NCBI GenBank assembly: GCA_903924465.1
Contig: CAIYBN010000120.1
Location: forward strand, 1 to 64,000
DNA: 64,000 nt
Origin: an uncultured Myxococcales bacterium
Lineage (GTDB): Bacteria; Myxococcota_A; UBA9042
Direction: 5' to 3'
Shown: positions 1 through 64,000 of the stretch, piece by piece
Layout of the letters: each line of letters begins with the position of its first letter
Numbering within the stretch: the first letter of the stretch is position 1
Translations under genes and position numbers: made by a program
Notes under the pieces: model-generated
Seen by the model: only the letters and a program-made list of their open reading frames with translations
Database searches by the model: none
Told to the model about the DNA's origin: nothing

Positions 1-111
1 ATGAAGCGCGCCGGGATGCGGTGGGAACGCGACGGCGCGACGGCGATGCTGGCGCTACGCGCGGCTTGGCGGAGTACGAAGGGGTTTGTGGGGCTGGTCA
101 GGGCGGCTTGA
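1..111 (+). mobile_element. C-terminal end of an ISKra4-like transposase (cut by window edge)
   Basis: Frame 1 reads MKRAGMRWERDGATAMLALRAAWRSTKGFVGLVRAA*, resembling the conserved 'MRWSxxGAxAxLxLRA' C-terminus of ISKra4-family transposases. Too short for the ORF track. Confidence 0.5.
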
Positions 112-180
112 GGGCGGCGGAAATTTGTCGGGGATGCGCCCGAGCGAGATGGCCGATTTCGCTCCTCCGCCCGCGCCCGG

Positions 181-1794
181 TCAATTCCGCGGCGCCGCAG
201 TGTTGCGAAAAACGAGCAGTGAGCCGCCGAGGACTGCGTCAGGTTCCACGCCGCGCAGGTAGGACCAGGCATCATCGCGGCGCGTATAATCGGCAGCCCG
301 GCCTTCAAGCACGCCTGCCCCGCCGTAGATGCACGTGGCCGACACTGCAAGAACGTCCGCATGATCGCCAATGGCCGCGCGCGCTTGATTTGGCGCCGGT
401 GGCCGCCCCAGGGTGCCGCACGACCGCCAGACGGTCTGACCGACATAGCGCGCGGGGTCGGCATTGCCAAAATACGCCAGATCGACACGCCCCGTCGGCG
501 GCGGATGGATCGCGAGGTAGTGTTGCAACGTCGGCAGCGCTTGGCCCCAATCGGCGCCGGCATCCACGACAGCCGGGGGGATGGCGTCAGCACCACCGAA
601 GCAGCCGTTGGCAAAAGCCAGATAGTGCGGATGGATGGCCACCGACTCCGCGACAAACGCCAAGGCGAGCGCCGAGGCAAGCCAGCGCAGCCGTCGGGCC
701 CCGTGATGCCAGAGTGCGACCCACGCGGCAGCAGCCAGCCACCATAACACGGGCAGAAATGGCGTCAGATGTCGGTGGCCAAGATTCTGCTTGGCTGCGA
801 TCGCGAGCATCAGATAGCCAACCAGCAGCGCCACCCACCCGCGATCGCTGCGCCACAGCGCGCGCGGCACACGCCACACCGCTCCAACCAGGGCCAGCAC
901 CAGCAGCGCTACCGGCGTCTTGACCAACAGCAGCGCCGGCAAATACCAGCGCGTCCCTTGCGGCCACCACGTGCCGAGCAGGTAGACACCGCGGGGCGCG
1001 GAGCGCTTGAGCAGCGATGCGTTCAGACCGTTCCACACGTGATCCAGCGCCACCGCGGGCGACACGTGGCGCCACTGTGCGAGCAGCAGAAACGGCAGCA
1101 ACAGGCACACCACCGCGACGAGGCCGGTCAGCAACGCCGCGCGACCCGCTGGCAGCAGGTTGCGCCGCCACGACTTCGCATCTGGGAACAGCCACAGCAG
1201 CGGCGTCAGCAGCGGCAATGCCAAGGCCGACCATTTGCTGGCCATGCCCAGCGCCATCGCCGCACCCGCGACGACGAGCCACCGAAACTTGCTGGTCTGC
1301 CTGTGCTGCCACAACGCCCAAGCCGCCAGCCACCAGCCCAGCGCGTGGCCGATATCAGTCGTCGCGTACCGGGCGTGTGCCAGCCACCCGGGATCGAGCG
1401 ACGCAATCGCCAGGATCGTCAAGCCGAACGCTGGACCGTGGCGCCGCGTCGCCCACAGACCCAAGAGCGCCAGCGCCAAGGTCGCCAGCGCCAGATTCAT
1501 CTGCCGTGCGGGCCGCAGCACCACCGGCGAGTCCACATCTCCTTGGGCATACCGGTCGGGCCCGGAGAGACGCAGCCAGGTCGGCAGCACGATCGCGGCG
1601 GCGAGCAGATAGGGGTGGTCCTGACCGTCAAAGTTCGGTCCGCGATCCAGCAGCGCAAGACCGTAGCCGACGTGCAACCGCTCGTCCCACACGGGCGATT
1701 CCTGCCGCAAGCTCAGCTCCCCGCGCACGGCAAATTGCCCCAGCAGCAGCGCCGCCAACAGGATTTCACGCCAGCGGTGAACGGTTATTGGCAT
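181..1794 (-). CDS. GT39/PMT-like multi-TM glycosyltransferase family protein
   Basis: 537 aa, many TM segments, N-terminal 'ESPVWDERLHVGYG' region with acidic residue as in GT39 proteins. Confidence 0.65.
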   Translation of the reverse strand: MPITVHRWREILLAALLLGQFAVRGELSLRQESPVWDERLHVGYGLALLDRGPNFDGQDHPYLLAAAIVLPTWLRLSGPDRYAQGDVDSPVVLRPARQMNLALATLALALLGLWATRRHGPAFGLTILAIASLDPGWLAHARYATTDIGHALGWWLAAWALWQHRQTSKFRWLVVAGAAMALGMASKWSALALPLLTPLLWLFPDAKSWRRNLLPAGRAALLTGLVAVVCLLLPFLLLAQWRHVSPAVALDHVWNGLNASLLKRSAPRGVYLLGTWWPQGTRWYLPALLLVKTPVALLVLALVGAVWRVPRALWRSDRGWVALLVGYLMLAIAAKQNLGHRHLTPFLPVLWWLAAAAWVALWHHGARRLRWLASALALAFVAESVAIHPHYLAFANGCFGGADAIPPAVVDAGADWGQALPTLQHYLAIHPPPTGRVDLAYFGNADPARYVGQTVWRSCGTLGRPPAPNQARAAIGDHADVLAVSATCIYGGAGVLEGRAADYTRRDDAWSYLRGVEPDAVLGGSLLVFRNTAAPRN

Positions 1795-2249
1795 GAGGGG
1801 CAGAGACCAAACAGGTCCATGCGGTGGTGGGTCAGCTTGTAGCCGTGCAATTTGGCCACGTCTTCTTGCAGCGCCTCAATCGCGGTGTTCTCAAACTCGA
1901 CGATCTTGCCGCAGCGCGTGCAGATCATGTGGTCGTGGTGGTCCTCGCCACTCACATGGACTTCATAACGCGCCGTGCCATCGGCAAAATGCGACACTTC
2001 GACGAGGCCGTAGCGCTCCAGGAGCTTGAGCGTGCGGTACACGGTCGCGTAGCCCACGGTCGGATCGATATCGCGAACGCGACGGTGCAACTCGTCCACG
2101 TTCAAGTGCCCGTGATGATAGAGCGTTTCAGCGATCTGCAGCCGCTGCGGCGTCATGCGCTGGTTGTCGCGGCTGATGCGATCGATGAACACATCGCGCC
2201 AACCGTCGAATCCTGCGAGCCTTCCAGCAATGTTGGCTTTGTCCGACAC
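1785..2249 (-). CDS. fur: Fur-family ferric uptake regulator
   Basis: Fur core 'MTPQRLQIAETLYHHGHLNVDELHRRVRDIDPTVGYATVYRTLKLLERYGLVEVSHFADGTARYEVHVSGEDHHDHMICTRCGKIVEFEN'. GTG start chosen at 2249; the upstream part of the 365-aa ORF is antisense to the next gene. Confidence 0.9.
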   Translation of the reverse strand: MSDKANIAGRLAGFDGWRDVFIDRISRDNQRMTPQRLQIAETLYHHGHLNVDELHRRVRDIDPTVGYATVYRTLKLLERYGLVEVSHFADGTARYEVHVSGEDHHDHMICTRCGKIVEFENTAIEALQEDVAKLHGYKLTHHRMDLFGLCPSCQ

Positions 2250-2367
2250 AGCGCACCCCGCGAGCGGCAAGTCTGGCCTAGAGCCAAGGTTTGGGCAAGG
2301 CGGGTTGTGGCAAAACGCGCTGAGTGATAGGAAGTCAGCGCCCCGAACGCGGGCGAACGAGGATTCC

Positions 2368-3258
2368 ATGGGCTCAACAATACTCGCGCTGGTCGCGGTC
2401 GTCTGCGGTGCTGCGGCGCTGTATTTCTGGACGACTTTGGCCAAGCTGCAAGAACAGGTGCAGAAACTCTCAGAACGCGCGGAAAAAGCCGAACGCGACG
2501 AAGGCAAGGCGCAGGAACGCGCGGAGCAATTGCGCAAGAAGCTGGAGAAGACCGGTGAAGCGGTTTCCAAGGACGATCGCGCGCAAAAAGAAGCGGCCCA
2601 ACGGCTGGCGCTGAGCAAGGAAGACATTGCCAAGGCGCGTTCCGGGCAAAAGAAGGCCGAGGAAGCGCTGTCTGAACTGCAGGTGAAGCACCGCAAGGCG
2701 GAACACCAGTTGGAAGAACTGCAGCACGTCGTGAATGAGCTCAAGGGCAAGAAGAAGGTCGTGGCGATCGTCGAGGAAGAAGCGCCGCCACCGCCGCCGC
2801 CGTTTGTCGAGGATCCGAAGGTCGCGGCGCGGCGCGCGGAGTACGAGGCGGAGCGCGCGTTGCGGCAGGCAGAAATCGACAAGATGCGTCTGGAGCAGCA
2901 AGCCGTTCGCGAGGAGCAGCAGGTTGGCCGTATTCGCGATCAGCTGGCGAAGCTGCGCAGCGAGCGCGAATGGGTCATCAACGAGCTGTTCGAGATGCGT
3001 CTCGCGCTGCGTGTGACCAACCAGAAGGCCGAGGACAACCGCCGCGCGTACATCATGACGATGGGTGCGCTCGATCTGGCGGAAGATGAGCTGTACCGGC
3101 TCAAACATGGCAAAGAGCGCCCGGAATTCACGCCGAATCGCGCCGCGCATGTGGTCGCTGCAGTCGAAGTGGAAGGCTCGGATGCTGGTGAAGGCGCTGA
3201 TGTTTCAGCGGTTTTGGCCGAAGCTGAAGTCGAAGTGGGCCCGACGGCGGAAGCGTGA
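2368..3258 (+). CDS. Single-TM coiled-coil protein
   Basis: N-terminal TM 'MGSTILALVAVVCGAAALYFWTTL' followed by long Lys/Glu/Gln coiled coil. Confidence 0.7.
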   Translation: MGSTILALVAVVCGAAALYFWTTLAKLQEQVQKLSERAEKAERDEGKAQERAEQLRKKLEKTGEAVSKDDRAQKEAAQRLALSKEDIAKARSGQKKAEEALSELQVKHRKAEHQLEELQHVVNELKGKKKVVAIVEEEAPPPPPPFVEDPKVAARRAEYEAERALRQAEIDKMRLEQQAVREEQQVGRIRDQLAKLRSEREWVINELFEMRLALRVTNQKAEDNRRAYIMTMGALDLAEDELYRLKHGKERPEFTPNRAAHVVAAVEVEGSDAGEGADVSAVLAEAEVEVGPTAEA

Positions 3259-3275
3259 GCCGCGCGACTGCCCCC

Positions 3276-3304
3276 TTGTTATTGAAAGTGACTTTCGTTA
3301 TCAT
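3276..3304 (+). promoter_or_regulatory. Putative feo promoter (TTGTTA-17-TATCAT) with Fur-box-like dyad in spacer
   Basis: TGAAAGTGACTTTCG (3283-3297) fits the 7-1-7 Fur pattern TGATAATnATTATCA, with a perfect inner dyad GAAAGT-G-ACTTTC. It lies between a -35-like and a -10-like hexamer. Confidence 0.65.
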
Positions 3305-3353
3305 GGTTCTGCCGCGGCAGGCATTCTGCGCGGCGACTTGAGGCGAAACGACC

Positions 3354-3608
3354 ATGGTCAGCCATACGCTCGATTCCATCCAACCAGGCGAACCGCATCG
3401 GGTCACGTGGGTCGCGCTCGCGGGCGTGCTCGGCGATCGCCTGGTGGAACTGGGCTTTACGCCCGGCGCACCGGTGCAACTGTTGCGGCGCGCGCCGTTT
3501 GGCGGTCCGCTTCAGGTGCAAGTGCGTGATTTCGTGCTGTCTTTGCGGCGAGCAGACGCCCAAGCAATCTACACGGCACGTGTGCTTCCGACGGATCAGG
3601 CGGCTTGA
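3354..3608 (+). CDS. feoA: Ferrous iron transport protein A
   Basis: 84 aa SH3-like FeoA pattern 'GDRLVELGFTPGAPVQLLRRAPFGGPLQVQVRDFVLSLRRADA'; directly upstream of feoB. Confidence 0.88.
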   Translation: MVSHTLDSIQPGEPHRVTWVALAGVLGDRLVELGFTPGAPVQLLRRAPFGGPLQVQVRDFVLSLRRADAQAIYTARVLPTDQAA

Positions 3609-3609
3609 C

Positions 3610-5799
3610 GTGAGCAGCGCGGGGCCAGATTCGCCGAGGCGACCGCTGGAAGTGGCGCTCGCGGGCAATCCCAATACCGGCAAGACGACGCTGTTCAACG
3701 CCCTGACCGGCGCGCGGGCGCACGTGGGCAACTACCCGGGTATCACGGTGGAGCGCCGCGTGGGCACGCACCACGCGCCCGAGCAAGCCTGGCGCGTGAC
3801 CGATTTGCCGGGCTGCTACAGCTTGTCCGCGCACAGCCCGGAAGAGGAAATCGCCCACCACGCGCTGACGGGACGGACGAACGATCCGATCCCGGACGTC
3901 GTCGTCGTCGTCGTCGATGCGGCCAATCTGGCACGCAACTTGCTGCTGCTGTTGCAGATCGCTGAAATCGGTCGACCTGTTCTGGTCGCGCTCAACATGA
4001 TGGATGCGGCGCACAAGGAAGGCATCGACATCGACGTCGCGGCGCTGCAGCGCGAGTTGCAGTGCCCCGTGGTGGCGATGGTGGCGGCGCGCGGCGAGGG
4101 GATCGACGCGCTGGACGTTGCGGTCGCGGCGGTGGCGGCGAATCCACAGCTGGGTCGCGTAGCTGAGACGCCGTGGCCTGAGTCCGTGGCGCAGACCATC
4201 GCGCAGGCCCGGGCGATTCTTGTCCAGTCGGGCCTGCAGCCCCCGCCAGTCAGCGACGGCGACGTCTTGTGGTGGCTCGCGACCGATCCGGAGATCGCGG
4301 ATGCCGAAATGCCCGGACTTGGCCGTGCGCTGCTGGAGGCCATTCCCCGGCCAGTCGATCCAGCGCTGGATCCACGACGCGTTGCCACGGTCACGCGGTT
4401 TGCCCGCATCGACGCGATTCTCGGACGCTGCGTGCGCCGCCGGGATGTGACGACGTCCGGCCGGTCGGAGCGGGTCGATCGCGTGCTCCTGCACCCCGCG
4501 CTGGGTGCCGGGCTGTTTATCCTGGCGATGGCCGGGCTGTTTCAAGCGGTGTTTGCTGGCGCGCAGCCCGCCGTGGACGTGGTGGAATCGGTGATGGGCT
4601 CCATCAGCGACCTGTTGCGCACCTGGCTGCCCGACAACCTGCTGCGCGACGTGCTCATCGACGGCGTCCTTGCCGGAATTTCCGGCACGCTGGTGTTTCT
4701 GCCGCAGATTCTCATGCTTTTTCTCGGCATTTCGCTGCTGGAAGACTCGGGCTATCTGGCGCGAACGGCCTATCTGGTCGATCAGCTGATGGCCCGCATC
4801 GGCCTGCCCGGCAAGGCGTTCGTGCCGCTGCTGTCGGCTTACGCCTGTGCCGTGCCGGCCATCATGGCGACCCGCACGATGCCCGATCGCCGCGATCGCC
4901 TGCTGACGATCATGGTGGCGCCGCTGATGTCCTGCTCCGCGCGCCTGCCGGTGTACACGCTGGTGACCGCGGCGGTTTTCGCCCACCAAGCGCGGGTGCT
5001 GGGCATTTTTTCGCTAGGCGGACTGGTCGTCACGGCAATGTATGCCCTCGGCTTCCTGCTGGCGATTGTGTCCGCGTTCGTGCTGCGCCGGACCGCCATC
5101 CAAGGTGGCGGAGCGCCGCTTCTGCTGGAAATGCCGCCGTATCGCTGGCCGCGCTGGCGCAACGTGGTGCGCAGTCTGCTCGACCGCGCGTGGGTCTTCG
5201 TCGCGCAGACCGGCACCGTCATCGTCGCGCTGACCGTGATCCTGTGGGCGTTGATGACGTTTCCCCGCGAAGGCCTGGATCCTCAGATCAAGGCGACGCG
5301 CACCGCGCAGGTGCAGGTGCTGACGGGCGAGGCCGAGCGGGCGCAAGCGCTGCAGTCGCTGGAACGCGACGACGCCCAGGTTCGCTTGCAGAACAGCATC
5401 GCCGGCCGCATCGGCCGCACCATTGAACCGCTGATTGCCCCGCTGGGCTTTGATTGGCGCATCGGCATTGGCCTGGTCGGTTCGTTTGCCGCGCGGGAAG
5501 TGCTGGTGCCGATCATGGGTCAAGTCTTTGGCCGCGGCAGCCAAGCCGATATCGACGACCGTTACGCCGCCGACGTCGGCAAATCGATGGCCCACGCTGG
5601 TGCGCTGACGCCGCTCAAGGGCCTGTCGCTGATGGTGTTTTTTGCGATCGCCATGCAGTGCCTCAGCACCTTGGCCACGATCCGGCGCGAAACGAATTCC
5701 TGGCGCTGGCCGATTTTCGCCGTGGTGTATCTCAACAGCCTCGCCTGGCTGGCCAGCTTCGCCGTGTTCCAGATCGGCACGCGCTTGGGATTCTCATGA
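3610..5799 (+). CDS. feoB: Ferrous iron transport protein B
   Basis: G1 motif 'VALAGNPNTGKTTLFNALTG', 'GNYPGITVER', 'DLPGCYSL', FeoB permease region with 'YACAVPAIMATRTMPDRRDRLLTIMVAPLMSCSARLPVYTL'. GTG start overlapping the feoA end region. Confidence 0.95.
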   Translation: MSSAGPDSPRRPLEVALAGNPNTGKTTLFNALTGARAHVGNYPGITVERRVGTHHAPEQAWRVTDLPGCYSLSAHSPEEEIAHHALTGRTNDPIPDVVVVVVDAANLARNLLLLLQIAEIGRPVLVALNMMDAAHKEGIDIDVAALQRELQCPVVAMVAARGEGIDALDVAVAAVAANPQLGRVAETPWPESVAQTIAQARAILVQSGLQPPPVSDGDVLWWLATDPEIADAEMPGLGRALLEAIPRPVDPALDPRRVATVTRFARIDAILGRCVRRRDVTTSGRSERVDRVLLHPALGAGLFILAMAGLFQAVFAGAQPAVDVVESVMGSISDLLRTWLPDNLLRDVLIDGVLAGISGTLVFLPQILMLFLGISLLEDSGYLARTAYLVDQLMARIGLPGKAFVPLLSAYACAVPAIMATRTMPDRRDRLLTIMVAPLMSCSARLPVYTLVTAAVFAHQARVLGIFSLGGLVVTAMYALGFLLAIVSAFVLRRTAIQGGGAPLLLEMPPYRWPRWRNVVRSLLDRAWVFVAQTGTVIVALTVILWALMTFPREGLDPQIKATRTAQVQVLTGEAERAQALQSLERDDAQVRLQNSIAGRIGRTIEPLIAPLGFDWRIGIGLVGSFAAREVLVPIMGQVFGRGSQADIDDRYAADVGKSMAHAGALTPLKGLSLMVFFAIAMQCLSTLATIRRETNSWRWPIFAVVYLNSLAWLASFAVFQIGTRLGFS

Positions 5800-5987
5800 C
5801 GTGGGATGCCGTCGCCGCTCTCGGCGTCGTCGCTGGCGCGGTTGCCCTGCTGGTGTGGCAGATGCAGCGCGGGCAGCGCGTATGCGCGAAGTGTGAGGTG
5901 GTCGACGCGCAGAAACGCCTGAGGACGCAGCGTGTGGCGCGCAGATCCGTTGCGTCCCTGGGCATCGGCGGCGTCAGAAAGTCATGA
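5796..5987 (+). CDS. Small FeoB-associated-like membrane protein with CxxC
   Basis: ATGA overlap with feoB stop. MTWDAVAALGVVAGAVALLVWQMQRGQRVCAKCEVVDAQ...: one TM followed by a CAKC motif. Confidence 0.6.
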   Translation: MTWDAVAALGVVAGAVALLVWQMQRGQRVCAKCEVVDAQKRLRTQRVARRSVASLGIGGVRKS

Positions 5988-7113
5988 AACCCTGCAGCAG
6001 CAGGTTCACCTTGGACACGTTGCCAAAAGCCGTGCCGAACGACTGGGCGTAAATCGACGACGGATTGGACGTGATGGGCAGCCGCGCCGCAACGCCCAGG
6101 CGCACCGGGCCGGCGTGGAACCGCAGGCCGGCCGTTGCGAAGATATCCTGCATGGCCGGCGCGTTGTAGAGATTGACCAAGCCATCCAATTCGCCCACGA
6201 CGTCCAAAATCACGGCGCGAACGACGGTTGACACACCCCAGTTGCCATAGCCGACAGCCGAGTAGAGCGGATTGTCGCGCACCGCCTGCATGTGGGTAAA
6301 TTCCGCGCGGAGCATCAGGGTGAAAATCGACAACTGCCCGCCGATGATACCGTACGGCTGGATCGACAGGTATTCGTGCAGGTATTTGGGCAGCACGAGC
6401 GCATTGGACAGCGCCAGCACGTTGGCCTTCTGCGTGCCGGTCGGCAGGTACAGGGACACGCCACCGGTCCAGCCCAAGGCCGCGGTGTAGCCGGTCCGCG
6501 AGCCGGCGCGGAAGTCGAAATTCAGGTTTCCCAGTTCGAGCGAACTGTTCTCGGACGAGTAGAACGCCGCCAGCGGCAAGTACGCGGTCAAATCGTAGGT
6601 GCCAAAGTTGTATTCAAACCAGGGCTCCAGACCAAACGCCACAGCGTTGGACGGCGTCGCGGCCACCTGGGCGATATCCGCCACCGACTGGATGTTGCCC
6701 GGACTGATGTTGTCGATGGCCTTTTGCTGATCCGGCGTCGGCGTCACGCCCGCGCTCTTGAGATCGCCGTTGATCTGCGCCTTGGTCTGATCGACATTTT
6801 GCGCGACGGCCAGATCGTGCACGCGGGACGCATTGACGTTCTTCAGCACGGCGATCAAGTTCTTGGCGTCCGGATACTGCGCAGAAACCTTGTCCGCCAC
6901 TTGATCCAGCGCCTTCGCGGCGACCAGCGGCACCGGCGCGATGTGCAGGTTCACGCCCGCGGCGACCTTGCGGTCCTTCGACGACTGCCGCAGCGAATGG
7001 CCGGAGAACAAATCCACGTCGCGAAACGGCCGCGCCTCGTCGGCAAAGATCGGCAGCGCGGACAGCGCGAAGGCCGCCATCGTGACCAAAAAAGTGAGCG
7101 TGCGTGCGGCCAT
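5974..7113 (-). CDS. Secreted, putative outer-membrane beta-barrel protein
   Basis: Signal peptide 'MAARTLTFLVTMAAFALSALPIFA' and alternating amphipathic strands ending in ...LLLQGFMTF. Confidence 0.6.
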   Translation of the reverse strand: MAARTLTFLVTMAAFALSALPIFADEARPFRDVDLFSGHSLRQSSKDRKVAAGVNLHIAPVPLVAAKALDQVADKVSAQYPDAKNLIAVLKNVNASRVHDLAVAQNVDQTKAQINGDLKSAGVTPTPDQQKAIDNISPGNIQSVADIAQVAATPSNAVAFGLEPWFEYNFGTYDLTAYLPLAAFYSSENSSLELGNLNFDFRAGSRTGYTAALGWTGGVSLYLPTGTQKANVLALSNALVLPKYLHEYLSIQPYGIIGGQLSIFTLMLRAEFTHMQAVRDNPLYSAVGYGNWGVSTVVRAVILDVVGELDGLVNLYNAPAMQDIFATAGLRFHAGPVRLGVAARLPITSNPSSIYAQSFGTAFGNVSKVNLLLQGFMTF

Positions 7114-7194
7114 CGTGCCCTCCGTGCGTTGGCAGCGAGCCTAGCATGCAGGGCTTGCGTGAGACAAATTCACGCGCAGATCCGAAGTCGGCGG

Positions 7195-9021
7195 TCAGTG
7201 CGCTGGCGCCGCGCCGGCCAAGACCACGCCCAGCATGCGCGACACGTCGACCTGCATGTGCCACACGACAACAGCGCCTTCCAGTTCAACCCGCGACGTG
7301 GTCGGCGGCTGGACCAATTGCACCAGCGGATCGGTCGTGACGGTCGGACCCAGCGCCAGGCCCACTTCCTGCGACAACGCGTTGGCTTCGCGCGACAGAC
7401 TCGACCACTGCTGCGCGTCCGGATGATTCGGCCCGGCTGTCCGCGCTTGAATTTGCCACGCCTGCGCGAGCATACCCGCGAGGCGTCCCATCCGCCGCGC
7501 AAGCCCGGCGTCGCGCTGGGTGTCGCGCTGACGAATATCCGCCAGCCACGTTTCCAGACGGTCGCGCAGGGACGCGGCAGCTTCCTGCCCGCGACATTCC
7601 AGCCGCAGCGTCAAGTCCTTGTCATTCCACAACGCGACGCCGATCTTGACGTGCTGCGCCAGCGCGCCGCCCGGCAGCCAATGCGCCGTACCCTTGGAAT
7701 CCGCAGTCAGCGCCCACACCGGCCCGCTTCCCTGCAACGTTTGCAGCCGCTCCGCCATCACCGCATCGGCCGTCAGCCGCGGCACTTTGCCGGTCCGCAC
7801 ATCCATGAGCCGCGCCAACACCGTCTCGCGGCCCAGCCACAGCGTGCGTTTGCCCAGCGCCATGACCTGCCAGCGCACGCCACCATCCGCGAACGACAGC
7901 GTCCGCGCCGGCCCCGTTTGCGACACGGTCGCGTGCAGCTTGGCCCCCAACGCGTCGAGCTTGTTCTGCGCGGTGGTCGTGTCGAGCAACAGCGCCGCAT
8001 CGTCGCCTTCGCGAACCAGGAGCCACTGACCATCGGCGGGCTGCCACGCCTGGGCGCGCGCGAGACGGATGGGCGCCAGCAGGCGCGAGGTCTGGGCATC
8101 GGCCACGGACTGCATCTGCTCGGCGGCGGTCAGACGCAGACCGACGAGCTCCTGCACATCAGCCGGCACGTCGTTGATCACCGGCTGCTCGCGTTGCCGA
8201 AAAACCAGCGCTGTCGCAGCGACGGCGACAAGCGTCAGGACGATGGCAATCGGCACCAGCGCACGCTTGGACGCGCCCGGCTTGCCGCGGTTGTCGACCA
8301 GCCACGCGACGCCCACGCCCACGCCGTACAGGATCACCAGCGGCGCGGACATGATGGTCTGGTTGATCGGATCCGGAGTCGGCGTCAGCACGGCGCCGAT
8401 GATGAACGCGATGACGACCCAGTAGCGGTAGAAACTGAGGAAGCCGCGCCACGTGACCATCTCGAGCGCCGACATGACATACATGAAGAGCGGCAGCTCA
8501 AAGACAACGCCGAAGCCCACGAGCAGGAACAGGACGAAGCTGACGGAACCGGCGATTGTCGGCTCCAACAGCAGTCCCGGCGCTTCGAGTGTCATGCGAA
8601 TCAGGAAATCCGCCATGAACGGCAGCGCGACCAGATAGCAGAACAGCGCGCCCAGCGCGAAACAGCCGACACTGGCCACGACCACCGGCAGGATCAGGCG
8701 CTTTTCCTTGCCCAAAAGACCGGGCGCGATGAAGGCCCAGAGCTGCCAGAACACGAATGGACTGGCAATGAAAACGCCGCCGATGAGCGACAGCTTCATG
8801 TAGACTTCAATACTTTCCGTGATCGCCAGCGCCTTGATCACAAACAGATTATTCGCCGCCATGGCATCGCGGAGCGGCGCAGTCAAGATGGCGTACAGCT
8901 CGATGTGCCAGGCCCACGCCACGAAGAAGCCGACGAAGATCGCCAGCGTCGCTTTGAATACCCGCGAGCGGAGCTCGATCAGGTGCTCGCGAAAGGTCAT
9001 GCTGGCCGCTACTTCACTCAT
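7195..9021 (-). CDS. tatC: Sec-independent translocase TatC with ~360-aa C-terminal extension
   Basis: TatC core 'MTFREHLIELRSRVFKA...SPFVFWQLWAFIAPGLLGKEKR...FYRYWVVIAFIIGAVLTPTPDPINQTIMSAPLVILY'; extension follows residue ~245. Confidence 0.92.
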   Translation of the reverse strand: MSEVAASMTFREHLIELRSRVFKATLAIFVGFFVAWAWHIELYAILTAPLRDAMAANNLFVIKALAITESIEVYMKLSLIGGVFIASPFVFWQLWAFIAPGLLGKEKRLILPVVVASVGCFALGALFCYLVALPFMADFLIRMTLEAPGLLLEPTIAGSVSFVLFLLVGFGVVFELPLFMYVMSALEMVTWRGFLSFYRYWVVIAFIIGAVLTPTPDPINQTIMSAPLVILYGVGVGVAWLVDNRGKPGASKRALVPIAIVLTLVAVAATALVFRQREQPVINDVPADVQELVGLRLTAAEQMQSVADAQTSRLLAPIRLARAQAWQPADGQWLLVREGDDAALLLDTTTAQNKLDALGAKLHATVSQTGPARTLSFADGGVRWQVMALGKRTLWLGRETVLARLMDVRTGKVPRLTADAVMAERLQTLQGSGPVWALTADSKGTAHWLPGGALAQHVKIGVALWNDKDLTLRLECRGQEAAASLRDRLETWLADIRQRDTQRDAGLARRMGRLAGMLAQAWQIQARTAGPNHPDAQQWSSLSREANALSQEVGLALGPTVTTDPLVQLVQPPTTSRVELEGAVVVWHMQVDVSRMLGVVLAGAAPAH

Positions 9022-9536
9022 GCCGGCGGCACTTCCTCAGGTGGCGTTTCGTCGGGCGGGATCGCGGATTCGGCCAGGGCTTCCGGATGAACCGGCCAGG
9101 AGCCCATGCGTTCGCGAGCGCCATCGGCAGGTGTGATGACATACGGCGTCACCGGCGGACCCGGCGCGCGCGCCTCCTCGGACGGCGGCGCCCCACGCTT
9201 GGCCACCACAGCAATCGTTTCGCCATCGGCGTGCGACCCAAACGGCGGCGGCGGCGGGGCCGGCTTGTCCAAAGCGTCGTCGTCGGTCTGTTTGGGCAAA
9301 GTCGCGAGTTTGGCGTTCAGCTCCGCCTTGATTTTCGCTTCCGGCAATCGTTCCACTTCCCGCGCCAAATCGTTCATCGCCGACTGCAGTTCCGCCTGCG
9401 TCAGGTTGGCCATGCGCCGCAAATCGCGCAGCCCGGTGCCAACCGTCTTGGCGACCTGCGGCAGCTTGTCCGGTCCAACGAACAAAAGCGCGATGAGGAG
9501 GATGACGAAGAGTTCTGGTCCGCCGATGCCGAACAC
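9018..9536 (-). CDS. tatB: Twin-arginine translocase TatA/TatB family protein
   Basis: 'MFGIGGPELFVILLIALLFVGPDKLPQVAKTVGTGLRDLRRM'; ATGA overlap with tatC. Confidence 0.88.
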   Translation of the reverse strand: MFGIGGPELFVILLIALLFVGPDKLPQVAKTVGTGLRDLRRMANLTQAELQSAMNDLAREVERLPEAKIKAELNAKLATLPKQTDDDALDKPAPPPPPFGSHADGETIAVVAKRGAPPSEEARAPGPPVTPYVITPADGARERMGSWPVHPEALAESAIPPDETPPEEVPPA

Positions 9537-9599
9537 ACGCGCCTCACGCCTCGTCCATGCGGCAAGGGAGTTTCAGGGTAGTCGCAGCCCGCCGGTCGG

Positions 9600-10481
9600 T
9601 CAATCGCCGCGATAGCCGAGTTTCTTGCGGGCGATGATGGCGACCACCCGCGGATCGCGTCGTGCGAGGTCGGTCTGCGTCGCCAGGGCCGGCAGACGGC
9701 TCAGCCAAATCGGCAGCACGAGATCGAATGGCGCACGGGCGTCCCAGCACCATTCCGCCAAACGCAGCCGCTGCGAATGGCCGACGGCGACCTGCTCGAT
9801 TGCCAACAACGACTGCACATCGGCAAAGACGTCCGTCGCGGGCTGGGCAAACCGTGCGGTATGCAAGTGTGCGCCGCGCTCGATGGCCTCGCGGGCGTGG
9901 GCGCCCAGGAGCGCGAGGCCCAAGTGGCCCGGCAGCCGCGACGCGATGCGGTCGAGCACGTGCGCCAGCCGCACCTCCATCGCGAGCGGCTTGACCGCGG
10001 GCAGGCGGGTCGGCAGCTGCGGAATCTCCCCTTGCACCAGCGCGCGCAATGCCAGCCGGCCGTCGATTTTCAGCTCACGATGCGCCTTGTGGATCAGCCA
10101 GCGCGGTTCGCGGTAGCGGTGCAGCGCGTCGGACAGGACAACCAGATCGAAACTCGACGGACCAAACGCCGCCTCGCCGTAGTCGCGCTCGACCAGCGTC
10201 AGCCGACCCGCCTCCGCCGGGGTCAAGCGCGCCTGGAGCGCCGTCGCCTCGCCCTCGGCCAAATCGCAGACGGTAACCCAGTGGCCAGCGCGCGCCAGCG
10301 AACGGGCCAGTTCGACGCGCGGCGCACCAGCCAGCAACAGCCGCCCGGGCTCCTGTTCCAACAGCCAGGAATCCAGCCACGGCAGCGCGCCGATCGCCCC
10401 TTCCTGCGTCAGCGCATAGGCTGGCACCGGCACACCTGACTGGCGGCGCACGCCGTCGATTTCACGTTTGAGTCGAACCAT
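9600..10481 (-). CDS. Class I SAM-dependent methyltransferase-like protein
   Basis: 'GRLLLAGAPRVELARSLARAGHWVTVCDLAEGE...FDLVVLSDALHRYREPRWLIHKAHRELKIDGRLAL' resembles SAM-MTase motifs. Confidence 0.55.
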   Translation of the reverse strand: MVRLKREIDGVRRQSGVPVPAYALTQEGAIGALPWLDSWLLEQEPGRLLLAGAPRVELARSLARAGHWVTVCDLAEGEATALQARLTPAEAGRLTLVERDYGEAAFGPSSFDLVVLSDALHRYREPRWLIHKAHRELKIDGRLALRALVQGEIPQLPTRLPAVKPLAMEVRLAHVLDRIASRLPGHLGLALLGAHAREAIERGAHLHTARFAQPATDVFADVQSLLAIEQVAVGHSQRLRLAEWCWDARAPFDLVLPIWLSRLPALATQTDLARRDPRVVAIIARKKLGYRGD

Positions 10482-10531
10482 CGGGGGTTGTCCTGGCCAT
10501 TTGGCCGTATCCACCCGGGCTGGGGTGCCCT

Positions 10532-10873
10532 CTAGCCGGGAGGCCAGCCCAGCGGGCGGCCTGCCAGCAAATGCGCATGGAGATGGCCGACGCTTTGCCC
10601 GCCATCGAAACCGGTGTTGAGCACCGCGCGGTAGCCATTTTCCGCAATGCCGAGATCGTGTGCGACGTTGCGCACGGTCGCCAGCACGCGCCCCAGCAGC
10701 ACATCATGCTCGGGCTTGCTTGCCGCCAGCGAATCGAGATGCTGCCGCGGAATGACGAGCACGTGCACCGGCGCCTGCGGCGCAAGATCGTGAAACGCCA
10801 TGACGTCGTCGTCCTGGTAGACCACGCGTGCCGGAATTTCGCCGTAGGCGATGCGACAGAAGATGCAGCTCAC
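10532..10873 (-). CDS. HIT-family protein (HINT-like)
   Basis: 'SCIFCRIAYGEIPARVVYQDDDVMAFHDLAPQAPVHVLVIPRQH...GGQSVGHLHAHLLAGRPLGWPPG'; HxHxH triad. GTG start at 10873. Confidence 0.9.
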   Translation of the reverse strand: MSCIFCRIAYGEIPARVVYQDDDVMAFHDLAPQAPVHVLVIPRQHLDSLAASKPEHDVLLGRVLATVRNVAHDLGIAENGYRAVLNTGFDGGQSVGHLHAHLLAGRPLGWPPG

Positions 10874-10899
10874 GCGCACATCCTGGTTCAGCTGAGGGA

Positions 10900-11022
10900 C
10901 TAGCCCTTCTTGCCCTTGACCGTGGCCGACTTGGCCGTGGCAATGCGCCGCTTGATGCGGGCAATTTTCTTCTTGCGGCCGTCGAGACGGCGCATTTTCG
11001 GGGTGCGAGAGCCACTGCCCAT
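10900..11022 (-). CDS. 40-aa highly basic small protein
   Basis: MGSGSRTPKMRRLDGRKKKIARIKRRIATAKSATVKGKKG* preceded by GGAGGATCT-CATG (strong SD); 27 nt upstream of the HIT gene. Absent from the ORF track because of length. Confidence 0.65.
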   Translation of the reverse strand: MGSGSRTPKMRRLDGRKKKIARIKRRIATAKSATVKGKKG

Positions 11023-11096
11023 GAGATCCTCCAGAACCTATCAGAACGACAAGACACAGAAATGTCGACGCTTCGCCCAATGGCGGGGCCGGGATG

Positions 11097-13697
11097 CTAC
11101 AGCGGGAGACGCTGGGTCGTCAATGCAAGAGTGCCGCCTTGCAAAATCGCCCGGGTCAGGCCGAAGCCACCCGCGCGCAGCCGCGACAGCGCCACGGCCC
11201 CTTCCGTCACCGGATGCAGCGCGAGAATCCGTTCCACACCTGCGACGGCCACCGGCTTGTCCGAGCGCAAGGTTTTCGCGTTCACGCCCAGCAGCATCGC
11301 ACCGTCTTCCTCGCCTTCAATCGTCGACTGCGCGGCAAACCACAGCCGGCCGGCGTGTTGATCGAGCGTCCACGCGTGGTCGATCGCCAGCTTGTCCTGC
11401 GGCGCAAAGCGTTTGCGCAATTCGGCCGACGCAAACGTGATGCGGCCGCTTTTGATCACCAGCAGCGACGGATCCTGATGTTGCTGACCGGTGAACGGAT
11501 TGACGCCAACAAAGCGGGCGTAGAACCGCTCCTCTGCCGGCCACGCGGTCGCTTCACGGACGGCGGAAATCGACTCGCCCACGTCGCTCTCGGCAAATCG
11601 CAGTTGCGCGAGTCCGGCCACGTCTGTCACCGCCACTGCGTAATCCGCGCGGTGCTTGGGTGCGGCCACCGTCAGAACCGCATCGGGCTGACCGTCCACA
11701 CCTGCCAGACTATCCAATCTCGGTTGCGCTTTGCGGCGGTCGAGCACCGCCAGCGTCGTCGCATCCACGCGCGTCCAGGTCGGCGCCGTTCCACGGGTGC
11801 TCGACCGCGACAGCAGCACCCACGTCGGCGCATCGGGTGTCAACGACGCGCCCATCAGGCTGTCGTCATCGCCCAGAAGCTCGGTGAGCGGCATGCCGGC
11901 CACGACTTGCGGCGCCTGACCAGGCACCTGCTCGATGACCACCAACCGCTGCTTGGACAGCCCGACCAGCCGCAGCCGATCGCCGACGACGCCGATGCGC
12001 GTCCAAGCGTGCACTTGGACCGGCCAGCCGTCCGGCAGCGCAAACGGCGAGATGCCGCCGGTCTCCAAATTGACAGTCAGCCAAACGGTTTCCTGCACGA
12101 CGACCAGCCGCCCCAAGCCGACGCCGGTGATCAGCGGCTGATTCGTCAATTTCTGCAGTCCCGGCGGCATCCCTTTGGCCTTGAGCAGCGGGGCCGCCAA
12201 GGTATCGATGGCGTCCAGCCAAGACTGGCGCTCCGTGCCATCGACGACGTGCGCGAGTTCCGCCAAGCGCGCGCGTGCGGTCAGGACATCCTGCGTGTCG
12301 AGCGCCGCTTGAATCGCTTGCCGCAGTTTGTCGCGTCGTTCCGCTTGATGGCGCGCGTGCGACAAGTCCGCGCGCAGCGCCTTCAGACCCGCGGACTGTG
12401 GCAGCGTCTTTTGCGCGGCGTCGAGCGCGAGGTTCGCTGCGTCCAGTCGGTCGGCGTCCAGAAGCGCTTGCACCTCGGCGACGACTGTGGCTTCGGCGAT
12501 CTCACGCAGATCCATGTCCTGTTTGCGCAGTCGATCGCGGACGCGCGTGGCTTGCGGCGCGTGGCTCCACGCGTCAGGCAGGCCGCGCAGCGCCTCGGCC
12601 AGATACGCGGAGTCCGCCGACGGCTCGGCGTGGACCAGCCGATGCCAGGCGTGCAAGGCGGCCACCCGACTCTGCAACGGCAGCGCGTGCGGCAGTTGGG
12701 CGGCCAGTCGAACGGATTGCCAGAGCGGTGCGAGCGGCGCGGGCGCTTCGGAACTCGGCCCTTGTTCGTCCATCAATCGCGCCAATACCGCAAGTTGCTG
12801 CGCAGGATCCGTCTGCTCCGCCGCTTCCCGCCACAGCGCTGCCGTCGCCCGTTCGGCGAGCAGGCTGCGGATCTGCGCCAACGCGGCACGGTCTTCTGCC
12901 GTCGCGGCCGGGTGCGCAACCAAGCGGATCGCCGCCTGTTCCGCCACCTGCACGTTGCTCTCGGCCAACGCCGAATGGACGTCCGCTCGCAAACGCGCGT
13001 GTTCAGCCTGCCGCTCGGCGTTCTGTAGCCGCTGGCGCAGGGCATGAAACGCCGCACCGTGACCCCACTCGCCCTCTGCGGCCTGCAAGTGACGCGCCGC
13101 TTCGGCGAACGCTCCCGCCAGCAGTGCCGCTTCCGCTGGCGCCAGCGCAGCCTGAGCCGCCCGTTGCGCATCCATCCGCAGCCGATCCAGCAACCGTTGG
13201 CCCGGCGGATCCAGACTCGCGGCGAACCCTTCAAGTCGCAGCCGCGCGGGTTCAACGGCGCCTCCCGCAGCCTGCCGCGTCACCGCACGCACCAGCGCCG
13301 CACGATCACCCGCCGCCGCGGCCGACTCGTCCACTTCCGCGGCACGCGGGTGGTGGGTTTCGTCGGCAGCGCGCGCGAGCAACCGAGCCAGGGTTTGCGC
13401 AGTCGCTTCGACGGTCATCGGCGCGGCAAAATCCGCGGCATCGAGCCAGGCAGCCACTTCATCAAACTGGCCAAACCGCTCCACCAGAAAGGCGGCATAG
13501 CGCGTGACGTACGCCAACGCCGCCGAGTCTGACGCCACGGCCGCTGCTTGACGATACGCCTCGCGCGCCGCCTCAAAGTCGTAGGCTTCCTCGGCAGCTG
13601 CCCCTTCGGCCCACAGGGTATCTGCGGACGCGTGCGCGACGACGGCACCAAGTTGTGGTCGTTGCCAGGACCGTTGTTTGGAACTGGGTTTCGCCAT
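11097..13697 (-). CDS. Large repeat-containing protein of unknown function (N-terminal TPR/coiled-coil-like)
   Basis: Start chosen at 13697 (MAKPSSKQRSWQRPQLGA...); Ala/Leu/Arg-rich helical repeats, C-terminal beta-rich half. The extra N-terminus of the 968-aa ORF is antisense to the adjacent CDS. Confidence 0.6.
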   Translation of the reverse strand: MAKPSSKQRSWQRPQLGAVVAHASADTLWAEGAAAEEAYDFEAAREAYRQAAAVASDSAALAYVTRYAAFLVERFGQFDEVAAWLDAADFAAPMTVEATAQTLARLLARAADETHHPRAAEVDESAAAAGDRAALVRAVTRQAAGGAVEPARLRLEGFAASLDPPGQRLLDRLRMDAQRAAQAALAPAEAALLAGAFAEAARHLQAAEGEWGHGAAFHALRQRLQNAERQAEHARLRADVHSALAESNVQVAEQAAIRLVAHPAATAEDRAALAQIRSLLAERATAALWREAAEQTDPAQQLAVLARLMDEQGPSSEAPAPLAPLWQSVRLAAQLPHALPLQSRVAALHAWHRLVHAEPSADSAYLAEALRGLPDAWSHAPQATRVRDRLRKQDMDLREIAEATVVAEVQALLDADRLDAANLALDAAQKTLPQSAGLKALRADLSHARHQAERRDKLRQAIQAALDTQDVLTARARLAELAHVVDGTERQSWLDAIDTLAAPLLKAKGMPPGLQKLTNQPLITGVGLGRLVVVQETVWLTVNLETGGISPFALPDGWPVQVHAWTRIGVVGDRLRLVGLSKQRLVVIEQVPGQAPQVVAGMPLTELLGDDDSLMGASLTPDAPTWVLLSRSSTRGTAPTWTRVDATTLAVLDRRKAQPRLDSLAGVDGQPDAVLTVAAPKHRADYAVAVTDVAGLAQLRFAESDVGESISAVREATAWPAEERFYARFVGVNPFTGQQHQDPSLLVIKSGRITFASAELRKRFAPQDKLAIDHAWTLDQHAGRLWFAAQSTIEGEEDGAMLLGVNAKTLRSDKPVAVAGVERILALHPVTEGAVALSRLRAGGFGLTRAILQGGTLALTTQRLPL

Positions 13698-13701
13698 CAG
13701 T

Positions 13702-16700
13702 CTACGGCGTGCAGATGCCGGCTTGGCACGTTCCGGTCGTGCAAGTCGTGTTGTCGGGCAAAGCGATCGAACCACAGCCGGTGCTCGGGTCACAGAGATC
13801 GGTCGTGCAGTCATTGCCGTCGTTGCAGGGGATGACCGTATGACTGCAACCTTGCACCGCGTCACAGCCATCCAACGTGCACGCGTTGCTGTCATTGCAG
13901 GACGTGACGCCGGTGGGTGTGCACGTGCCGCCCGCGCACACGTCACCGTCCGTGCAGGCGTTGCCATCGGTGCAGGGCGTGCCCGCCAAGTTGCTGTGCC
14001 CACAGCCCGTCACCTCGCTGCAGGTGTCGCCGGTGCAGACGTTGCTGTCGTCGCACTTGCCATTCGCGGTCCCCACGCACGTCCCGGATGCGCACACGTC
14101 CAACCCGGTGCAGAAGAGTCCATCGTTGCACGTCGCGCCGCTGATGCCCGTGTGGGTGCAGCCCAGAATGCCCGCGCAAGCGTCGGCCGTGCACGGATTG
14201 CCATCGTCGCAGTCGAGCTTCAGCGCGCCGACGCAGTTCAGGCCGATGCAGGTGTCGACCGCTGTGCACGGATCGCCGTCGTTGCAGGCGCCGGAGAATG
14301 GGCTGTGAACGCAGCCACTGGCGGGGTCGCAAGCGTCGGTGGTGCAGGCCAGTCCGTCGTTGCAATCGGGTGTTGCTGCGCCGGACAGGCAGACACCGCT
14401 GCTGCACGCTTCGCCGAGCAGGCACGCGTTGCCATCGGAGCACGTTCCGCCGGACAAGCCACTGTGTTGGCAGCCGACCGGACCGGAACAGCTGTCCGCG
14501 GTGCAGACGTTGCCGTCGTCGCAATTCAGCGTGCCGCTCCCCGACACGCACACGCCGCCGGAGCAACTGTCGCCGGTGCTGCACGCGTCGCCGTCAAAGC
14601 AGTTCGCCGTGTTGAAGGCGTGCTGGCATCCGGTGGTCGGATCGCAGGTGTCGTTGGTGCAGACGTTGGCATCATCACAGTCGGTGGCCGGGCCGGACAG
14701 GCAGACACCTTGCGCGCAGGTGTCGCCGACGGTGCAGACCATGCCGTCGCTGCAGGTGGCGTCGGTCGGTAAGTGCAGGCAGCCCAAGCCGGCAACGCAC
14801 GTGTCGTTGGTGCAAGGGTCGCCGTCCAAGCATTCCGCGTCGTTGGTGCACACCGTGCACAAGGTCGATGTGGGATCGCAAGCTTGACCGACCGCGCACT
14901 GGCTGTTGTTCGCACATTCCACGCAGGCAAAGCCGTCGCCGATGCAGGTGAACAGCGTGTAGCCCGCCGCGTCGCCGTTGAAGCCGTTGATCCGCAAGTA
15001 GTAGGTCGTGGTCGCGTCCGCGGTGTAGCTGAAGACTTCCGGCGCGCTCTTGGTTGCGGCGACGGCAACCGGCTGGCCGAACTGCGCCACTTTGTAGAGA
15101 CGCATGTCCAGATCGCCTTTGGCCTGATCGAACGCCATCGTCACCGTCAGGGTCTGACCCGCCGTCAGTTTGACCTTGTACCAATCGAGGTCATACGGGC
15201 AGAGCGACAGCGCTTCCGTCTTGCCGGACGGCAGGTTCGCGGCAATTTCCGGCGCGCCGTTGGGCTCCAACGCGTCGGCAATGCACAGCGGAATGACGGT
15301 GATCGACGCCGATGCGTTGTTGTTCAGTTCCTGGGTTTCCGCGACGGTATTGCTGGAATCGGCGGCGAGGATGACAAAAGCCGGACCGGGCACCGCGGTC
15401 AGCGGGATAATCGCCTTGTCGTCGCGCTTGACGTAGGCCTTGGAGCCCAAGCCGTCGGCGATCTCATGGGTGCCAAGCAGCGGATCGGATGGGTCCAGGA
15501 TCGCGTCCGTGCTGTAGTAGTAGGCATAGGCAAAGGCGCCCGCCACATCCTTGCACGCATTGCTCAGCGTCACCGTCAGGTAAACGTCCTCGCCCTGCAC
15601 GATTTGCCCCGGGAAGACGGAGTCGATGGACGCGATCAGATCCACGCCATTGCCGCCATCGACCTTGAACGTGTAGGCAAAGCTCGCGGGCTTTTGCCCG
15701 GCGACCTTGTAGGACATTTGCACGTGATACGTGCCATCGGCCGGCGCGACAAAAGTCAGCAAGCCGGGTGAGCTGAGCGTCTTGATCGGCGCCAGATTGG
15801 GATTGCCAAATACGCGCAACAGGAAAGCCGGATTGTCGTAGCTCAGCACCACCTGCTCATTCGCGGCGAGCGTAATGTGGAACCAGTCCTCGTCGCCCAA
15901 GCACAGCGTCTGCGCCGCCGTGCCACAGCCCAGCGACTGACCAGACTGCCAGGAATTGTTGGGCTCGTAGTAGTCCGCCAGACACACATCGGTGGGATCC
16001 GGTTCCGCCACCGCAATATCCAGTTGGTAATCATAAGGCAGCGCGCCACCCGATTCGGGCAGGACATAGACGTGGACGTAGTACGTGCCGCCCGACTGCA
16101 CATAAGGCAGCTTGGCGATCGTGTTCTGGGTATTCGCTGAGCCTGCAACAACGCCGGTCTTCGACGCATCGACGATCTGCACGCCGACCAACCCTTTGCC
16201 CGGCTGATAGGTCCAGCCCACTTTGGCGCTGAACGCTTTGCCATTCGGAATCTCCAGGCGAAACCAGTCTTCCAACCCGGGGCAGACGTTGAGCGACGGA
16301 TAGCTCGCCGTGATCGGCGGCAGCGAAGCGGCGCTGTCCGCGGTGTGATTGCCGGAATAGCTGTCGGACGCGCAGGAAACTTGGGTATTGAGCTGCAACG
16401 GGTTGGATACCGTGAGGTTATTGCTTGTGTTCGCCTCCGCGACGTTCGGCGCGAGGTTCAGCGAGGCCAGCACGTACCACTGCCCGCCCGGCACGACGGG
16501 CAACTCCACGGTCCGTTCGGCACTGAAGGCTGCCGCCGCGCCCACGCTGGGAACCACGATGTCAACGAGCCACGCGTCCGACGCGCTGAACTTCTGGTCC
16601 GTCGAGAGAAACAGATGCACCGTCACGTCGCCCGCTGGCGTATTGCCCAGATTGGCCGCCTGCAGCTTCACCTTGATGAGCCCACCCGGGAACGTGGCGG

Positions 16701-19224
16701 CGGGCGACACCACCAGCCCCGCGGCGTAGAGGTCGATCCCCGCGGGCGGCGGCACCAGCTGAAGACCCAGCGTGTACTGGGCTTTGGCGTTCGTCTCGTG
16801 CGGGTAGACGCGAATCAGGTACTTACCGGCCGTGGGCACCGTCAGCGCCGACGCGGTCTTGTTCATCGACAGGATCTTCTCCGAATCGAGCAAGGTCGTG
16901 CCATCGGGCGCGTAGAGATCCACGTCCAGATCCGCCGGCACGGGCGTCGTCCACAGCGGCGCGGTCACGGCCAGCGTCGCGATCAGCGTCCAGCCTTGCG
17001 GAACATCGATGGAATACCAGTCCTCGTTGCCACAAGAGCCGAGCAATTGCGTCGGGTCCGTCGGCGCGGGAACGGCCGTCGCGGGCGAATCGTTGCTGGC
17101 TGGCGCGAGATCGTAGGGATCCTCGTAGCAACCACCTTTCGGGTTCAGTACGGTGACTTTGCTCAAGGAGCCCGCAGCGTTATTCGCCTTGTTCTTGTCC
17201 TTGTCGAGCTGATTGTCGCCGTCCAGGATGACGCACAACGTGTAGGCGCTGACGCTGTGATCCAAGCCTGCAGGAATGGTCACGACGTCGGCCACTTGCA
17301 GCACGTCCAAGCCTTCCACACCGCCAGAGACGACTTTGTTCAGGAGAATCGCCTGGCCGCTCGCCACCGCCGCCGCAGAACAAACGCCATTCGCTGACAA
17401 GGCGTACCACGTGTTCGACGCGCCTGAACCCGTCGTGCCGTCGTTGTGGATCGCATAGCTGATCTTCAACTGCCCACCCGCATACACCTGCGCGGGATGG
17501 AACCCGATGTCGCTGGGCCAAATGTCGACGTTGGCGGTCGCGGTGATGATGAGATTATCGAAGATCTTGACGTTGTTGGTCTCATCCAGTTCGATGATCT
17601 TGTTCGCAGGGTCGAGGAACAGGTAGACGAACCAACCCTTGATGTTCGCAACCGGAGTCGACGCGCTGATGGTCACGATCTGGGACGCCGTCAATTCCTC
17701 GCCAACCGCAAGCGGGTTGATGGTAAACGACGTCTTGTTCATCACGCACATTGCTTCCGAAAACGCCTTGTCCTGGCAGAAATAGATGGTCGCCGGGAAC
17801 GGCTCGGTCTGCTTCGTGCCGGTATTCTTGACGTGATATTTCACGCTGACCGTGCCGTTCAAGTATGTGCCCTTGGGCTGCACGGTCATGTCCAGCAGCG
17901 CCAGGTCCTCACCTTGCTTGACGAACAACTTCACCGTCACCGTGTTGCTCGTCACGGCAATATTGTTGTTTTCATTGGTCTCATCGATCTTGTCCAGGAC
18001 GTCGATCTTGGCAATCAGGTAGTAGTTGCCGTCCGGCGTGTTCTTGGGCACCTGCAACGCGTACATCAGCGGCAACGTCGCGCCAGGAGCCAGCTTGAGC
18101 AGCGTCGAGTTCGCCAGATCCGTCAGCATCGTGTCGACTTGCGACGGATCATCCGCCGGCTTGGACGGGTCAAAATCCAGCTTCTGATCCTGGCTCAGGA
18201 ACACCGCGTACTTGACCTGCTTGGCTTCACCGGCACCAATGTTCGAGACATTTTGCGTGTAACTCAGTGAATCGCCTGGTGAATAGGTCTTGGTCGAATC
18301 AAACACCGGCGCGGAAATCGTCAAATCCGGCTTCGACGCGTGCGCCGTGTCAATCGTCAGCGCATCTGTAGCGTAGGCAATGTTGTCTTCTCTATTGAAT
18401 TCATTGACCACTTTTCCCTTGTCCGCCCAGACAAAGACGTAGTAGGTCGTGTTGTCCTGCACGCTGGCCGGCACCTTGAAATGCACCGGCGGCAGCGAGT
18501 CCGGCAGTTTCAGCGCGCCAAAATCGACAAACGCCGCGTTGGGCATACCACTTGGCATGCCGGGCAGCGTAATGTTGTCGACGAGCGTGTCGCCGTCATC
18601 GATCGTCGCGTCCGTCGACAGGATGATTGCCGTGTCAAACGGCTGGGTAATCGCGTCGCCATCGTTGCGCAGCGCAAAAGTAATGGTCACGTCGTCGCCC
18701 GGCGCCACAACGAGCGGCGAGATGATGTGAATCTTGGAATTTGGATCTTCAATACTCAAGTCCGCGGGATCATTGACCTGAACGGTTGTCCTCGCGTTGG
18801 CCGTGACCGTCTTGGACGCGGGCTTCCAGCTGATGGTCGCCTGGATCGGATAATTGCCCTTGGCCATGTAAGTATGCTGGACGTGATCGCCGCCTTTGGT
18901 CTCCTCGGCACCCAGGTCGTACGGATTGCTGACGTCACCGTCGCCGAAATCCCACACGACGAACAGTTCGGACTTGTCCACGCCCGTGACCGTCAGCGTG
19001 AGATCAACCGGCAGCGGCGCATTGCCGCTGGGCGGCGTCACGACGATCGACGCGCCCATCGTCGGCACTTTCAGGACGTCTGGCGCGGACACGTCCACGG
19101 TCGCGTCCGCGCTGACAGCCGGCGGACTCGAGCAGCCGCCGAGCGAAGCCACCAGCCCGACTGACACCAGCGCCAAAGCGCGTGCGCGAAGCGAGAGTCC
19201 GACCACGTCTGCAAACCATGCCAT
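13702..19224 (-). CDS. Giant surface lipoprotein: PKD + multiple CARDB-like + pre-peptidase-C-like domains + Cys-rich CTDC repeats
   Basis: Lipobox 'SLGGC'; PKD 'VVWDFGDGDVSNPYD...HTYMAKGNYPIQATISW'; repeated CARDB signature 'PDLTISAPVF...GEAKQVKYAVFLS...' and '...NNIAVTS'; PPC-like 'EDWFHITLAANEQV'; C-terminal 'CDDGNVCTNDTCDPTTGCQH' repeats. Confidence 0.85.
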   Translation of the reverse strand: MAWFADVVGLSLRARALALVSVGLVASLGGCSSPPAVSADATVDVSAPDVLKVPTMGASIVVTPPSGNAPLPVDLTLTVTGVDKSELFVVWDFGDGDVSNPYDLGAEETKGGDHVQHTYMAKGNYPIQATISWKPASKTVTANARTTVQVNDPADLSIEDPNSKIHIISPLVVAPGDDVTITFALRNDGDAITQPFDTAIILSTDATIDDGDTLVDNITLPGMPSGMPNAAFVDFGALKLPDSLPPVHFKVPASVQDNTTYYVFVWADKGKVVNEFNREDNIAYATDALTIDTAHASKPDLTISAPVFDSTKTYSPGDSLSYTQNVSNIGAGEAKQVKYAVFLSQDQKLDFDPSKPADDPSQVDTMLTDLANSTLLKLAPGATLPLMYALQVPKNTPDGNYYLIAKIDVLDKIDETNENNNIAVTSNTVTVKLFVKQGEDLALLDMTVQPKGTYLNGTVSVKYHVKNTGTKQTEPFPATIYFCQDKAFSEAMCVMNKTSFTINPLAVGEELTASQIVTISASTPVANIKGWFVYLFLDPANKIIELDETNNVKIFDNLIITATANVDIWPSDIGFHPAQVYAGGQLKISYAIHNDGTTGSGASNTWYALSANGVCSAAAVASGQAILLNKVVSGGVEGLDVLQVADVVTIPAGLDHSVSAYTLCVILDGDNQLDKDKNKANNAAGSLSKVTVLNPKGGCYEDPYDLAPASNDSPATAVPAPTDPTQLLGSCGNEDWYSIDVPQGWTLIATLAVTAPLWTTPVPADLDVDLYAPDGTTLLDSEKILSMNKTASALTVPTAGKYLIRVYPHETNAKAQYTLGLQLVPPPAGIDLYAAGLVVSPAATFPGGLIKVKLQAANLGNTPAGDVTVHLFLSTDQKFSASDAWLVDIVVPSVGAAAAFSAERTVELPVVPGGQWYVLASLNLAPNVAEANTSNNLTVSNPLQLNTQVSCASDSYSGNHTADSAASLPPITASYPSLNVCPGLEDWFRLEIPNGKAFSAKVGWTYQPGKGLVGVQIVDASKTGVVAGSANTQNTIAKLPYVQSGGTYYVHVYVLPESGGALPYDYQLDIAVAEPDPTDVCLADYYEPNNSWQSGQSLGCGTAAQTLCLGDEDWFHITLAANEQVVLSYDNPAFLLRVFGNPNLAPIKTLSSPGLLTFVAPADGTYHVQMSYKVAGQKPASFAYTFKVDGGNGVDLIASIDSVFPGQIVQGEDVYLTVTLSNACKDVAGAFAYAYYYSTDAILDPSDPLLGTHEIADGLGSKAYVKRDDKAIIPLTAVPGPAFVILAADSSNTVAETQELNNNASASITVIPLCIADALEPNGAPEIAANLPSGKTEALSLCPYDLDWYKVKLTAGQTLTVTMAFDQAKGDLDMRLYKVAQFGQPVAVAATKSAPEVFSYTADATTTYYLRINGFNGDAAGYTLFTCIGDGFACVECANNSQCAVGQACDPTSTLCTVCTNDAECLDGDPCTNDTCVAGLGCLHLPTDATCSDGMVCTVGDTCAQGVCLSGPATDCDDANVCTNDTCDPTTGCQHAFNTANCFDGDACSTGDSCSGGVCVSGSGTLNCDDGNVCTADSCSGPVGCQHSGLSGGTCSDGNACLLGEACSSGVCLSGAATPDCNDGLACTTDACDPASGCVHSPFSGACNDGDPCTAVDTCIGLNCVGALKLDCDDGNPCTADACAGILGCTHTGISGATCNDGLFCTGLDVCASGTCVGTANGKCDDSNVCTGDTCSEVTGCGHSNLAGTPCTDGNACTDGDVCAGGTCTPTGVTSCNDSNACTLDGCDAVQGCSHTVIPCNDGNDCTTDLCDPSTGCGSIALPDNTTCTTGTCQAGICTP
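13705..14940 (-). repeat. Alternating Cys-rich repeat array (Dicty_CTDC-like)
   Basis: At least six alternating pairs of 'CDDGNxCTxDxCdxxxGCxH' and 'CxDGxxCTxxDxCxxGxC' units in the encoded protein. Confidence 0.85.
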
Positions 19225-19364
19225 GCCAACACCTGTTCGATACCGAATGCGCGCACGCGCGGCAAAACAACGCGACTTCCGCCTTCAGCGGCCAATCCAG
19301 CTAGCATATCGTAGCCCGAGGGCAATCGCTACCTCTTCCTGACGCACTGCGTTATGCTTTCCCT

Positions 19365-20687
19365 GTGGAAACTGTCGCACGCGTCTATTTGCCGCCCACA
19401 CCCGCCTGTCAGGCAGCGGTCGCTGTTGTCCGGCACTTGCGCGGTGCCGGCCATTCGGCCTACCTGGTCGGTGGCTGCGTCCGCGACTTGCTCCTGCATC
19501 TCTCGCCAAAGGATTTTGACGTCGCCACCAGTGCCCATCCGCCTGAAGTGCGGGGGCTTTTTCGCCACGTCGTGGAAGTCGGCGTGGCGTTCGGCGTGCT
19601 GCGGGTTCACCAGCGCGATCCCGACGACACGTTGCACGAGATCGAAGTCGCGACGTTTCGCGCCGAGGTCGGCTATACGGACGGACGCCGACCAGATGAA
19701 GTGCGCTTCACCGACGCACGCGAAGACGTGTTGCGCCGCGATTTCACCATCAACGGCCTGCTCTGCGATCCGCTGGATATCCGCGACCATCACGCTGCCG
19801 TGGTGGATTGGGTCGGTGGAATCGCCGACTTGCGCGACCGCCGGCTGCGGGCGATTGGCGCACCGCGCGAGCGTTTCACGGAAGATGCCCTGCGCCTGCT
19901 TCGGGCACCACGCTTTGCCGCTCGTTTCGATCTGACCCTGGAGTCCGAGACTGCCGAGGCGATCCGCGCGCTTGCGCCCACGCTTGCTCGCGTGTCGGCC
20001 GAACGCGTGCGTGACGAACTTCAGGCGATGCTGACCGTTGCAACCGGACCGCGGGCGTTGGAGCACATCGCCAAGCTGCAACTGGGCGACGTGTTGTGGC
20101 CGGAGCTCGTCGCGTTGCCGAACGGCCAGGTCCACGCCGCGTCGCGCCTCGCTTGGGCCCATCAAGCAGTTGCCCAGCTCCGCTCGGCGCCGTCCGGGCA
20201 CAAGCTGGATGAATCGATCGACCTGCCGCTGGCGCTGGCGGTGGTTCTGCACCCCGTGCGCGCGGCGTGGACGCCGGAGCGGCTGGCGGAGCGGCTGAAA
20301 CTGGCGCGGCACGAGATTCGCCGCCTTGCAACGATTTGGCAGATCGCCGATGCGCTGCCGCGCCCGATGGTCAACGTGGCGCAAGTTCAGCGGACTCCCG
20401 AATGGATGCGGCTGCTGCGCCTGGCCGATGCCGACGCCGCGTTGGTCCTGCGTGGCTCATTGGAGCCCGACCTCGCAGTCGCGCAATTGCGCCTCGATCG
20501 GGCGCAGGTGCCGCGCGCAGATTGGTCGCCGGCGCTCTTTGTCACGGGCGACACACTGCGTGCACTTGGGCGGCGGCCTGGTCCGCAGTTTCGGGCCGCG
20601 CTCGCCGCCGCGGAGGACGTGCAGCTTCTGGGCGGCAACGCGCAAATGGCGCTGGCGGCCGCGCTGGCGGCGATGCCCGCTGCGTGA
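19365..20687 (+). CDS. CCA tRNA nucleotidyltransferase / poly(A) polymerase family
   Basis: 'AYLVGGCVRDLLLHLSPKDFDVAT', 'LRRDFTINGLLCDP', 'DLRDRRLRAIGAPRERFTEDALRLLRAPRFAARF'. Confidence 0.9.
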   Translation: METVARVYLPPTPACQAAVAVVRHLRGAGHSAYLVGGCVRDLLLHLSPKDFDVATSAHPPEVRGLFRHVVEVGVAFGVLRVHQRDPDDTLHEIEVATFRAEVGYTDGRRPDEVRFTDAREDVLRRDFTINGLLCDPLDIRDHHAAVVDWVGGIADLRDRRLRAIGAPRERFTEDALRLLRAPRFAARFDLTLESETAEAIRALAPTLARVSAERVRDELQAMLTVATGPRALEHIAKLQLGDVLWPELVALPNGQVHAASRLAWAHQAVAQLRSAPSGHKLDESIDLPLALAVVLHPVRAAWTPERLAERLKLARHEIRRLATIWQIADALPRPMVNVAQVQRTPEWMRLLRLADADAALVLRGSLEPDLAVAQLRLDRAQVPRADWSPALFVTGDTLRALGRRPGPQFRAALAAAEDVQLLGGNAQMALAAALAAMPAA

Positions 20688-20744
20688 TTCTTGCCAGCCC
20701 GTGACGCTCAGCTACCATGCGTACCAGTTGGTCTGGAGGACCTG

Positions 20745-21248
20745 ATGCCGCATGCGATCCACACCATTGCGTTCTACCCGGGTTCGTTTGACCCGCTGAC
20801 CAATGGCCACCTGAACATCATCCAGCGCGCCCTGCGGGTTTTCGACCAGGTGGTGGTGGCGATGGCACAAAACGTCAACAAACGCGCGATGTTCACGTTG
20901 GAAGAGCGACGCGAGTTGGTGCAGACGTGCTTTGCCGACGAGCCGCGGGTGAGCGTCGTGATTTTCGAAGGCCTGATGGTGGAAGCCGCACGCGCGCATC
21001 ACGCGACCGCGGTGCTGCGCGGGCTGCGGGGCGTCGCGGATTTTGAGACGGAATTCCAGATGGCCACGATGAACAACGTGCTCGCGCCGTCACTGGAAAC
21101 CGTGTTCATGATGACGGAAAAGTCCCACTTCTTCGTGAGTTCGCATCTGGTGCGCGAAGTGGCTAGCCTGGGCGGCGACATCAGCCCGCTGGTGCCCGAC
21201 GCCGTCAATCAAGCGTTGCTCCACCGGATGGTGCGCAAGCCATCGTAA
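20745..21248 (+). CDS. coaD: Phosphopantetheine adenylyltransferase
   Basis: 'IAFYPGSFDPLTNGHLNIIQRALRVFDQVVVAMAQN...AVLRGLRGVADFETEFQMATMNNVLAP...FVSSHLVREVASLGGDISPLVP'. Confidence 0.97.
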   Translation: MPHAIHTIAFYPGSFDPLTNGHLNIIQRALRVFDQVVVAMAQNVNKRAMFTLEERRELVQTCFADEPRVSVVIFEGLMVEAARAHHATAVLRGLRGVADFETEFQMATMNNVLAPSLETVFMMTEKSHFFVSSHLVREVASLGGDISPLVPDAVNQALLHRMVRKPS

Positions 21249-21251
21249 CGC

Positions 21252-21584
21252 TCAAAAAGGCCGCTTGAGCGCGCCTTTGATGATGCGATCCACGAAATCT
21301 TGCTTGAAATCAAGGCCTTCGTAGTTGATGCTGCGCCGTGCCACGACGTAGAAGACACTCGGCTTGTAGATGCGGCCTTCGATCTCGATCGGTCCCGCCA
21401 GTTCTTCCCCGCCGCCGGCGCCGCGATCCACGTCATTGACCTTGATATTGCCAGTGCCCTTGCTGCCCTTGAGCTTGCTCTTGCGCTCCGGCGCCTGTTG
21501 CGCCGATGCCACGCCACAAAGCGCCGTTGCGGCCAGCACGCACAGCACGATCACCTGATTTGCAACTCGTTTCCAGCAGTTCAT
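21252..21584 (-). CDS. Small secreted protein, possible GltF-like
   Basis: 110 aa with signal peptide 'MNCWKRVANQVIVLCVLAATALCGVASAQ'; last gene of the TPR operon. GltF suggestion is positional only. Confidence 0.5.
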   Translation of the reverse strand: MNCWKRVANQVIVLCVLAATALCGVASAQQAPERKSKLKGSKGTGNIKVNDVDRGAGGGEELAGPIEIEGRIYKPSVFYVVARRSINYEGLDFKQDFVDRIIKGALKRPF

Positions 21585-21600
21585 CAGCCCCTCCTGGCGG

Positions 21601-23544
21601 TTACGGTGGCGGTGGTGGCGGCGCATCGTCAGAAGGCGGCGGTGGCGGCGCAGGTTCAGCCGGCGGCGGCGTTGGATCGGCGGGTGGTGGCGGCGCTGGC
21701 TCGGCCGGTGGCGGCACTGGCGCTGGCTCGGCCGGCGGGGGAACGGGCGCTGGTTCCGCAGGTGGCGGCGCGGGCGCTGGTTCCGCAGGTGGCGGCGGCG
21801 TGGTGTCCGGCGGTGGCGGCGTTGCGCCGTCTGACGGCGGTGGCGGCGTTGCGCCATCGCTGGGCGGCGGTGTCGTGGTATCCGGCGGTGGCACGCCATT
21901 CTTGCGCGCTTCCTCTTCCTTCTTCGCGTCCTCTTCGGCCTGCTTCTTGCGCTCCGCTTCCAGCTTCTGGCGCTCTTCTTCCGCGTGCTGCTTCTTGGAC
22001 TCTTCCGCGTCCTTTTCGCCCTGTTCCTTCGCCTTGCGCTTGTCCTGCTCGATCTTGCGCAAGTTCGTCGCTTCCTGGATGTAGTCGCGCACCGGATCCT
22101 TCGGCTCCACGTTCGAGCCCTTCAGCTCCAGATACGTCTGGAAGTAGTCCAGCGCCCGTTGGAACCGTTCCAGATCCCCGCCGACATCGGTCATGGGATT
22201 CTCCATGTACAAGATGCCAAGATCAAAGTGGATCGCCGGATTGCGCGGATCCTGCTTCATCGCCCGATCGTATTCCGCCTTGGCCTTGTCCGCCTTCTGC
22301 GGATCGCGACTGATGCGCCACGCGCTACCCAGATTGACCCGCGCTTCCAACAGCGTCGGCTCGATTTCCAAAGCCTTGTTCAACGCCTCGATCGCCTCGT
22401 CCGCCTTCTTGGCAATGATCCAGCACACACCGAGGTTGTTCCAGGCTTCCGCATAGTCCGGCCGCGTTTGCGTCGCCTTCAGGAATTGGTTGCGGGCAAT
22501 TTCCACCTCATCGCGCTTGAGCGCCATCTGCCCGTAGAGATAGTAGATTTGCGCCATACCGGCATCGCGATCGATCGCCTCCGACCCGGGCCCACGCCAG
22601 CTACCACCACCGTGCGCCACGCGCATGGCATAGGCCTTCTTGCCTTTGTAGAGCGACTCATCCGCCCCTGGCGGCGCCTCGGCATCGCCGGTGTAGACCG
22701 ACCACGCGCGCTCCAATGCCGCATTCGCCAGACCTTCGCGCCCCATGGCCAGATAGGCTTCGCCCAAGGTCCGCATCAATTCCGGATTGTCCTGATCGAT
22801 CTTGATGCCCTTGATGCACTGATCGATCGCCGGCTGGTACTGCTTGTCTTCCACGAGCGCCCGCGCGCGCGCGGCCATCAGCATCACGTCCTGCGGCCGC
22901 GCGACCATGGCCTTGTCCACCGCATCCAGTGCCCGCGCCGCTTCATGTTTGCGCAGGTACAGCACCGACTGGAGCACAACAGCGCGTGAATAGGTTGGAT
23001 TCAGGACCACGGCATTCTGGACCGAGCTCTCCGCATCTTCGTAGCTGCCGGCGCGGTACTGGACGATCGCCAAGTTGTACCAAGCCGTCGCCGATTTTGG
23101 ATCGGCCGAAGTCGCCGCCTGCAAATGCTGGCGCGCTTCGAACAGGTTGTTCTGACGCAAGAAGTTCACGCCATCGTTGAGCTGCGCCTCGGCCGCGGAC
23201 GTCGTGAAACGAACATCCGCGGGCATGACCGGCGCACCGTTTTCGTCTTCGTCCTTCTTCTCGGTCGGCGTCGGCGCCGCAGCCAACGGCGATTCGGCCA
23301 CAGGCGCCGTCTCTGAGGCAGAGTCCGTCGGCGACGGCGCAGCGGCAACCGCGACTTCCACGGTCGGCGCCGCGGGCTGTTCCAGCGCGGGCGGCGGCGG
23401 CGCTTGCGGCAGCGAAGGTTCGTTGGGCTGCTGGGTCATGACCGGATTGTCGCCAGCGGTATCGGCGCCACCACAAGCCGACAAGCCACATGCGGCGGCC
23501 AAAAGCCACGTCAGCGAACGAAATGGCGGGAACTTCTTTTTCAT
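21601..23544 (-). CDS. TPR lipoprotein, GltE/AglT-like, with Pro-rich tail
   Basis: Lipobox 'ACGLSAC'; TPR units 'PKSATAWYNLAIVQYRAGSYEDAESSVQNAVVLNP', 'PDYAEAWNNLGVCWIIAKKADEAIEALNKALEIEP'; ATGA overlap with upstream gene. Confidence 0.7.
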   Translation of the reverse strand: MKKKFPPFRSLTWLLAAACGLSACGGADTAGDNPVMTQQPNEPSLPQAPPPPALEQPAAPTVEVAVAAAPSPTDSASETAPVAESPLAAAPTPTEKKDEDENGAPVMPADVRFTTSAAEAQLNDGVNFLRQNNLFEARQHLQAATSADPKSATAWYNLAIVQYRAGSYEDAESSVQNAVVLNPTYSRAVVLQSVLYLRKHEAARALDAVDKAMVARPQDVMLMAARARALVEDKQYQPAIDQCIKGIKIDQDNPELMRTLGEAYLAMGREGLANAALERAWSVYTGDAEAPPGADESLYKGKKAYAMRVAHGGGSWRGPGSEAIDRDAGMAQIYYLYGQMALKRDEVEIARNQFLKATQTRPDYAEAWNNLGVCWIIAKKADEAIEALNKALEIEPTLLEARVNLGSAWRISRDPQKADKAKAEYDRAMKQDPRNPAIHFDLGILYMENPMTDVGGDLERFQRALDYFQTYLELKGSNVEPKDPVRDYIQEATNLRKIEQDKRKAKEQGEKDAEESKKQHAEEERQKLEAERKKQAEEDAKKEEEARKNGVPPPDTTTPPPSDGATPPPPSDGATPPPPDTTPPPPAEPAPAPPPAEPAPVPPPAEPAPVPPPAEPAPPPPADPTPPPAEPAPPPPPSDDAPPPPPP

Positions 23545-26500
23545 CGAAGCTCCATATCCGGCTCAGGCAGCGTGCCCGACGGATCCATGATGAGCCGCTT
23601 CTCATCTTTCAGCAGCGGATACTCCTTGGGCTTGTACTGGTTGATCGCCTTACGCAATTCCGTCACCCACTGGTTCACCGCGCCCTTGGCCTCGGCGTCC
23701 TTCAACGCCTGCTCCAAGGACTTCATCGCGCGATCTTCAATCTGCTTGCCGAACTGCTCCAGGATGCCATCCAGTTCCGTCTGCTGTTCCTCGCTCAGGC
23801 CCTCGGGCTGCGGCGCCGTGTAGATCGTGCGCGCAAGGAACTGCAGCATCTTGGCGCGGTACAAGTAGGCGGCGTACGACCAGTTCTGCGAATTGAACTT
23901 GGTCACCTCTTTGTCGTACTCGTCGTACATACCGTTGCCGCGCTGCGTGCCCTTCTTCCCATCCGGCGTAACGAATTCCTTTTCCGGACCCAGGACCACG
24001 TCCATCTGGCCCTTGATCTGCTTGACCACGTCCGGCATCTGCTTCGCGGCCGTCAGCTTGGGATTGAGCGCCAGCTTGAACGCCATGAACGCGTCATACC
24101 GCGGCTTCATCAGCATGAACTGCGATTGCGCGGCCGCCGTCGACTCAGCCTTGCCGTTCAGCTCGTAGCCACCTTTGGTGAACGCTTCAAGGATGCGCTT
24201 GTACAACTTCTCGGCGTTCTTTTTGTCACCGCGCGATTCGTAAATGTCGGCGATCATGGCGTAGGCCTTGAAGACCTTGGACGAATTCTGCGTGTCCGCG
24301 GCGTAACGCGCGATGAAGGATTCCAGCGCGCCAATCTGGCCATTCACATCCCCGCGCTTCTGGAAGTTGTCCTGAATGCGCCAAGCGGATGCCACGACGC
24401 GCTTCTTCGCTTCTGGATCGCTGTCTTTTTCGTAGCGAGCGATGATTTGCTTGTCCAGCTCGTTGGCCAAATCCCAGTCGCTGTTGAAGAACGCCAGCTG
24501 CGCGGCATTCGTCAGGTACTTGGCGGCCTTCTTGGGCGCTTCCTTGTCAGTCGACTTGCTGGCGTTGTCGTACAGCAAGCGGAAGTCGGCAATCGCCTCG
24601 CGAATCTTGAAGAACTTGGAGTTGAGATCCGCGCGCATCTGCACGATTTCTTCCAAACGCTTCAGGTTCAGCTCTTTCTCCTTGGGATCGGTCGTGACGG
24701 CCGCGCGAATCTTGTCTTCCGCTTCCTTCAGCACTTCCACGCACGTGTCCCACTTTTCGCCGCGGTAGTACGCACGCGCCGAGTTCATCAGCGCCGCCTT
24801 CTGCCGCGACGTATCATCCACCGGAACCTGTTTGCGCAGGTTGTAGTACAGCTCGCCGGCCCGCGCGTACGTCGCCCGCGCTTCCGCCAGCATCTTGCCG
24901 GCCTGCTCCGGATCGGCGACGGTTTCAACAGCCGCCACTTCCTTGTCCGCTTTGGCCAGCGCGTTGTCACCGGCTTTGGCAATATCGCCCAACGCCTTTT
25001 CTTTCACGACGTTGCGGATAATTTCGCGGCTCTTCGGATCGCCGATGGCGTGATCTTCGCCCCACTGCGCCAGGTCCTGCAGCTTGTCGAAATCCTGCTC
25101 AATCGAGTACGACTCAATCAGATCCTTGTACGCTTCCTCAGCCAGCGTGGTCTTGGAGAACTTGTTCAGAATCCACCACAGCCGCTCGCGGGCCGACCAG
25201 AATTCCGTCTTGAGCTTGTCCGTCGCCGCGGCGTCGTTGTGATCGAACTGCCTGTTCTTGTAGAGCAATTCCGCCAATTGCAGCGCCAGCTTCGGGATGC
25301 GATCGGGATCGTCCTTGAACGCCTCATCCGTATTCGTGGCCATGTAATGGTCCACCAACTGCATCCACTCGACGACCATCGCGTCCATCGGCAGCGGCTT
25401 CACGTGGCACGTCTTCTGCTTGGTCGTGCTTTCTTCGATTTCCTTCTTGCACGCCTCTTCTTCCGCATCATCCGACGCCTTCGTCGGGCGAATGTCGGCC
25501 AATTGCAGCGCGTCCAAGTGCTCGGGATCGTCGGTCGGGTAAGACGCGCGGGCTTGCAGGATCAGCTTTGCGGCGCCCATCGCGGACATACCGGCTTCCT
25601 CGCGGTGGTCGACGTACTTCGGCGCTTCCGGCTTGCTGTCCTCCGCCAACGGCCGCGGACCTTTCCAGTCGCGGACCATCACGTAGTACTCGAGCGACCG
25701 GCGCATCGACTCGCAACCCTTCTTCACGGTCGGCACGATCGGCGCCGGCCACATCGGCGGCGCACCGTCGTCTTTGGGCGCTGCAGCCACAGCGGCAGCC
25801 TTGCCTTTGGCCGGCTTCGACGGCGGCGGTGGCGCTGCGTCCATCGGCATGCCTTTGCAGCGACTGCCGCCGAAGTACAGCGAGTCCGCAAGAATCCACG
25901 CGATGTCATAGGCTTTGGCCGATTTCGGATCCGCCTTCAGGATCGACTCAAATTCGTGCGCGGCGGCGGCGTACTTCTCCATCGCCTCGTCCATTTTGCC
26001 CGCGGCTTTCAGCGCCTGCGCCTCGCGCAACATCAGCATCGCGAACTCGCCGCGGTACTTGCTGGTCGTATCCTCGACCTGCTGGGCCAGATCCTTGTCG
26101 CCGCCCCACTTCTCAAACCACGCTGAGTCCTTGCCAAACATGGTCAGGTATTTCTGGCGCTCCAACGTCTGCCGGCTCTGATCGGCGAGCGACATCTTCA
26201 AGCAGATCAGCGCCGCGTTGAGCGCATCCGGCTTGAGCGGCTTGCTGCCGTCCTGGTGCTTCTTCAGCTGTTCGCGACAACCATCGGCCGCGGCCGCCAA
26301 AATGTCGATCGAACGAATGACCTTGCGCTGCATCGCCTGGGCTTCGCGCGACATCGGCCAGCGATCGATCGCGTAGCCATAGACCAGCACGGCCTGCCGG
26401 TAGTACTCGTCTTCTGACTGCTCATACAGCGTGTTGCCGTACATCTGCAGGATATCAAACAGGTACGGCTTGTCTCCGGTGGTCAAGTCGCGGCGCACAT

Positions 26501-27806
26501 CCTGACGCGCGCTGAAATTCGCCTGCAAGCGCTGGAGGATTTCCCCTTGCGCCACACTCATCCAGGTGTTGGCTTTGAACTCGTCGTCGAACTTCGGCTC
26601 GATGATCGAGGAGACGTACAGCCGTGGTCGCAGCGCCGGATCCAGCTGCAGACAGCCCGACTTGGCATCCTCCGAACCGAAGTCGTCGCACGCATCGTCG
26701 TCCCAGCTCGGTTCCGCCAGCGACTTGGCCAGATATTCGATCGCTTCCTTGCGCAGATTGAGCTGCTTGGCCTTGGGCGACAGCTTGGCCTGATTCTGCA
26801 CTTCGTATTCGATGAGCTTCTGGAACCAGCGCACCGCGTCCGGGTATTTGTACAGCTGGAAGTGCGACCAGCCGAGCTTGTAGAGCGCCAGCATGTAGTT
26901 CGCGTCGTCGTTGTTGCGCAGCGCTGCGTCCGCCGCGTGCTTGTAGGCATCGGCGGCGTTCTCGAACTCATTCTGTTCAAACCACATTTCGCCGACGCGC
27001 AGCCAAGCTTCCGGCACGTAGGCGGATTTCGGGTAGTGCGCTTCGATGGCCGAAAACGTGGCGATCGCTTTGTCGGTTTCGGTCTGTTCCGACTCGCAGA
27101 AGCCCTGCAAATACATGGCGGCATCGCCGTATTTGTAGTTCGGCCAGCGCCGTTCCAGCGTGATGCCTTCCAGCTTGCCCGCCAGACTGTCCATCTTGGC
27201 GCCCTCTGGCAGCCAGTGCAGGTACTTGTAGATGGCGATGGAGCGCGAGAAGTCCTGATCGGGATCCTTGGGCGGATCCAGAATCTTGCCGCGGTTGTAC
27301 AGGTCCAAGTCCCGGTTGAACTGGTCCTGACCGCGACCGTAGCTGGCCTTGGTGTCTTCGTAATACAGCTCGGCCAAGCGAAACAGCGTGTCGGGCGTGT
27401 AGACGTCGTGATCGCGATGGCGGTAGATGAACTCTTCCATCCGCGCGATCGCGTCGCGGCGCAGGTCGTATTGCGCCTTGTCGAGCGCGTCAATCTGGCC
27501 GCGATACGTGTCGTTCAACGCCGACTTGCGGGTGTTGATCTCGCGGCCGATGAATTCCTTCACCGCCGCCTGGTACTCGGTCGCCGCCACCCGGAACTGC
27601 TGGTAGGACGCTTCAAAGCCCTTGCGTTCCTGCTTGATCGCCACTGAGTCCGTGATTTCTTCGCCACGAATCGCATACTTGGGCAACAAGTGAATGGGCT
27701 GTGCCGACGCCGCCAGCGACACGAAGGCCGACGCGATCAGCGCAAAACCGCGCACCGCTGAGCGCAGCCCGTGCAAGCCGCCGATGGGGCGACGGATCGG
27801 CATCAC
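23541..27806 (-). CDS. Very large TPR protein, GltD/AgmU-like
   Basis: 1421 aa with signal peptide and TPR-like repeats ('DTLFRLAELYYEDTKASYGRGQDQFNRDLDLYNRGK', 'VPEAWLRVGEMWFEQNEFENAADAYKHA'). Size and neighbours match the GltD/AgmU pattern. Confidence 0.65.
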   Translation of the reverse strand: MMPIRRPIGGLHGLRSAVRGFALIASAFVSLAASAQPIHLLPKYAIRGEEITDSVAIKQERKGFEASYQQFRVAATEYQAAVKEFIGREINTRKSALNDTYRGQIDALDKAQYDLRRDAIARMEEFIYRHRDHDVYTPDTLFRLAELYYEDTKASYGRGQDQFNRDLDLYNRGKILDPPKDPDQDFSRSIAIYKYLHWLPEGAKMDSLAGKLEGITLERRWPNYKYGDAAMYLQGFCESEQTETDKAIATFSAIEAHYPKSAYVPEAWLRVGEMWFEQNEFENAADAYKHAADAALRNNDDANYMLALYKLGWSHFQLYKYPDAVRWFQKLIEYEVQNQAKLSPKAKQLNLRKEAIEYLAKSLAEPSWDDDACDDFGSEDAKSGCLQLDPALRPRLYVSSIIEPKFDDEFKANTWMSVAQGEILQRLQANFSARQDVRRDLTTGDKPYLFDILQMYGNTLYEQSEDEYYRQAVLVYGYAIDRWPMSREAQAMQRKVIRSIDILAAAADGCREQLKKHQDGSKPLKPDALNAALICLKMSLADQSRQTLERQKYLTMFGKDSAWFEKWGGDKDLAQQVEDTTSKYRGEFAMLMLREAQALKAAGKMDEAMEKYAAAAHEFESILKADPKSAKAYDIAWILADSLYFGGSRCKGMPMDAAPPPPSKPAKGKAAAVAAAPKDDGAPPMWPAPIVPTVKKGCESMRRSLEYYVMVRDWKGPRPLAEDSKPEAPKYVDHREEAGMSAMGAAKLILQARASYPTDDPEHLDALQLADIRPTKASDDAEEEACKKEIEESTTKQKTCHVKPLPMDAMVVEWMQLVDHYMATNTDEAFKDDPDRIPKLALQLAELLYKNRQFDHNDAAATDKLKTEFWSARERLWWILNKFSKTTLAEEAYKDLIESYSIEQDFDKLQDLAQWGEDHAIGDPKSREIIRNVVKEKALGDIAKAGDNALAKADKEVAAVETVADPEQAGKMLAEARATYARAGELYYNLRKQVPVDDTSRQKAALMNSARAYYRGEKWDTCVEVLKEAEDKIRAAVTTDPKEKELNLKRLEEIVQMRADLNSKFFKIREAIADFRLLYDNASKSTDKEAPKKAAKYLTNAAQLAFFNSDWDLANELDKQIIARYEKDSDPEAKKRVVASAWRIQDNFQKRGDVNGQIGALESFIARYAADTQNSSKVFKAYAMIADIYESRGDKKNAEKLYKRILEAFTKGGYELNGKAESTAAAQSQFMLMKPRYDAFMAFKLALNPKLTAAKQMPDVVKQIKGQMDVVLGPEKEFVTPDGKKGTQRGNGMYDEYDKEVTKFNSQNWSYAAYLYRAKMLQFLARTIYTAPQPEGLSEEQQTELDGILEQFGKQIEDRAMKSLEQALKDAEAKGAVNQWVTELRKAINQYKPKEYPLLKDEKRLIMDPSGTLPEPDMELR

Positions 27807-30232
27807 TGCTCCACCCCGTCATCCGTGGTCAGGTTATCCAGCACTTCGCCGAGCGTCTTCAGCTTGCCGTTGCGTTCTTCCTGCAACTGCTTGATCGCAT
27901 CGGCCTTTTCCTGCTTGCGCATCCACGCCACGTCCACGCGGCCCAGGTCTGCTTCCAGGACGATCTCGCTCAAGCGATTCTGCGCGGCACGGATGAGACC
28001 GTAGCCGACCTGACGGGCCATGGCGCGCGAATCATCCTCGTACGTCCGCACCGTCACTTGATATTCCGCGATGTTGCGCTTTTCCTGACCGAGCACTTGC
28101 AGCATGCCGGAAATCCGCTCAGTCGCGCGAACGGCAACCGTGTTCATCAGATCGCCCATCGCGACGACCAGCTTGTCGATGTCGTGGCGCACGTTGGTCA
28201 GGCGCAGGACCGCGTCGCCGTAGCGCCCGGTCCGACTCAACGACGCGATGTAGGCATCCTGCTCAAACCGTTGCGCCGCCAACAGGCGAAGGCGAATCAT
28301 GTTCTCGTCGCTGGACACCTTGTCGCCCGCGCCGAAAGCTTGCGACGCGACTTCGAAATTCGTGTTCAGTTCTTCCAGTTCCCGGAAAATTCGCCGGACT
28401 TCGTCGTTCACTTCGTTCAGCCGCGCACGAATCTCGTTCTCCTGGTCCTTGGCCATCACGATGCCGCCGTCGCCATAGAGGCGGTCGTTCAGCATCTTGG
28501 CGACGCCCTGGGCGTTCAATTTCAGCTGTTCGAGCAGCAGGCGATTCTCGCTCAAATCCCCGGAAAGACGTTGAAAATCATTGGACACGCGCGTCTGACG
28601 CTGAATGTAGTCGCCTTTGGTCGGCGGCACTTTGCCAAACGCTTCCTGCCACTTCTTGCGCTGCTCCTGGAGCGCATCGGCCTTGGTCTTCTCTTCGTCG
28701 TTCATGTCGCCGTACGCCAGAACACGCAGCATTTCCACAGCGCGGCGGCCGACATCGACGGCGCGATTCTGGTCCTCGGCGACGCGCATCCACGCGTCCT
28801 TCAACTCCGGGAACATGTCCAGACGGCTCGACTCGCGCAGCGCCGCGTCGATCGTTTTGGCGAGCTTCTCGGACTCCTTGACGTCCGCACGCTCCGCGGC
28901 CATGTCGTCAAACAGCGACACAACACGCTGCATGTCCTCGTCTTTTTCGATGTACTTGGCCACGCGCTCAGAAACCGGCCGTGCCACCGTGTATTCTTCC
29001 GAAGCCCGGTTCAGCAGCCAATTGAAGAAGTTCTCCAAGTTCTTGTCGTCGCGGGCGAACTGGTTCAGCTCCTGGGTAATCGCGCCGAAGCGTTCCACGA
29101 CGTCCTGATACGCGGCATCGGCCTGATCGTACTGCTTGTCGATCATGTTGATCCGGCCGCGCAACACCGCCGCCTGAACAGCCACGCCGTCGTCGCTCAC
29201 GGTCAACAACAGAATATCCAGTGCTTCAAGGGCTTTGCGAGTCTCTGCGGCCGCCGCGACGCGATCTTCCTTGACCCGCGCCGCCGCCACGTGCGCCGCC
29301 GCGGACTCGTACAGCGCTTCTTCATACAGCACGGAATTGCGGTCGACGGCCTTGTAGTAGCGGGTCGACTCCTCAAAGCGCTTGCCCTGCAACAGCAATC
29401 GGCCCAACGCGACATTGGCGTAGTCGAGCACCGTCTGGTCCGGCCGGCGCGATTCGTCCGTCGCCGAAGCGGCGCTCGCAACTTCGACGAAATTGGCGAT
29501 CGCTTCGTCCAGCCGCTTGTTGGCGACGTTGATCGCGCCGAGGTAGAACTTCGCAGCGGCCCAGCGCTTGTCATCCGGCGCCACGGCGCGCAGGAACGAC
29601 TGGGCGCGCGTGTAGGCTTTGGCGGAAAAGAATGCGCGGCCGAACTGGTAGGACAACTCCGACTTCCGCTTGTCCTGTGGCAGGGCGTCCAGCCGCCTGG
29701 CGTACATTTCCACGTCGTCAATGCGGTGCAAACGCACGGCAATATCGGCGAGTTGCTGCAATGCCTGCTGGAAGTAGGGCGAATTGGGCGACCGCGCGAT
29801 CGCGTCCAGATACCGGCGCGCGCCCATGTAATTGCGCGTACGGAACATGCAATCGCCCAGCATGAACAGGCCCTGACCATAGTCACGGCTCTTCTGGAAG
29901 TCGGGATTGGTCACGAGGTCCGTCAGGAGCACGGACGAAACGCCCAGATTGCCGCGGTCGTAGGCGATTTGCGCATCGACGAAACGCTTGTCCAGCGGAA
30001 AGCGCCGCTCGCGCAGCACAGCCGCTTTGAGCGTGTCGTCGATGTTGCCCACGTCGGTCTTGAGATTGTTCGCGTCGTTCTCAATCCCGCGCGCCAAGTC
30101 CGGTTGGTCGCTGGCCTCATCCGCAAAAGCTGAAGGCACCGCGCCACACGTGAGGGCCGCCAGCACGAGCGCCAACGCGCGCTGCGTGGCGCGACTCGTC
30201 AGGCTCATCAGTGGGGACATGCGGTCGGTCAA
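27803..30232 (-). CDS. Large TPR/coiled-coil periplasmic protein, GltC-like
   Basis: 809 aa, signal peptide 'LVLAALTCGAVPSAFA', TPR-like repeats; ATGA overlap with downstream 1421-aa gene. Confidence 0.6.
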   Translation of the reverse strand: MTDRMSPLMSLTSRATQRALALVLAALTCGAVPSAFADEASDQPDLARGIENDANNLKTDVGNIDDTLKAAVLRERRFPLDKRFVDAQIAYDRGNLGVSSVLLTDLVTNPDFQKSRDYGQGLFMLGDCMFRTRNYMGARRYLDAIARSPNSPYFQQALQQLADIAVRLHRIDDVEMYARRLDALPQDKRKSELSYQFGRAFFSAKAYTRAQSFLRAVAPDDKRWAAAKFYLGAINVANKRLDEAIANFVEVASAASATDESRRPDQTVLDYANVALGRLLLQGKRFEESTRYYKAVDRNSVLYEEALYESAAAHVAAARVKEDRVAAAAETRKALEALDILLLTVSDDGVAVQAAVLRGRINMIDKQYDQADAAYQDVVERFGAITQELNQFARDDKNLENFFNWLLNRASEEYTVARPVSERVAKYIEKDEDMQRVVSLFDDMAAERADVKESEKLAKTIDAALRESSRLDMFPELKDAWMRVAEDQNRAVDVGRRAVEMLRVLAYGDMNDEEKTKADALQEQRKKWQEAFGKVPPTKGDYIQRQTRVSNDFQRLSGDLSENRLLLEQLKLNAQGVAKMLNDRLYGDGGIVMAKDQENEIRARLNEVNDEVRRIFRELEELNTNFEVASQAFGAGDKVSSDENMIRLRLLAAQRFEQDAYIASLSRTGRYGDAVLRLTNVRHDIDKLVVAMGDLMNTVAVRATERISGMLQVLGQEKRNIAEYQVTVRTYEDDSRAMARQVGYGLIRAAQNRLSEIVLEADLGRVDVAWMRKQEKADAIKQLQEERNGKLKTLGEVLDNLTTDDGVEQ

Positions 30233-30303
30233 AGGGTTCGCCTCGCGGGGGGGGTGCAGGACGTCGGGTTCTGCAGGACATGCAATCGCTGCAGACGGCT
30301 GGG

Positions 30304-31203
30304 TTATTTGCCCGGAGCGGTGTCGCCTTCCACCGGCTTGGCCGTCTTGTTCTGGATGAGCTTGACGTCGTATTTGATCGACGGCTTGTCCTCCAAGTCC
30401 GTGCCGATGCCGCCACGTTCGTAGCCAATCACGGAGACTTCCGTCACACGGCCTTTTTGGGCGTAGAACGTGTACACGGACTTCAGCTTGAAGACGTAAC
30501 CTTCCAAGTAGCTGAACACGTCCGAGTTGCCGCGGTAGACCATTTCGACCGTCAACGAGTGGTTGCCCGCCGTCGCCGTGCCGTTGAAGATCTCGAACTC
30601 CTTGCGCTGGTTCAGCAGACCGTTCGCGTTGTCCTGATAGTAGATCTTCTTGCCATCCAAGTAGTACAGCACGGACTGAAGTTCAAAGAAGCTGCCCATC
30701 TCGTTCTTGTGGATGAGCACGGCGCGCGATTCAGCAATCACGTTGTCCAGAATTTGTTCCTTGAGCAGGAGCAACTTCGCCTTGGTATTGAAGATTTTTT
30801 CCTTGACGGCAATCACCCGCTCTTCAATGCCGCGCAGCTTGGCATCGTATTGCGCGTCACCAGCGGCCGGAACAACTTCGGCCGCGGCGGGGGGCGCAGC
30901 GGTGGTCGTGGCGGGTGCGGCCGCGGGCGTTGTCGGAGCGGCCGCAGGTGCCGCCACTGCCGTTGGCGGAGCCGCCACCGTAGGCGGAGCAGCCACCGTG
31001 GGCGGAGCAGCGGGCGCCGTATCCACTGCGGGTGCGGCCGTCGCCGGAGCATCCGCGGATGCGGCGTCGGCGGATGGGTCCGTTGGCGCGTTCTGGGCCA
31101 GCGCCGAAACAGCCTGCGTGCCCAGCAAAAACAGCAGCGCCGCCGTCGCGGTCAGGCGATACCTCGGGTCCAGTCGGCGTCTCACTAGCAGATCGTGCAC
31201 CAT
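30304..31203 (-). CDS. Secreted Ala/Pro-linker coiled-coil protein, first gene of the Glt-like operon
   Basis: Signal peptide then 'APPTVAAPPTVAAPPTAVAAPAAAPTTP' linker, then coiled coil and beta-rich C-terminus. Start chosen at 31203. Confidence 0.6.
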   Translation of the reverse strand: MVHDLLVRRRLDPRYRLTATAALLFLLGTQAVSALAQNAPTDPSADAASADAPATAAPAVDTAPAAPPTVAAPPTVAAPPTAVAAPAAAPTTPAAAPATTTAAPPAAAEVVPAAGDAQYDAKLRGIEERVIAVKEKIFNTKAKLLLLKEQILDNVIAESRAVLIHKNEMGSFFELQSVLYYLDGKKIYYQDNANGLLNQRKEFEIFNGTATAGNHSLTVEMVYRGNSDVFSYLEGYVFKLKSVYTFYAQKGRVTEVSVIGYERGGIGTDLEDKPSIKYDVKLIQNKTAKPVEGDTAPGK

Positions 31204-31519
31204 GGTGCCTCGCAACGTCCGTCTCGATGCAGTTTGTCGACAGCGCCCAGACGGGCTCCATCGTCCTGCATGGTCCTTTGCGAATCGCCCATGGGTGCGC
31301 GTTCGCCAGCGTCGTGTGGCCCGGCGCAAGGCCTGAACCACATGGAAAATCCCGCGAGTGGAATCGCGCCGACGCATGCCGAGCGCGATCGCATTCGCGG
31401 ACAATCGACTGGAGTATAGGCCGGCAAAACGGGAGGGTCAAATCCTCCTTGGGTCCGTTCCGATGCCGAGAACCGGGTCAGTAGACACAGGTTGACGCTG
31501 TCTTGGATCTTGTGCGTGG

Positions 31520-32548
31520 TCAAACGTCCAGTGGATTCCACTTGGGCTGCACCACCGGCGTCTCCGGGGAAAACTGGAGCGCCAAGGCCGTCAGGAGTCG
31601 TTCGACGCCGGTGCCGTCGACCGACGACAGCGGCAGAACCGGCTGGCCGATCAGCTGCGCCACTTCGTCCGCGCGCGCCTGCGCGTCTGGACCCAGCGCA
31701 TCGGCCTTGGACAGCACGACCAAACTCGGACGCTCCAGCAGCGACGGATCGTGCTCGTGCAGCTCCCGTTGCAGCACCATCCACTGGTAGTCCGGCGCGT
31801 CGCGGTCGACCGGCGAGAGGACGTAGACCAGAATCCGACAGCGCTCGATGTGGCGCAAGAACCGCAGGCCCAGCCCGGCCCCTTCTGCCGCGCCGGGCAC
31901 CAGTCCTGGAATGTCGGCGACCGTAAAGACGCGGTCGTGATGGCGGACCACGCCCAGATTGGGCACCAGCGTGGTGAACGGATAGTCCGCGACCACCGCC
32001 CGCGACGCGGAGACTTGCCGGATGAGGCTGGACTTCCCGGCGTTCGGGTAACCGACGAGCGCAACGTCCGCCAGCAGTTTCAATTCCAGGCGCAGCGACT
32101 TGCGCTTGCCATCCTGCCCGGGATTCGCGTGGTCCGGCGTCTGGCGCGTAGCGGTCGCGAAGTGGACGTTGCCCCAGCCGCCATTGCCGCCGGTCAGCAG
32201 CACGACGCGCTCGTCGGGCAAGGTCAAATCCGCGAGCAGCACGCCGGTGTCGTCGTCAAACACCTGCGTACCTGGCGGCAGGTAGAGCACCAAATCTGCG
32301 CCGTCGCGGCCCGTCTTGCGCGCCGTCATGCCGTCCTGGCCGTCTTCCGCCGTGTACAAGCGCTTGTGGTGGTAGTCGTGCAGCGTCCGCGAGCGATTAT
32401 CGGCCACGAGCACCACGTCGCCGCCCTTGCCCCCGTCCCCGCCGTCCGGCCCACCGCGCGGAATGTACTTCTCGCGCCGAAAGCTCTTGGAGCCGTGACC
32501 GCCGTTGCCCGACTGTACCGCGACGATCGCCTGATCGATGAACTGCAT
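31520..32548 (-). CDS. obgE: GTPase Obg/CgtA
   Basis: 'MQFIDQAIVAVQSGNGGHGSKSFRREKYIPRGGPDGGDGGKGGDVVLVAD', 'VALVGYPNAGKSSLIRQVSASR', 'VADIPGLVPGAAEGAGLG'. Confidence 0.97.
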   Translation of the reverse strand: MQFIDQAIVAVQSGNGGHGSKSFRREKYIPRGGPDGGDGGKGGDVVLVADNRSRTLHDYHHKRLYTAEDGQDGMTARKTGRDGADLVLYLPPGTQVFDDDTGVLLADLTLPDERVVLLTGGNGGWGNVHFATATRQTPDHANPGQDGKRKSLRLELKLLADVALVGYPNAGKSSLIRQVSASRAVVADYPFTTLVPNLGVVRHHDRVFTVADIPGLVPGAAEGAGLGLRFLRHIERCRILVYVLSPVDRDAPDYQWMVLQRELHEHDPSLLERPSLVVLSKADALGPDAQARADEVAQLIGQPVLPLSSVDGTGVERLLTALALQFSPETPVVQPKWNPLDV

Positions 32549-32962
32549 GACGTTTTGACCACCCTGCCGCGCGCTTGCCGCACGGTCTCGCGGCAGGCTT
32601 GTACCGCGCCGACGGTCCGCGAAGCAACGAGAACCGCGTGCGGCGGCTCGAATCTCACAAAATGACTTGCGATTAGCTTGTAGAATCGAAGTGTTGAGTG
32701 AGCGACGCACTGATCTGAGGCACGCCGTGATCACGGCATCCACGCCCGCACGATCGACCGCACCGCACCGCGATGTGGCAGTTTGGCAACAACGCCGTGA
32801 CAGGCAAATCCAGATCCGGATCCAAGGGTTGCGCACCGGCATGCGCCGTTTGTCCACAGCCGGGCGCCGTCCGGCGTTGAAGAGTTCACATTGCATGAGG
32901 GTCGATCTGCGCCAAGCGCTGATTTTGACGTCAAAAGCGCGATCGGCGAGGCAAATCGCGCA

Positions 32963-33009
32963 CCACAACATGTAGTGGTCATGTATTTTTTTGACACAAC
33001 CTGTAGTGG
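32963..33009 (+). promoter_or_regulatory. Tandem NrdR-box-like operators upstream of nrdJ
   Basis: CCACAACATGTAGTGG (32963-32978) and ACACAACCTGTAGTGG (32994-33009) versus NrdR consensus ACACWATATATWGTGT; starts 31 bp apart; TTGACA at 32991-32996 overlaps box 2. Confidence 0.8.
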
Positions 33010-33346
33010 TGCGACGCTGAGCCTCGGGTTGACCGCAAGGGGCGCTCAGGCTAGTTTCAGGGTCAGGAACGGCAGCGAACGATGAGTGCCAGCAGGCTTG
33101 CCTGCGAAGCTACGCTTGTCGCCGCGACCGGCACTGCCAGACAAGCCTCTCTCCGCCACAGCGGTCACGGTTGGGCCCGACGCACAGCGCGTCGGGTCCC
33201 GTTGCGACCGGATGGACCGGTTTGCATTCGCCGCGGTGGGACGCGGCAGATGATTGCGCTCGGGTAGTAACGGCACGGACGGTTGGCCTGCCCAGTCGTC
33301 GCCGAAACGGACCTCAGGTCGGATGACCGGCGCGAAGGGGGGCGAG

Positions 33347-36553
<3,207 letters not shown>

Positions 36554-36580
36554 GACGACCCGGAAAGGGCGTGAATCGGG

Positions 36581-36615
36581 CAGGGGCGATCTTCGGGTCG
36601 CCCCTGCTGCTTTTT
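36581..36615 (+). terminator. Rho-independent terminator after nrdJ
   Basis: CAGGGGCGA-tcttcggg-TCGCCCCTG followed by ctgcTTTTT. Confidence 0.8.
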
Positions 36616-36871
36616 GCCCACGACGTCACCGCGTGTCACGCACCCATCACCCCAAATCCACCAGTGAATTTGCCTGGGCCGCCGATTCTGGATGCAGCCA
36701 GGAGAAAATGGCGCGAAGGCGACCTTCACGGTCGTCGAGCGTCATTTGCGACGCGGCGACGCCGAAATGCGCCAGAAGCGGTGGATCCAGGTCACCGACC
36801 GCTTGGCAGGCGCGGCCGTTGACGCGACACTCGCGCCGTCCCGATGGGACACCAAGGACGTCACTTCCATC

Positions 36872-38545
36872 ATGCCAACGCTTGATCCCCGGTTTCCCAA
36901 AGGTAGCGCCCTCCTCGCCCAGCCGCGGCTCAACCGCGACGCCGCGTTTACGCTCGCTGAACGCGAAGAACTGGGCTTGTCCGGACTGCTGCCACCCGCC
37001 GTGTTTACCATCGAGCAGCAAGAGGCCATGGAAACTGAGCATCTGGCGGCGAAAGTGGATCCGCTGGAGAAGTACGTCGGCCTGATTGCGCTGCTGGAGC
37101 GCAACGAAACGCTGTTTTACCGCGTGCTCGCGAACAACCTGGAAGCGCTCGCGCCCATCATCTACACGCCGACGGTAGGGCTTGCGTGCCAGCAATACAG
37201 CCACATTTTCCGCCGGCCGCATGGTCTTTACCTGACGCCGGATGACGCCGGCAACATGGTGGAGCGCCTGTGCAACATGGCGGATGCCGAGGTGCGCCTG
37301 ATCGTCGTGACCGACAACGAGCGCATTCTGGGTCTGGGCGATCAGGGCGTCGGCGGGATGGCGATTCCGGTAGGCAAGCTGATCCTGTACGCGGCCGGCG
37401 CAGGTATCCACCCGCAGCACTGCTTGCCCGTGAGCCTCGACGTGGGCACCGACAACGCCGCGCTGCTGGACGACCCGTTCTACCTGGGCCACCGCGCGCC
37501 CCGCCTGCGTGGGGCGGCCTACGATGCGCTGGTCGCTGAGTTCGTGCACGCGGTCCAAAAAGTGTTCCCGCGTGCCGTGCTGCAATGGGAAGATTTCAAG
37601 AAAGGCAACGCCTTTCGGCTACTGGAGCAATACCGCGACCAAGTGCGCAGCTTCAACGACGACATCCAGGGCACGGCGGCCATCACGCTGGCCGGCGTGC
37701 TGTCCGGCCTGCGCATCACCGGTGAAACGTTGGCGCAGCAGCGGATTCTGTTCGTCGGCGCGGGCGGAGCGGGTGTCGGAATCGGTGGTCTCATCCGCGC
37801 GGAGTTGCTCGCCCAGGGCACTTCGCTGGCGGAGGCGCGGCGCAAGCTGCTCTTCTTCGACTCCGACGGTGTGCTCTGCGACACCCGGCCGGTCAAAGAT
37901 CCGTACAAGGCGCCGTTTCGGCTCAGCAGCGAAGACGCAGCGACTTTGGGCGTGACGCCGACCATGAGCCTGTTGGAGCTCGTCCAGGCGTTCAAACCGA
38001 CCGTGCTCGTTGGCACGTCGGGGCAGCCAGGCGCCTTTGACGCCGCGGTTCTGCAGCAGATGGGCGCGAACTGTGCGCGACCCATCGTCCTGCCGCTCAG
38101 TAACCCAACCAGCCAAGCGGAATGTACGCCGATGGCTGCGCTCACGTACTCGGACGGGCGCGCGCTGGTGGCGACCGGCTCACCGTTCGTACCGGTGCAG
38201 TTGGGCGATCGCACGTTTGTGATCGGCCAATGCAACAACGTCTTCATTTTTCCGGGCTTGGGCTTGGGGCTGCTGCTCAGCGAAGCGCGACGCGTTCCGG
38301 ACAGCCTGTTCCTCGCGGCAGCGCACGCGGTCGCGGATTTTACCCAGACGCACCACCGCGGCGAAGAGACGCTGTACCCGCGCATCGCCGAGTTGCGTCA
38401 GGTCAGCCAGTACGTGGCGCTGCAGGTCGCCAAGGCCGCAATCCACGCGGGTGTGGCCGATGCAGTGGACGACGCCACGCTGCAAGCGCGCGTCACGGCC
38501 TGGCACTGGGCGCCGGCCTACGGGCCCATTCAGCGCCACGTCTGA
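36872..38545 (+). CDS. maeA: NAD(P)-dependent malic enzyme
   Basis: 'FTLAEREELGLSGLLPP', 'IIYTPTVGLACQQYSHIFRRPHGLYLT', 'SFNDDIQGTAAITLAGVLSGLR', 'VGAGGAGVGIGGLI', 'PLSNPTSQAECT', 'GQCNNVFIFPGLGLG'. Confidence 0.95.
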   Translation: MPTLDPRFPKGSALLAQPRLNRDAAFTLAEREELGLSGLLPPAVFTIEQQEAMETEHLAAKVDPLEKYVGLIALLERNETLFYRVLANNLEALAPIIYTPTVGLACQQYSHIFRRPHGLYLTPDDAGNMVERLCNMADAEVRLIVVTDNERILGLGDQGVGGMAIPVGKLILYAAGAGIHPQHCLPVSLDVGTDNAALLDDPFYLGHRAPRLRGAAYDALVAEFVHAVQKVFPRAVLQWEDFKKGNAFRLLEQYRDQVRSFNDDIQGTAAITLAGVLSGLRITGETLAQQRILFVGAGGAGVGIGGLIRAELLAQGTSLAEARRKLLFFDSDGVLCDTRPVKDPYKAPFRLSSEDAATLGVTPTMSLLELVQAFKPTVLVGTSGQPGAFDAAVLQQMGANCARPIVLPLSNPTSQAECTPMAALTYSDGRALVATGSPFVPVQLGDRTFVIGQCNNVFIFPGLGLGLLLSEARRVPDSLFLAAAHAVADFTQTHHRGEETLYPRIAELRQVSQYVALQVAKAAIHAGVADAVDDATLQARVTAWHWAPAYGPIQRHV

Positions 38546-38553
38546 CAGTGCGG

Positions 38554-41500
38554 TCACGGACAAAATGTGGCTTTGTCGTCGCAGCAGTCGCCAAACGGAC
38601 CGGGCGTGCAGTTGACGTCGCACCAGCACAAGCCACCGCCAGATTTCTGACTCTTCCAGCCGCACATGTTTTGACAACCGCTCGTCGGCTTCGCGCAGTC
38701 GGCGGGACAGACGTGGTTGTTCTCACCGGCGCCGCACACGCCATTTCCGCAAGCCGGGCAATCAACTGGGCAGCTCGTCACCGTTTCGCCGGATTCGCAA
38801 ATTCCGTCGCCACAGTTGGGCGTGCCGCACTGGCCCAGGACGCATGATTGGCCGAGCGCGCAGGCAGTCCCGTCCGGTGCACCGCCGATGGCACAGCTGC
38901 CCGCTTGGCAGAAATCGACGGTGCACGGGTCACCGTCATCGCAAACCAACGCATCGCATGAAGCCGGACAGTCGCCGGGGCACGAGCTGCTGGTCTCCTT
39001 GATGTTGCATTTGCCGTCGCCACACGTGCCGAGTAACGGGCACGCCGTCGCGGATGAACAAAGGCCTCCGTCCAGACAAGTTCGGGGCGTCGCTGGCGCC
39101 GAGATCGTGCATTTGCCGGCGGCGCATCCGTCATCGGTGCAGGGATTGCCGTCGTCGCAAATGAGGCTTTCGCTGACACAGCCGCCGCTGGAGGCGCACG
39201 TCAAGCCGCCATGGCTGTCCGACCGGCGCAGCCAACCGCCGTCTGCCTGACTGCCCACCGCCCAGACACCGCTCGGAAGCCCGACGGTCGCCACGTCCAG
39301 CAACTGCGAGCCCGGAGAACCCAACGCGAGCGACAGCAACCCGCCGAGGGGCCCAAATCGTGCGATGCTGCCCTGCGAGATTCCGCCGATCACGCGCTGC
39401 ACCCCGACAGCGCTCGTGCCATCCGGGAGCACCGTCAGCGCGCGGACATCGGTCAAGCCACTGACCGGCCACTGCACGGCAAACTCGAAGACGCCGTCGG
39501 GTCCATAGCGCTCGACCGCCACGCCCTTGGCGCCCAAGCCAGCGACCAGCCAGCCGCCATCGGGCATCGTCGCCAGCGACGTCAAAGTGGCGACGCTGAG
39601 CGGTTTGGCCCACATTTCCTGCATGCTGGCGTCCAACCGATGCATTTTGGCGACCGTGCCTTCAACGGTGAGCACGCCACAGCCGCCTTGAGCCGCAGCC
39701 GCGACCGCGAGGCCGCTCGACAGCCCGAAACTGCCGGGCAAGGTCGTGGTGACACCGTTCCACGCGGCGTCGAAGCGCTCGATGAACGCCGTTTGCGCCG
39801 GGACACCGATGTCCGATGTGCCGACCACGACAACAGCGTCGTCGTTCAGGACGGCTATGGCTGTGGACTTGCCTGCACTTGCGCCGTCCACGCTGACCGC
39901 GGCCGCGAGAGCCGAACCCGTGTCGGTGACACGCCGAATCGTTCCGCCTGAATCGCCTTGCAAAATCACGGCCCACGCGTTGGCGAGGACCGCCACGTCG
40001 CTGATCGCGCCGCCCGCGACGGTCTGGCTCCACACGGTCTTGCCGGATGCATCGAGCCGAGCGACTGCGCCGGCTGGCCCCGCGACGACCGCGCCTCCGT
40101 CAGCACACGGCGCAATGTCCGACCAGGCGGCGACGCTGCCATCGGTGCTGTCGAACAGGCCGTCCACTCCGGCGGAGCATTTGCCAGACGCGCAGACGTC
40201 CACGACGGTGCAGACATTGCCGTCATCACAGGGCACGGACGCCAGGGGCGCGTGGCTGCAAGTGCCGCCAGCTGTGCAGACGTCGGTGGTGCACGCGAGG
40301 CCATCCGCGCACGCGCTCAACGTCAGGTTGCTACACAGCTGCGAGACCGCACAGTCGCCTTCGCCCCATGGATCGACGCGCAGGACCAAGCCAACTGCCG
40401 GCGCCGGTGTCTGGCCGGCGATCACGGCGCCACCGCCCGCCAGCAACGCGAGACTGTGCGCCGTCCCTGCTTGCTGCGTCTTTTGCCACTGCAAGTTGCC
40501 CGACAGGTCAAACGCGCCCTCCCAGACATTCGCGCCTTGCACACCGACAAATCGCCACGTGCCATCTGGCGCCACGACTCCGGCTGAGACTGCGGTCAAC
40601 GTGCCGGGCGACCAGAAGGCTCCATCCAGCCATGCGCCGTCCGCTGTCGTGTGTCCAAACCAACGCGACGTGTCGGCCCCATTCGGCCGCGAACCCGTCA
40701 CGTACGCCGTGCCGTCGGTAGCAACCGTGACCGCGGAGAACTCACTCCCGGCGCCACCAAAAGCCCGCTGCCACAGCACCGCACCCGATGCCGAATAGCG
40801 CACCATGAGCGCGGTTGCAGCATCAACCCCGAGGCCAGCGCAGGACCCGACCGCGAGCGCCCCACCATCAGGCAGTCCGACAACGCCGCGCAGCACGCTG
40901 GGACCAAAGCCATCGGCGGTCGCGGTCCACAACGGTGCCCCGGTGTCCTGAAGTCGTGCGATGTGGCCAGCCTTGTCCAAAGCCAGCCAGCCAGTCCCCT
41001 GCCCGACCAGCTGAACGACGTCGCCCGCACCCCACTTCGCGAACGGCAGAACTTTCTCCTGGAAGCCATTGGCGTGAATCAACTGGACAACCGCATCGGT
41101 CGAGGTGGCGCCACCCAACGCCAGCGAGCCGTCTGCGGCCACCGCGACGCTGCTGAAATGCGCATCGCCGGCCGGGTCGATCAGTGCCGGCAGATTCTCG
41201 ACCAGGTCTGACGCCGCATCGAGATGAACGGCCCAGCCTTCCTGCCACGACGCGCCGGCACGGGCACCGACAGCGACGATTTCACCGGCTGGCGTCGTGG
41301 CAACGGCGTTGAACTGGTCGTCTCCGCCCATGCCCCCGTCCAACGAGGTCGACCACAGCTTCGGTGAACTTGCACACACGCCCGCTGTGCACGATCCAAG
41401 CAGCTTGCACATGCCGTTCGCCGGGCAGCCGGAGCCGTCTTCCAGGTTCACGTTGCTGCAGCCGCCAATCGCGTCGCAGACGTCGGCGGTGCACGCGTTG

Positions 41501-42261
41501 CCGTCGTCGCACGTCGTCGCGCTGCCCGGCAGACACGCGCCGGCAGCACAATGGTCACCCACCGTGCAGACTGTTCCGTCCGTACAGGTCGTGGTGTCCG
41601 GCAGCGGCGTCCACGCCACCGGCGTCATCGCTGGCTGGCAAATCGCGCACGCATCTGGCGTCAGCGTACCGGCAACAAAGCACTGGCCCGCCACGATGCA
41701 CCAGTCCAGTAGCAGCGTTGTGTGGGTGCAAATGCCGTTCGCGCAGCTATCCCCTGTGCAGGGCAGTCCGTCATCAGGGCAGGACTGCGCCGCCAGGTCC
41801 GTGTGCGTGCAAGCGCCAGCCAGGTCGCAGTCGTCCAGCGTGCAAACATTTCCGTCGTCGCATTGACTTGGTGTGCAACTGGGGGCCACGTCCACGGCAT
41901 CGTTCCCGGCGTCATCGACCGCATCGACGGTCACAACGTCCTGCGTTGCCGTGACCGCATCCGCCACATCCGCTGTCACGTCCTGTGCGATTTCACCCGC
42001 TTGGATATCTCCGTTGACTTCGTGCGCGTCGTCCAGCGCATCGGGAGCCACATCATGGATATCGGCATCGCTGCTGGTCTTGGCGTCGACCACTTCGGTC
42101 TTCGCATCCTTGCCGACCGCATCGGTCCCCTCAACCGTCGCGTCTTCCACCAGAACGTCGCGCCCTTCCGGAAAGTGCGCGAGATCCGGAATGGCCACCG
42201 TGCAACCGACCAGCGCCAGCGACGCCGTCCAAATTCGCGCGATAGGGAAGCCGTGCCGCAT
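38554..42261 (-). CDS. Large lipoprotein: CTDC-type Cys repeats, two propeller-like regions, C-terminal somatomedin-B-like motif
   Basis: 'ALVGC' lipobox; 'CDDGNVCTLDDCDLAGACTH'; GG-rich WD/BNR-like repeats ('FNAVATTPAGEIVAVGARAG'); 'CGDGICESGETVTSCPVDCPACGNGVCGAGENNHVCPADC'. Confidence 0.75.
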   Translation of the reverse strand: MRHGFPIARIWTASLALVGCTVAIPDLAHFPEGRDVLVEDATVEGTDAVGKDAKTEVVDAKTSSDADIHDVAPDALDDAHEVNGDIQAGEIAQDVTADVADAVTATQDVVTVDAVDDAGNDAVDVAPSCTPSQCDDGNVCTLDDCDLAGACTHTDLAAQSCPDDGLPCTGDSCANGICTHTTLLLDWCIVAGQCFVAGTLTPDACAICQPAMTPVAWTPLPDTTTCTDGTVCTVGDHCAAGACLPGSATTCDDGNACTADVCDAIGGCSNVNLEDGSGCPANGMCKLLGSCTAGVCASSPKLWSTSLDGGMGGDDQFNAVATTPAGEIVAVGARAGASWQEGWAVHLDAASDLVENLPALIDPAGDAHFSSVAVAADGSLALGGATSTDAVVQLIHANGFQEKVLPFAKWGAGDVVQLVGQGTGWLALDKAGHIARLQDTGAPLWTATADGFGPSVLRGVVGLPDGGALAVGSCAGLGVDAATALMVRYSASGAVLWQRAFGGAGSEFSAVTVATDGTAYVTGSRPNGADTSRWFGHTTADGAWLDGAFWSPGTLTAVSAGVVAPDGTWRFVGVQGANVWEGAFDLSGNLQWQKTQQAGTAHSLALLAGGGAVIAGQTPAPAVGLVLRVDPWGEGDCAVSQLCSNLTLSACADGLACTTDVCTAGGTCSHAPLASVPCDDGNVCTVVDVCASGKCSAGVDGLFDSTDGSVAAWSDIAPCADGGAVVAGPAGAVARLDASGKTVWSQTVAGGAISDVAVLANAWAVILQGDSGGTIRRVTDTGSALAAAVSVDGASAGKSTAIAVLNDDAVVVVGTSDIGVPAQTAFIERFDAAWNGVTTTLPGSFGLSSGLAVAAAAQGGCGVLTVEGTVAKMHRLDASMQEMWAKPLSVATLTSLATMPDGGWLVAGLGAKGVAVERYGPDGVFEFAVQWPVSGLTDVRALTVLPDGTSAVGVQRVIGGISQGSIARFGPLGGLLSLALGSPGSQLLDVATVGLPSGVWAVGSQADGGWLRRSDSHGGLTCASSGGCVSESLICDDGNPCTDDGCAAGKCTISAPATPRTCLDGGLCSSATACPLLGTCGDGKCNIKETSSSCPGDCPASCDALVCDDGDPCTVDFCQAGSCAIGGAPDGTACALGQSCVLGQCGTPNCGDGICESGETVTSCPVDCPACGNGVCGAGENNHVCPADCAKPTSGCQNMCGWKSQKSGGGLCWCDVNCTPGPFGDCCDDKATFCP

Positions 42262-43286
42262 CAGAACCGCCAACTGAGAGAAGCGCCTGCCCACGCTGGC
42301 CCGGGCGCGACGGTCACCCTGGAACGCGCCGGCGCTGGATTCTCGCGCAGCAACAGCCACGTGCCGACCCCCGCCGCGACGACACCTGCCGCCGTAAATC
42401 CGACACCCAGCGACTCGTGCATGCCGATCGCGTCCGCCCGCGCCTGCGCTTGCGCGTGGCTCAGATCCGCGGTGACGTAGCCATCAACGAGTTTCAAGTC
42501 CCGGCTCAGCGCCTGCTCCTCGCTGACACCGTACAGCAGCAGTCCCGCTCCGCCGGCGACCAACGCGATGCCCGTTCCCAGCATCGTCCAGCCGAGAGTT
42601 CGCGCATTCTTGTCGTCGCCCCGGGCGGCCTGCTCGTGCACATCGATCGCGGTATGCCCCCCCTCCAGCCGTTGCAGGCACTCCTCGGCTTCCGGACGAT
42701 CGGCGGCGGAACGCGGGGCATCGCGCAGATATTGCCGCAGCAACTCGTTGGCCCTTTCCTGTGCGCCGCCCTGTTGCGCCGTCTGGCCGGCTTTGAACAG
42801 CGCGGACCAGCGGGTCGGCATCTGGTTCCATAGCGCCTCGTACAACTGCGAGGCTTCCGACCAACGCCCCGCAGCCGCCGCGGCATCGGCCTCCGATTCC
42901 TTGCTTCCAGCCCGACTGCCACGCAGATCGGCCAGATAGGCACGCGCCTTGTCCGCCCGATCGAGATCCGGATCCACGAGGCCCAGAAACTGCTCAAAGT
43001 GTTCTTCAGCGCTTGCGGTCTTGCCGGCGGACATCTCGGCCCGCGCAGCGGCGTAGAGGTAGTTCGGCTGGGTCGGATCGGTGCGAAAGGCTTCCAGATA
43101 CAGCGCTGCCGCTTGGACCGGATCGCCGGCCTCATCGAGCTGCAGGGCACGCCGCGCCAACGAACTCGCCACCTGCTCCGGCGGCACCGCCAGCGCAACC
43201 GTCGCCCACACGCACGCCAGAACCACCAGCACCCGGCTGGCCCGATGCATCGCGCGCAACAGCTGAATCCCGCTCGTCCTGATCAT
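42261..43286 (-). CDS. TPR-containing secreted/membrane protein
   Basis: Signal 'RVLVVLACVWATVALAVP', TPR-like helices, C-terminal TM segments 'TLGWTMLGTGIALVAGGAGLLLYGV' and 'GVGFTAAGVVAAGVGTWLLL'. TGATG stop/start coupling to downstream lipoprotein. Confidence 0.65.
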   Translation of the reverse strand: MIRTSGIQLLRAMHRASRVLVVLACVWATVALAVPPEQVASSLARRALQLDEAGDPVQAAALYLEAFRTDPTQPNYLYAAARAEMSAGKTASAEEHFEQFLGLVDPDLDRADKARAYLADLRGSRAGSKESEADAAAAAGRWSEASQLYEALWNQMPTRWSALFKAGQTAQQGGAQERANELLRQYLRDAPRSAADRPEAEECLQRLEGGHTAIDVHEQAARGDDKNARTLGWTMLGTGIALVAGGAGLLLYGVSEEQALSRDLKLVDGYVTADLSHAQAQARADAIGMHESLGVGFTAAGVVAAGVGTWLLLRENPAPARSRVTVAPGPAWAGASLSWRF

Positions 43287-43450
43287 GGCACCATACCGCG
43301 TGTTGGTCGCGCACATCCGCGTCATTGGTTATAGTCGACGCGTGGCACGCTGTCCAAAGGCCGCTTCGCAAGTTGCCGGCTTGACACGGACGCGCAAGTT
43401 CATCATCATCCGCGCCCCGGCAAGCTCCTGTGCGGCGCTTCGCCTGCCCT

Positions 43451-43534
<84 letters not shown>

Positions 43535-43574
43535 CTGACAGCCTCCCATGCTGGACTTCAAGGTACGCACGACG

Positions 43575-43617
43575 CAAGCGCCACGCCGATCGCAGGATCG
43601 CGTGGCGCTTGTGCTTT
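43575..43617 (+). terminator. Rho-independent terminator after tRNA-Leu
   Basis: 12-bp stem CAAGCGCCACGC / GCGTGGCGCTTG (plus inner GATC/GATC) followed by TGCTTTT. Confidence 0.75.
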
Positions 43618-43696
43618 TGCCGCCGCGTTTGACCTGTACGGCTCATCTGCCGCCTGATACGGTCGACATGCCGCAAGTGGCGGCAGGAATCAGCCC

Positions 43697-46333
43697 ATGA
43701 ATCGCGCCGTCGCCGCCCTCGCTGCACTTGTCACCGGTACGCTGGTCTTTCTGGCTTTTCCGGGCTGGAACCTCCATTTCCTCGCGTGGTTCTGCTTTGT
43801 GCCGCTGATGATCGCCCTGGGCGCGGCCACGGTGCGCCAAGCCTTCTGGTTCGGCCTTCTCGCTGGCACCGTGACCAACGCCGGTGGTTTTCACTGGATG
43901 ACGGTGATGCTGGAGGAATTTGGCCACCTGCCGGCCATTGCCGCCTACGCGATTCTCGGCGTCGAGGCGCTGACCCAGGGGTTGACGATGGCGATCGGCT
44001 TCGCGCTCTGGCGCTGGCTCGTCGGCCGCGGGGCGCCGAGCGCGCTCACGTGCTGGCTGTCGTTGTGGGCCGGCGAGGCCGTCGTGCCCATGATCTTCCC
44101 GTGGTTCATGGGCAACGCGGTTTCCAAGGAATTGCCGATGATTCAGGTGGCGGATCTGGGCGGCGTCCACTTGGTGTCCGCCGTGATCTTCGCAGCGAAC
44201 GCCGCGCTGGCCGAGATCCCAACCGCCTTGCTGAACCGCCGCAAGCCGGCTTGGCTGTTCCTGCTCGCGACGCTGGCACTGGTCGGGGCAACGTGGGCCT
44301 ATGGCACGCTGCGCATCAGTCAGATCGACGCCGAGCAAGCGGCGGCCAAGAAAGTGCGCATCGGCATGGTGGAAGGCAATGTTGGTATTTGGGAAAAAGA
44401 AGCCAAGTACCTGCAGGGCGAAGCACGGTCGCGGACGTTGCGCCACAACCTGTTGAAACACCAGCAAATGTCAGCTCAGTTGGAGAAGGCCGGCGCGGAG
44501 CTGATTGTGTGGCCAGAAAGCGCCTATCAGCCGTACGGTTTTTCGCCCGTGCTGCACACGCTGGACCACTTTCTCGTCGTGGGCGACGGCGGGGCGATTT
44601 GGCGCCACGATGGCGAAGTCCTGCACGCCGAAAATGGCCAGCGACTGGGTTTGCCGCGCGACGTCAAGCTGCTGTCAGGCATTTCCTCGCCGCGGGGCGA
44701 CATTTGGCGGGTCATCGATCAGGGCAAGCGCATCTTGACCGTGACGCCCAAAGGCACTTCGGTCGTCGACATGCCGTCCGGCGAAACTGCGGTCGCGAGC
44801 GTCTTTGCGCCGGTTGACCCGTTTGGCCGAATGCCTGCGGGTGTGGTGATCGCCAGCAGTGGGCGCATGTGGCTGCTGCCGGTGGTCGATTACCTCGCGG
44901 CGCGCGAACCGGACGTGCACCCAGTGCCGGATCCCGGCGACGGCACCAAGCTCGTGCCGCTGACCGAGCAGGCGTTGGGGCCCGTCACGCTGACAGCGGC
45001 GGCGCGGTCCGGGACGGGCATCACCGTCGCGGTCGGTTTGGGCGGCACGATCATCCAGGCGATTGGCAATCAGGTGCGCAAGTTGGAGTCACCGACGCGC
45101 GTGGATCTGTGGACGGTCGCCGCGGACCCGCAAGGCGACGGGATCATCGCGGGTGGCCAAGGCGGCACCGTCCTGCGCAGCGACGGTTTTCGCTGGCTCG
45201 TCGACACCCTCGGCGACAAGGACTGGTACGCCGCATGGTTCGGCGCCGACGGCAGCGCCTGGCTGGCCGGCAAGGACGGTGCGATCGCGCATAAGTTGCC
45301 GTTGGGCGGCTGGAAACTCCTGCCGCCTCTCGCAACCGTGGATTTGGTCGCGGGTGGTTCAGATGCGGATGGCAATGTGCTGGTCGTCGGTCGCGGCGGC
45401 CGCATCTGGTTCGGCCAGCCGGGCAAACTGCAGGAAATCAACACGGGCTCCGCTGGTGAAATCACGGCCGTTCTCGGACAATTGCCCCAACTCAGCTACC
45501 TGACCCCGCGTTCCGCCAAACGCATCGTCGCCAGCCAGACGCCGCTGCCGAGCCCGGACCTGAAATTTCCAAACGATGTGCAAGCCGATGAGCTGACGCC
45601 AGAAGCCGATCGCTCCAGCCCACGACGTGGTTTCACGACGCCGCTGCTGTACGGCGCCATGACCCACGCGAGTGAACTGCCCACGCACCACGCAGGCTGC
45701 AAGGACTGCTTCAATTCTGCATTGTTGCAAGGACCGCACGGCGAAATCCAGGCCGTCTACGACAAGGCGTTCCTGCTGATGTTTGGCGAATACATCCCGT
45801 TCGGCGAGGAATTTCCGCAGTTGTACGAGCTGTCGCCCGAGACCTCGCGCTTTCAGTCGGGCACGCGCACGGCGCCGATTGAGCTGAAGCTCAAGAACGA
45901 TCGGACGGCGCGAATCGGCATGCTGATCTGCTACGAGGATTTGGTGCCGCGCTATGCCAAGCGCGTCGCTGCGCACGATCCGAACGTCTTCATCAACGTG
46001 ACCAACGACGCCTGGTTCGGCCAAAGTGCCGAGCCGGAGCATCACTTGAACCTGGCGCTGATTCGCGCGGTGGAGTACCGCCGCTGGCTGTTGCGTTCGA
46101 CCAATACCGGCATTTCCGTGTTCATCGACGCGGTCGGCCGGCGTGTCGCGGAAACGAAGCTGACGGGCGAAGAAACGCTGATGCGCGACGTGCCGCTCCT
46201 GGAGGGGCGGACGGTGTATGCGATGCTGGGCGATTGGCCGCTCGCGAGTCTGGCGCTTGGGCTCACGTGGCTGTGGGCGCGCACGTGGGGCGGTGGCAAG
46301 GGCAAAAAGTCCAGAAAGCGCGCGAAAGCGTAG
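43697..46333 (+). CDS. lnt: Apolipoprotein N-acyltransferase with large propeller-like insertion
   Basis: N-terminal Lnt TM region, 'RIGMVEGNVGIWEKE', 'LIVWPESAY' (Glu), 'YDKAFLLMFGEYIPFGE' (Lys), 'RIGMLICYEDLVP' (Cys), 'VNVTNDAWFGQSAEPEHHLNLALIRAVEYRRWLLRSTNTGIS'. Confidence 0.93.
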   Translation: MNRAVAALAALVTGTLVFLAFPGWNLHFLAWFCFVPLMIALGAATVRQAFWFGLLAGTVTNAGGFHWMTVMLEEFGHLPAIAAYAILGVEALTQGLTMAIGFALWRWLVGRGAPSALTCWLSLWAGEAVVPMIFPWFMGNAVSKELPMIQVADLGGVHLVSAVIFAANAALAEIPTALLNRRKPAWLFLLATLALVGATWAYGTLRISQIDAEQAAAKKVRIGMVEGNVGIWEKEAKYLQGEARSRTLRHNLLKHQQMSAQLEKAGAELIVWPESAYQPYGFSPVLHTLDHFLVVGDGGAIWRHDGEVLHAENGQRLGLPRDVKLLSGISSPRGDIWRVIDQGKRILTVTPKGTSVVDMPSGETAVASVFAPVDPFGRMPAGVVIASSGRMWLLPVVDYLAAREPDVHPVPDPGDGTKLVPLTEQALGPVTLTAAARSGTGITVAVGLGGTIIQAIGNQVRKLESPTRVDLWTVAADPQGDGIIAGGQGGTVLRSDGFRWLVDTLGDKDWYAAWFGADGSAWLAGKDGAIAHKLPLGGWKLLPPLATVDLVAGGSDADGNVLVVGRGGRIWFGQPGKLQEINTGSAGEITAVLGQLPQLSYLTPRSAKRIVASQTPLPSPDLKFPNDVQADELTPEADRSSPRRGFTTPLLYGAMTHASELPTHHAGCKDCFNSALLQGPHGEIQAVYDKAFLLMFGEYIPFGEEFPQLYELSPETSRFQSGTRTAPIELKLKNDRTARIGMLICYEDLVPRYAKRVAAHDPNVFINVTNDAWFGQSAEPEHHLNLALIRAVEYRRWLLRSTNTGISVFIDAVGRRVAETKLTGEETLMRDVPLLEGRTVYAMLGDWPLASLALGLTWLWARTWGGGKGKKSRKRAKA

Positions 46334-46336
46334 TCG

Positions 46337-46933
46337 CTACGACGGGGTCTCAGCGGTCGGCGGCTCTACGAGATCCGGAACCGGCGGCGACTGACCGGGC
46401 GGCTGCGGCTGCGGCGAAACGATGCGCAGCGACTCCATGAAAGCCCGGAGTTCCTTGCGTCGGTCCTTGATGACACCCGTCGGCCCAGCGACGGTCAGCG
46501 CATACATCCCGTCCTCCGCCACGCACAGCATCAGCCACAGGGACGTCGGCGGATCCTGTTTGCGCAGCGTCGTCGCCTCCACCAGCCGACCTTCCAGATC
46601 GCCCAGTTGCACGATGCTGTCGCCCATCACGTCGGCCTCGCCGCCTTCTTGCATCGTGCGGATCACGCGATCCAGTTGCGCGTTCATGCCATCGCCAGGT
46701 TCCTGTTGCCGACGCACGGTCAACAGAATCGGGCCGTCGTTCGATGGCCAGAGCCAGGTCAGCGGCGCAGCGACGTCCAGCCCTTTGGGCACAATCACCG
46801 ACGCGTGTGGCGCGCCCAGCAGCGGGTGACGCAAACCGTCCGTTTTGGCCAGCTCCGGCACGACATCGGTGCCACTGCACGCGGTCAACGTCAACGCGGC
46901 GAGCAGCTGCAGGAATCGGCTGAAAAATCGCAC
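46337..46933 (-). CDS. Lipoprotein of unknown function
   Basis: 198 aa, lipobox 'ALTLTAC'. Confidence 0.6.
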   Translation of the reverse strand: MRFFSRFLQLLAALTLTACSGTDVVPELAKTDGLRHPLLGAPHASVIVPKGLDVAAPLTWLWPSNDGPILLTVRRQQEPGDGMNAQLDRVIRTMQEGGEADVMGDSIVQLGDLEGRLVEATTLRKQDPPTSLWLMLCVAEDGMYALTVAGPTGVIKDRRKELRAFMESLRIVSPQPQPPGQSPPVPDLVEPPTAETPS

Positions 46934-46945
46934 CAGACGCTCACT

Positions 46946-48688
46946 TCAGGCGGCGCATTCGCCGTCTTTGGTCTCACCCAGGAATGGAGAGGGCGCCTTG
47001 ATGTCCCAAAAGTCCAATTCCTGCGCAGCATCGTCGGCAATGTCCAGCAAATCCGCAACCACTGGCTTGAGCTGTTGCGGGTCCACGCGCCGCAGATAGG
47101 CACCCACCGTCTCGGACGGCAGCTTGTGGCTGCCGGCAAAATCCAGCAAACGCCGCACCGCGATCGGCGCACGCCGGGCCGGCACAAGACCCAGATCCTC
47201 ACCAAACACGGCACCTTGCGGATTGACATCGCCGCCGACCAGCAAGCGATAGTGCGGCGCCGGCCGACCACCGATCCGCCGCAGCGCGCCGTACAGGCCG
47301 ATCGTGCCGATGTGATGCTGGCCGCACGCGTTGTGGCAACCGCTGATCTTGATGGTCGTGTCGATGTCGCCCACTGATTCCAGCAGGTCGACGAGTTCGT
47401 CCGCCAAGTTGCGCGAAAACGTCACGCCGAGATTGCACGTCGAAATGCCCGGGCAGGAGGTGATATCGGCGAGCGTATGCGCGCCCGCTTTGCCGAGCCC
47501 CATCGACTGCAACTGCTGATAGAGCGCCGGCATCTGCGTCACCGGCACGGACCGCAACACGGCGTTTTGCTGTGGCGTGAGGTGCAGACGGCCTTGGCCG
47601 AAGGTCTCCGTCACCGTCGCCAAGTCGCGCAGGTTCTGTGCCGTCACTTCGCCACCGCGGTCCAGCCGCACCGTGACAAATACCTTGCCCTCCAGCCGCG
47701 TTTCCCGCGCGCACGTCGACGCCCACGTGTGGAAACCTGGCAGCCCGACCTCGGCATCGCTTGGCCGCGCGTACTGCCATGTGTCGATGCCCGGATACGC
47801 CGTATCGATGTGCGCCAAGCGCGGTGGCGGATCCTTCAGGACCTGGGCGAGATAGCCCGCATAGGTCTCCTGAAACTGCTGGTCGCCCATCTTGCGCAGC
47901 ACGTGCTTGATACGCGCCTTCGAGCGCACTTTCCGGTTGCCGTGTTCCTGGAAGAAGTCGATGACCGCCAGCATCGGCGTCAGGATGTCCTTGGCCGGCC
48001 ACGCCTCGTGCACGCACAGGCCCGAGCGCGGCATGGACGCGAGGCCGCCGCCGACCAGCATCTTGAAGGCCGGCTGGCCATCCGCGCCTTTGACGGCAAT
48101 CAGGCCGATGTCGTGGATCGCCGCGTAGGCGCGATCGGCGGGAGACGTCGACATCGCGATCTTGAACTTGCGCGGCATCTTTTGGGCACGCGGATGGCGC
48201 AGGAAAAAGCGGACAATGGCCTGCAAATACGGCGTTGTATCGAACACTTCGTCCGTCGCCAGCCCTGCATAGGGGTCCTGCGTGATGTTGCGGATCGCGT
48301 TGCCGCACGCTTCCGTCATCGTCAGGCCGGATTCCGCCAACATCCGCATCTTGTCCGCGACCTGGTCGAGCGGAAAATAGTGAATCTGGATGTTCTCCCG
48401 CGTCGTGATGTGGCCGAGCCGCTCAGGCGCGACATCGACGACCTCCGCCGTTTTGCGCAGTTGATCCGGCAACAGAATGCCGCCCGGAATCTTGATGCGC
48501 AGCATGAAGACGTCTTCCTGCCGTTGGCCGTACACGCCGCGCGTCAGGCGATAGGCGCGGTACTCGTCTGCGGCGAGCAGACCCGCGGCGTAGTCCTCGG
48601 TGCGTTGGACAAACTCGTCCACATCGCTCAAATCTGAGTAGCGATTGTCAAAATCTGACTGTGCTTGCACGCCCATCTTGCGCCCCAT
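46946..48688 (-). CDS. Ferredoxin-type siroheme/4Fe-4S nitrite or sulfite reductase
   Basis: 'TTRENIQIHYFPLDQV', 'ACGNAIRNITQDPYAG', 'RLHLTPQQNAVLR', 'CPGISTCNLGVTFS...KISGCHNACGQHHIGTIGLYG'. Start approximate. Confidence 0.9.
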   Translation of the reverse strand: MGRKMGVQAQSDFDNRYSDLSDVDEFVQRTEDYAAGLLAADEYRAYRLTRGVYGQRQEDVFMLRIKIPGGILLPDQLRKTAEVVDVAPERLGHITTRENIQIHYFPLDQVADKMRMLAESGLTMTEACGNAIRNITQDPYAGLATDEVFDTTPYLQAIVRFFLRHPRAQKMPRKFKIAMSTSPADRAYAAIHDIGLIAVKGADGQPAFKMLVGGGLASMPRSGLCVHEAWPAKDILTPMLAVIDFFQEHGNRKVRSKARIKHVLRKMGDQQFQETYAGYLAQVLKDPPPRLAHIDTAYPGIDTWQYARPSDAEVGLPGFHTWASTCARETRLEGKVFVTVRLDRGGEVTAQNLRDLATVTETFGQGRLHLTPQQNAVLRSVPVTQMPALYQQLQSMGLGKAGAHTLADITSCPGISTCNLGVTFSRNLADELVDLLESVGDIDTTIKISGCHNACGQHHIGTIGLYGALRRIGGRPAPHYRLLVGGDVNPQGAVFGEDLGLVPARRAPIAVRRLLDFAGSHKLPSETVGAYLRRVDPQQLKPVVADLLDIADDAAQELDFWDIKAPSPFLGETKDGECAA

Positions 48689-48845
48689 TCCTGTCTGTTC
48701 GTCAATTCGGACCAGTCGAGTCCGACTAAGGCGAAAAGGATGCGGGAGCCCGAGCGCCGTGTCAAACCATTCCAGTTCCCAAGGGCGCAAGTGTGGGCTA
48801 AACTTGCCGGCCCACGCGCTGCCCACCCCCCGGGCATGAGGTCGC

Positions 48846-49082
48846 ATGCAAACGCTGATCGGTCAAAAGGTTTGGGTCATCCAGTTCGACGACGAGGACA
48901 CGTCGGTCATTGGAATCGTGGATGCGATCGAGGCCGGGTTCATTGCGCTGCGCAATGAGCGCGAAGCCACCGCTTCGCTGTACGTGAATCTGACAAATGT
49001 CAAGGAAATTGAGGTATTTCGTAATGAAGGCGAGGGCGAATTGCGCCTGCTGCGCTTTCCGGAAAACGACAAGCCGGCCTGA
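48846..49082 (+). CDS. 78-aa conserved-looking small protein
   Basis: Divergent from the siroheme reductase; same strand and adjacent to the DUF1343 gene. Confidence 0.5.
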   Translation: MQTLIGQKVWVIQFDDEDTSVIGIVDAIEAGFIALRNEREATASLYVNLTNVKEIEVFRNEGEGELRLLRFPENDKPA

Positions 49083-49109
49083 GCCGCGCCAACGCCACGC
49101 GAGACACAG

Positions 49110-50369
49110 ATGTTGCAAACCGGTGCAGAAGTCGCGGCAAGCCAAGGATTCTCGCAACTGCGTGGGCGACGCGTCGCCGTGTGCTGCAATCCCTCTTCGC
49201 TGGTGCGGGCGGAGCGGCCTCCCTATCGCCGCCACCACTTGGTCGACGCGATGCGCCAAGCGGACATCAACGTGACCCGGCTCTTTGGTCCGGAACACGG
49301 CCTGTGGTCGACCGCGCAGGATCTCATCGCCGTGGACGCGGGCGTGGATCCGGTTTTTGGCCTGGAAGTGGGAACGCTGTACGGGCGCACCGTGGATACG
49401 CTGACGCTGGAGCCCGAAGCGCTCGCCGGCATCGACGTGCTGGTCTTTGACATCCAGGATGTCGGTTCCCGCTACTACACGTATGCCGCAACGCTCTGCA
49501 TGGCGCTGGAAACGTGCGCGCAGGTGGGCGTGGAGGTGGTCGTTCTGGACCGGCCGAACCCGCTGGGCGGCGAAGTCGTGGAAGGCAACGCGGTGCAGCG
49601 CAAGTTCAAGAGTTTTGTCGGCTGGATCGACGTGCCGCAGCGCCACGGCCTGACGATCGGCGAGATTGCCAAGCTGTACGCGGCGGAACAAGGTCTGCAA
49701 AGCCTTTTGACCGTTGTGCCGTGCACGCATTGGGATCCCGCCAAGTATCTGGACGAGCAGGATTTTGCCGCGGGCGGGACCCCTTGGTACGCGCCCAGCC
49801 CGAACATGCCGACCGTGGCCACTGCGGTGACCTATCCGGGGACTTGCCTGATCGAAGGCACCCGGCTGTCCGAGGGCCGTGGAACCACACGACCTTTTGA
49901 GCTCATCGGCGCCGCTTGGCTGAACGCGCGGCAATACGCTCAGGCGATTGAGCGTTTCGCGATTCCCGGGTTGCACGTGCGGCCGATGCAATTCGAGCCG
50001 ACCTTCCAGAAGTTTGCCGGTGAAGTGTGCGGCGGCGTGGCAGTGGAAGTGGTGGATCGTCGTGCGTTTCCGGCCGTTCGGGCCGGTCTGGCGCTGATCG
50101 CTGCGGCCCGCCAATTGGCGCCCAAGTCTTTTGCCTGGCGCACAGAGACCTACGAATTCGTCAGCGATCGGCTGGCGATCGACCTCCTGATGGGCAGCAC
50201 CCAGGCACGACTGGTGCTGGAAGCCGGCGGCACCTTGGACGAAGCGACCAGCGACTTCGACCGCGACAGCCGCATCTTCGCCGAACGGGCACGCGCGCAC
50301 TTGCTCTACACCCGCCGCTCTGGCCTTTTTGCGGACGGCATCCGCCGCACGGGCCGCGTCGCACTGTGA
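49110..50369 (+). CDS. DUF1343 / NamZ-like exo-beta-N-acetylmuramidase family protein
   Basis: 'LFGPEHGLWSTAQD', 'LVFDIQDVGSRYYTY', 'VVLDRPNPLGGEVVEGN', 'WYAPSPNMPTVATAVTYPGTCLIEGTRLSEGRGTTRPFELIGA'. Confidence 0.92.
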   Translation: MLQTGAEVAASQGFSQLRGRRVAVCCNPSSLVRAERPPYRRHHLVDAMRQADINVTRLFGPEHGLWSTAQDLIAVDAGVDPVFGLEVGTLYGRTVDTLTLEPEALAGIDVLVFDIQDVGSRYYTYAATLCMALETCAQVGVEVVVLDRPNPLGGEVVEGNAVQRKFKSFVGWIDVPQRHGLTIGEIAKLYAAEQGLQSLLTVVPCTHWDPAKYLDEQDFAAGGTPWYAPSPNMPTVATAVTYPGTCLIEGTRLSEGRGTTRPFELIGAAWLNARQYAQAIERFAIPGLHVRPMQFEPTFQKFAGEVCGGVAVEVVDRRAFPAVRAGLALIAAARQLAPKSFAWRTETYEFVSDRLAIDLLMGSTQARLVLEAGGTLDEATSDFDRDSRIFAERARAHLLYTRRSGLFADGIRRTGRVAL

Positions 50370-50926
50370 GACGGCGAGCGACGATTCTTTTTGGCGGCAC
50401 GTTCGATCCACCGCACGTCGGCCATGTGCTCGGCGTGGCGTGGCTGCTGTCGGCATTCGACGCCGATGTCTGGATCGAGCCCGTGGATCGGCACGCGCTG
50501 GGCAAGGTTCCGGTCCCGTATGCGCAGCGCCAGCACTGGAGCCAGCTCGCCTTTGGCATCTTCGGCCCGCGCGTGTCCGTGCGCACCGATGAACAGCGGC
50601 CCGACAGTTCTGGCGCCACGATCGATCTCGTGCGGTATCTGCAGGCGTCCTATCCGGATCGTACATTTCAGCTCGCGGTCGGCAGTGACATTCTGGCCGA
50701 GCGCCACCGTTGGCACGATTTTCCCGGTCTCGTGGCGCTCGCACCGCTCATCATTCTGCCGCGACCAGGCTTTGCGATTCCTGCCGACGTGGTCGGGCAC
50801 ATTGCGCCCGTCCTGCTGCCCGACGTGAGTTCCACTGAGCTGCGCGCCGACTGGGCAGCCGGTCAGAGTCTGGCGGGACGCGTGCCCGCCGCGGTCATTG
50901 CCGCAATGGGAGCGTATGGTGCTTGA
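50366..50926 (+). CDS. nadD: Nicotinate-nucleotide adenylyltransferase family
   Basis: 'ILFGGTFDPPHVGHVLGVAWLL', 'AVGSDILAERHRWHDF', 'DVSSTELRADWAAG'. GTG start overlapping upstream stop. Confidence 0.85.
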   Translation: MRRRATILFGGTFDPPHVGHVLGVAWLLSAFDADVWIEPVDRHALGKVPVPYAQRQHWSQLAFGIFGPRVSVRTDEQRPDSSGATIDLVRYLQASYPDRTFQLAVGSDILAERHRWHDFPGLVALAPLIILPRPGFAIPADVVGHIAPVLLPDVSSTELRADWAAGQSLAGRVPAAVIAAMGAYGA

Positions 50927-51830
50927 GCCCGTGCTGATCGTGGGTGCAGGACGCGCGGGCACGACGCTGGCCGTGGCGCTGGTGCGCGCGGGGCAGCCTG
51001 TGGAGCTGGTCGCGCGCCGTGCGGAACGGCGGGCTGCCGTGATCCAGTGGTTGAAGCAGCAGCAGATCGACTTGCTGGTACGCGCCGAGCCCATTGCCGC
51101 TGCGGTTGTCGTGCTTGCGGTGCCGGATCGTGCGCTCACCGTGACAGCCCAAGGATTGGTGGCGGCAGGCGTTGTGGCGGATCACGCGTGCTGGCTGCAC
51201 CTGTCGGGCGCCGCTTCCTGGCAACTCCTGCAGGTTCCCGGTGGCGCAGAGGAGCTGGCGGCGATGCACCCACTCGCTGCTCTGCCGGATCCGCTGGACC
51301 TGGACGACGTCGCCGCGGCGATCCGGCCCTGTCGCGGTGCAACGTTCGCTGTGGCGGGCACCGATGCCGCCCGCGCCGTGGCCAGCGCGCTCATCGCCCG
51401 GCTCGGTGGTCACGTCGTCGCTGTTGCCGATGATGCGCGGCCTCTCTATCACGCCGCCGCGGCGCTCGCCGCCAACGATTTGGTCGCGCTGCTGCACATG
51501 GCCGAGAACGCCGCAGTGGCTGCCGGTTTGACGCCCGAACAGGCGCGCGACGGCTTGGGCCACCTCATGCAAACCGCGCTTGACGCGGTGCGCAGACTGC
51601 CCAACGGCGCGCCGCTGCGCCTCGGCCTGACAGGCGCGGTGGCCCGCGGCGATGCGTCAACGCTCGCGCGACACATGCAAGCGCTCGCCCAGCACGAACC
51701 CGCCAGCGCGCAAATCCACAGCGAGTTGTCCAGGGAGCTGGTCAACCTGATGCGCGGGAGCAATCTTGGCCCCGCAACCTTGGCAGCCATGGACACGGTG
51801 CTCGCGCAAGCGCTGCCGCCCGACGATTGA
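50916..51830 (+). CDS. Rossmann-like / DUF2520-type oxidoreductase-like protein
   Basis: 'VLIVGAGRAGTTLAVALVRAG', 'WLHLSGAAS...MHPLAALPDP', 'YHAAAALAANDLVALLHMAE'. Confidence 0.75.
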   Translation: MVLEPVLIVGAGRAGTTLAVALVRAGQPVELVARRAERRAAVIQWLKQQQIDLLVRAEPIAAAVVVLAVPDRALTVTAQGLVAAGVVADHACWLHLSGAASWQLLQVPGGAEELAAMHPLAALPDPLDLDDVAAAIRPCRGATFAVAGTDAARAVASALIARLGGHVVAVADDARPLYHAAAALAANDLVALLHMAENAAVAAGLTPEQARDGLGHLMQTALDAVRRLPNGAPLRLGLTGAVARGDASTLARHMQALAQHEPASAQIHSELSRELVNLMRGSNLGPATLAAMDTVLAQALPPDD

Positions 51831-53432
51831 TCACAGATGGCTGGGCCGTCGCGGCTGCGCGGCGTCGGTCTGATCCAAACGCCGGTACAGCGTCGCGCGG
51901 CTGATGTTCAGGCGCAGCGCAGTCAACTGCATGTTGTGGTCCAGCCGACGCATGGCGAGCCGAATGCCAGCGCGTTCCAGTTCCTCCACCGTCGGCAGCA
52001 AGTCCTTGGATGGAAATGCGAATTCAAGCGCCGCGTTGAGGCGATCCGCGACCGACCCCTGGCGGAGCTGCGCACTCACCTCGTGTTCTTGCATCGCTGC
52101 CGCATTCGGCGCCGGCACGGTTTCCAGGTTGCGCGGCGTCAGTCCCGACAGGTCGCCGGACTGCGCGCCAAGTGGCATCAGCTCCTGGACGAAACTCGCC
52201 GGCAAGTCGCGCAGGGCAATCGTTTCCGTGTCACACTGCAGCGCCGACCGCGCGATAATATTCTGCAATTGCCGGACATTGCCGGGCCACGGGTGCGATT
52301 CAAACAGCCGCAGCACCTCGGGCGTCACGCCTTTGATGGCCTTGCTCTCCTCGCGCGCCGACTGTTTGACGAAGTGCTCCACCAGCAGCGGAATGTCGCC
52401 CTTGCGTTCCAGCAACGGCGGCAGCGTGAGCGTGAACACTGCGAGACGATAGAACAAATCCTCGCGGAATGTGCCCGCGCGCACCATGCCCAGCAGTTCG
52501 CGATTGGTCGCGGCGATGATGCGCGAGTCGGTTTGCACCAGCGTATTGCCGCCCAGACGCTCAAACCGGCCGTCCTGCAACACCCGCAGCAGCTTCGCCT
52601 GTAGCGGCAACGACATCTCGCCGATTTCGTCGAGAAACAGCGTGCCGCCTGACGCCGCCTCAAACTTGCCGATCTTGCGGTTCTGCGCCCCCGTAAACGC
52701 GCCGCGCTCGTAGCCAAACAGCTCGCTCTCGAGCAACGTATCCGGAATTCCCGCGCAGTTGATCGCCACGAACGGCCCTTGCGCGCGCGGACCGCTGTCG
52801 TGAATCGTCCGCGCGACGACTTCCTTGCCCGTGCCGCTTTGCCCGGAAATCAGCACGTTCACGCGGCTGTGGCTCAGCCGATCGATCGCCGCCCGCACCG
52901 GTTCCATCGCCGTTGAATGCGAAATCAACGCACTGTAGCGGTCGCGCCGCGACAGCGAATTGGCCAGATGACTGACGTGCTCCTCCTGGGCGATCGCCGA
53001 AAAGGCATTGCGCACCGTGACTTTCACGCGCTCAGTCAGATCCGGACCTTTGGTGATGAAATCAAACGCACCGGCCTGCGTCGCACCGATCACGATGTCC
53101 AGATTGTCGTACGCCGTCATGATGATGATGCGATGACGCGGCTCGATTTGTTGCAGTTTGCGCAGCAGTTCGAGGTCCTGGCTGTCGGGCAGGCTCAGGT
53201 CCAGCAGCACGACCCCTGGCGGAATCGACCGCACCGCGACCTGCGCCTCGTAGGCGCTCTGCACTTTGACGCAGCGATGCCCCTCACGGGTCAGCAATTT
53301 CTCAATCAACGACGAGACATCCCGGTCGTCTTCGACGATGAGGACGTTGCCGCCCGTCAACGGCGGTACCGCGATCGGCGGCAGACCCGACAAGTCGACT
53401 TCGCGAGGCTGCGGAATGGAATCCAACGTCAT
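51831..53432 (-). CDS. NtrC-type sigma-54-dependent response regulator
   Basis: Receiver 'VLIVEDDRDV...VVLLDLSLPD...IIMTAYDN...FITKG'; AAA+ with 'GTGKEVVARTIH', 'ESELFGYERGAFTGAQ', 'GTLFLDEIGEM'; C-terminal Fis-like HTH. Confidence 0.95.
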   Translation of the reverse strand: MTLDSIPQPREVDLSGLPPIAVPPLTGGNVLIVEDDRDVSSLIEKLLTREGHRCVKVQSAYEAQVAVRSIPPGVVLLDLSLPDSQDLELLRKLQQIEPRHRIIIMTAYDNLDIVIGATQAGAFDFITKGPDLTERVKVTVRNAFSAIAQEEHVSHLANSLSRRDRYSALISHSTAMEPVRAAIDRLSHSRVNVLISGQSGTGKEVVARTIHDSGPRAQGPFVAINCAGIPDTLLESELFGYERGAFTGAQNRKIGKFEAASGGTLFLDEIGEMSLPLQAKLLRVLQDGRFERLGGNTLVQTDSRIIAATNRELLGMVRAGTFREDLFYRLAVFTLTLPPLLERKGDIPLLVEHFVKQSAREESKAIKGVTPEVLRLFESHPWPGNVRQLQNIIARSALQCDTETIALRDLPASFVQELMPLGAQSGDLSGLTPRNLETVPAPNAAAMQEHEVSAQLRQGSVADRLNAALEFAFPSKDLLPTVEELERAGIRLAMRRLDHNMQLTALRLNISRATLYRRLDQTDAAQPRRPSHL

Positions 53433-53634
53433 CACCAAGCTCCGGCCGCACGTTCTGGCGATCGTCTGGAACGGCAAACTGCCGAAACGAACGCCGCGCG
53501 CGGTGTGTTTCAAGATGAGACACATGATACGTCAACCTCTCCGGCCGTCAAGCACCCATCTGCTTTTTGCCGTGACGCCATGCCAGCTCGTCGCTACACT
53601 GCGCGCGCCCGACGCCCGGGACCGGTTGAAGTGG

Positions 53635-54744
53635 ATGCCCGATACCCTGCAGCCCTTTCGGGACGTTGACTTGCTGTCGCTGCCGCGACCGGCGCTCAAA
53701 GCGTTGTTCGCCCAAGCGGGCCACCCGGCGTTCCGCGCTGAGCAGCTGTTTCGTTGGCTGCACGTGCGGCTGGAACGCGACTGGACGTGCATGACCGACT
53801 TGCCGGCCAAACTGCGCGCCGAGCTGGCAGAAGCGCGAACGCTGGCAGTGCTGGTGCCCAGGCTGGATCGGGTTTCAGCGCTCGATGCGAGCCAGAAGAT
53901 CGTGCTGCACACCGATGACGACCACGCGATTGAAACCGTGATCATGCCGATGGAATCTGGTCACATCACGCAATGCCTGTCGAGCCAGGTGGGCTGCAAG
54001 ATGGGCTGCGATTTCTGCGCGACGGCGCGGCTGCCGGTGCGTCAGGACCTGACGGCGGGGCAGATTGTCGAGCAAGTGGCACACGCGTGCCGGCTGGGCT
54101 TTGCACTCGGGCTGCGGCGCGGCGGCGTGGCGGGCGGTGAGGAAGGGCCACTCTCAGCACGCCCGCACAACCTGGTCTTCATGGGCATGGGCGAACCGCT
54201 GGACAACCTGCAAGCCGTCATCGCCGCGCTGGATATCCTGTGTGACCCGAAGGGGTTCGACTTTTCGCCCCGCAGGATCACGGTTTCAACCGCGGGCGTG
54301 GCCAAGAACGTGGCGAAGTTGATCGCCGCACATCCGCACGTCAACTTGGCGTGGAGCTTGACCGCGACGACGGATGCAGTCCGCGACCGCCTGATGCCGG
54401 TGAATCGCGGCGTGCCGATTCGCAAGATGGTGGACGTCCTGCTGGCGCTGCCGGCGAGCGCACACCGAAAAATCACCTTTGAATATGCCCTGCTCAAAGG
54501 CGTGAATGATTCCGAGGACGACGCCCGACGGCTGGCGGCGATGGCCCGCGAGCTGGACGCGCACGTGAACGCGATTCCCTTCAACGCCTGGCCCGGCGCG
54601 GACTACCAGCGGCCGGAGCGGATGGTCATTGCGCAGTTTGTCGACGTGGCGCGGCGCGCGGGCGCGAGCGTGACGCTGCGCGAATCCAAAGGGCAGGATA
54701 TCGGCGCCGCGTGCGGGCAGCTGGCGGGAGAAACCGCCGCGTAG
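53635..54744 (+). CDS. rlmN: 23S rRNA/tRNA (adenine-C2)-methyltransferase RlmN
   Basis: 'FRAEQLFRWLHVR', 'SSQVGCKMGCDFCATARLPVRQDLTAGQIVEQV', 'LVFMGMGEPLDNLQAV', 'LAWSLTATTDAVRDRLMPVNRG'. Confidence 0.95.
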   Translation: MPDTLQPFRDVDLLSLPRPALKALFAQAGHPAFRAEQLFRWLHVRLERDWTCMTDLPAKLRAELAEARTLAVLVPRLDRVSALDASQKIVLHTDDDHAIETVIMPMESGHITQCLSSQVGCKMGCDFCATARLPVRQDLTAGQIVEQVAHACRLGFALGLRRGGVAGGEEGPLSARPHNLVFMGMGEPLDNLQAVIAALDILCDPKGFDFSPRRITVSTAGVAKNVAKLIAAHPHVNLAWSLTATTDAVRDRLMPVNRGVPIRKMVDVLLALPASAHRKITFEYALLKGVNDSEDDARRLAAMARELDAHVNAIPFNAWPGADYQRPERMVIAQFVDVARRAGASVTLRESKGQDIGAACGQLAGETAA

Positions 54745-54745
54745 C

Positions 54746-56041
54746 TCAGAAGCTGCGGCGACGACGCAGGACCAGCGTGCTCGCCAGCAGACCCAGAATG
54801 GCCAGACTCAGCGGCGCAGCTTGCGCGTTCGTTCCCGCGGTGCAGCCGGACTTGGGCGCCGTGGAACCCGTGTCGGCACTCGCTGCACCATTGCTGTTCC
54901 CTCCGACCGTGTCGCCAAATTGCTGTGGCGCACCGGAACCCGAATCCATGGACGCAGCCGCATCGGCATTGTCAAAGACCGGCGACGCATCGACGTCCTT
55001 CGTGCCACCGGTTGTACCGCCGGATGTCGACAGGCTCCCACCCATGCCCAGCGACCACGCGTCATGAGCCTCCAGCTCCGCCATCAGCGCCTTGGCCTGC
55101 GTCTCGCAGTTCTTTTCAATCGCGGAACAGCCGCTCGGCAGTTGCGTCGTGACGCATTGCTCCAACGTCGTCAATTCCGCGGTGCCAACCTTGTCGAGCA
55201 CCCAAACGCTGCACATCGCGACGCATTGCGCCTGCGCGTCGGGGCCGGGGTCGATCGGACCGCCGTCATATTGCGGCATGTTGGTGTCGTAGGACATTTC
55301 CGCATCGGGCGCCAGATCGTTGGTGTCATAGGATGCTGCGGCGTCGGGCGCCTGATCCGTGCCCGGCATGGCATCCGGGTAGCTGGGATCTGACGAGCCG
55401 GCATCCGCAGACGGGGGCACACCGCCGCCGGAACCGCCACTTGTCGATCCGTTGGCGAACGACAGATTGCACGGGACCAGCGCCGAGCAGAACGCTTCGC
55501 AGCCGGCCTGGGCGGGCACCTTGCTCAGCACAGCCACGCACACGCCGGGGCTCGCCGGGCACGGGTTGTACGGCTGATCGATGTCCATCGTCGGATACCA
55601 AGCGTCACCTTTTGGCACGCCCATTCCATCTGGATTCCACGGCATGCTGGCGTCATACGGCTCGGGCGTATTGCCGCTGCCGGCGTCATAGCTGCCAGAA
55701 CCACTTGAGCCCGCATCGGTCGAACTCCACGAGCCACCGTCGGTCCAGGAGATGCCGTCCGACGAGACGGAGATCGAGGCGTCGGAGGACGACGTACCAC
55801 CGCTGCCGGTCGAGCTGCCGTTCATGCCGCCCGGGCACGTGAAATCGCATTTTTCCCAAGTCTGGCAGGCGCTGTCGCCCGTGCACAGCTTGGCGCTCGG
55901 CACGCAGTAGCTGCCCTGACACGTTTCGTTCGCGTCCTTGCACGGCGTGGACGTCGAGCAGTAGCTGCCCGCCCATGCCGGCGCTGCCGCCACGGAAAGC
56001 ACACATCCAATCACCATGGCCCACTGTCGTTGCTTGCGCAT
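54746..56041 (-). CDS. Secreted Cys-containing low-complexity protein with MYXO-CTERM-like tail
   Basis: Signal peptide; C-terminus 'SGCTAGTNAQAAPLSLAILGLLASTLVLRRRRSF'. Confidence 0.75.
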   Translation of the reverse strand: MRKQRQWAMVIGCVLSVAAAPAWAGSYCSTSTPCKDANETCQGSYCVPSAKLCTGDSACQTWEKCDFTCPGGMNGSSTGSGGTSSSDASISVSSDGISWTDGGSWSSTDAGSSGSGSYDAGSGNTPEPYDASMPWNPDGMGVPKGDAWYPTMDIDQPYNPCPASPGVCVAVLSKVPAQAGCEAFCSALVPCNLSFANGSTSGGSGGGVPPSADAGSSDPSYPDAMPGTDQAPDAAASYDTNDLAPDAEMSYDTNMPQYDGGPIDPGPDAQAQCVAMCSVWVLDKVGTAELTTLEQCVTTQLPSGCSAIEKNCETQAKALMAELEAHDAWSLGMGGSLSTSGGTTGGTKDVDASPVFDNADAAASMDSGSGAPQQFGDTVGGNSNGAASADTGSTAPKSGCTAGTNAQAAPLSLAILGLLASTLVLRRRRSF

Positions 56042-56286
56042 CTGATCCTCCTCGCTTCGTTTGGGGCGGCCGATAGGCTCGTACCGCCATGTCGCCCGGA
56101 GACGTTGCAGAAATCGTGCCAGAATTCGGTGCGGCGTCCGGATCGGTCCAGACCTCGCGTTGCGCTTGTGTTTACTTGATGTTAGCCAGCCCGTCAACCG
56201 CATCCACGCCAAGCCGCGAAGGGCATTGCGTGCCTTCGACGTGTAGAGATTCTCTACATGCCGAACATCACCACAATTGCCAAGCC

Positions 56287-57750
56287 CTACAGCGAGCGAA
56301 CGAGGCTGTAGATCAGACCCACGCCATACCCGCTGCCGCGGTTGTCGAGAAACGCCGGTCCCGCGAGGTCGATATGCGCCCAGCGAATGTCCAGGTCGTC
56401 GATGTGCAGCCAAATCCACAGACCGGAAGCAGACGTCGCCGCGTTGGCGCGATCGGCCACACTGTTGCGCATATCCGCGACATTGCTCTTGTATTCACCC
56501 GTGTGCAGTTCCGGCGTGAACAGCACCGGCATGCAGTGATCGCCCGATTCCAAACCGGCAGCGACGACCTTGTCTTCCAGATCACCGTCGTTGCTGACGA
56601 TCGCCGCGTGCCACTTACCGGTCGCGATCAGCTGCGCGCCGGTCAACGTCGCGGCATCGATGAGGAACTTCGGTGCGTACTTGCGCGCCACATAGCTCGC
56701 CGCGTCCGCCAGCGCGATCCGCCCCTCGGCGTCCGTATTGTTGACTTCCATCGTCTTGCCGCTGTGCATTTCGATGATGTCGTCTGGCCGGTAACTATCC
56801 GGTCCGATTGCATTTTCCGCCATGGCCAGCGCCGCGATAATCCGCTTCTTCACCCCAGTCTTCGCCAGCAGCGTGAACGCGCCGAGCACCGCCGCAGCGC
56901 CACCCATGTCGCATTTCATCGTCAGCATGCGGTCGCCGACGATCTTCAGGCTGAGACCGCCGGTGTCGTAGACCAAGCCCTTGCCGATCAACGCAATGGG
57001 AGCCTCCGTCACGCCCGGCGGGTTGTAGTCGAGGATCACGACGCGCGGCTCGACCATCGCGGTCCGACCGACCGCGTGCAGGCCGCGCATGCCCAGCTTG
57101 AGCAGTTCGTCGCCGACGATGGCATCGACCGACACGTGCGCAACGCCTTCGACCGCGTGCCGCGCTTCCGCTTCAAACACCGCCGTGTCGAGCTCCTGCG
57201 TTGGCATGTCGACCAGCCGCGCCGAGTTGCGCACCGCCGCTACGCCGAGCGCCCAGGTCAGGTCCAGCGCGAGCGGGCCGGTCTTGGTGCGCAGCTGGAT
57301 CTTCAGGCTCCCTTGCGCGTTCTTGTTGGCCGACTTGCGCGAGTAGATCGAGTAGCTGCGGGCAATGCCGAAGTTCACACCGAGGGCATGTTTGGCGTCG
57401 GCAAGACCAGCCAGAATCGCTACTTTGCCACCATCGGGACGAGCGACGTTGCGCAGCGCCTGATAGATCTCATAGGCACGGGTGTCGGACAGATGCCGCG
57501 AAACTTTGTCGTACAGCGGAATCACAACCAGGGTCTTGGGCCCCGCGCCTTCCGGCAATAGCGTCGAGCCATACGCGCCGGGCCCCGGCTTCAAATCTGC
57601 GGCCAGCCGGGCCGCAGTATCGCGAATCGCTTGCGGCAGGCCCGCCAACAGCCAACTGTCGCTCAGGTCCGACTTGCGCGCGATCACCACGAGCGTATGC
57701 GCGCCCGCGAGCAGTTCTGAGTCATCCAAGGTCCAGTCGATGTGCGCCAT
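56287..57750 (-). CDS. pepA: Leucyl aminopeptidase (M17)
   Basis: 'IALIGKGLVYDTGGLSLK', 'MKCDMGGAAAVLGAF', 'NTDAEGRIALADAASYVARKYAPKFLIDAATLTGA', 'NRGSGYGVGLIYSLV'. Confidence 0.95.
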   Translation of the reverse strand: MAHIDWTLDDSELLAGAHTLVVIARKSDLSDSWLLAGLPQAIRDTAARLAADLKPGPGAYGSTLLPEGAGPKTLVVIPLYDKVSRHLSDTRAYEIYQALRNVARPDGGKVAILAGLADAKHALGVNFGIARSYSIYSRKSANKNAQGSLKIQLRTKTGPLALDLTWALGVAAVRNSARLVDMPTQELDTAVFEAEARHAVEGVAHVSVDAIVGDELLKLGMRGLHAVGRTAMVEPRVVILDYNPPGVTEAPIALIGKGLVYDTGGLSLKIVGDRMLTMKCDMGGAAAVLGAFTLLAKTGVKKRIIAALAMAENAIGPDSYRPDDIIEMHSGKTMEVNNTDAEGRIALADAASYVARKYAPKFLIDAATLTGAQLIATGKWHAAIVSNDGDLEDKVVAAGLESGDHCMPVLFTPELHTGEYKSNVADMRNSVADRANAATSASGLWIWLHIDDLDIRWAHIDLAGPAFLDNRGSGYGVGLIYSLVRSL

Positions 57751-57824
57751 GGCGAGCTCCGGGTGCGTGCGAAAGAAAAGCACGCGGTGGAAGGCGAAAG
57801 AAGCGAGGGCGAAACGGGCAGAAA

Positions 57825-57862
57825 CGAAAAAAGGCCATCCGGGAAGCTCCTGGATGGCCTTT
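57825..57862 (-). terminator. Rho-independent terminator after tRNA-Phe/tRNA-Ala
   Basis: Minus strand reads AAAGGCCATCC-aggagcttccc-GGATGGCCTTTTTT; 11-bp stem starting 1 nt after the tRNA CCA end. Confidence 0.88.
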
Positions 57863-57863
57863 C

Positions 57864-57939
57864 TGGTGGACCGGATGGGGATCGAACCCATGACCTCTGC
57901 ATTGCGAACGCAGCGCTCTCCCAGCTGAGCTACCGGCCC
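57864..57939 (-). tRNA. tRNA-Ala(CGC), CCA encoded
   Basis: GGGCCGGTAGCTCAGCTGGGAGAGCGCTGCGTTCGCAATGCAGAGGTCATGGGTTCGATCCCCATCCGGTCCACCA. Confidence 0.95.
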
Positions 57940-57988
57940 GTCGTTGAAACGGGACACGAACGGGACTCCGGCACACCGGAAGTCCGGG

Positions 57989-58061
57989 TGCCCAGGGGCG
58001 GATTTGAACCGTCGACACGTGGATTTTCAGTCCACTGCTCTACCAACTGAGCTACCTGGGC
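57989..58061 (-). tRNA. tRNA-Phe(GAA), CCA not encoded
   Basis: GCCCAGGTAGCTCAGTTGGTAGAGCAGTGGACTGAAAATCCACGTGTCGACGGTTCAAATCCGCCCCTGGGCA. Confidence 0.95.
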
Positions 58062-58167
58062 GGCATGGACTATCAGTGTCGTGTTTCGTCAGTGCGCGCA
58101 GCGCCAACGGGGCCGCCAGTTTGAGACAAACAGCCGAGGGTGTCAAGCCGTTGCCCGCGAACGAACG

Positions 58168-59511
58168 TCAGATCGTCGTCGGCGACGCGCTTTCAGGGGC
58201 GACGACCGGCGGCTCTTCGTGGAGGACCGGATCCTTGTCGACCACGCCGAAGTGGAAGCGCGCGTCGAGGTAGGCGCCGATGAGCAGAATCGAGTAGTCG
58301 CCCGGATAGCCGCTGAACGGGCTGACCTTGTGGACGTCGACGGGCGGGCTGTCGGTGTCGGAGACGGTCGCAGCGCCGTAGCGGGCCGCCATCGCAAACG
58401 ACATGTCAAACGCCGGCGAGAACTTGTAGCCAACGCCCAACGTGCCGATCTGGGTCGAACCCGGCGGGGAGCCGAATGCCGTCGGATAGCGCAGGTTGGC
58501 AGCCTTGGAGTCGAACACGTAGCCCGCGCGGAGTTCTACCGGCTTGCTGACCTTGATCGCGCCGCCCACACGGAACGTGAAGCTGTCCTGCCAATTCATC
58601 TGATTCGGCACGGTCAGGGCGTTGGACGTGCCGGCGATGATCTGGTTGCCCGCCAGGTTCACGACGTCGTTTTGCGAGTTGAAAATGTACTCAAAGTCGG
58701 CTGCGATGCGCGCAATATCGTTGATCTTCCACTGAATACCGTAGCCAAGTTTGGCCGGCAGGATGAAGTGGTAGGTCGCGTTGTCGAATTCAAACGCCGA
58801 GTACGTGATCTTGTCGGCGGACACCGTAATGTCGACCTTGTTGCGGAACGTCACACCCATGGAAACCGGGCCCACGTCGTATTGCAGGCCGAGGCGGACG
58901 CCGGTCCAGCCGACGCCTTTCATGCTCAGGTCGAGGTTGGTCACCTGCGATCCGCCGCCGCTCGGCGTGTCGAAGCGGGTGCGATCGAAGGAGGTGATGA
59001 CCGGGCGGTAGGTGACGCCGAAGCGCAGGTGCTCGAGGATCTTGAAGGAAATGGTCGGCGAGACTTCGATGAAGCTCAGCTTGGCGGAGTCGACCGCGTG
59101 GTACGTGCCGCCAAGCTTGCTGTAGTCGTAGCTGTACGTGCCGGCCGCGCCGCCGAGCAAGTACGCCGCGGCGCCGATGTGGATGCGGTCGTGCAACTGG
59201 TAGGAGCCGCCGAGAAAGAAGAACGGCGACATGGCGACTTGCGACTTGATCGACTCGGCGTGCTCGTCGGGGCTGCCTTTGATTTGACCCATCAGCGGCG
59301 AAAAATCGACGACAGCAGAGCCCTTTCCGGACAGCGAGAGACCCGCGGGATTGTGGAAAATGGCCGTCGCGTCGTCCACGGAACCGATGGCTGTGCCACC
59401 AGCGCCCATGTGGTATGCGGAATAGAGCATCGGCGTGTCGTAGCCGGCTGCAAACGCGGACGTTGCCGACAACACGGTTGCGGTAGAAACCAAACGCGCG
59501 AGCCACTTCAT
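58168..59511 (-). CDS. OmpP1/FadL-family outer membrane protein
   Basis: Signal peptide, 'GAGGTAIGSVDDATAIFHNPAGLSL', long amphipathic strands. Confidence 0.85.
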   Translation of the reverse strand: MKWLARLVSTATVLSATSAFAAGYDTPMLYSAYHMGAGGTAIGSVDDATAIFHNPAGLSLSGKGSAVVDFSPLMGQIKGSPDEHAESIKSQVAMSPFFFLGGSYQLHDRIHIGAAAYLLGGAAGTYSYDYSKLGGTYHAVDSAKLSFIEVSPTISFKILEHLRFGVTYRPVITSFDRTRFDTPSGGGSQVTNLDLSMKGVGWTGVRLGLQYDVGPVSMGVTFRNKVDITVSADKITYSAFEFDNATYHFILPAKLGYGIQWKINDIARIAADFEYIFNSQNDVVNLAGNQIIAGTSNALTVPNQMNWQDSFTFRVGGAIKVSKPVELRAGYVFDSKAANLRYPTAFGSPPGSTQIGTLGVGYKFSPAFDMSFAMAARYGAATVSDTDSPPVDVHKVSPFSGYPGDYSILLIGAYLDARFHFGVVDKDPVLHEEPPVVAPESASPTTI

Positions 59512-59663
59512 CTTCCCCTCCCAAGGCGATGTCTGCGCGAGACAATGCCAGAGATACGGGCGATCGCCAAGGGGGGAGGCCAAAGAACGTGCGGCGGGGC
59601 AAAAAACAGCGAAGGACCGAGCTTGCACCCGATCCTCCGCCGTCATTCACTTCGCAAGTTCAG

Positions 59664-60284
59664 CTAGTTGCCGTCTTTGCAGGCGTCGCGCACGGTGTCG
59701 CAATTGGTCTTGAGGCAATCGCGGCAAGCGGCCGACGAGGAGTCGGTGGCGCAGTCGGTCAAACACTTCTCGAACCCGCACTCGCCGGAGTAGCGGCCGT
59801 AGCACCAAGCGCAGTTGTTGGAGATCTTGGCGCACTTCGCGCTCGCGGAGTCGGAGTCAGGAATGGTCTGGCATTCCTTGAGGATGCACGTCGTGATGCA
59901 AAGCGCCTTGGCGGTCGCCTTGTCCGCGTCTGTGGTGCAGGCATCGCCCTGGGCCAAGCAGCCCTGCTTCAGCGTACAGTCGGAAACGATGTTGCCGAAA
60001 TTGTCGCTGATCGCCGTCGTGTCGGCAGCCAACGTGACCCACGTCTTGTCATCGGCCGCGGTGCAGCCGGGATTGGTCGTGGGCTTGGTGTAGGTGCACT
60101 GATTGCCGGTGGTCGTGTCCCCCGCCGCTGAGTCGGTCGTCGCCGTACCGTCGCCCGGAAGCGCGGTGTCGTCGGTGGAGGCCGTGTCGGCCGTGCCGCT
60201 GGTGCTGGCCGTGGAGCCACACGCCGCGAACGCCATTGTGGCGGTCACGAGCGCGAGCATCTTGAAGATCTGAGACTTCTTCAT
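59664..60284 (-). CDS. Small Cys-rich lipoprotein
   Basis: Lipobox 'AFAAC', Ser/Thr/Asp-rich linker, then many Cys in CxxxC pairs. Confidence 0.7.
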   Translation of the reverse strand: MKKSQIFKMLALVTATMAFAACGSTASTSGTADTASTDDTALPGDGTATTDSAAGDTTTGNQCTYTKPTTNPGCTAADDKTWVTLAADTTAISDNFGNIVSDCTLKQGCLAQGDACTTDADKATAKALCITTCILKECQTIPDSDSASAKCAKISNNCAWCYGRYSGECGFEKCLTDCATDSSSAACRDCLKTNCDTVRDACKDGN

Positions 60285-60366
60285 GGTTCTAGTCCTCGCG
60301 CCCAGGCGTCGACCTGGGCTGTAGGGATCACATACGCCCGGCGAACTGCTCGCCGGTCGTTCAGGG

Positions 60367-61704
60367 TCACGGAAGTTTATGTTTATCCGTGCTTTTGTCA
60401 ATTCCGCCGTCCACAAACTGCGGAATCCGCGCCGTCGAACGAGCGGTTGGCGGCTCCCCAGCGGGCGGCAGTTCATCGTCCGTTTCGCTCTCCAACAGGC
60501 GCGTCACGTCGGCTTCCAGGCGGTGGCTGAGCACTTCGTCGTAGACGGCAACCACGCGAGAAAACGTCGCTTTCCAGCTGTACCGCGCTTGGCTCTCGGC
60601 GAGCCCGCGCTTGCCCAGCAGTTCCGCGCGCCCCGGCTTGCACAGCTCCAGCCAGGCGTCCGCGACCGTTTCAGGCGTCGTCTCTTCCAGCGCGATCCCG
60701 CAGCGACACGTTTCCAGCAATTCGCCGATGCTCATCTTCGCCGAACCGAGCAGCGCCACGCCGCACGCCATCGCTTCCACGGCCGCCAGACCAAACGTCT
60801 CGTACGGGCACAGCGTCGCGACGACATCCACGGACGCCATCAGGCGCGCCATGTCGATCGGCCGTTCCAGATAGCCCATGTAGTGCACTTCCGGATACTT
60901 GGCCGCCAGCGCTTTGACTTCAGCGACGCCCGGGCCATGACCCGCCACCACCAGGATCGGCTTGTGGCCCGCTGCGCGCAGCAGTTCGTACGCTTTCAGC
61001 AGCGGCCGGTAATTCTTCTCTTCGCTCAGCCGGTTCGGATAGCACAGCACGACGTCATCGGGACCCGCGTGCCACGTCGCCCGCAAGTCCAAATCGCGCC
61101 GCCGCGGCTGGAACATCGCGGTATCGACGCCCAGCGGCGTGTACGTCACGCGTTCAACGCCGTGCGTCGTCAGTTGGTCGACCATCACGTGGGTCGCCGC
61201 CATCGTCCGATCAAAACGCCCAAACGTCCGTCGCGCCCACGCCCAAGCGAGCCGTTCCGCCAGCCGGCCGAGCCAGGTGTTCGGCCCGCCAAAAGCGCGA
61301 CCCACATCGGTGACAGGAAAGTTCGCGTGCCAAAATCCGACGAATCGCGGTTTCTTGCCGGTATGCGCCCGCAAGCCGATGCACGCCAGCCGCACGAAGT
61401 CCGGCGTGGTATACGGGCTGCCAATCTCGATGACATCCGGCTTGATTTGCTGCAGAATTCGCCGGAACGCCCACGGATTCAGGACCAGCCGGTAGCCGGA
61501 GTTGCCCAGCGCAATGGCCGGCACATGGTGAATCCGCGCGGTGCCATGGATCTCGACGCCCGCGTGCGCCGACGGCACCAGCAGGTGGTACTCGACGTCA
61601 TCCTGGCGCGCCATGTACCGCAACTTCTCCAGATGGTAGCGACGCACGCCGCCGCCGGTCATCGTGAAGAAATCGTTGATGTCGCAAACACGGATCTTGG
61701 CCAT
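60367..61704 (-). CDS. Glycosyltransferase family 4-like protein
   Basis: 'YTPLGVDTAMFQPRRRD', 'VLCYPNRLSEEKNYRPLLKAYELL', 'LVVAGHGPG', 'CPYETFGLAAVEAMACGVALLGS'. Confidence 0.9.
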   Translation of the reverse strand: MAKIRVCDINDFFTMTGGGVRRYHLEKLRYMARQDDVEYHLLVPSAHAGVEIHGTARIHHVPAIALGNSGYRLVLNPWAFRRILQQIKPDVIEIGSPYTTPDFVRLACIGLRAHTGKKPRFVGFWHANFPVTDVGRAFGGPNTWLGRLAERLAWAWARRTFGRFDRTMAATHVMVDQLTTHGVERVTYTPLGVDTAMFQPRRRDLDLRATWHAGPDDVVLCYPNRLSEEKNYRPLLKAYELLRAAGHKPILVVAGHGPGVAEVKALAAKYPEVHYMGYLERPIDMARLMASVDVVATLCPYETFGLAAVEAMACGVALLGSAKMSIGELLETCRCGIALEETTPETVADAWLELCKPGRAELLGKRGLAESQARYSWKATFSRVVAVYDEVLSHRLEADVTRLLESETDDELPPAGEPPTARSTARIPQFVDGGIDKSTDKHKLP

Positions 61705-61879
61705 GAATCAACTGCTTGGACGAAAGTGCGCCCAATAGGTGGCGTGCACCGGCAAGCTGCGCGATGCGACCGCGTTGTTTTCTAGCAGGCTTGACCCGTT
61801 TGGCAAAATTCCCGGTCAACTTTTCACCGTCCATTTGCTTGTGACACACCGCGCGTGCCAACATCACCGTGAGGTTTTC

Positions 61880-62929
61880 ATGAATCGCACGCCGTATCGC
61901 AATGCATGGAGTTGGCTGGAATTCGACAGCGCGCTGCTGGCCCAGAATCGCTTGAATGATCGCACCCTGCGGCGTTTTCCGGTCTATCTGCCGCCGCAAT
62001 ACACTGTCGAGCCAGCGCGGCGCTTTCCGGTCGTCTACTACCTCATCGGCTACGGCGGCTGGGGTGCGATGAAGCTTTTGGAGGAAAAAGCATTTGAGGA
62101 GCCGCTGTGGGCGCGCCTCGACCGGCAGATGCGGTCTGGCGAAATCGAGCCGATGATTGTGGTCTTTCCCGACTGCTTCACCCGCTTGGGCGGCGCCCAA
62201 TACCGCGATTCCATCGTCACCGGGCCGTATGCCCGCTACTTGTGTGAGGAAATCGTACCGCGCGTGGACGTGCAGTTTCGCACGCTTGCGGACCGTTCCC
62301 ATCGCGGCCTGATGGGCAAGAGTTCCGGCGGGTATGGCGCTTTGCATCTGGCGATGCACCATCCGGACGTCTTTGGCCTCTGTTGCGCCACCGCGGCCGA
62401 CAGCTATTTCGAGATGAGCTACGTCGGCGATTTTGCCAAGACGCTGCAAGTCCTGCACGCGGCCGGCGGCGTTGTGCCGTTCCTGGAGAATTTCTTCGCC
62501 GGCACGCCACGCCACAAACACTGGCACAGCGCCATGTCCACGCTGGCCTATGCCCAGGCCTACACGCCGAACCTGGACGTGCCCGTGCTGATGGCCGACC
62601 TGCCCTTTGACCTCCAGACCGGCGAGTTCGTGCCCGACGTGTGGGCGCGGTGGCTGGCGTGCGATCCCGTGCGCGCGTGTGCCCACCACGCGGACGCTCT
62701 GCGCAGTCTGGACTTGCTCTATCTCGACGCCGGCATCAGCGACGAGTTCGGCCTCAATTTTGGCCACCGCATCCTCGCGGATCGCCTCGGCAAACTGGGG
62801 GTTTCGGTGCAATTTGAAGAATTCGACGGCGGTCACATGGGCATCGACCAGCGGATTGACGTGAGCCTGGTGCGGATCACAGCGGCTTTGCGCCAGGCGG
62901 ATGCGGCGGCGTCCACATCATCGTCATGA
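61880..62929 (+). CDS. Esterase-D-like alpha/beta hydrolase
   Basis: 'FPVVYYLIGYGGWG', nucleophile elbow 'GLMGKSSGGYGALHLAMHHPDVFG', 'EEFDGGHMG'. Confidence 0.85.
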   Translation: MNRTPYRNAWSWLEFDSALLAQNRLNDRTLRRFPVYLPPQYTVEPARRFPVVYYLIGYGGWGAMKLLEEKAFEEPLWARLDRQMRSGEIEPMIVVFPDCFTRLGGAQYRDSIVTGPYARYLCEEIVPRVDVQFRTLADRSHRGLMGKSSGGYGALHLAMHHPDVFGLCCATAADSYFEMSYVGDFAKTLQVLHAAGGVVPFLENFFAGTPRHKHWHSAMSTLAYAQAYTPNLDVPVLMADLPFDLQTGEFVPDVWARWLACDPVRACAHHADALRSLDLLYLDAGISDEFGLNFGHRILADRLGKLGVSVQFEEFDGGHMGIDQRIDVSLVRITAALRQADAAASTSSS

Positions 62930-63998
62930 ATTCCAGCGTCGCTTTGCGGTCCTCAGGCGTGCGCACGGCGTTGGAGCGCCATTGCGCCCGCACCAGCAGG
63001 AACGCCAGCACCAGCGAAGCGAGGCCGAGAACCAAGCGCAGGCTGAGCCGCGGCGCCACATCGCGCCAAGCCAGCCACACCAGCGTCAGCGCGCCGAACG
63101 CGAGCGCCAGGAAGTACGGCAGCGCGTTCCAGGGGCCTTTGACGCCGAGCGCCATCCACGGATTGGGATAGGTCCAGCCGTTCAGCAGCAGCGGCCCGAC
63201 GGTCTCTGACAGCGGATTGATGACTTCGCCGGGAAAGCCTTGGGAGACGGCCGTGCACAAGCCTGTGATCGCGATGCTGGCCACGCCCAGGACCGCGAGA
63301 AAAGCGGCGCCGATGGAGGCGCGCCACCCGCGCAGGCTGTCGAGACCGTGCGCAGCGGCGATGGCGGCGAACGGCATCATCGCGGTCAAATAACGCGGGC
63401 CGACGACCCAGCCGGCGTGCCACAGGCTGTGCGAGCACTGGAACATCAGGAAATAGCTGCAGAGGAGCGAGGCCATGAGCGCTTCGCCGCGGGGACCGAA
63501 CAGCCAATCGCCGTGCAGCTGCGGTCGGTTGCGACGGACGCCGAGCCAGCCGAGCCACGCGAGCGCGGTCCACGGCGCAAAGAAATACAGGCCGGTGAAG
63601 GACGAAAACAGCGAGCCCATCACCTTTTCTTTGTTGGGCAAATGGATGCCAAAGATGCCGGGTGACAGGTCCCGGACAAAGCCGGCGTTTTCCAGGTTGG
63701 CGTACGGCAGGCTCCACGGCGAGCCGAAACTGCACCAGTTGTTGTGGGCGAGCAAAAGCGCTGGGAGCAACGCGCCCACCGCGACGCGCCAGATGTCGTT
63801 GGGATCGCGACGACGCAGCCAGATCCAGCCGCACATCAGCAAGACCGCGGGGGCCATGGGAAACTCGATGCAGACGGCCCAGCCCGCGGCAAGCCCGGCG
63901 AGCACGATGGCGCCCCCGTTGCCGATCGCGCCAGCGAGCACGATGCACGCGAACATCGCGAGGAGCGCCACGCCGCCCGCCTGATGGCCCGCGAACAT
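62877..63998 (-). CDS. GT39-like multi-TM protein (5' end beyond window)
   Basis: Multi-TM protein, open to window edge; 'WVVGPRYLTAMMPF' lumenal motif typical of GT39-like proteins. Confidence 0.55.
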   Translation of the reverse strand: MFAGHQAGGVALLAMFACIVLAGAIGNGGAIVLAGLAAGWAVCIEFPMAPAVLLMCGWIWLRRRDPNDIWRVAVGALLPALLLAHNNWCSFGSPWSLPYANLENAGFVRDLSPGIFGIHLPNKEKVMGSLFSSFTGLYFFAPWTALAWLGWLGVRRNRPQLHGDWLFGPRGEALMASLLCSYFLMFQCSHSLWHAGWVVGPRYLTAMMPFAAIAAAHGLDSLRGWRASIGAAFLAVLGVASIAITGLCTAVSQGFPGEVINPLSETVGPLLLNGWTYPNPWMALGVKGPWNALPYFLALAFGALTLVWLAWRDVAPRLSLRLVLGLASLVLAFLLVRAQWRSNAVRTPEDRKATLEFMTMMWTPPHPPGAKPL

Positions 63999-64000
63999 CT

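Follow-up and report, generated by a model that had tools for sequence, protein, structure and literature searches.

The tatBC locus

The stretch of DNA analyzed here (the window) comprises 64,000 nucleotides from an uncultured Myxococcales bacterium. Its minus strand carries a tatB gene followed by a tatC gene whose product continues past the TatC core through a seventh hydrophobic helix (TM7) into a C-terminal extension. The features of the locus are listed below, with residue numbers referring to TatC.

9018-9536, minus strand: tatB (172 aa; Pfam PF02416), immediately upstream of tatC with an ATGA overlap
7195-9021, minus strand: tatC, a single 608-aa ORF with an ATG start and 0 internal stops
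8296-9000, minus strand: TatC core with six TM helices, residues ~8-242 (PF00902, TIGR00945, AF2 model compared with TatC structures)
8275-8295, minus strand: TM6-TM7 loop, short, within a K/R-rich stretch and predicted to be cytoplasmic, residues 243-249 (sequence, net charge)
8191-8274, minus strand: TM7, residues 250-277 (hydropathy peak; continuous helix in the AF2 model)
7795-8148, minus strand: extension subdomain 1, beta-alpha and then a beta-rich sheet, residues 292-409 (AF2 block pLDDT 62-93; cross-family similarity)
7213-7713, minus strand: extension subdomain 2, with a long helical hairpin formed by 479-529 and 536-555, residues 437-603 (AF2 block pLDDT 43-91)
7660-7680, minus strand: conserved loop with the sequence WLPGGAL, residues 448-454 (its W, P and A do not vary among 21 members of the family)

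The portion initially singled out (7195-8289) corresponds to TatC residues 245-608 plus the stop codon. Directly downstream of tatC, a 379-aa ORF (5974-7113, minus strand) begins like a signal peptide and has no match in Pfam. The genome from which the window derives encodes one more TatA/B gene, on a different contig, and a single TatC scoring above the cut-off. Across the class to which the bacterium belongs, a TatA/B-like ORF stops at most ~65 nt from tatC at 41 of 46 loci. The length of the TatB tail is highly variable among class members, with the stop lying 74 to 339 residues past the start of the motif.

The TatC core of the window protein is ordinary. It matches Pfam PF00902 over residues 12-227 with 192.4 bits (cut-off 25.1) and the tatC equivalog TIGR00945 with 171.5 bits (cut-off 132.7), and positions forming the TatC signature, such as H13, E16, P49, F97, E106, P216, D217 and Q221, are invariant or nearly so across the class. 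The AF2 model aligns with the TatC structures 4b4a, 4hts, 9e07 and 9e02, and its TM-score of 0.86 against 4b4a (by target length) supports the six-TM fold. By profile, modeled fold, signature residues and partner genes, the product is thus a genuine TatC, for which transport activity is predicted.

TM7 and the C-terminal domain

TM7 (ALVPIAIVLTLVAVAATALVF) comes after TM6 and is separated from it by the K/R-rich loop NRGKPGASKR. The best 19 residues of the helix have a mean Kyte-Doolittle hydropathy of 2.69, and each of the 46 class sequences shows a similar one (mean 2.34, minimum 1.46), so the original prediction of a membrane segment beyond the usual six agrees with both hydropathy and the model. 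Beyond TM7 lie ~320 residues of folded domain. The full-length AF2 model was built from an alignment of 47 sequences, just three of which contain the extension, and as a single chain it reached a mean pLDDT of 78.7 and a pTM of 0.54. Confidence is highest in subdomain 1, where residues 311-400 have block pLDDT values of 79-93, and falls below 50 at residues 278-290 and over most of 431-448; it is also low at the WLPGGAL loop. A second run, on the extension only and with three sequences, performed badly (mean pLDDT 48.5). Helices and strands follow one another in largely the same order in the two runs, and the order of elements in subdomain 2 recurs in the extension-only run at low confidence. 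That subdomain 1 is folded is strongly supported.

Searches of Pfam, NCBIfam and PDB sequences with the extension gave no convincing match, and viral contigs yielded no relative. When the PDB was searched by fold, the full-length model matched at its TatC core and nowhere else, and the extension-only model gave no meaningful match. A PAD-like motif prompted a search for DUF3352 (PF11832), which was absent from the Pfam matches of two sets of 21 and 24 extension sequences at E-values up to 0.5.

Conservation and origin of the extension

The same continuous frame recurs in the genus, in all four of its other genomes (87-91% identity), and elsewhere in the family (43-50% identity over full-length matches). 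Among 90 related genomes searched, the full-length protein was found in the genus and family, and other members of the class, which consists of uncultured, probably myxococcal bacteria, encode the TatC core within longer open frames. With the extension alone as query, the family and one other genome were matched clearly. A TatC match was obtained in 42 of the 46 class genomes that are at least 80% complete. This survey returns the length of the open frame and not the start or end of TatC, so the basis of the class-wide claim is the set of ORFs read. These are 46 sequences from 9 families, made up of 40 of the 42 TatC matches plus 6 from less complete genomes; three of them end prematurely at a contig end. 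Every one has the TM7 peak and 149-478 residues beyond the core, the shortest extensions (149-161 residues past the core) being those of two genomes of family f5. The matches outside this set (G020 and G024) stop at contig edges, and for G020 a piece of the extension was found on another contig. Four class genomes that are at least 90% complete (G022, G026, G027 and G029) gave no TatC match, which may reflect assembly gaps or genuine loss. In profile-profile comparison, the extension of the window's own family (f1) matches those of the other families with an E-value of 9e-7 and a probability of 91%, part of the match being TM7.

Pairwise dN/dS over the extension was 0.07-0.22 in 10 of 11 pairs (dS was saturated in one of these); the most divergent pair reached 0.41. 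The corresponding values for the TatC core were 0.03-0.16. The extension is therefore under purifying selection, less tightly than the core. The fusion to TatC, the occurrence in every class sequence read, maintenance under selection and the extra hydrophobic helix are all strongly supported. The original claim of a real fusion is borne out by the single frame in independent genomes together with the ATGA overlap with tatB, and a folded, conserved domain is supported by a largely confident model, purifying selection and presence in every class sequence read. An extension that was disordered and not conserved was looked for as well, and both dN/dS and the model speak otherwise.

Outside the class the architecture was not seen. 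Among 80 TatC matches listed from a contig scan, two were relatives with the extension, and the 78 TatCs of other bacteria among those listed lacked the combination of TM7 and a domain; several of the latter have charged tails that are probably disordered. A survey of the phylum gave TatC matches in 224 of 237 genomes, most of which were simply counted. The 42 same-phylum TatCs from outside the class that were read, including several with the longest frames, have tails of at most 24 residues beyond residue 250. The extension is accordingly present in 0 of 120 TatCs read outside the class. A FastTree phylogeny of TatC cores split the 46 class sequences exactly from these 120 outsiders with a support of 0.908, which fits a single gain and vertical inheritance. 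TM7 and the C-terminal domain were thus probably added once, in an ancestor of the class, and passed on by descent.

Likely location of the domain and a partly related lipoprotein family

The termini of TatC are cytoplasmic, and one additional TM helix would therefore place the extension in the periplasm. Three further observations fit this location. The TM6-TM7 loop carries a mean net charge of about +2.5 over the 46 class sequences. Many extensions outside family f1 contain 2, 4 or 6 cysteines, an argument that does not apply to the window protein because the f1 extension has a single one. Lastly, the extension is partly related to a family of lipoproteins, designated A6. Several indirect lines thus agree with the periplasmic placement that had been proposed, and we consider the domain to be probably periplasmic.

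The A6 lipoproteins (L202, L248-L259) are ~350 aa long, and a search of 13 genomes of family f5 recovered them from 12. They share ~80 residues with the extension (profile match, E 7.6e-5). With an A6 lipoprotein as query, reverse BLAST led back to the extension of TatC in three genomes of family f1 (E-values of 1e-6 to 3e-5, 36-42% identity), and profile-profile comparison with the f1 extension gave an E-value of 3e-4 at a probability of 40%. Over these comparisons ~80-130 residues matched, a part of the domain. Profile-profile comparison with the extensions of the other families gave no match. The A6 lipoproteins are free-standing, whereas the window extension is fused to TatC. The first A6 member had no match in Pfam or NCBIfam. 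The A6 gene at L202 (G046:C152:500-4500) adjoins a gene resembling succinyl-CoA synthetase beta.

Comparison with known TatC proteins

The TatC proteins of Aquifex aeolicus and E. coli (4B4A, 9DZZ) share the six-TM core and the protein families of the window TatC and resemble it in structure but lack both TM7 and the C-terminal domain. Cryo-EM has shown the Tat core complex to be a trimer of TatBC. The TatC of Myxococcus xanthus (PDB 9E03, 9E0S) has an ordered periplasmic insert in the TM3-TM4 loop that forms a homotrimer on (TatBC)3 and adds contacts between TatC subunits, and that of Nitratifractor salsuginis (PDB 9E02, 9E07) has a large, unrelated periplasmic insert that is reported to be disordered (PMC13323110). 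M. xanthus belongs to the same presumed phylum, and its TatC resembles the window protein in having an extra domain, which in the window protein is probably periplasmic. The positions differ, however: the M. xanthus domain is inserted in the TM3-TM4 loop, whereas the window domain is C-terminal and follows TM7. The N. salsuginis protein likewise has a large addition, as does the window TatC (again probably periplasmic), but its insert lies in the first periplasmic loop, between the positions of residues 56 and 72 of the window TatC, and not at the C terminus. The window core is continuous over residues 8-242, without a large loop insert, and a profile of the f1 extension matched neither 9e03 and 9e0s at E-values up to 5 nor the N. 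salsuginis TatC chains. A literature search, in which subscription journals were thinly covered, found no TatC with a C-terminal domain behind a seventh TM helix. The protein is best filed as a TatC variant with an accessory domain, probably periplasmic, in a C-terminal, TM7-anchored layout that is new relative to the literature searched.

Possible roles of the domain

The reading that we favor, to which we give about an even chance on the strength of this analysis, is that the domain caps or scaffolds the Tat core from the periplasmic side, either stabilizing it or docking a partner. As TatC assembles into (TatBC)3, three copies of the domain would come to lie on the trans face, where, as a cap or scaffold, they could steady the core complex or keep an envelope partner close. 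The trimeric insert in the TatC of M. xanthus, with no sequence match to the f1 extension, may act likewise and would be a precedent. Because the extensions range from ~150 to 480 residues, a single precise capping geometry is not common to all families, and the disordered insert of N. salsuginis indicates that a periplasmic domain of TatC need not be a structural cap.

The original prediction instead pictured a possible chaperone or quality-control module, which would take up folded substrates on their exit from the site of translocation. The probable position beside the export site suits such a module, and the WLPGGAL loop and the long helical hairpin of the f1 domain could touch clients. 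We nevertheless consider it unlikely: nothing in the analysis points to a chaperone specifically, the Pfam, NCBIfam and PDB searches revealed no similarity to any chaperone family, and the f1 domain in its entirety would not fit into the shortest f5 extensions. A tether or platform for docking that joins the translocase to a lipoprotein, a peptidoglycan-associated partner or secretion machinery would account for the strong sequence divergence between families, as expected of a partner-specific surface, and the sole relative found, A6, is a lipoprotein family of no assigned function. This too seems improbable, as no conserved partner gene was identified in a neighborhood comparison that covered tatB alone.

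TM7 itself could be what matters most, packing beside TM6 and altering the TatA/TatB site or the local membrane, with the soluble domain secondary. The helix is indeed found in every member read, those with short domains included, but purifying selection acts on the soluble part too, and its sequence is recognizably similar across families, which makes this reading very unlikely. The chance that the extension is an artefact (a missed frameshift, a chimeric assembly or a non-conserved read-through) is negligible. Nothing was found in its favor; a separate ORF hidden by a missed frameshift was looked for, and the identical continuous frame in independent genomes, under purifying selection, was found instead.

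Little is understood about the trans-side events of Tat transport. A bolder proposal makes the TM7-anchored domain a functional component of the translocase on its trans side, one that engages substrates or gates their release. We hold this to be distinctly unlikely; if true, the Tat system of the class would have a periplasmic component that the standard TatABC systems, that of E. coli among them, lack. Set beside the unrelated domains of M. xanthus and N. salsuginis, a conserved and probably periplasmic domain across a whole class suggests that TatC acquired such domains in more than one independent event, in this class at the C terminus behind TM7 and not by insertion into a loop. The domain of the class may offer a handle on whether it matters for transport that the periplasmic side of (TatBC)3 is stabilized or that a partner binds there.

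Follow-up and report, generated by a model that had tools for sequence, protein, structure and literature searches.

Apolipoprotein N-acyltransferase (Lnt), which attaches the third fatty acid of lipoproteins, is a housekeeping enzyme that in the usual view handles its apolipoprotein substrates with no domain devoted to recognizing them. Extra domains on an Lnt have a precedent in mycobacteria, where Lnt homologs are linked to Ppm1 (BCG_2070c). There a glycosyltransferase domain is fused to one end of the protein and does not lie inside the nitrilase domain. In the E. coli enzyme (LntEco) a funnel of arms leads down to the active site at its base, and this funnel is the route by which lipid and lipoprotein arrive from the membrane (PMC5500888). 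It has been argued that the stretch following the lipoprotein cysteine needs to be an unfolded tether in canonical Lnt (PMC5500888). The second system of relevance here is the photosystem II assembly factor YCF48, a propeller of the lumen. The C-terminal tail of D1, which is unfolded, winds around it, and the contact with D1 is made by a conserved patch of arginine residues (PMC10403576).

Here we describe a bacterial Lnt, termed Lnt2, whose nitrilase domain is interrupted by a predicted seven-bladed beta-propeller. No Lnt with an inserted propeller was found in searches of the open full-text literature, in agreement with the sequence-only reading of this DNA, whose author knew of no described Lnt of this architecture. 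Neither the enzyme family nor the fold is new; what appears to be undescribed is their combination, and with it the site of insertion.

The lnt2 gene encodes an intact member of the Lnt family

The gene lies in the window, by which we mean the whole 64,000-nucleotide stretch of DNA that was analyzed. Its features are as follows.

43697..46333, + strand: lnt2, apolipoprotein N-acyltransferase with an inserted beta-propeller (878 aa; homologs are stop-free too)
43697..44344, + strand: N-terminal membrane domain, residues 1-216 (Pfam LNT_N at 14-170; helices in the model)
44345..44536, + strand: nitrilase domain, first part (beta1, alpha1, beta2), residues 217-280 (model and homology to Lnt)
44516..44518, + strand: catalytic Glu274 (VWPES from residue 271; invariant in 146 aligned Lnt homologs)
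44537..45505, + strand: inserted, predicted seven-bladed beta-propeller, residues ~281-603 (AlphaFold2, Foldseek and profile match)
45506..45640, + strand: post-propeller linker (PRSAKRI...TPLP...DR..PRRGF), residues 604-648 (kept in propeller-free relatives)
45641..46201, + strand: nitrilase domain, second part from beta3, residues 649-835 (best CN_hydrolase stretch 667-834; model)
45698..45709, + strand: CxxC pair C668-x-x-C671 in the beta3-beta4 hairpin (18 of 18 family sequences; alignment)
45764..45766, + strand: catalytic Lys690 (YDK from residue 688; alignment)
45788..45790, + strand: conserved Glu698 of FGEY (invariant in 146 homologs; canonical Lnt has an equivalent conserved Glu)
45929..45937, + strand: catalytic Cys745 and Glu747 (ICYED from residue 744; Cys745 in 146/146)
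46235..46288, + strand: C-terminal membrane helix, residues 847-864 (model)

The open reading frame at 43697-46333 (+) contains no internal stop codon over its 878 codons. Pfam LNT_N (1.4e-21) and CN_hydrolase (1.9e-23) flank the insert, with no match between them, and together with the C-terminal helix of the model they give the domain order of the family, i.e. LNT_N membrane domain, CN_hydrolase domain and C-terminal membrane helix. The protein scores 208.6 bits against the NCBIfam model TIGR00546 (lnt), for which the cut-off is 132.9. Sequence matches in the PDB are to the P. aeruginosa and E. coli Lnt on either side of the insert, and in a structural search with the full model each of the 24 top matches was an Lnt.

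Like the canonical enzymes of E. coli and P. aeruginosa (PDB 5N6H and 5N6M; TIGR00546), Lnt2 has membrane and nitrilase domains and a Glu-Lys-Cys triad, comprising Glu274, Lys690 and Cys745, and it shares the conserved glutamates of FGE and CYE. The five positions E-K-E-C-E are kept across 146 aligned homologs; the sole exception is one protein (L164) with Asp in place of Glu747. The proposal from the letters alone that this is a single intact Lnt is therefore upheld.

Two smaller features set the window protein apart from canonical Lnt. The sequence that follows beta1, which is Arm 7 in LntEco, reads EGNVGIWEKEAK, compared with QGN-type segments in the canonical form (Lnt1, see below). In addition, the window protein's family has an extra CxxC, C668-x-x-C671, which is absent from every other aligned Lnt including the Lnt1 of the same genome. 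Possibly this pair forms a disulfide or a redox switch.

The nitrilase domain is interrupted by a predicted seven-bladed propeller

Measured between fixed alignment columns, the insert of the window protein is 369 aa in length, compared with ~18-42 aa for most canonical Lnts using the same measure. It lies between Glu274 and Lys690, and the insertion of ~350 aa inside the nitrilase domain noted earlier is confirmed. Its span had been placed at 44549-45616 (residues 285-640). An insert is indeed found there, but the boundaries have been reset to a propeller at residues ~281-603 followed by the linker at 604-648. The suggestion that it takes the place of a lid loop has to be abandoned. The segment that is interrupted is the crossing from beta2 to beta3 of the nitrilase domain, which is short in canonical Lnt and corresponds to helix alpha2 there; in our reading this crossing also includes an active-site arm. 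The 'lid' of LntEco is L1 of the membrane domain (PMC5500888).

AlphaFold2 modeling of the full chain using a 50-sequence alignment gave a mean pLDDT of 91.3 and a pTM of 0.91, with the insert as a compact and confidently predicted domain. Residues ~283-600 of the model form seven groups of about four strands each, and the ring is closed by strands 589-600, which complete the first blade against 292-312. When the insert was folded alone, with an alignment of 12 homologous inserts, the same strands were predicted, with a core pLDDT of ~90. Judged from the strand elements of the model, the insert is thus predicted to be a closed ring of seven blades, each of about four antiparallel strands. In a Foldseek search with the insert the top match was YCF48 (E = 2.9e-9, probability 1.00; 5OJR), and seven-bladed propellers of artificial design (the WRAP designs) were among those that came next. 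The relationship also shows in sequence, since a profile derived from 42 homologous inserts hits Ycf48 chains with E ~1e-12. The earlier assignment to a YCF48/BNR-type beta-propeller is well supported by these data, and structure prediction together with profile search provides strong evidence for a propeller, albeit a modeled one.

Matching of individual sequences gave a more mixed result for the Pfam comparison that had been suggested. Pfam PF14870 (PSII_BNR) matches four of the 42 homologous inserts at E ≤ 0.01, the best at 1.8e-7, but the window insert by itself has no significant match in single-sequence searches of Pfam, NCBIfam or the PDB, PF14870 included. Its relatives were revealed only by profile search and structure. 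Since the window insert matches no family alone, we describe it as a YCF48-like propeller and not as a member of the Ycf48 family. Lnt2 has in common with Ycf48/HCF136 (PF14870; 5OJR, 2XBG) the seven-bladed fold and an extracytoplasmic location, and this is the best PDB match of the insert. The Lnt2 propeller differs in not being a free lipoprotein, and the sequence identity is 13%. Moreover, no Arg occurs among the propeller columns conserved in at least 70% of the 42 inserts, leaving no counterpart of the Ycf48 arginine patch; all the conserved Arg are in the linker that follows the propeller.

G-G-turn motifs recur every 38-44 aa in the inserts. One homolog (L114) has seven, with spacings of 44, 43, 41, 42, 39 and 39. 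The window protein has five such motifs compared with a mean of 1.4 after shuffling, but some single shuffles also gave five. For the window protein the motif count taken alone is therefore weak evidence for a propeller, and we have not relied upon it.

Conservation of the propeller

The same full-length protein is found in four other genomes of the genus, with 87-91% identity. Most genomes of the family carry a propeller Lnt at 51-62% identity, and other families of the same class have one at 31-37%. The insertion is consequently present in Myxococcota homologs at the level of genus, family and class, the group in which the sequence-only reading had proposed to look for it. Nearly all of the homologs with this architecture are stop-free, in a single open frame, and come from independent assemblies. 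This bears directly upon the question of whether the protein might arise from a frameshift, a chimeric contig or the fusion of lnt with a propeller gene. The genome of the window is a draft of 149 contigs, but nothing was found in support of an artefact. Against it stand the identical architecture in one open frame in independent assemblies from genus, family and class, and the prediction of one confident fold with a pTM of 0.91. We consider such an origin extremely improbable and have rejected it.

In three comparisons within the genus the dN/dS ratio was 0.09-0.13 for the propeller, 0.01-0.08 for the nitrilase parts and 0.09-0.12 for the membrane domain. The propeller is therefore under constraint, and at the level of codons we conclude that it is subject to purifying selection. 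Over longer distances its identity is 37-49%, compared with 70-76% in the second nitrilase part, and the propeller is the fastest-diverging folded part of Lnt2.

The empty site and the history of the insertion

Propeller-free forms of Lnt2 exist in two other Myxococcota families (f30 and f43; e.g. L173, L185 and L186). These belong to the same subfamily in the tree, and have the same catalytic residues and the same linker motif, PR.AK....S..PL...DR..P.RGF, but they have 41-44 aa at the site where propeller forms have 337-424 aa. In L173, for example, the sequence at the site is GYLPRSAKRFPPSKAPLVADDRADDAQNTSTRDRNAPIRGFDT. This aligns by eye with the stretch that follows the propeller in the window protein, YLTPRSAKRIVASQTPLPSPDLKFPNDVQADELTPEADRSSPRRGF, so that the window propeller sits between Glu274-SAYQPYG and the linker. 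Inside the class, L115, L136 and L137 keep the linker (68-90 aa) without a propeller. Standing alone in propeller-free relatives, the linker is thus 41-90 aa in length. In L043 the insert is shortened to 237 aa with fewer than seven repeat units, perhaps a smaller or degenerating propeller. Absence or shortening in these four proteins indicates that the propeller is dispensable in some lineages, and the propeller-free members of the same subfamily show, at the level of the alignment, that neither the Lnt sequence core nor the triad depends on it.

The Lnt-like proteins of families f41 and f42 (L180, L181 and L183; also L045 and L046) are of the same subfamily and likewise carry additional sequence here, ahead of the shared linker. 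Their segment is different, with a length of 135-142 aa and a sequence that by eye looks helix-like and unlike that of a propeller. The occurrence of a different segment at the same position in other families makes the site look like a reusable slot for modules.

Trees of Lnt2 were calculated using FastTree and a fast IQ-TREE run. The deep branches, on which the order of propeller-bearing and linker-only members and the choice between single and multiple gains depend, were poorly supported by both. Losses are reasonably supported only for f5 (L136/L137) and near f7 (L115). The simplest reading would be one gain of the propeller in the ancestor of the class or of a slightly wider group, followed by several losses.

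These data also bear on whether the propeller does anything at all. It might be a tolerated and largely passive insertion, folding by itself, leaving catalysis undisturbed and having no specific docking role. Its rapid divergence without a conserved surface cluster would be expected on that basis, as would the existence, both within this class and outside it in other classes, of members that lack the propeller but have the triad intact. Yet among the genomes examined from the various families of the class, most have kept the ~320 extra residues, with dN/dS ~0.1, and a passive insertion of such length should have been lost more often. We therefore regard a purely passive propeller as rather unlikely.

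Lnt2 generally coexists with a canonical Lnt

The genome of the window encodes a canonical Lnt elsewhere (Lnt1, C115:58654-60183, with an open frame of 545 aa), and most relatives likewise encode a canonical Lnt beside the propeller form. In a tree constructed from Lnt columns only, the canonical Lnt groups with those of other phyla. A separate Lnt2 group comprises Myxococcota and delta-proteobacterial records, and includes all the propeller-bearing sequences. The search for Lnt family members covered 31 genomes of the class and phylum; the homolog scan of genome contigs took the best 80 loci, with limited coverage beyond Myxococcota.

In four genomes (G028, G035, G036 and G045, which are 94, 87, 90 and 96% complete respectively) no Lnt other than the propeller form exceeds the family cut-off. 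Incompleteness of a draft could explain single cases of this kind, but less easily all four. In these organisms Lnt2 is therefore probably general for lipoproteins, and its sole occurrence there argues that it is a working Lnt.

The coexistence of two enzymes raises a different reading, in which Lnt2 is a related membrane acyltransferase or amidase acting on some other periplasmic amine, with the propeller conferring specificity, while Lnt1 handles the lipoproteins. A canonical Lnt is present in most genomes, the Lnt2 subfamily is deeply separate in the tree, and the segment after beta1 differs from the QGN type of Lnt1, all of which would fit. Set against this, all the catalytic and conserved Glu residues are retained, the score exceeds the NCBI lnt equivalog cut-off, and Lnt2 is the sole Lnt found in the four genomes above. 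We consider a change of substrate class improbable.

Two genomes have two copies of Lnt2. In G044 one copy (L130) carries the propeller and the other (L137) lacks it, and no canonical Lnt was found in this genome. G043 has two propeller-bearing copies (L129 and L140).

A possible role for the propeller

The anatomy of Lnt2, its conservation and the empty site are the most reliable of our results, and the function of the propeller is the least reliable. We think it somewhat better than an even chance that Lnt2 is active as an N-acyltransferase and that its propeller serves, in the periplasm next to the active-site funnel, as a dock for apolipoproteins or for a partner. The main rivals to docking are the passive spacer and the non-lipoprotein substrate considered above.

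From the properties of the Lnt family, Cys745 would take an acyl chain from phospholipid as a thioester, and would then pass it to the N-terminal cysteine of a diacylated apolipoprotein on the periplasmic side of the inner membrane. Only ~9 residues separate Glu274 from the first strand of the propeller, so the propeller must adjoin the funnel of arms. Geometry, the length of this connection and the overall pTM of the model together suggest a position near the funnel on the periplasmic side. We propose that the propeller could act there as a non-catalytic docking platform. Its ligand would be either the unfolded stretch that follows the lipoprotein cysteine or some partner, for instance an acceptor or a sorting protein. 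Docking would raise the local concentration of some substrates, and would bias the choice of lipoprotein by Lnt2 in a cell that usually also contains canonical Lnt. By analogy, YCF48 may be a precedent for an extracytoplasmic propeller that handles an unfolded tail.

The conserved positions of the propeller are mostly structural Gly and Asp residues of the blade turns, and no conserved polar cluster or surface motif was found among the propeller columns of the 42 inserts. This makes a second catalytic function unlikely, and a lineage-variable binding surface would fit the alignment better than a second enzyme. Some observations count against docking. The propeller is the fastest-changing folded part and lacks a conserved surface motif, as would also be expected of a passive spacer, and it is absent or shortened in L115, L136, L137 and L043. 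No conserved gene neighbor that might suggest a partner emerged from a crude comparison of neighborhoods, which was blurred by antisense ORFs in GC-rich DNA; some ORFs recurred near lnt2 within some families.

A broader scheme is more doubtful, and we offer it tentatively. The propeller might select apolipoproteins for triacylation or hand them to the sorting machinery, the two Lnts might divide the lipoproteome between them, and the insertion site might be a module slot that carries a different domain in other lineages. With a propeller, natural propeller-free versions and a canonical paralog, the substrate selectivity of Lnt becomes directly testable, and in the same system so does any coupling of lipoprotein acylation to sorting in these Myxococcota. 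The natural empty site provides an exact design for deletion of the domain.

Neighboring genes

The window had been thought unusually rich in large lipoproteins. A crude count of lipoboxes gave 3 per 64 kb in the window versus 1.8 when 324 kb of this genome were counted, numbers that are too few and reveal no clear excess, so this impression was not substantiated.

A short convergent ORF at 46337-46933 (-) ends 3 bases from the stop codon of lnt2. It has a lipobox-like N-terminus, LTLTACSG, and matches no Pfam family. Upstream of lnt2, 38554-42360 (-) encodes a protein of 1268 aa that is predicted to be secreted; it begins with a lipobox-like sequence and has cysteine repeats of the Dictyostelium CTDC type (PF00526, E = 1.1e-11). 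The gene for a TPR protein separates it from lnt2.
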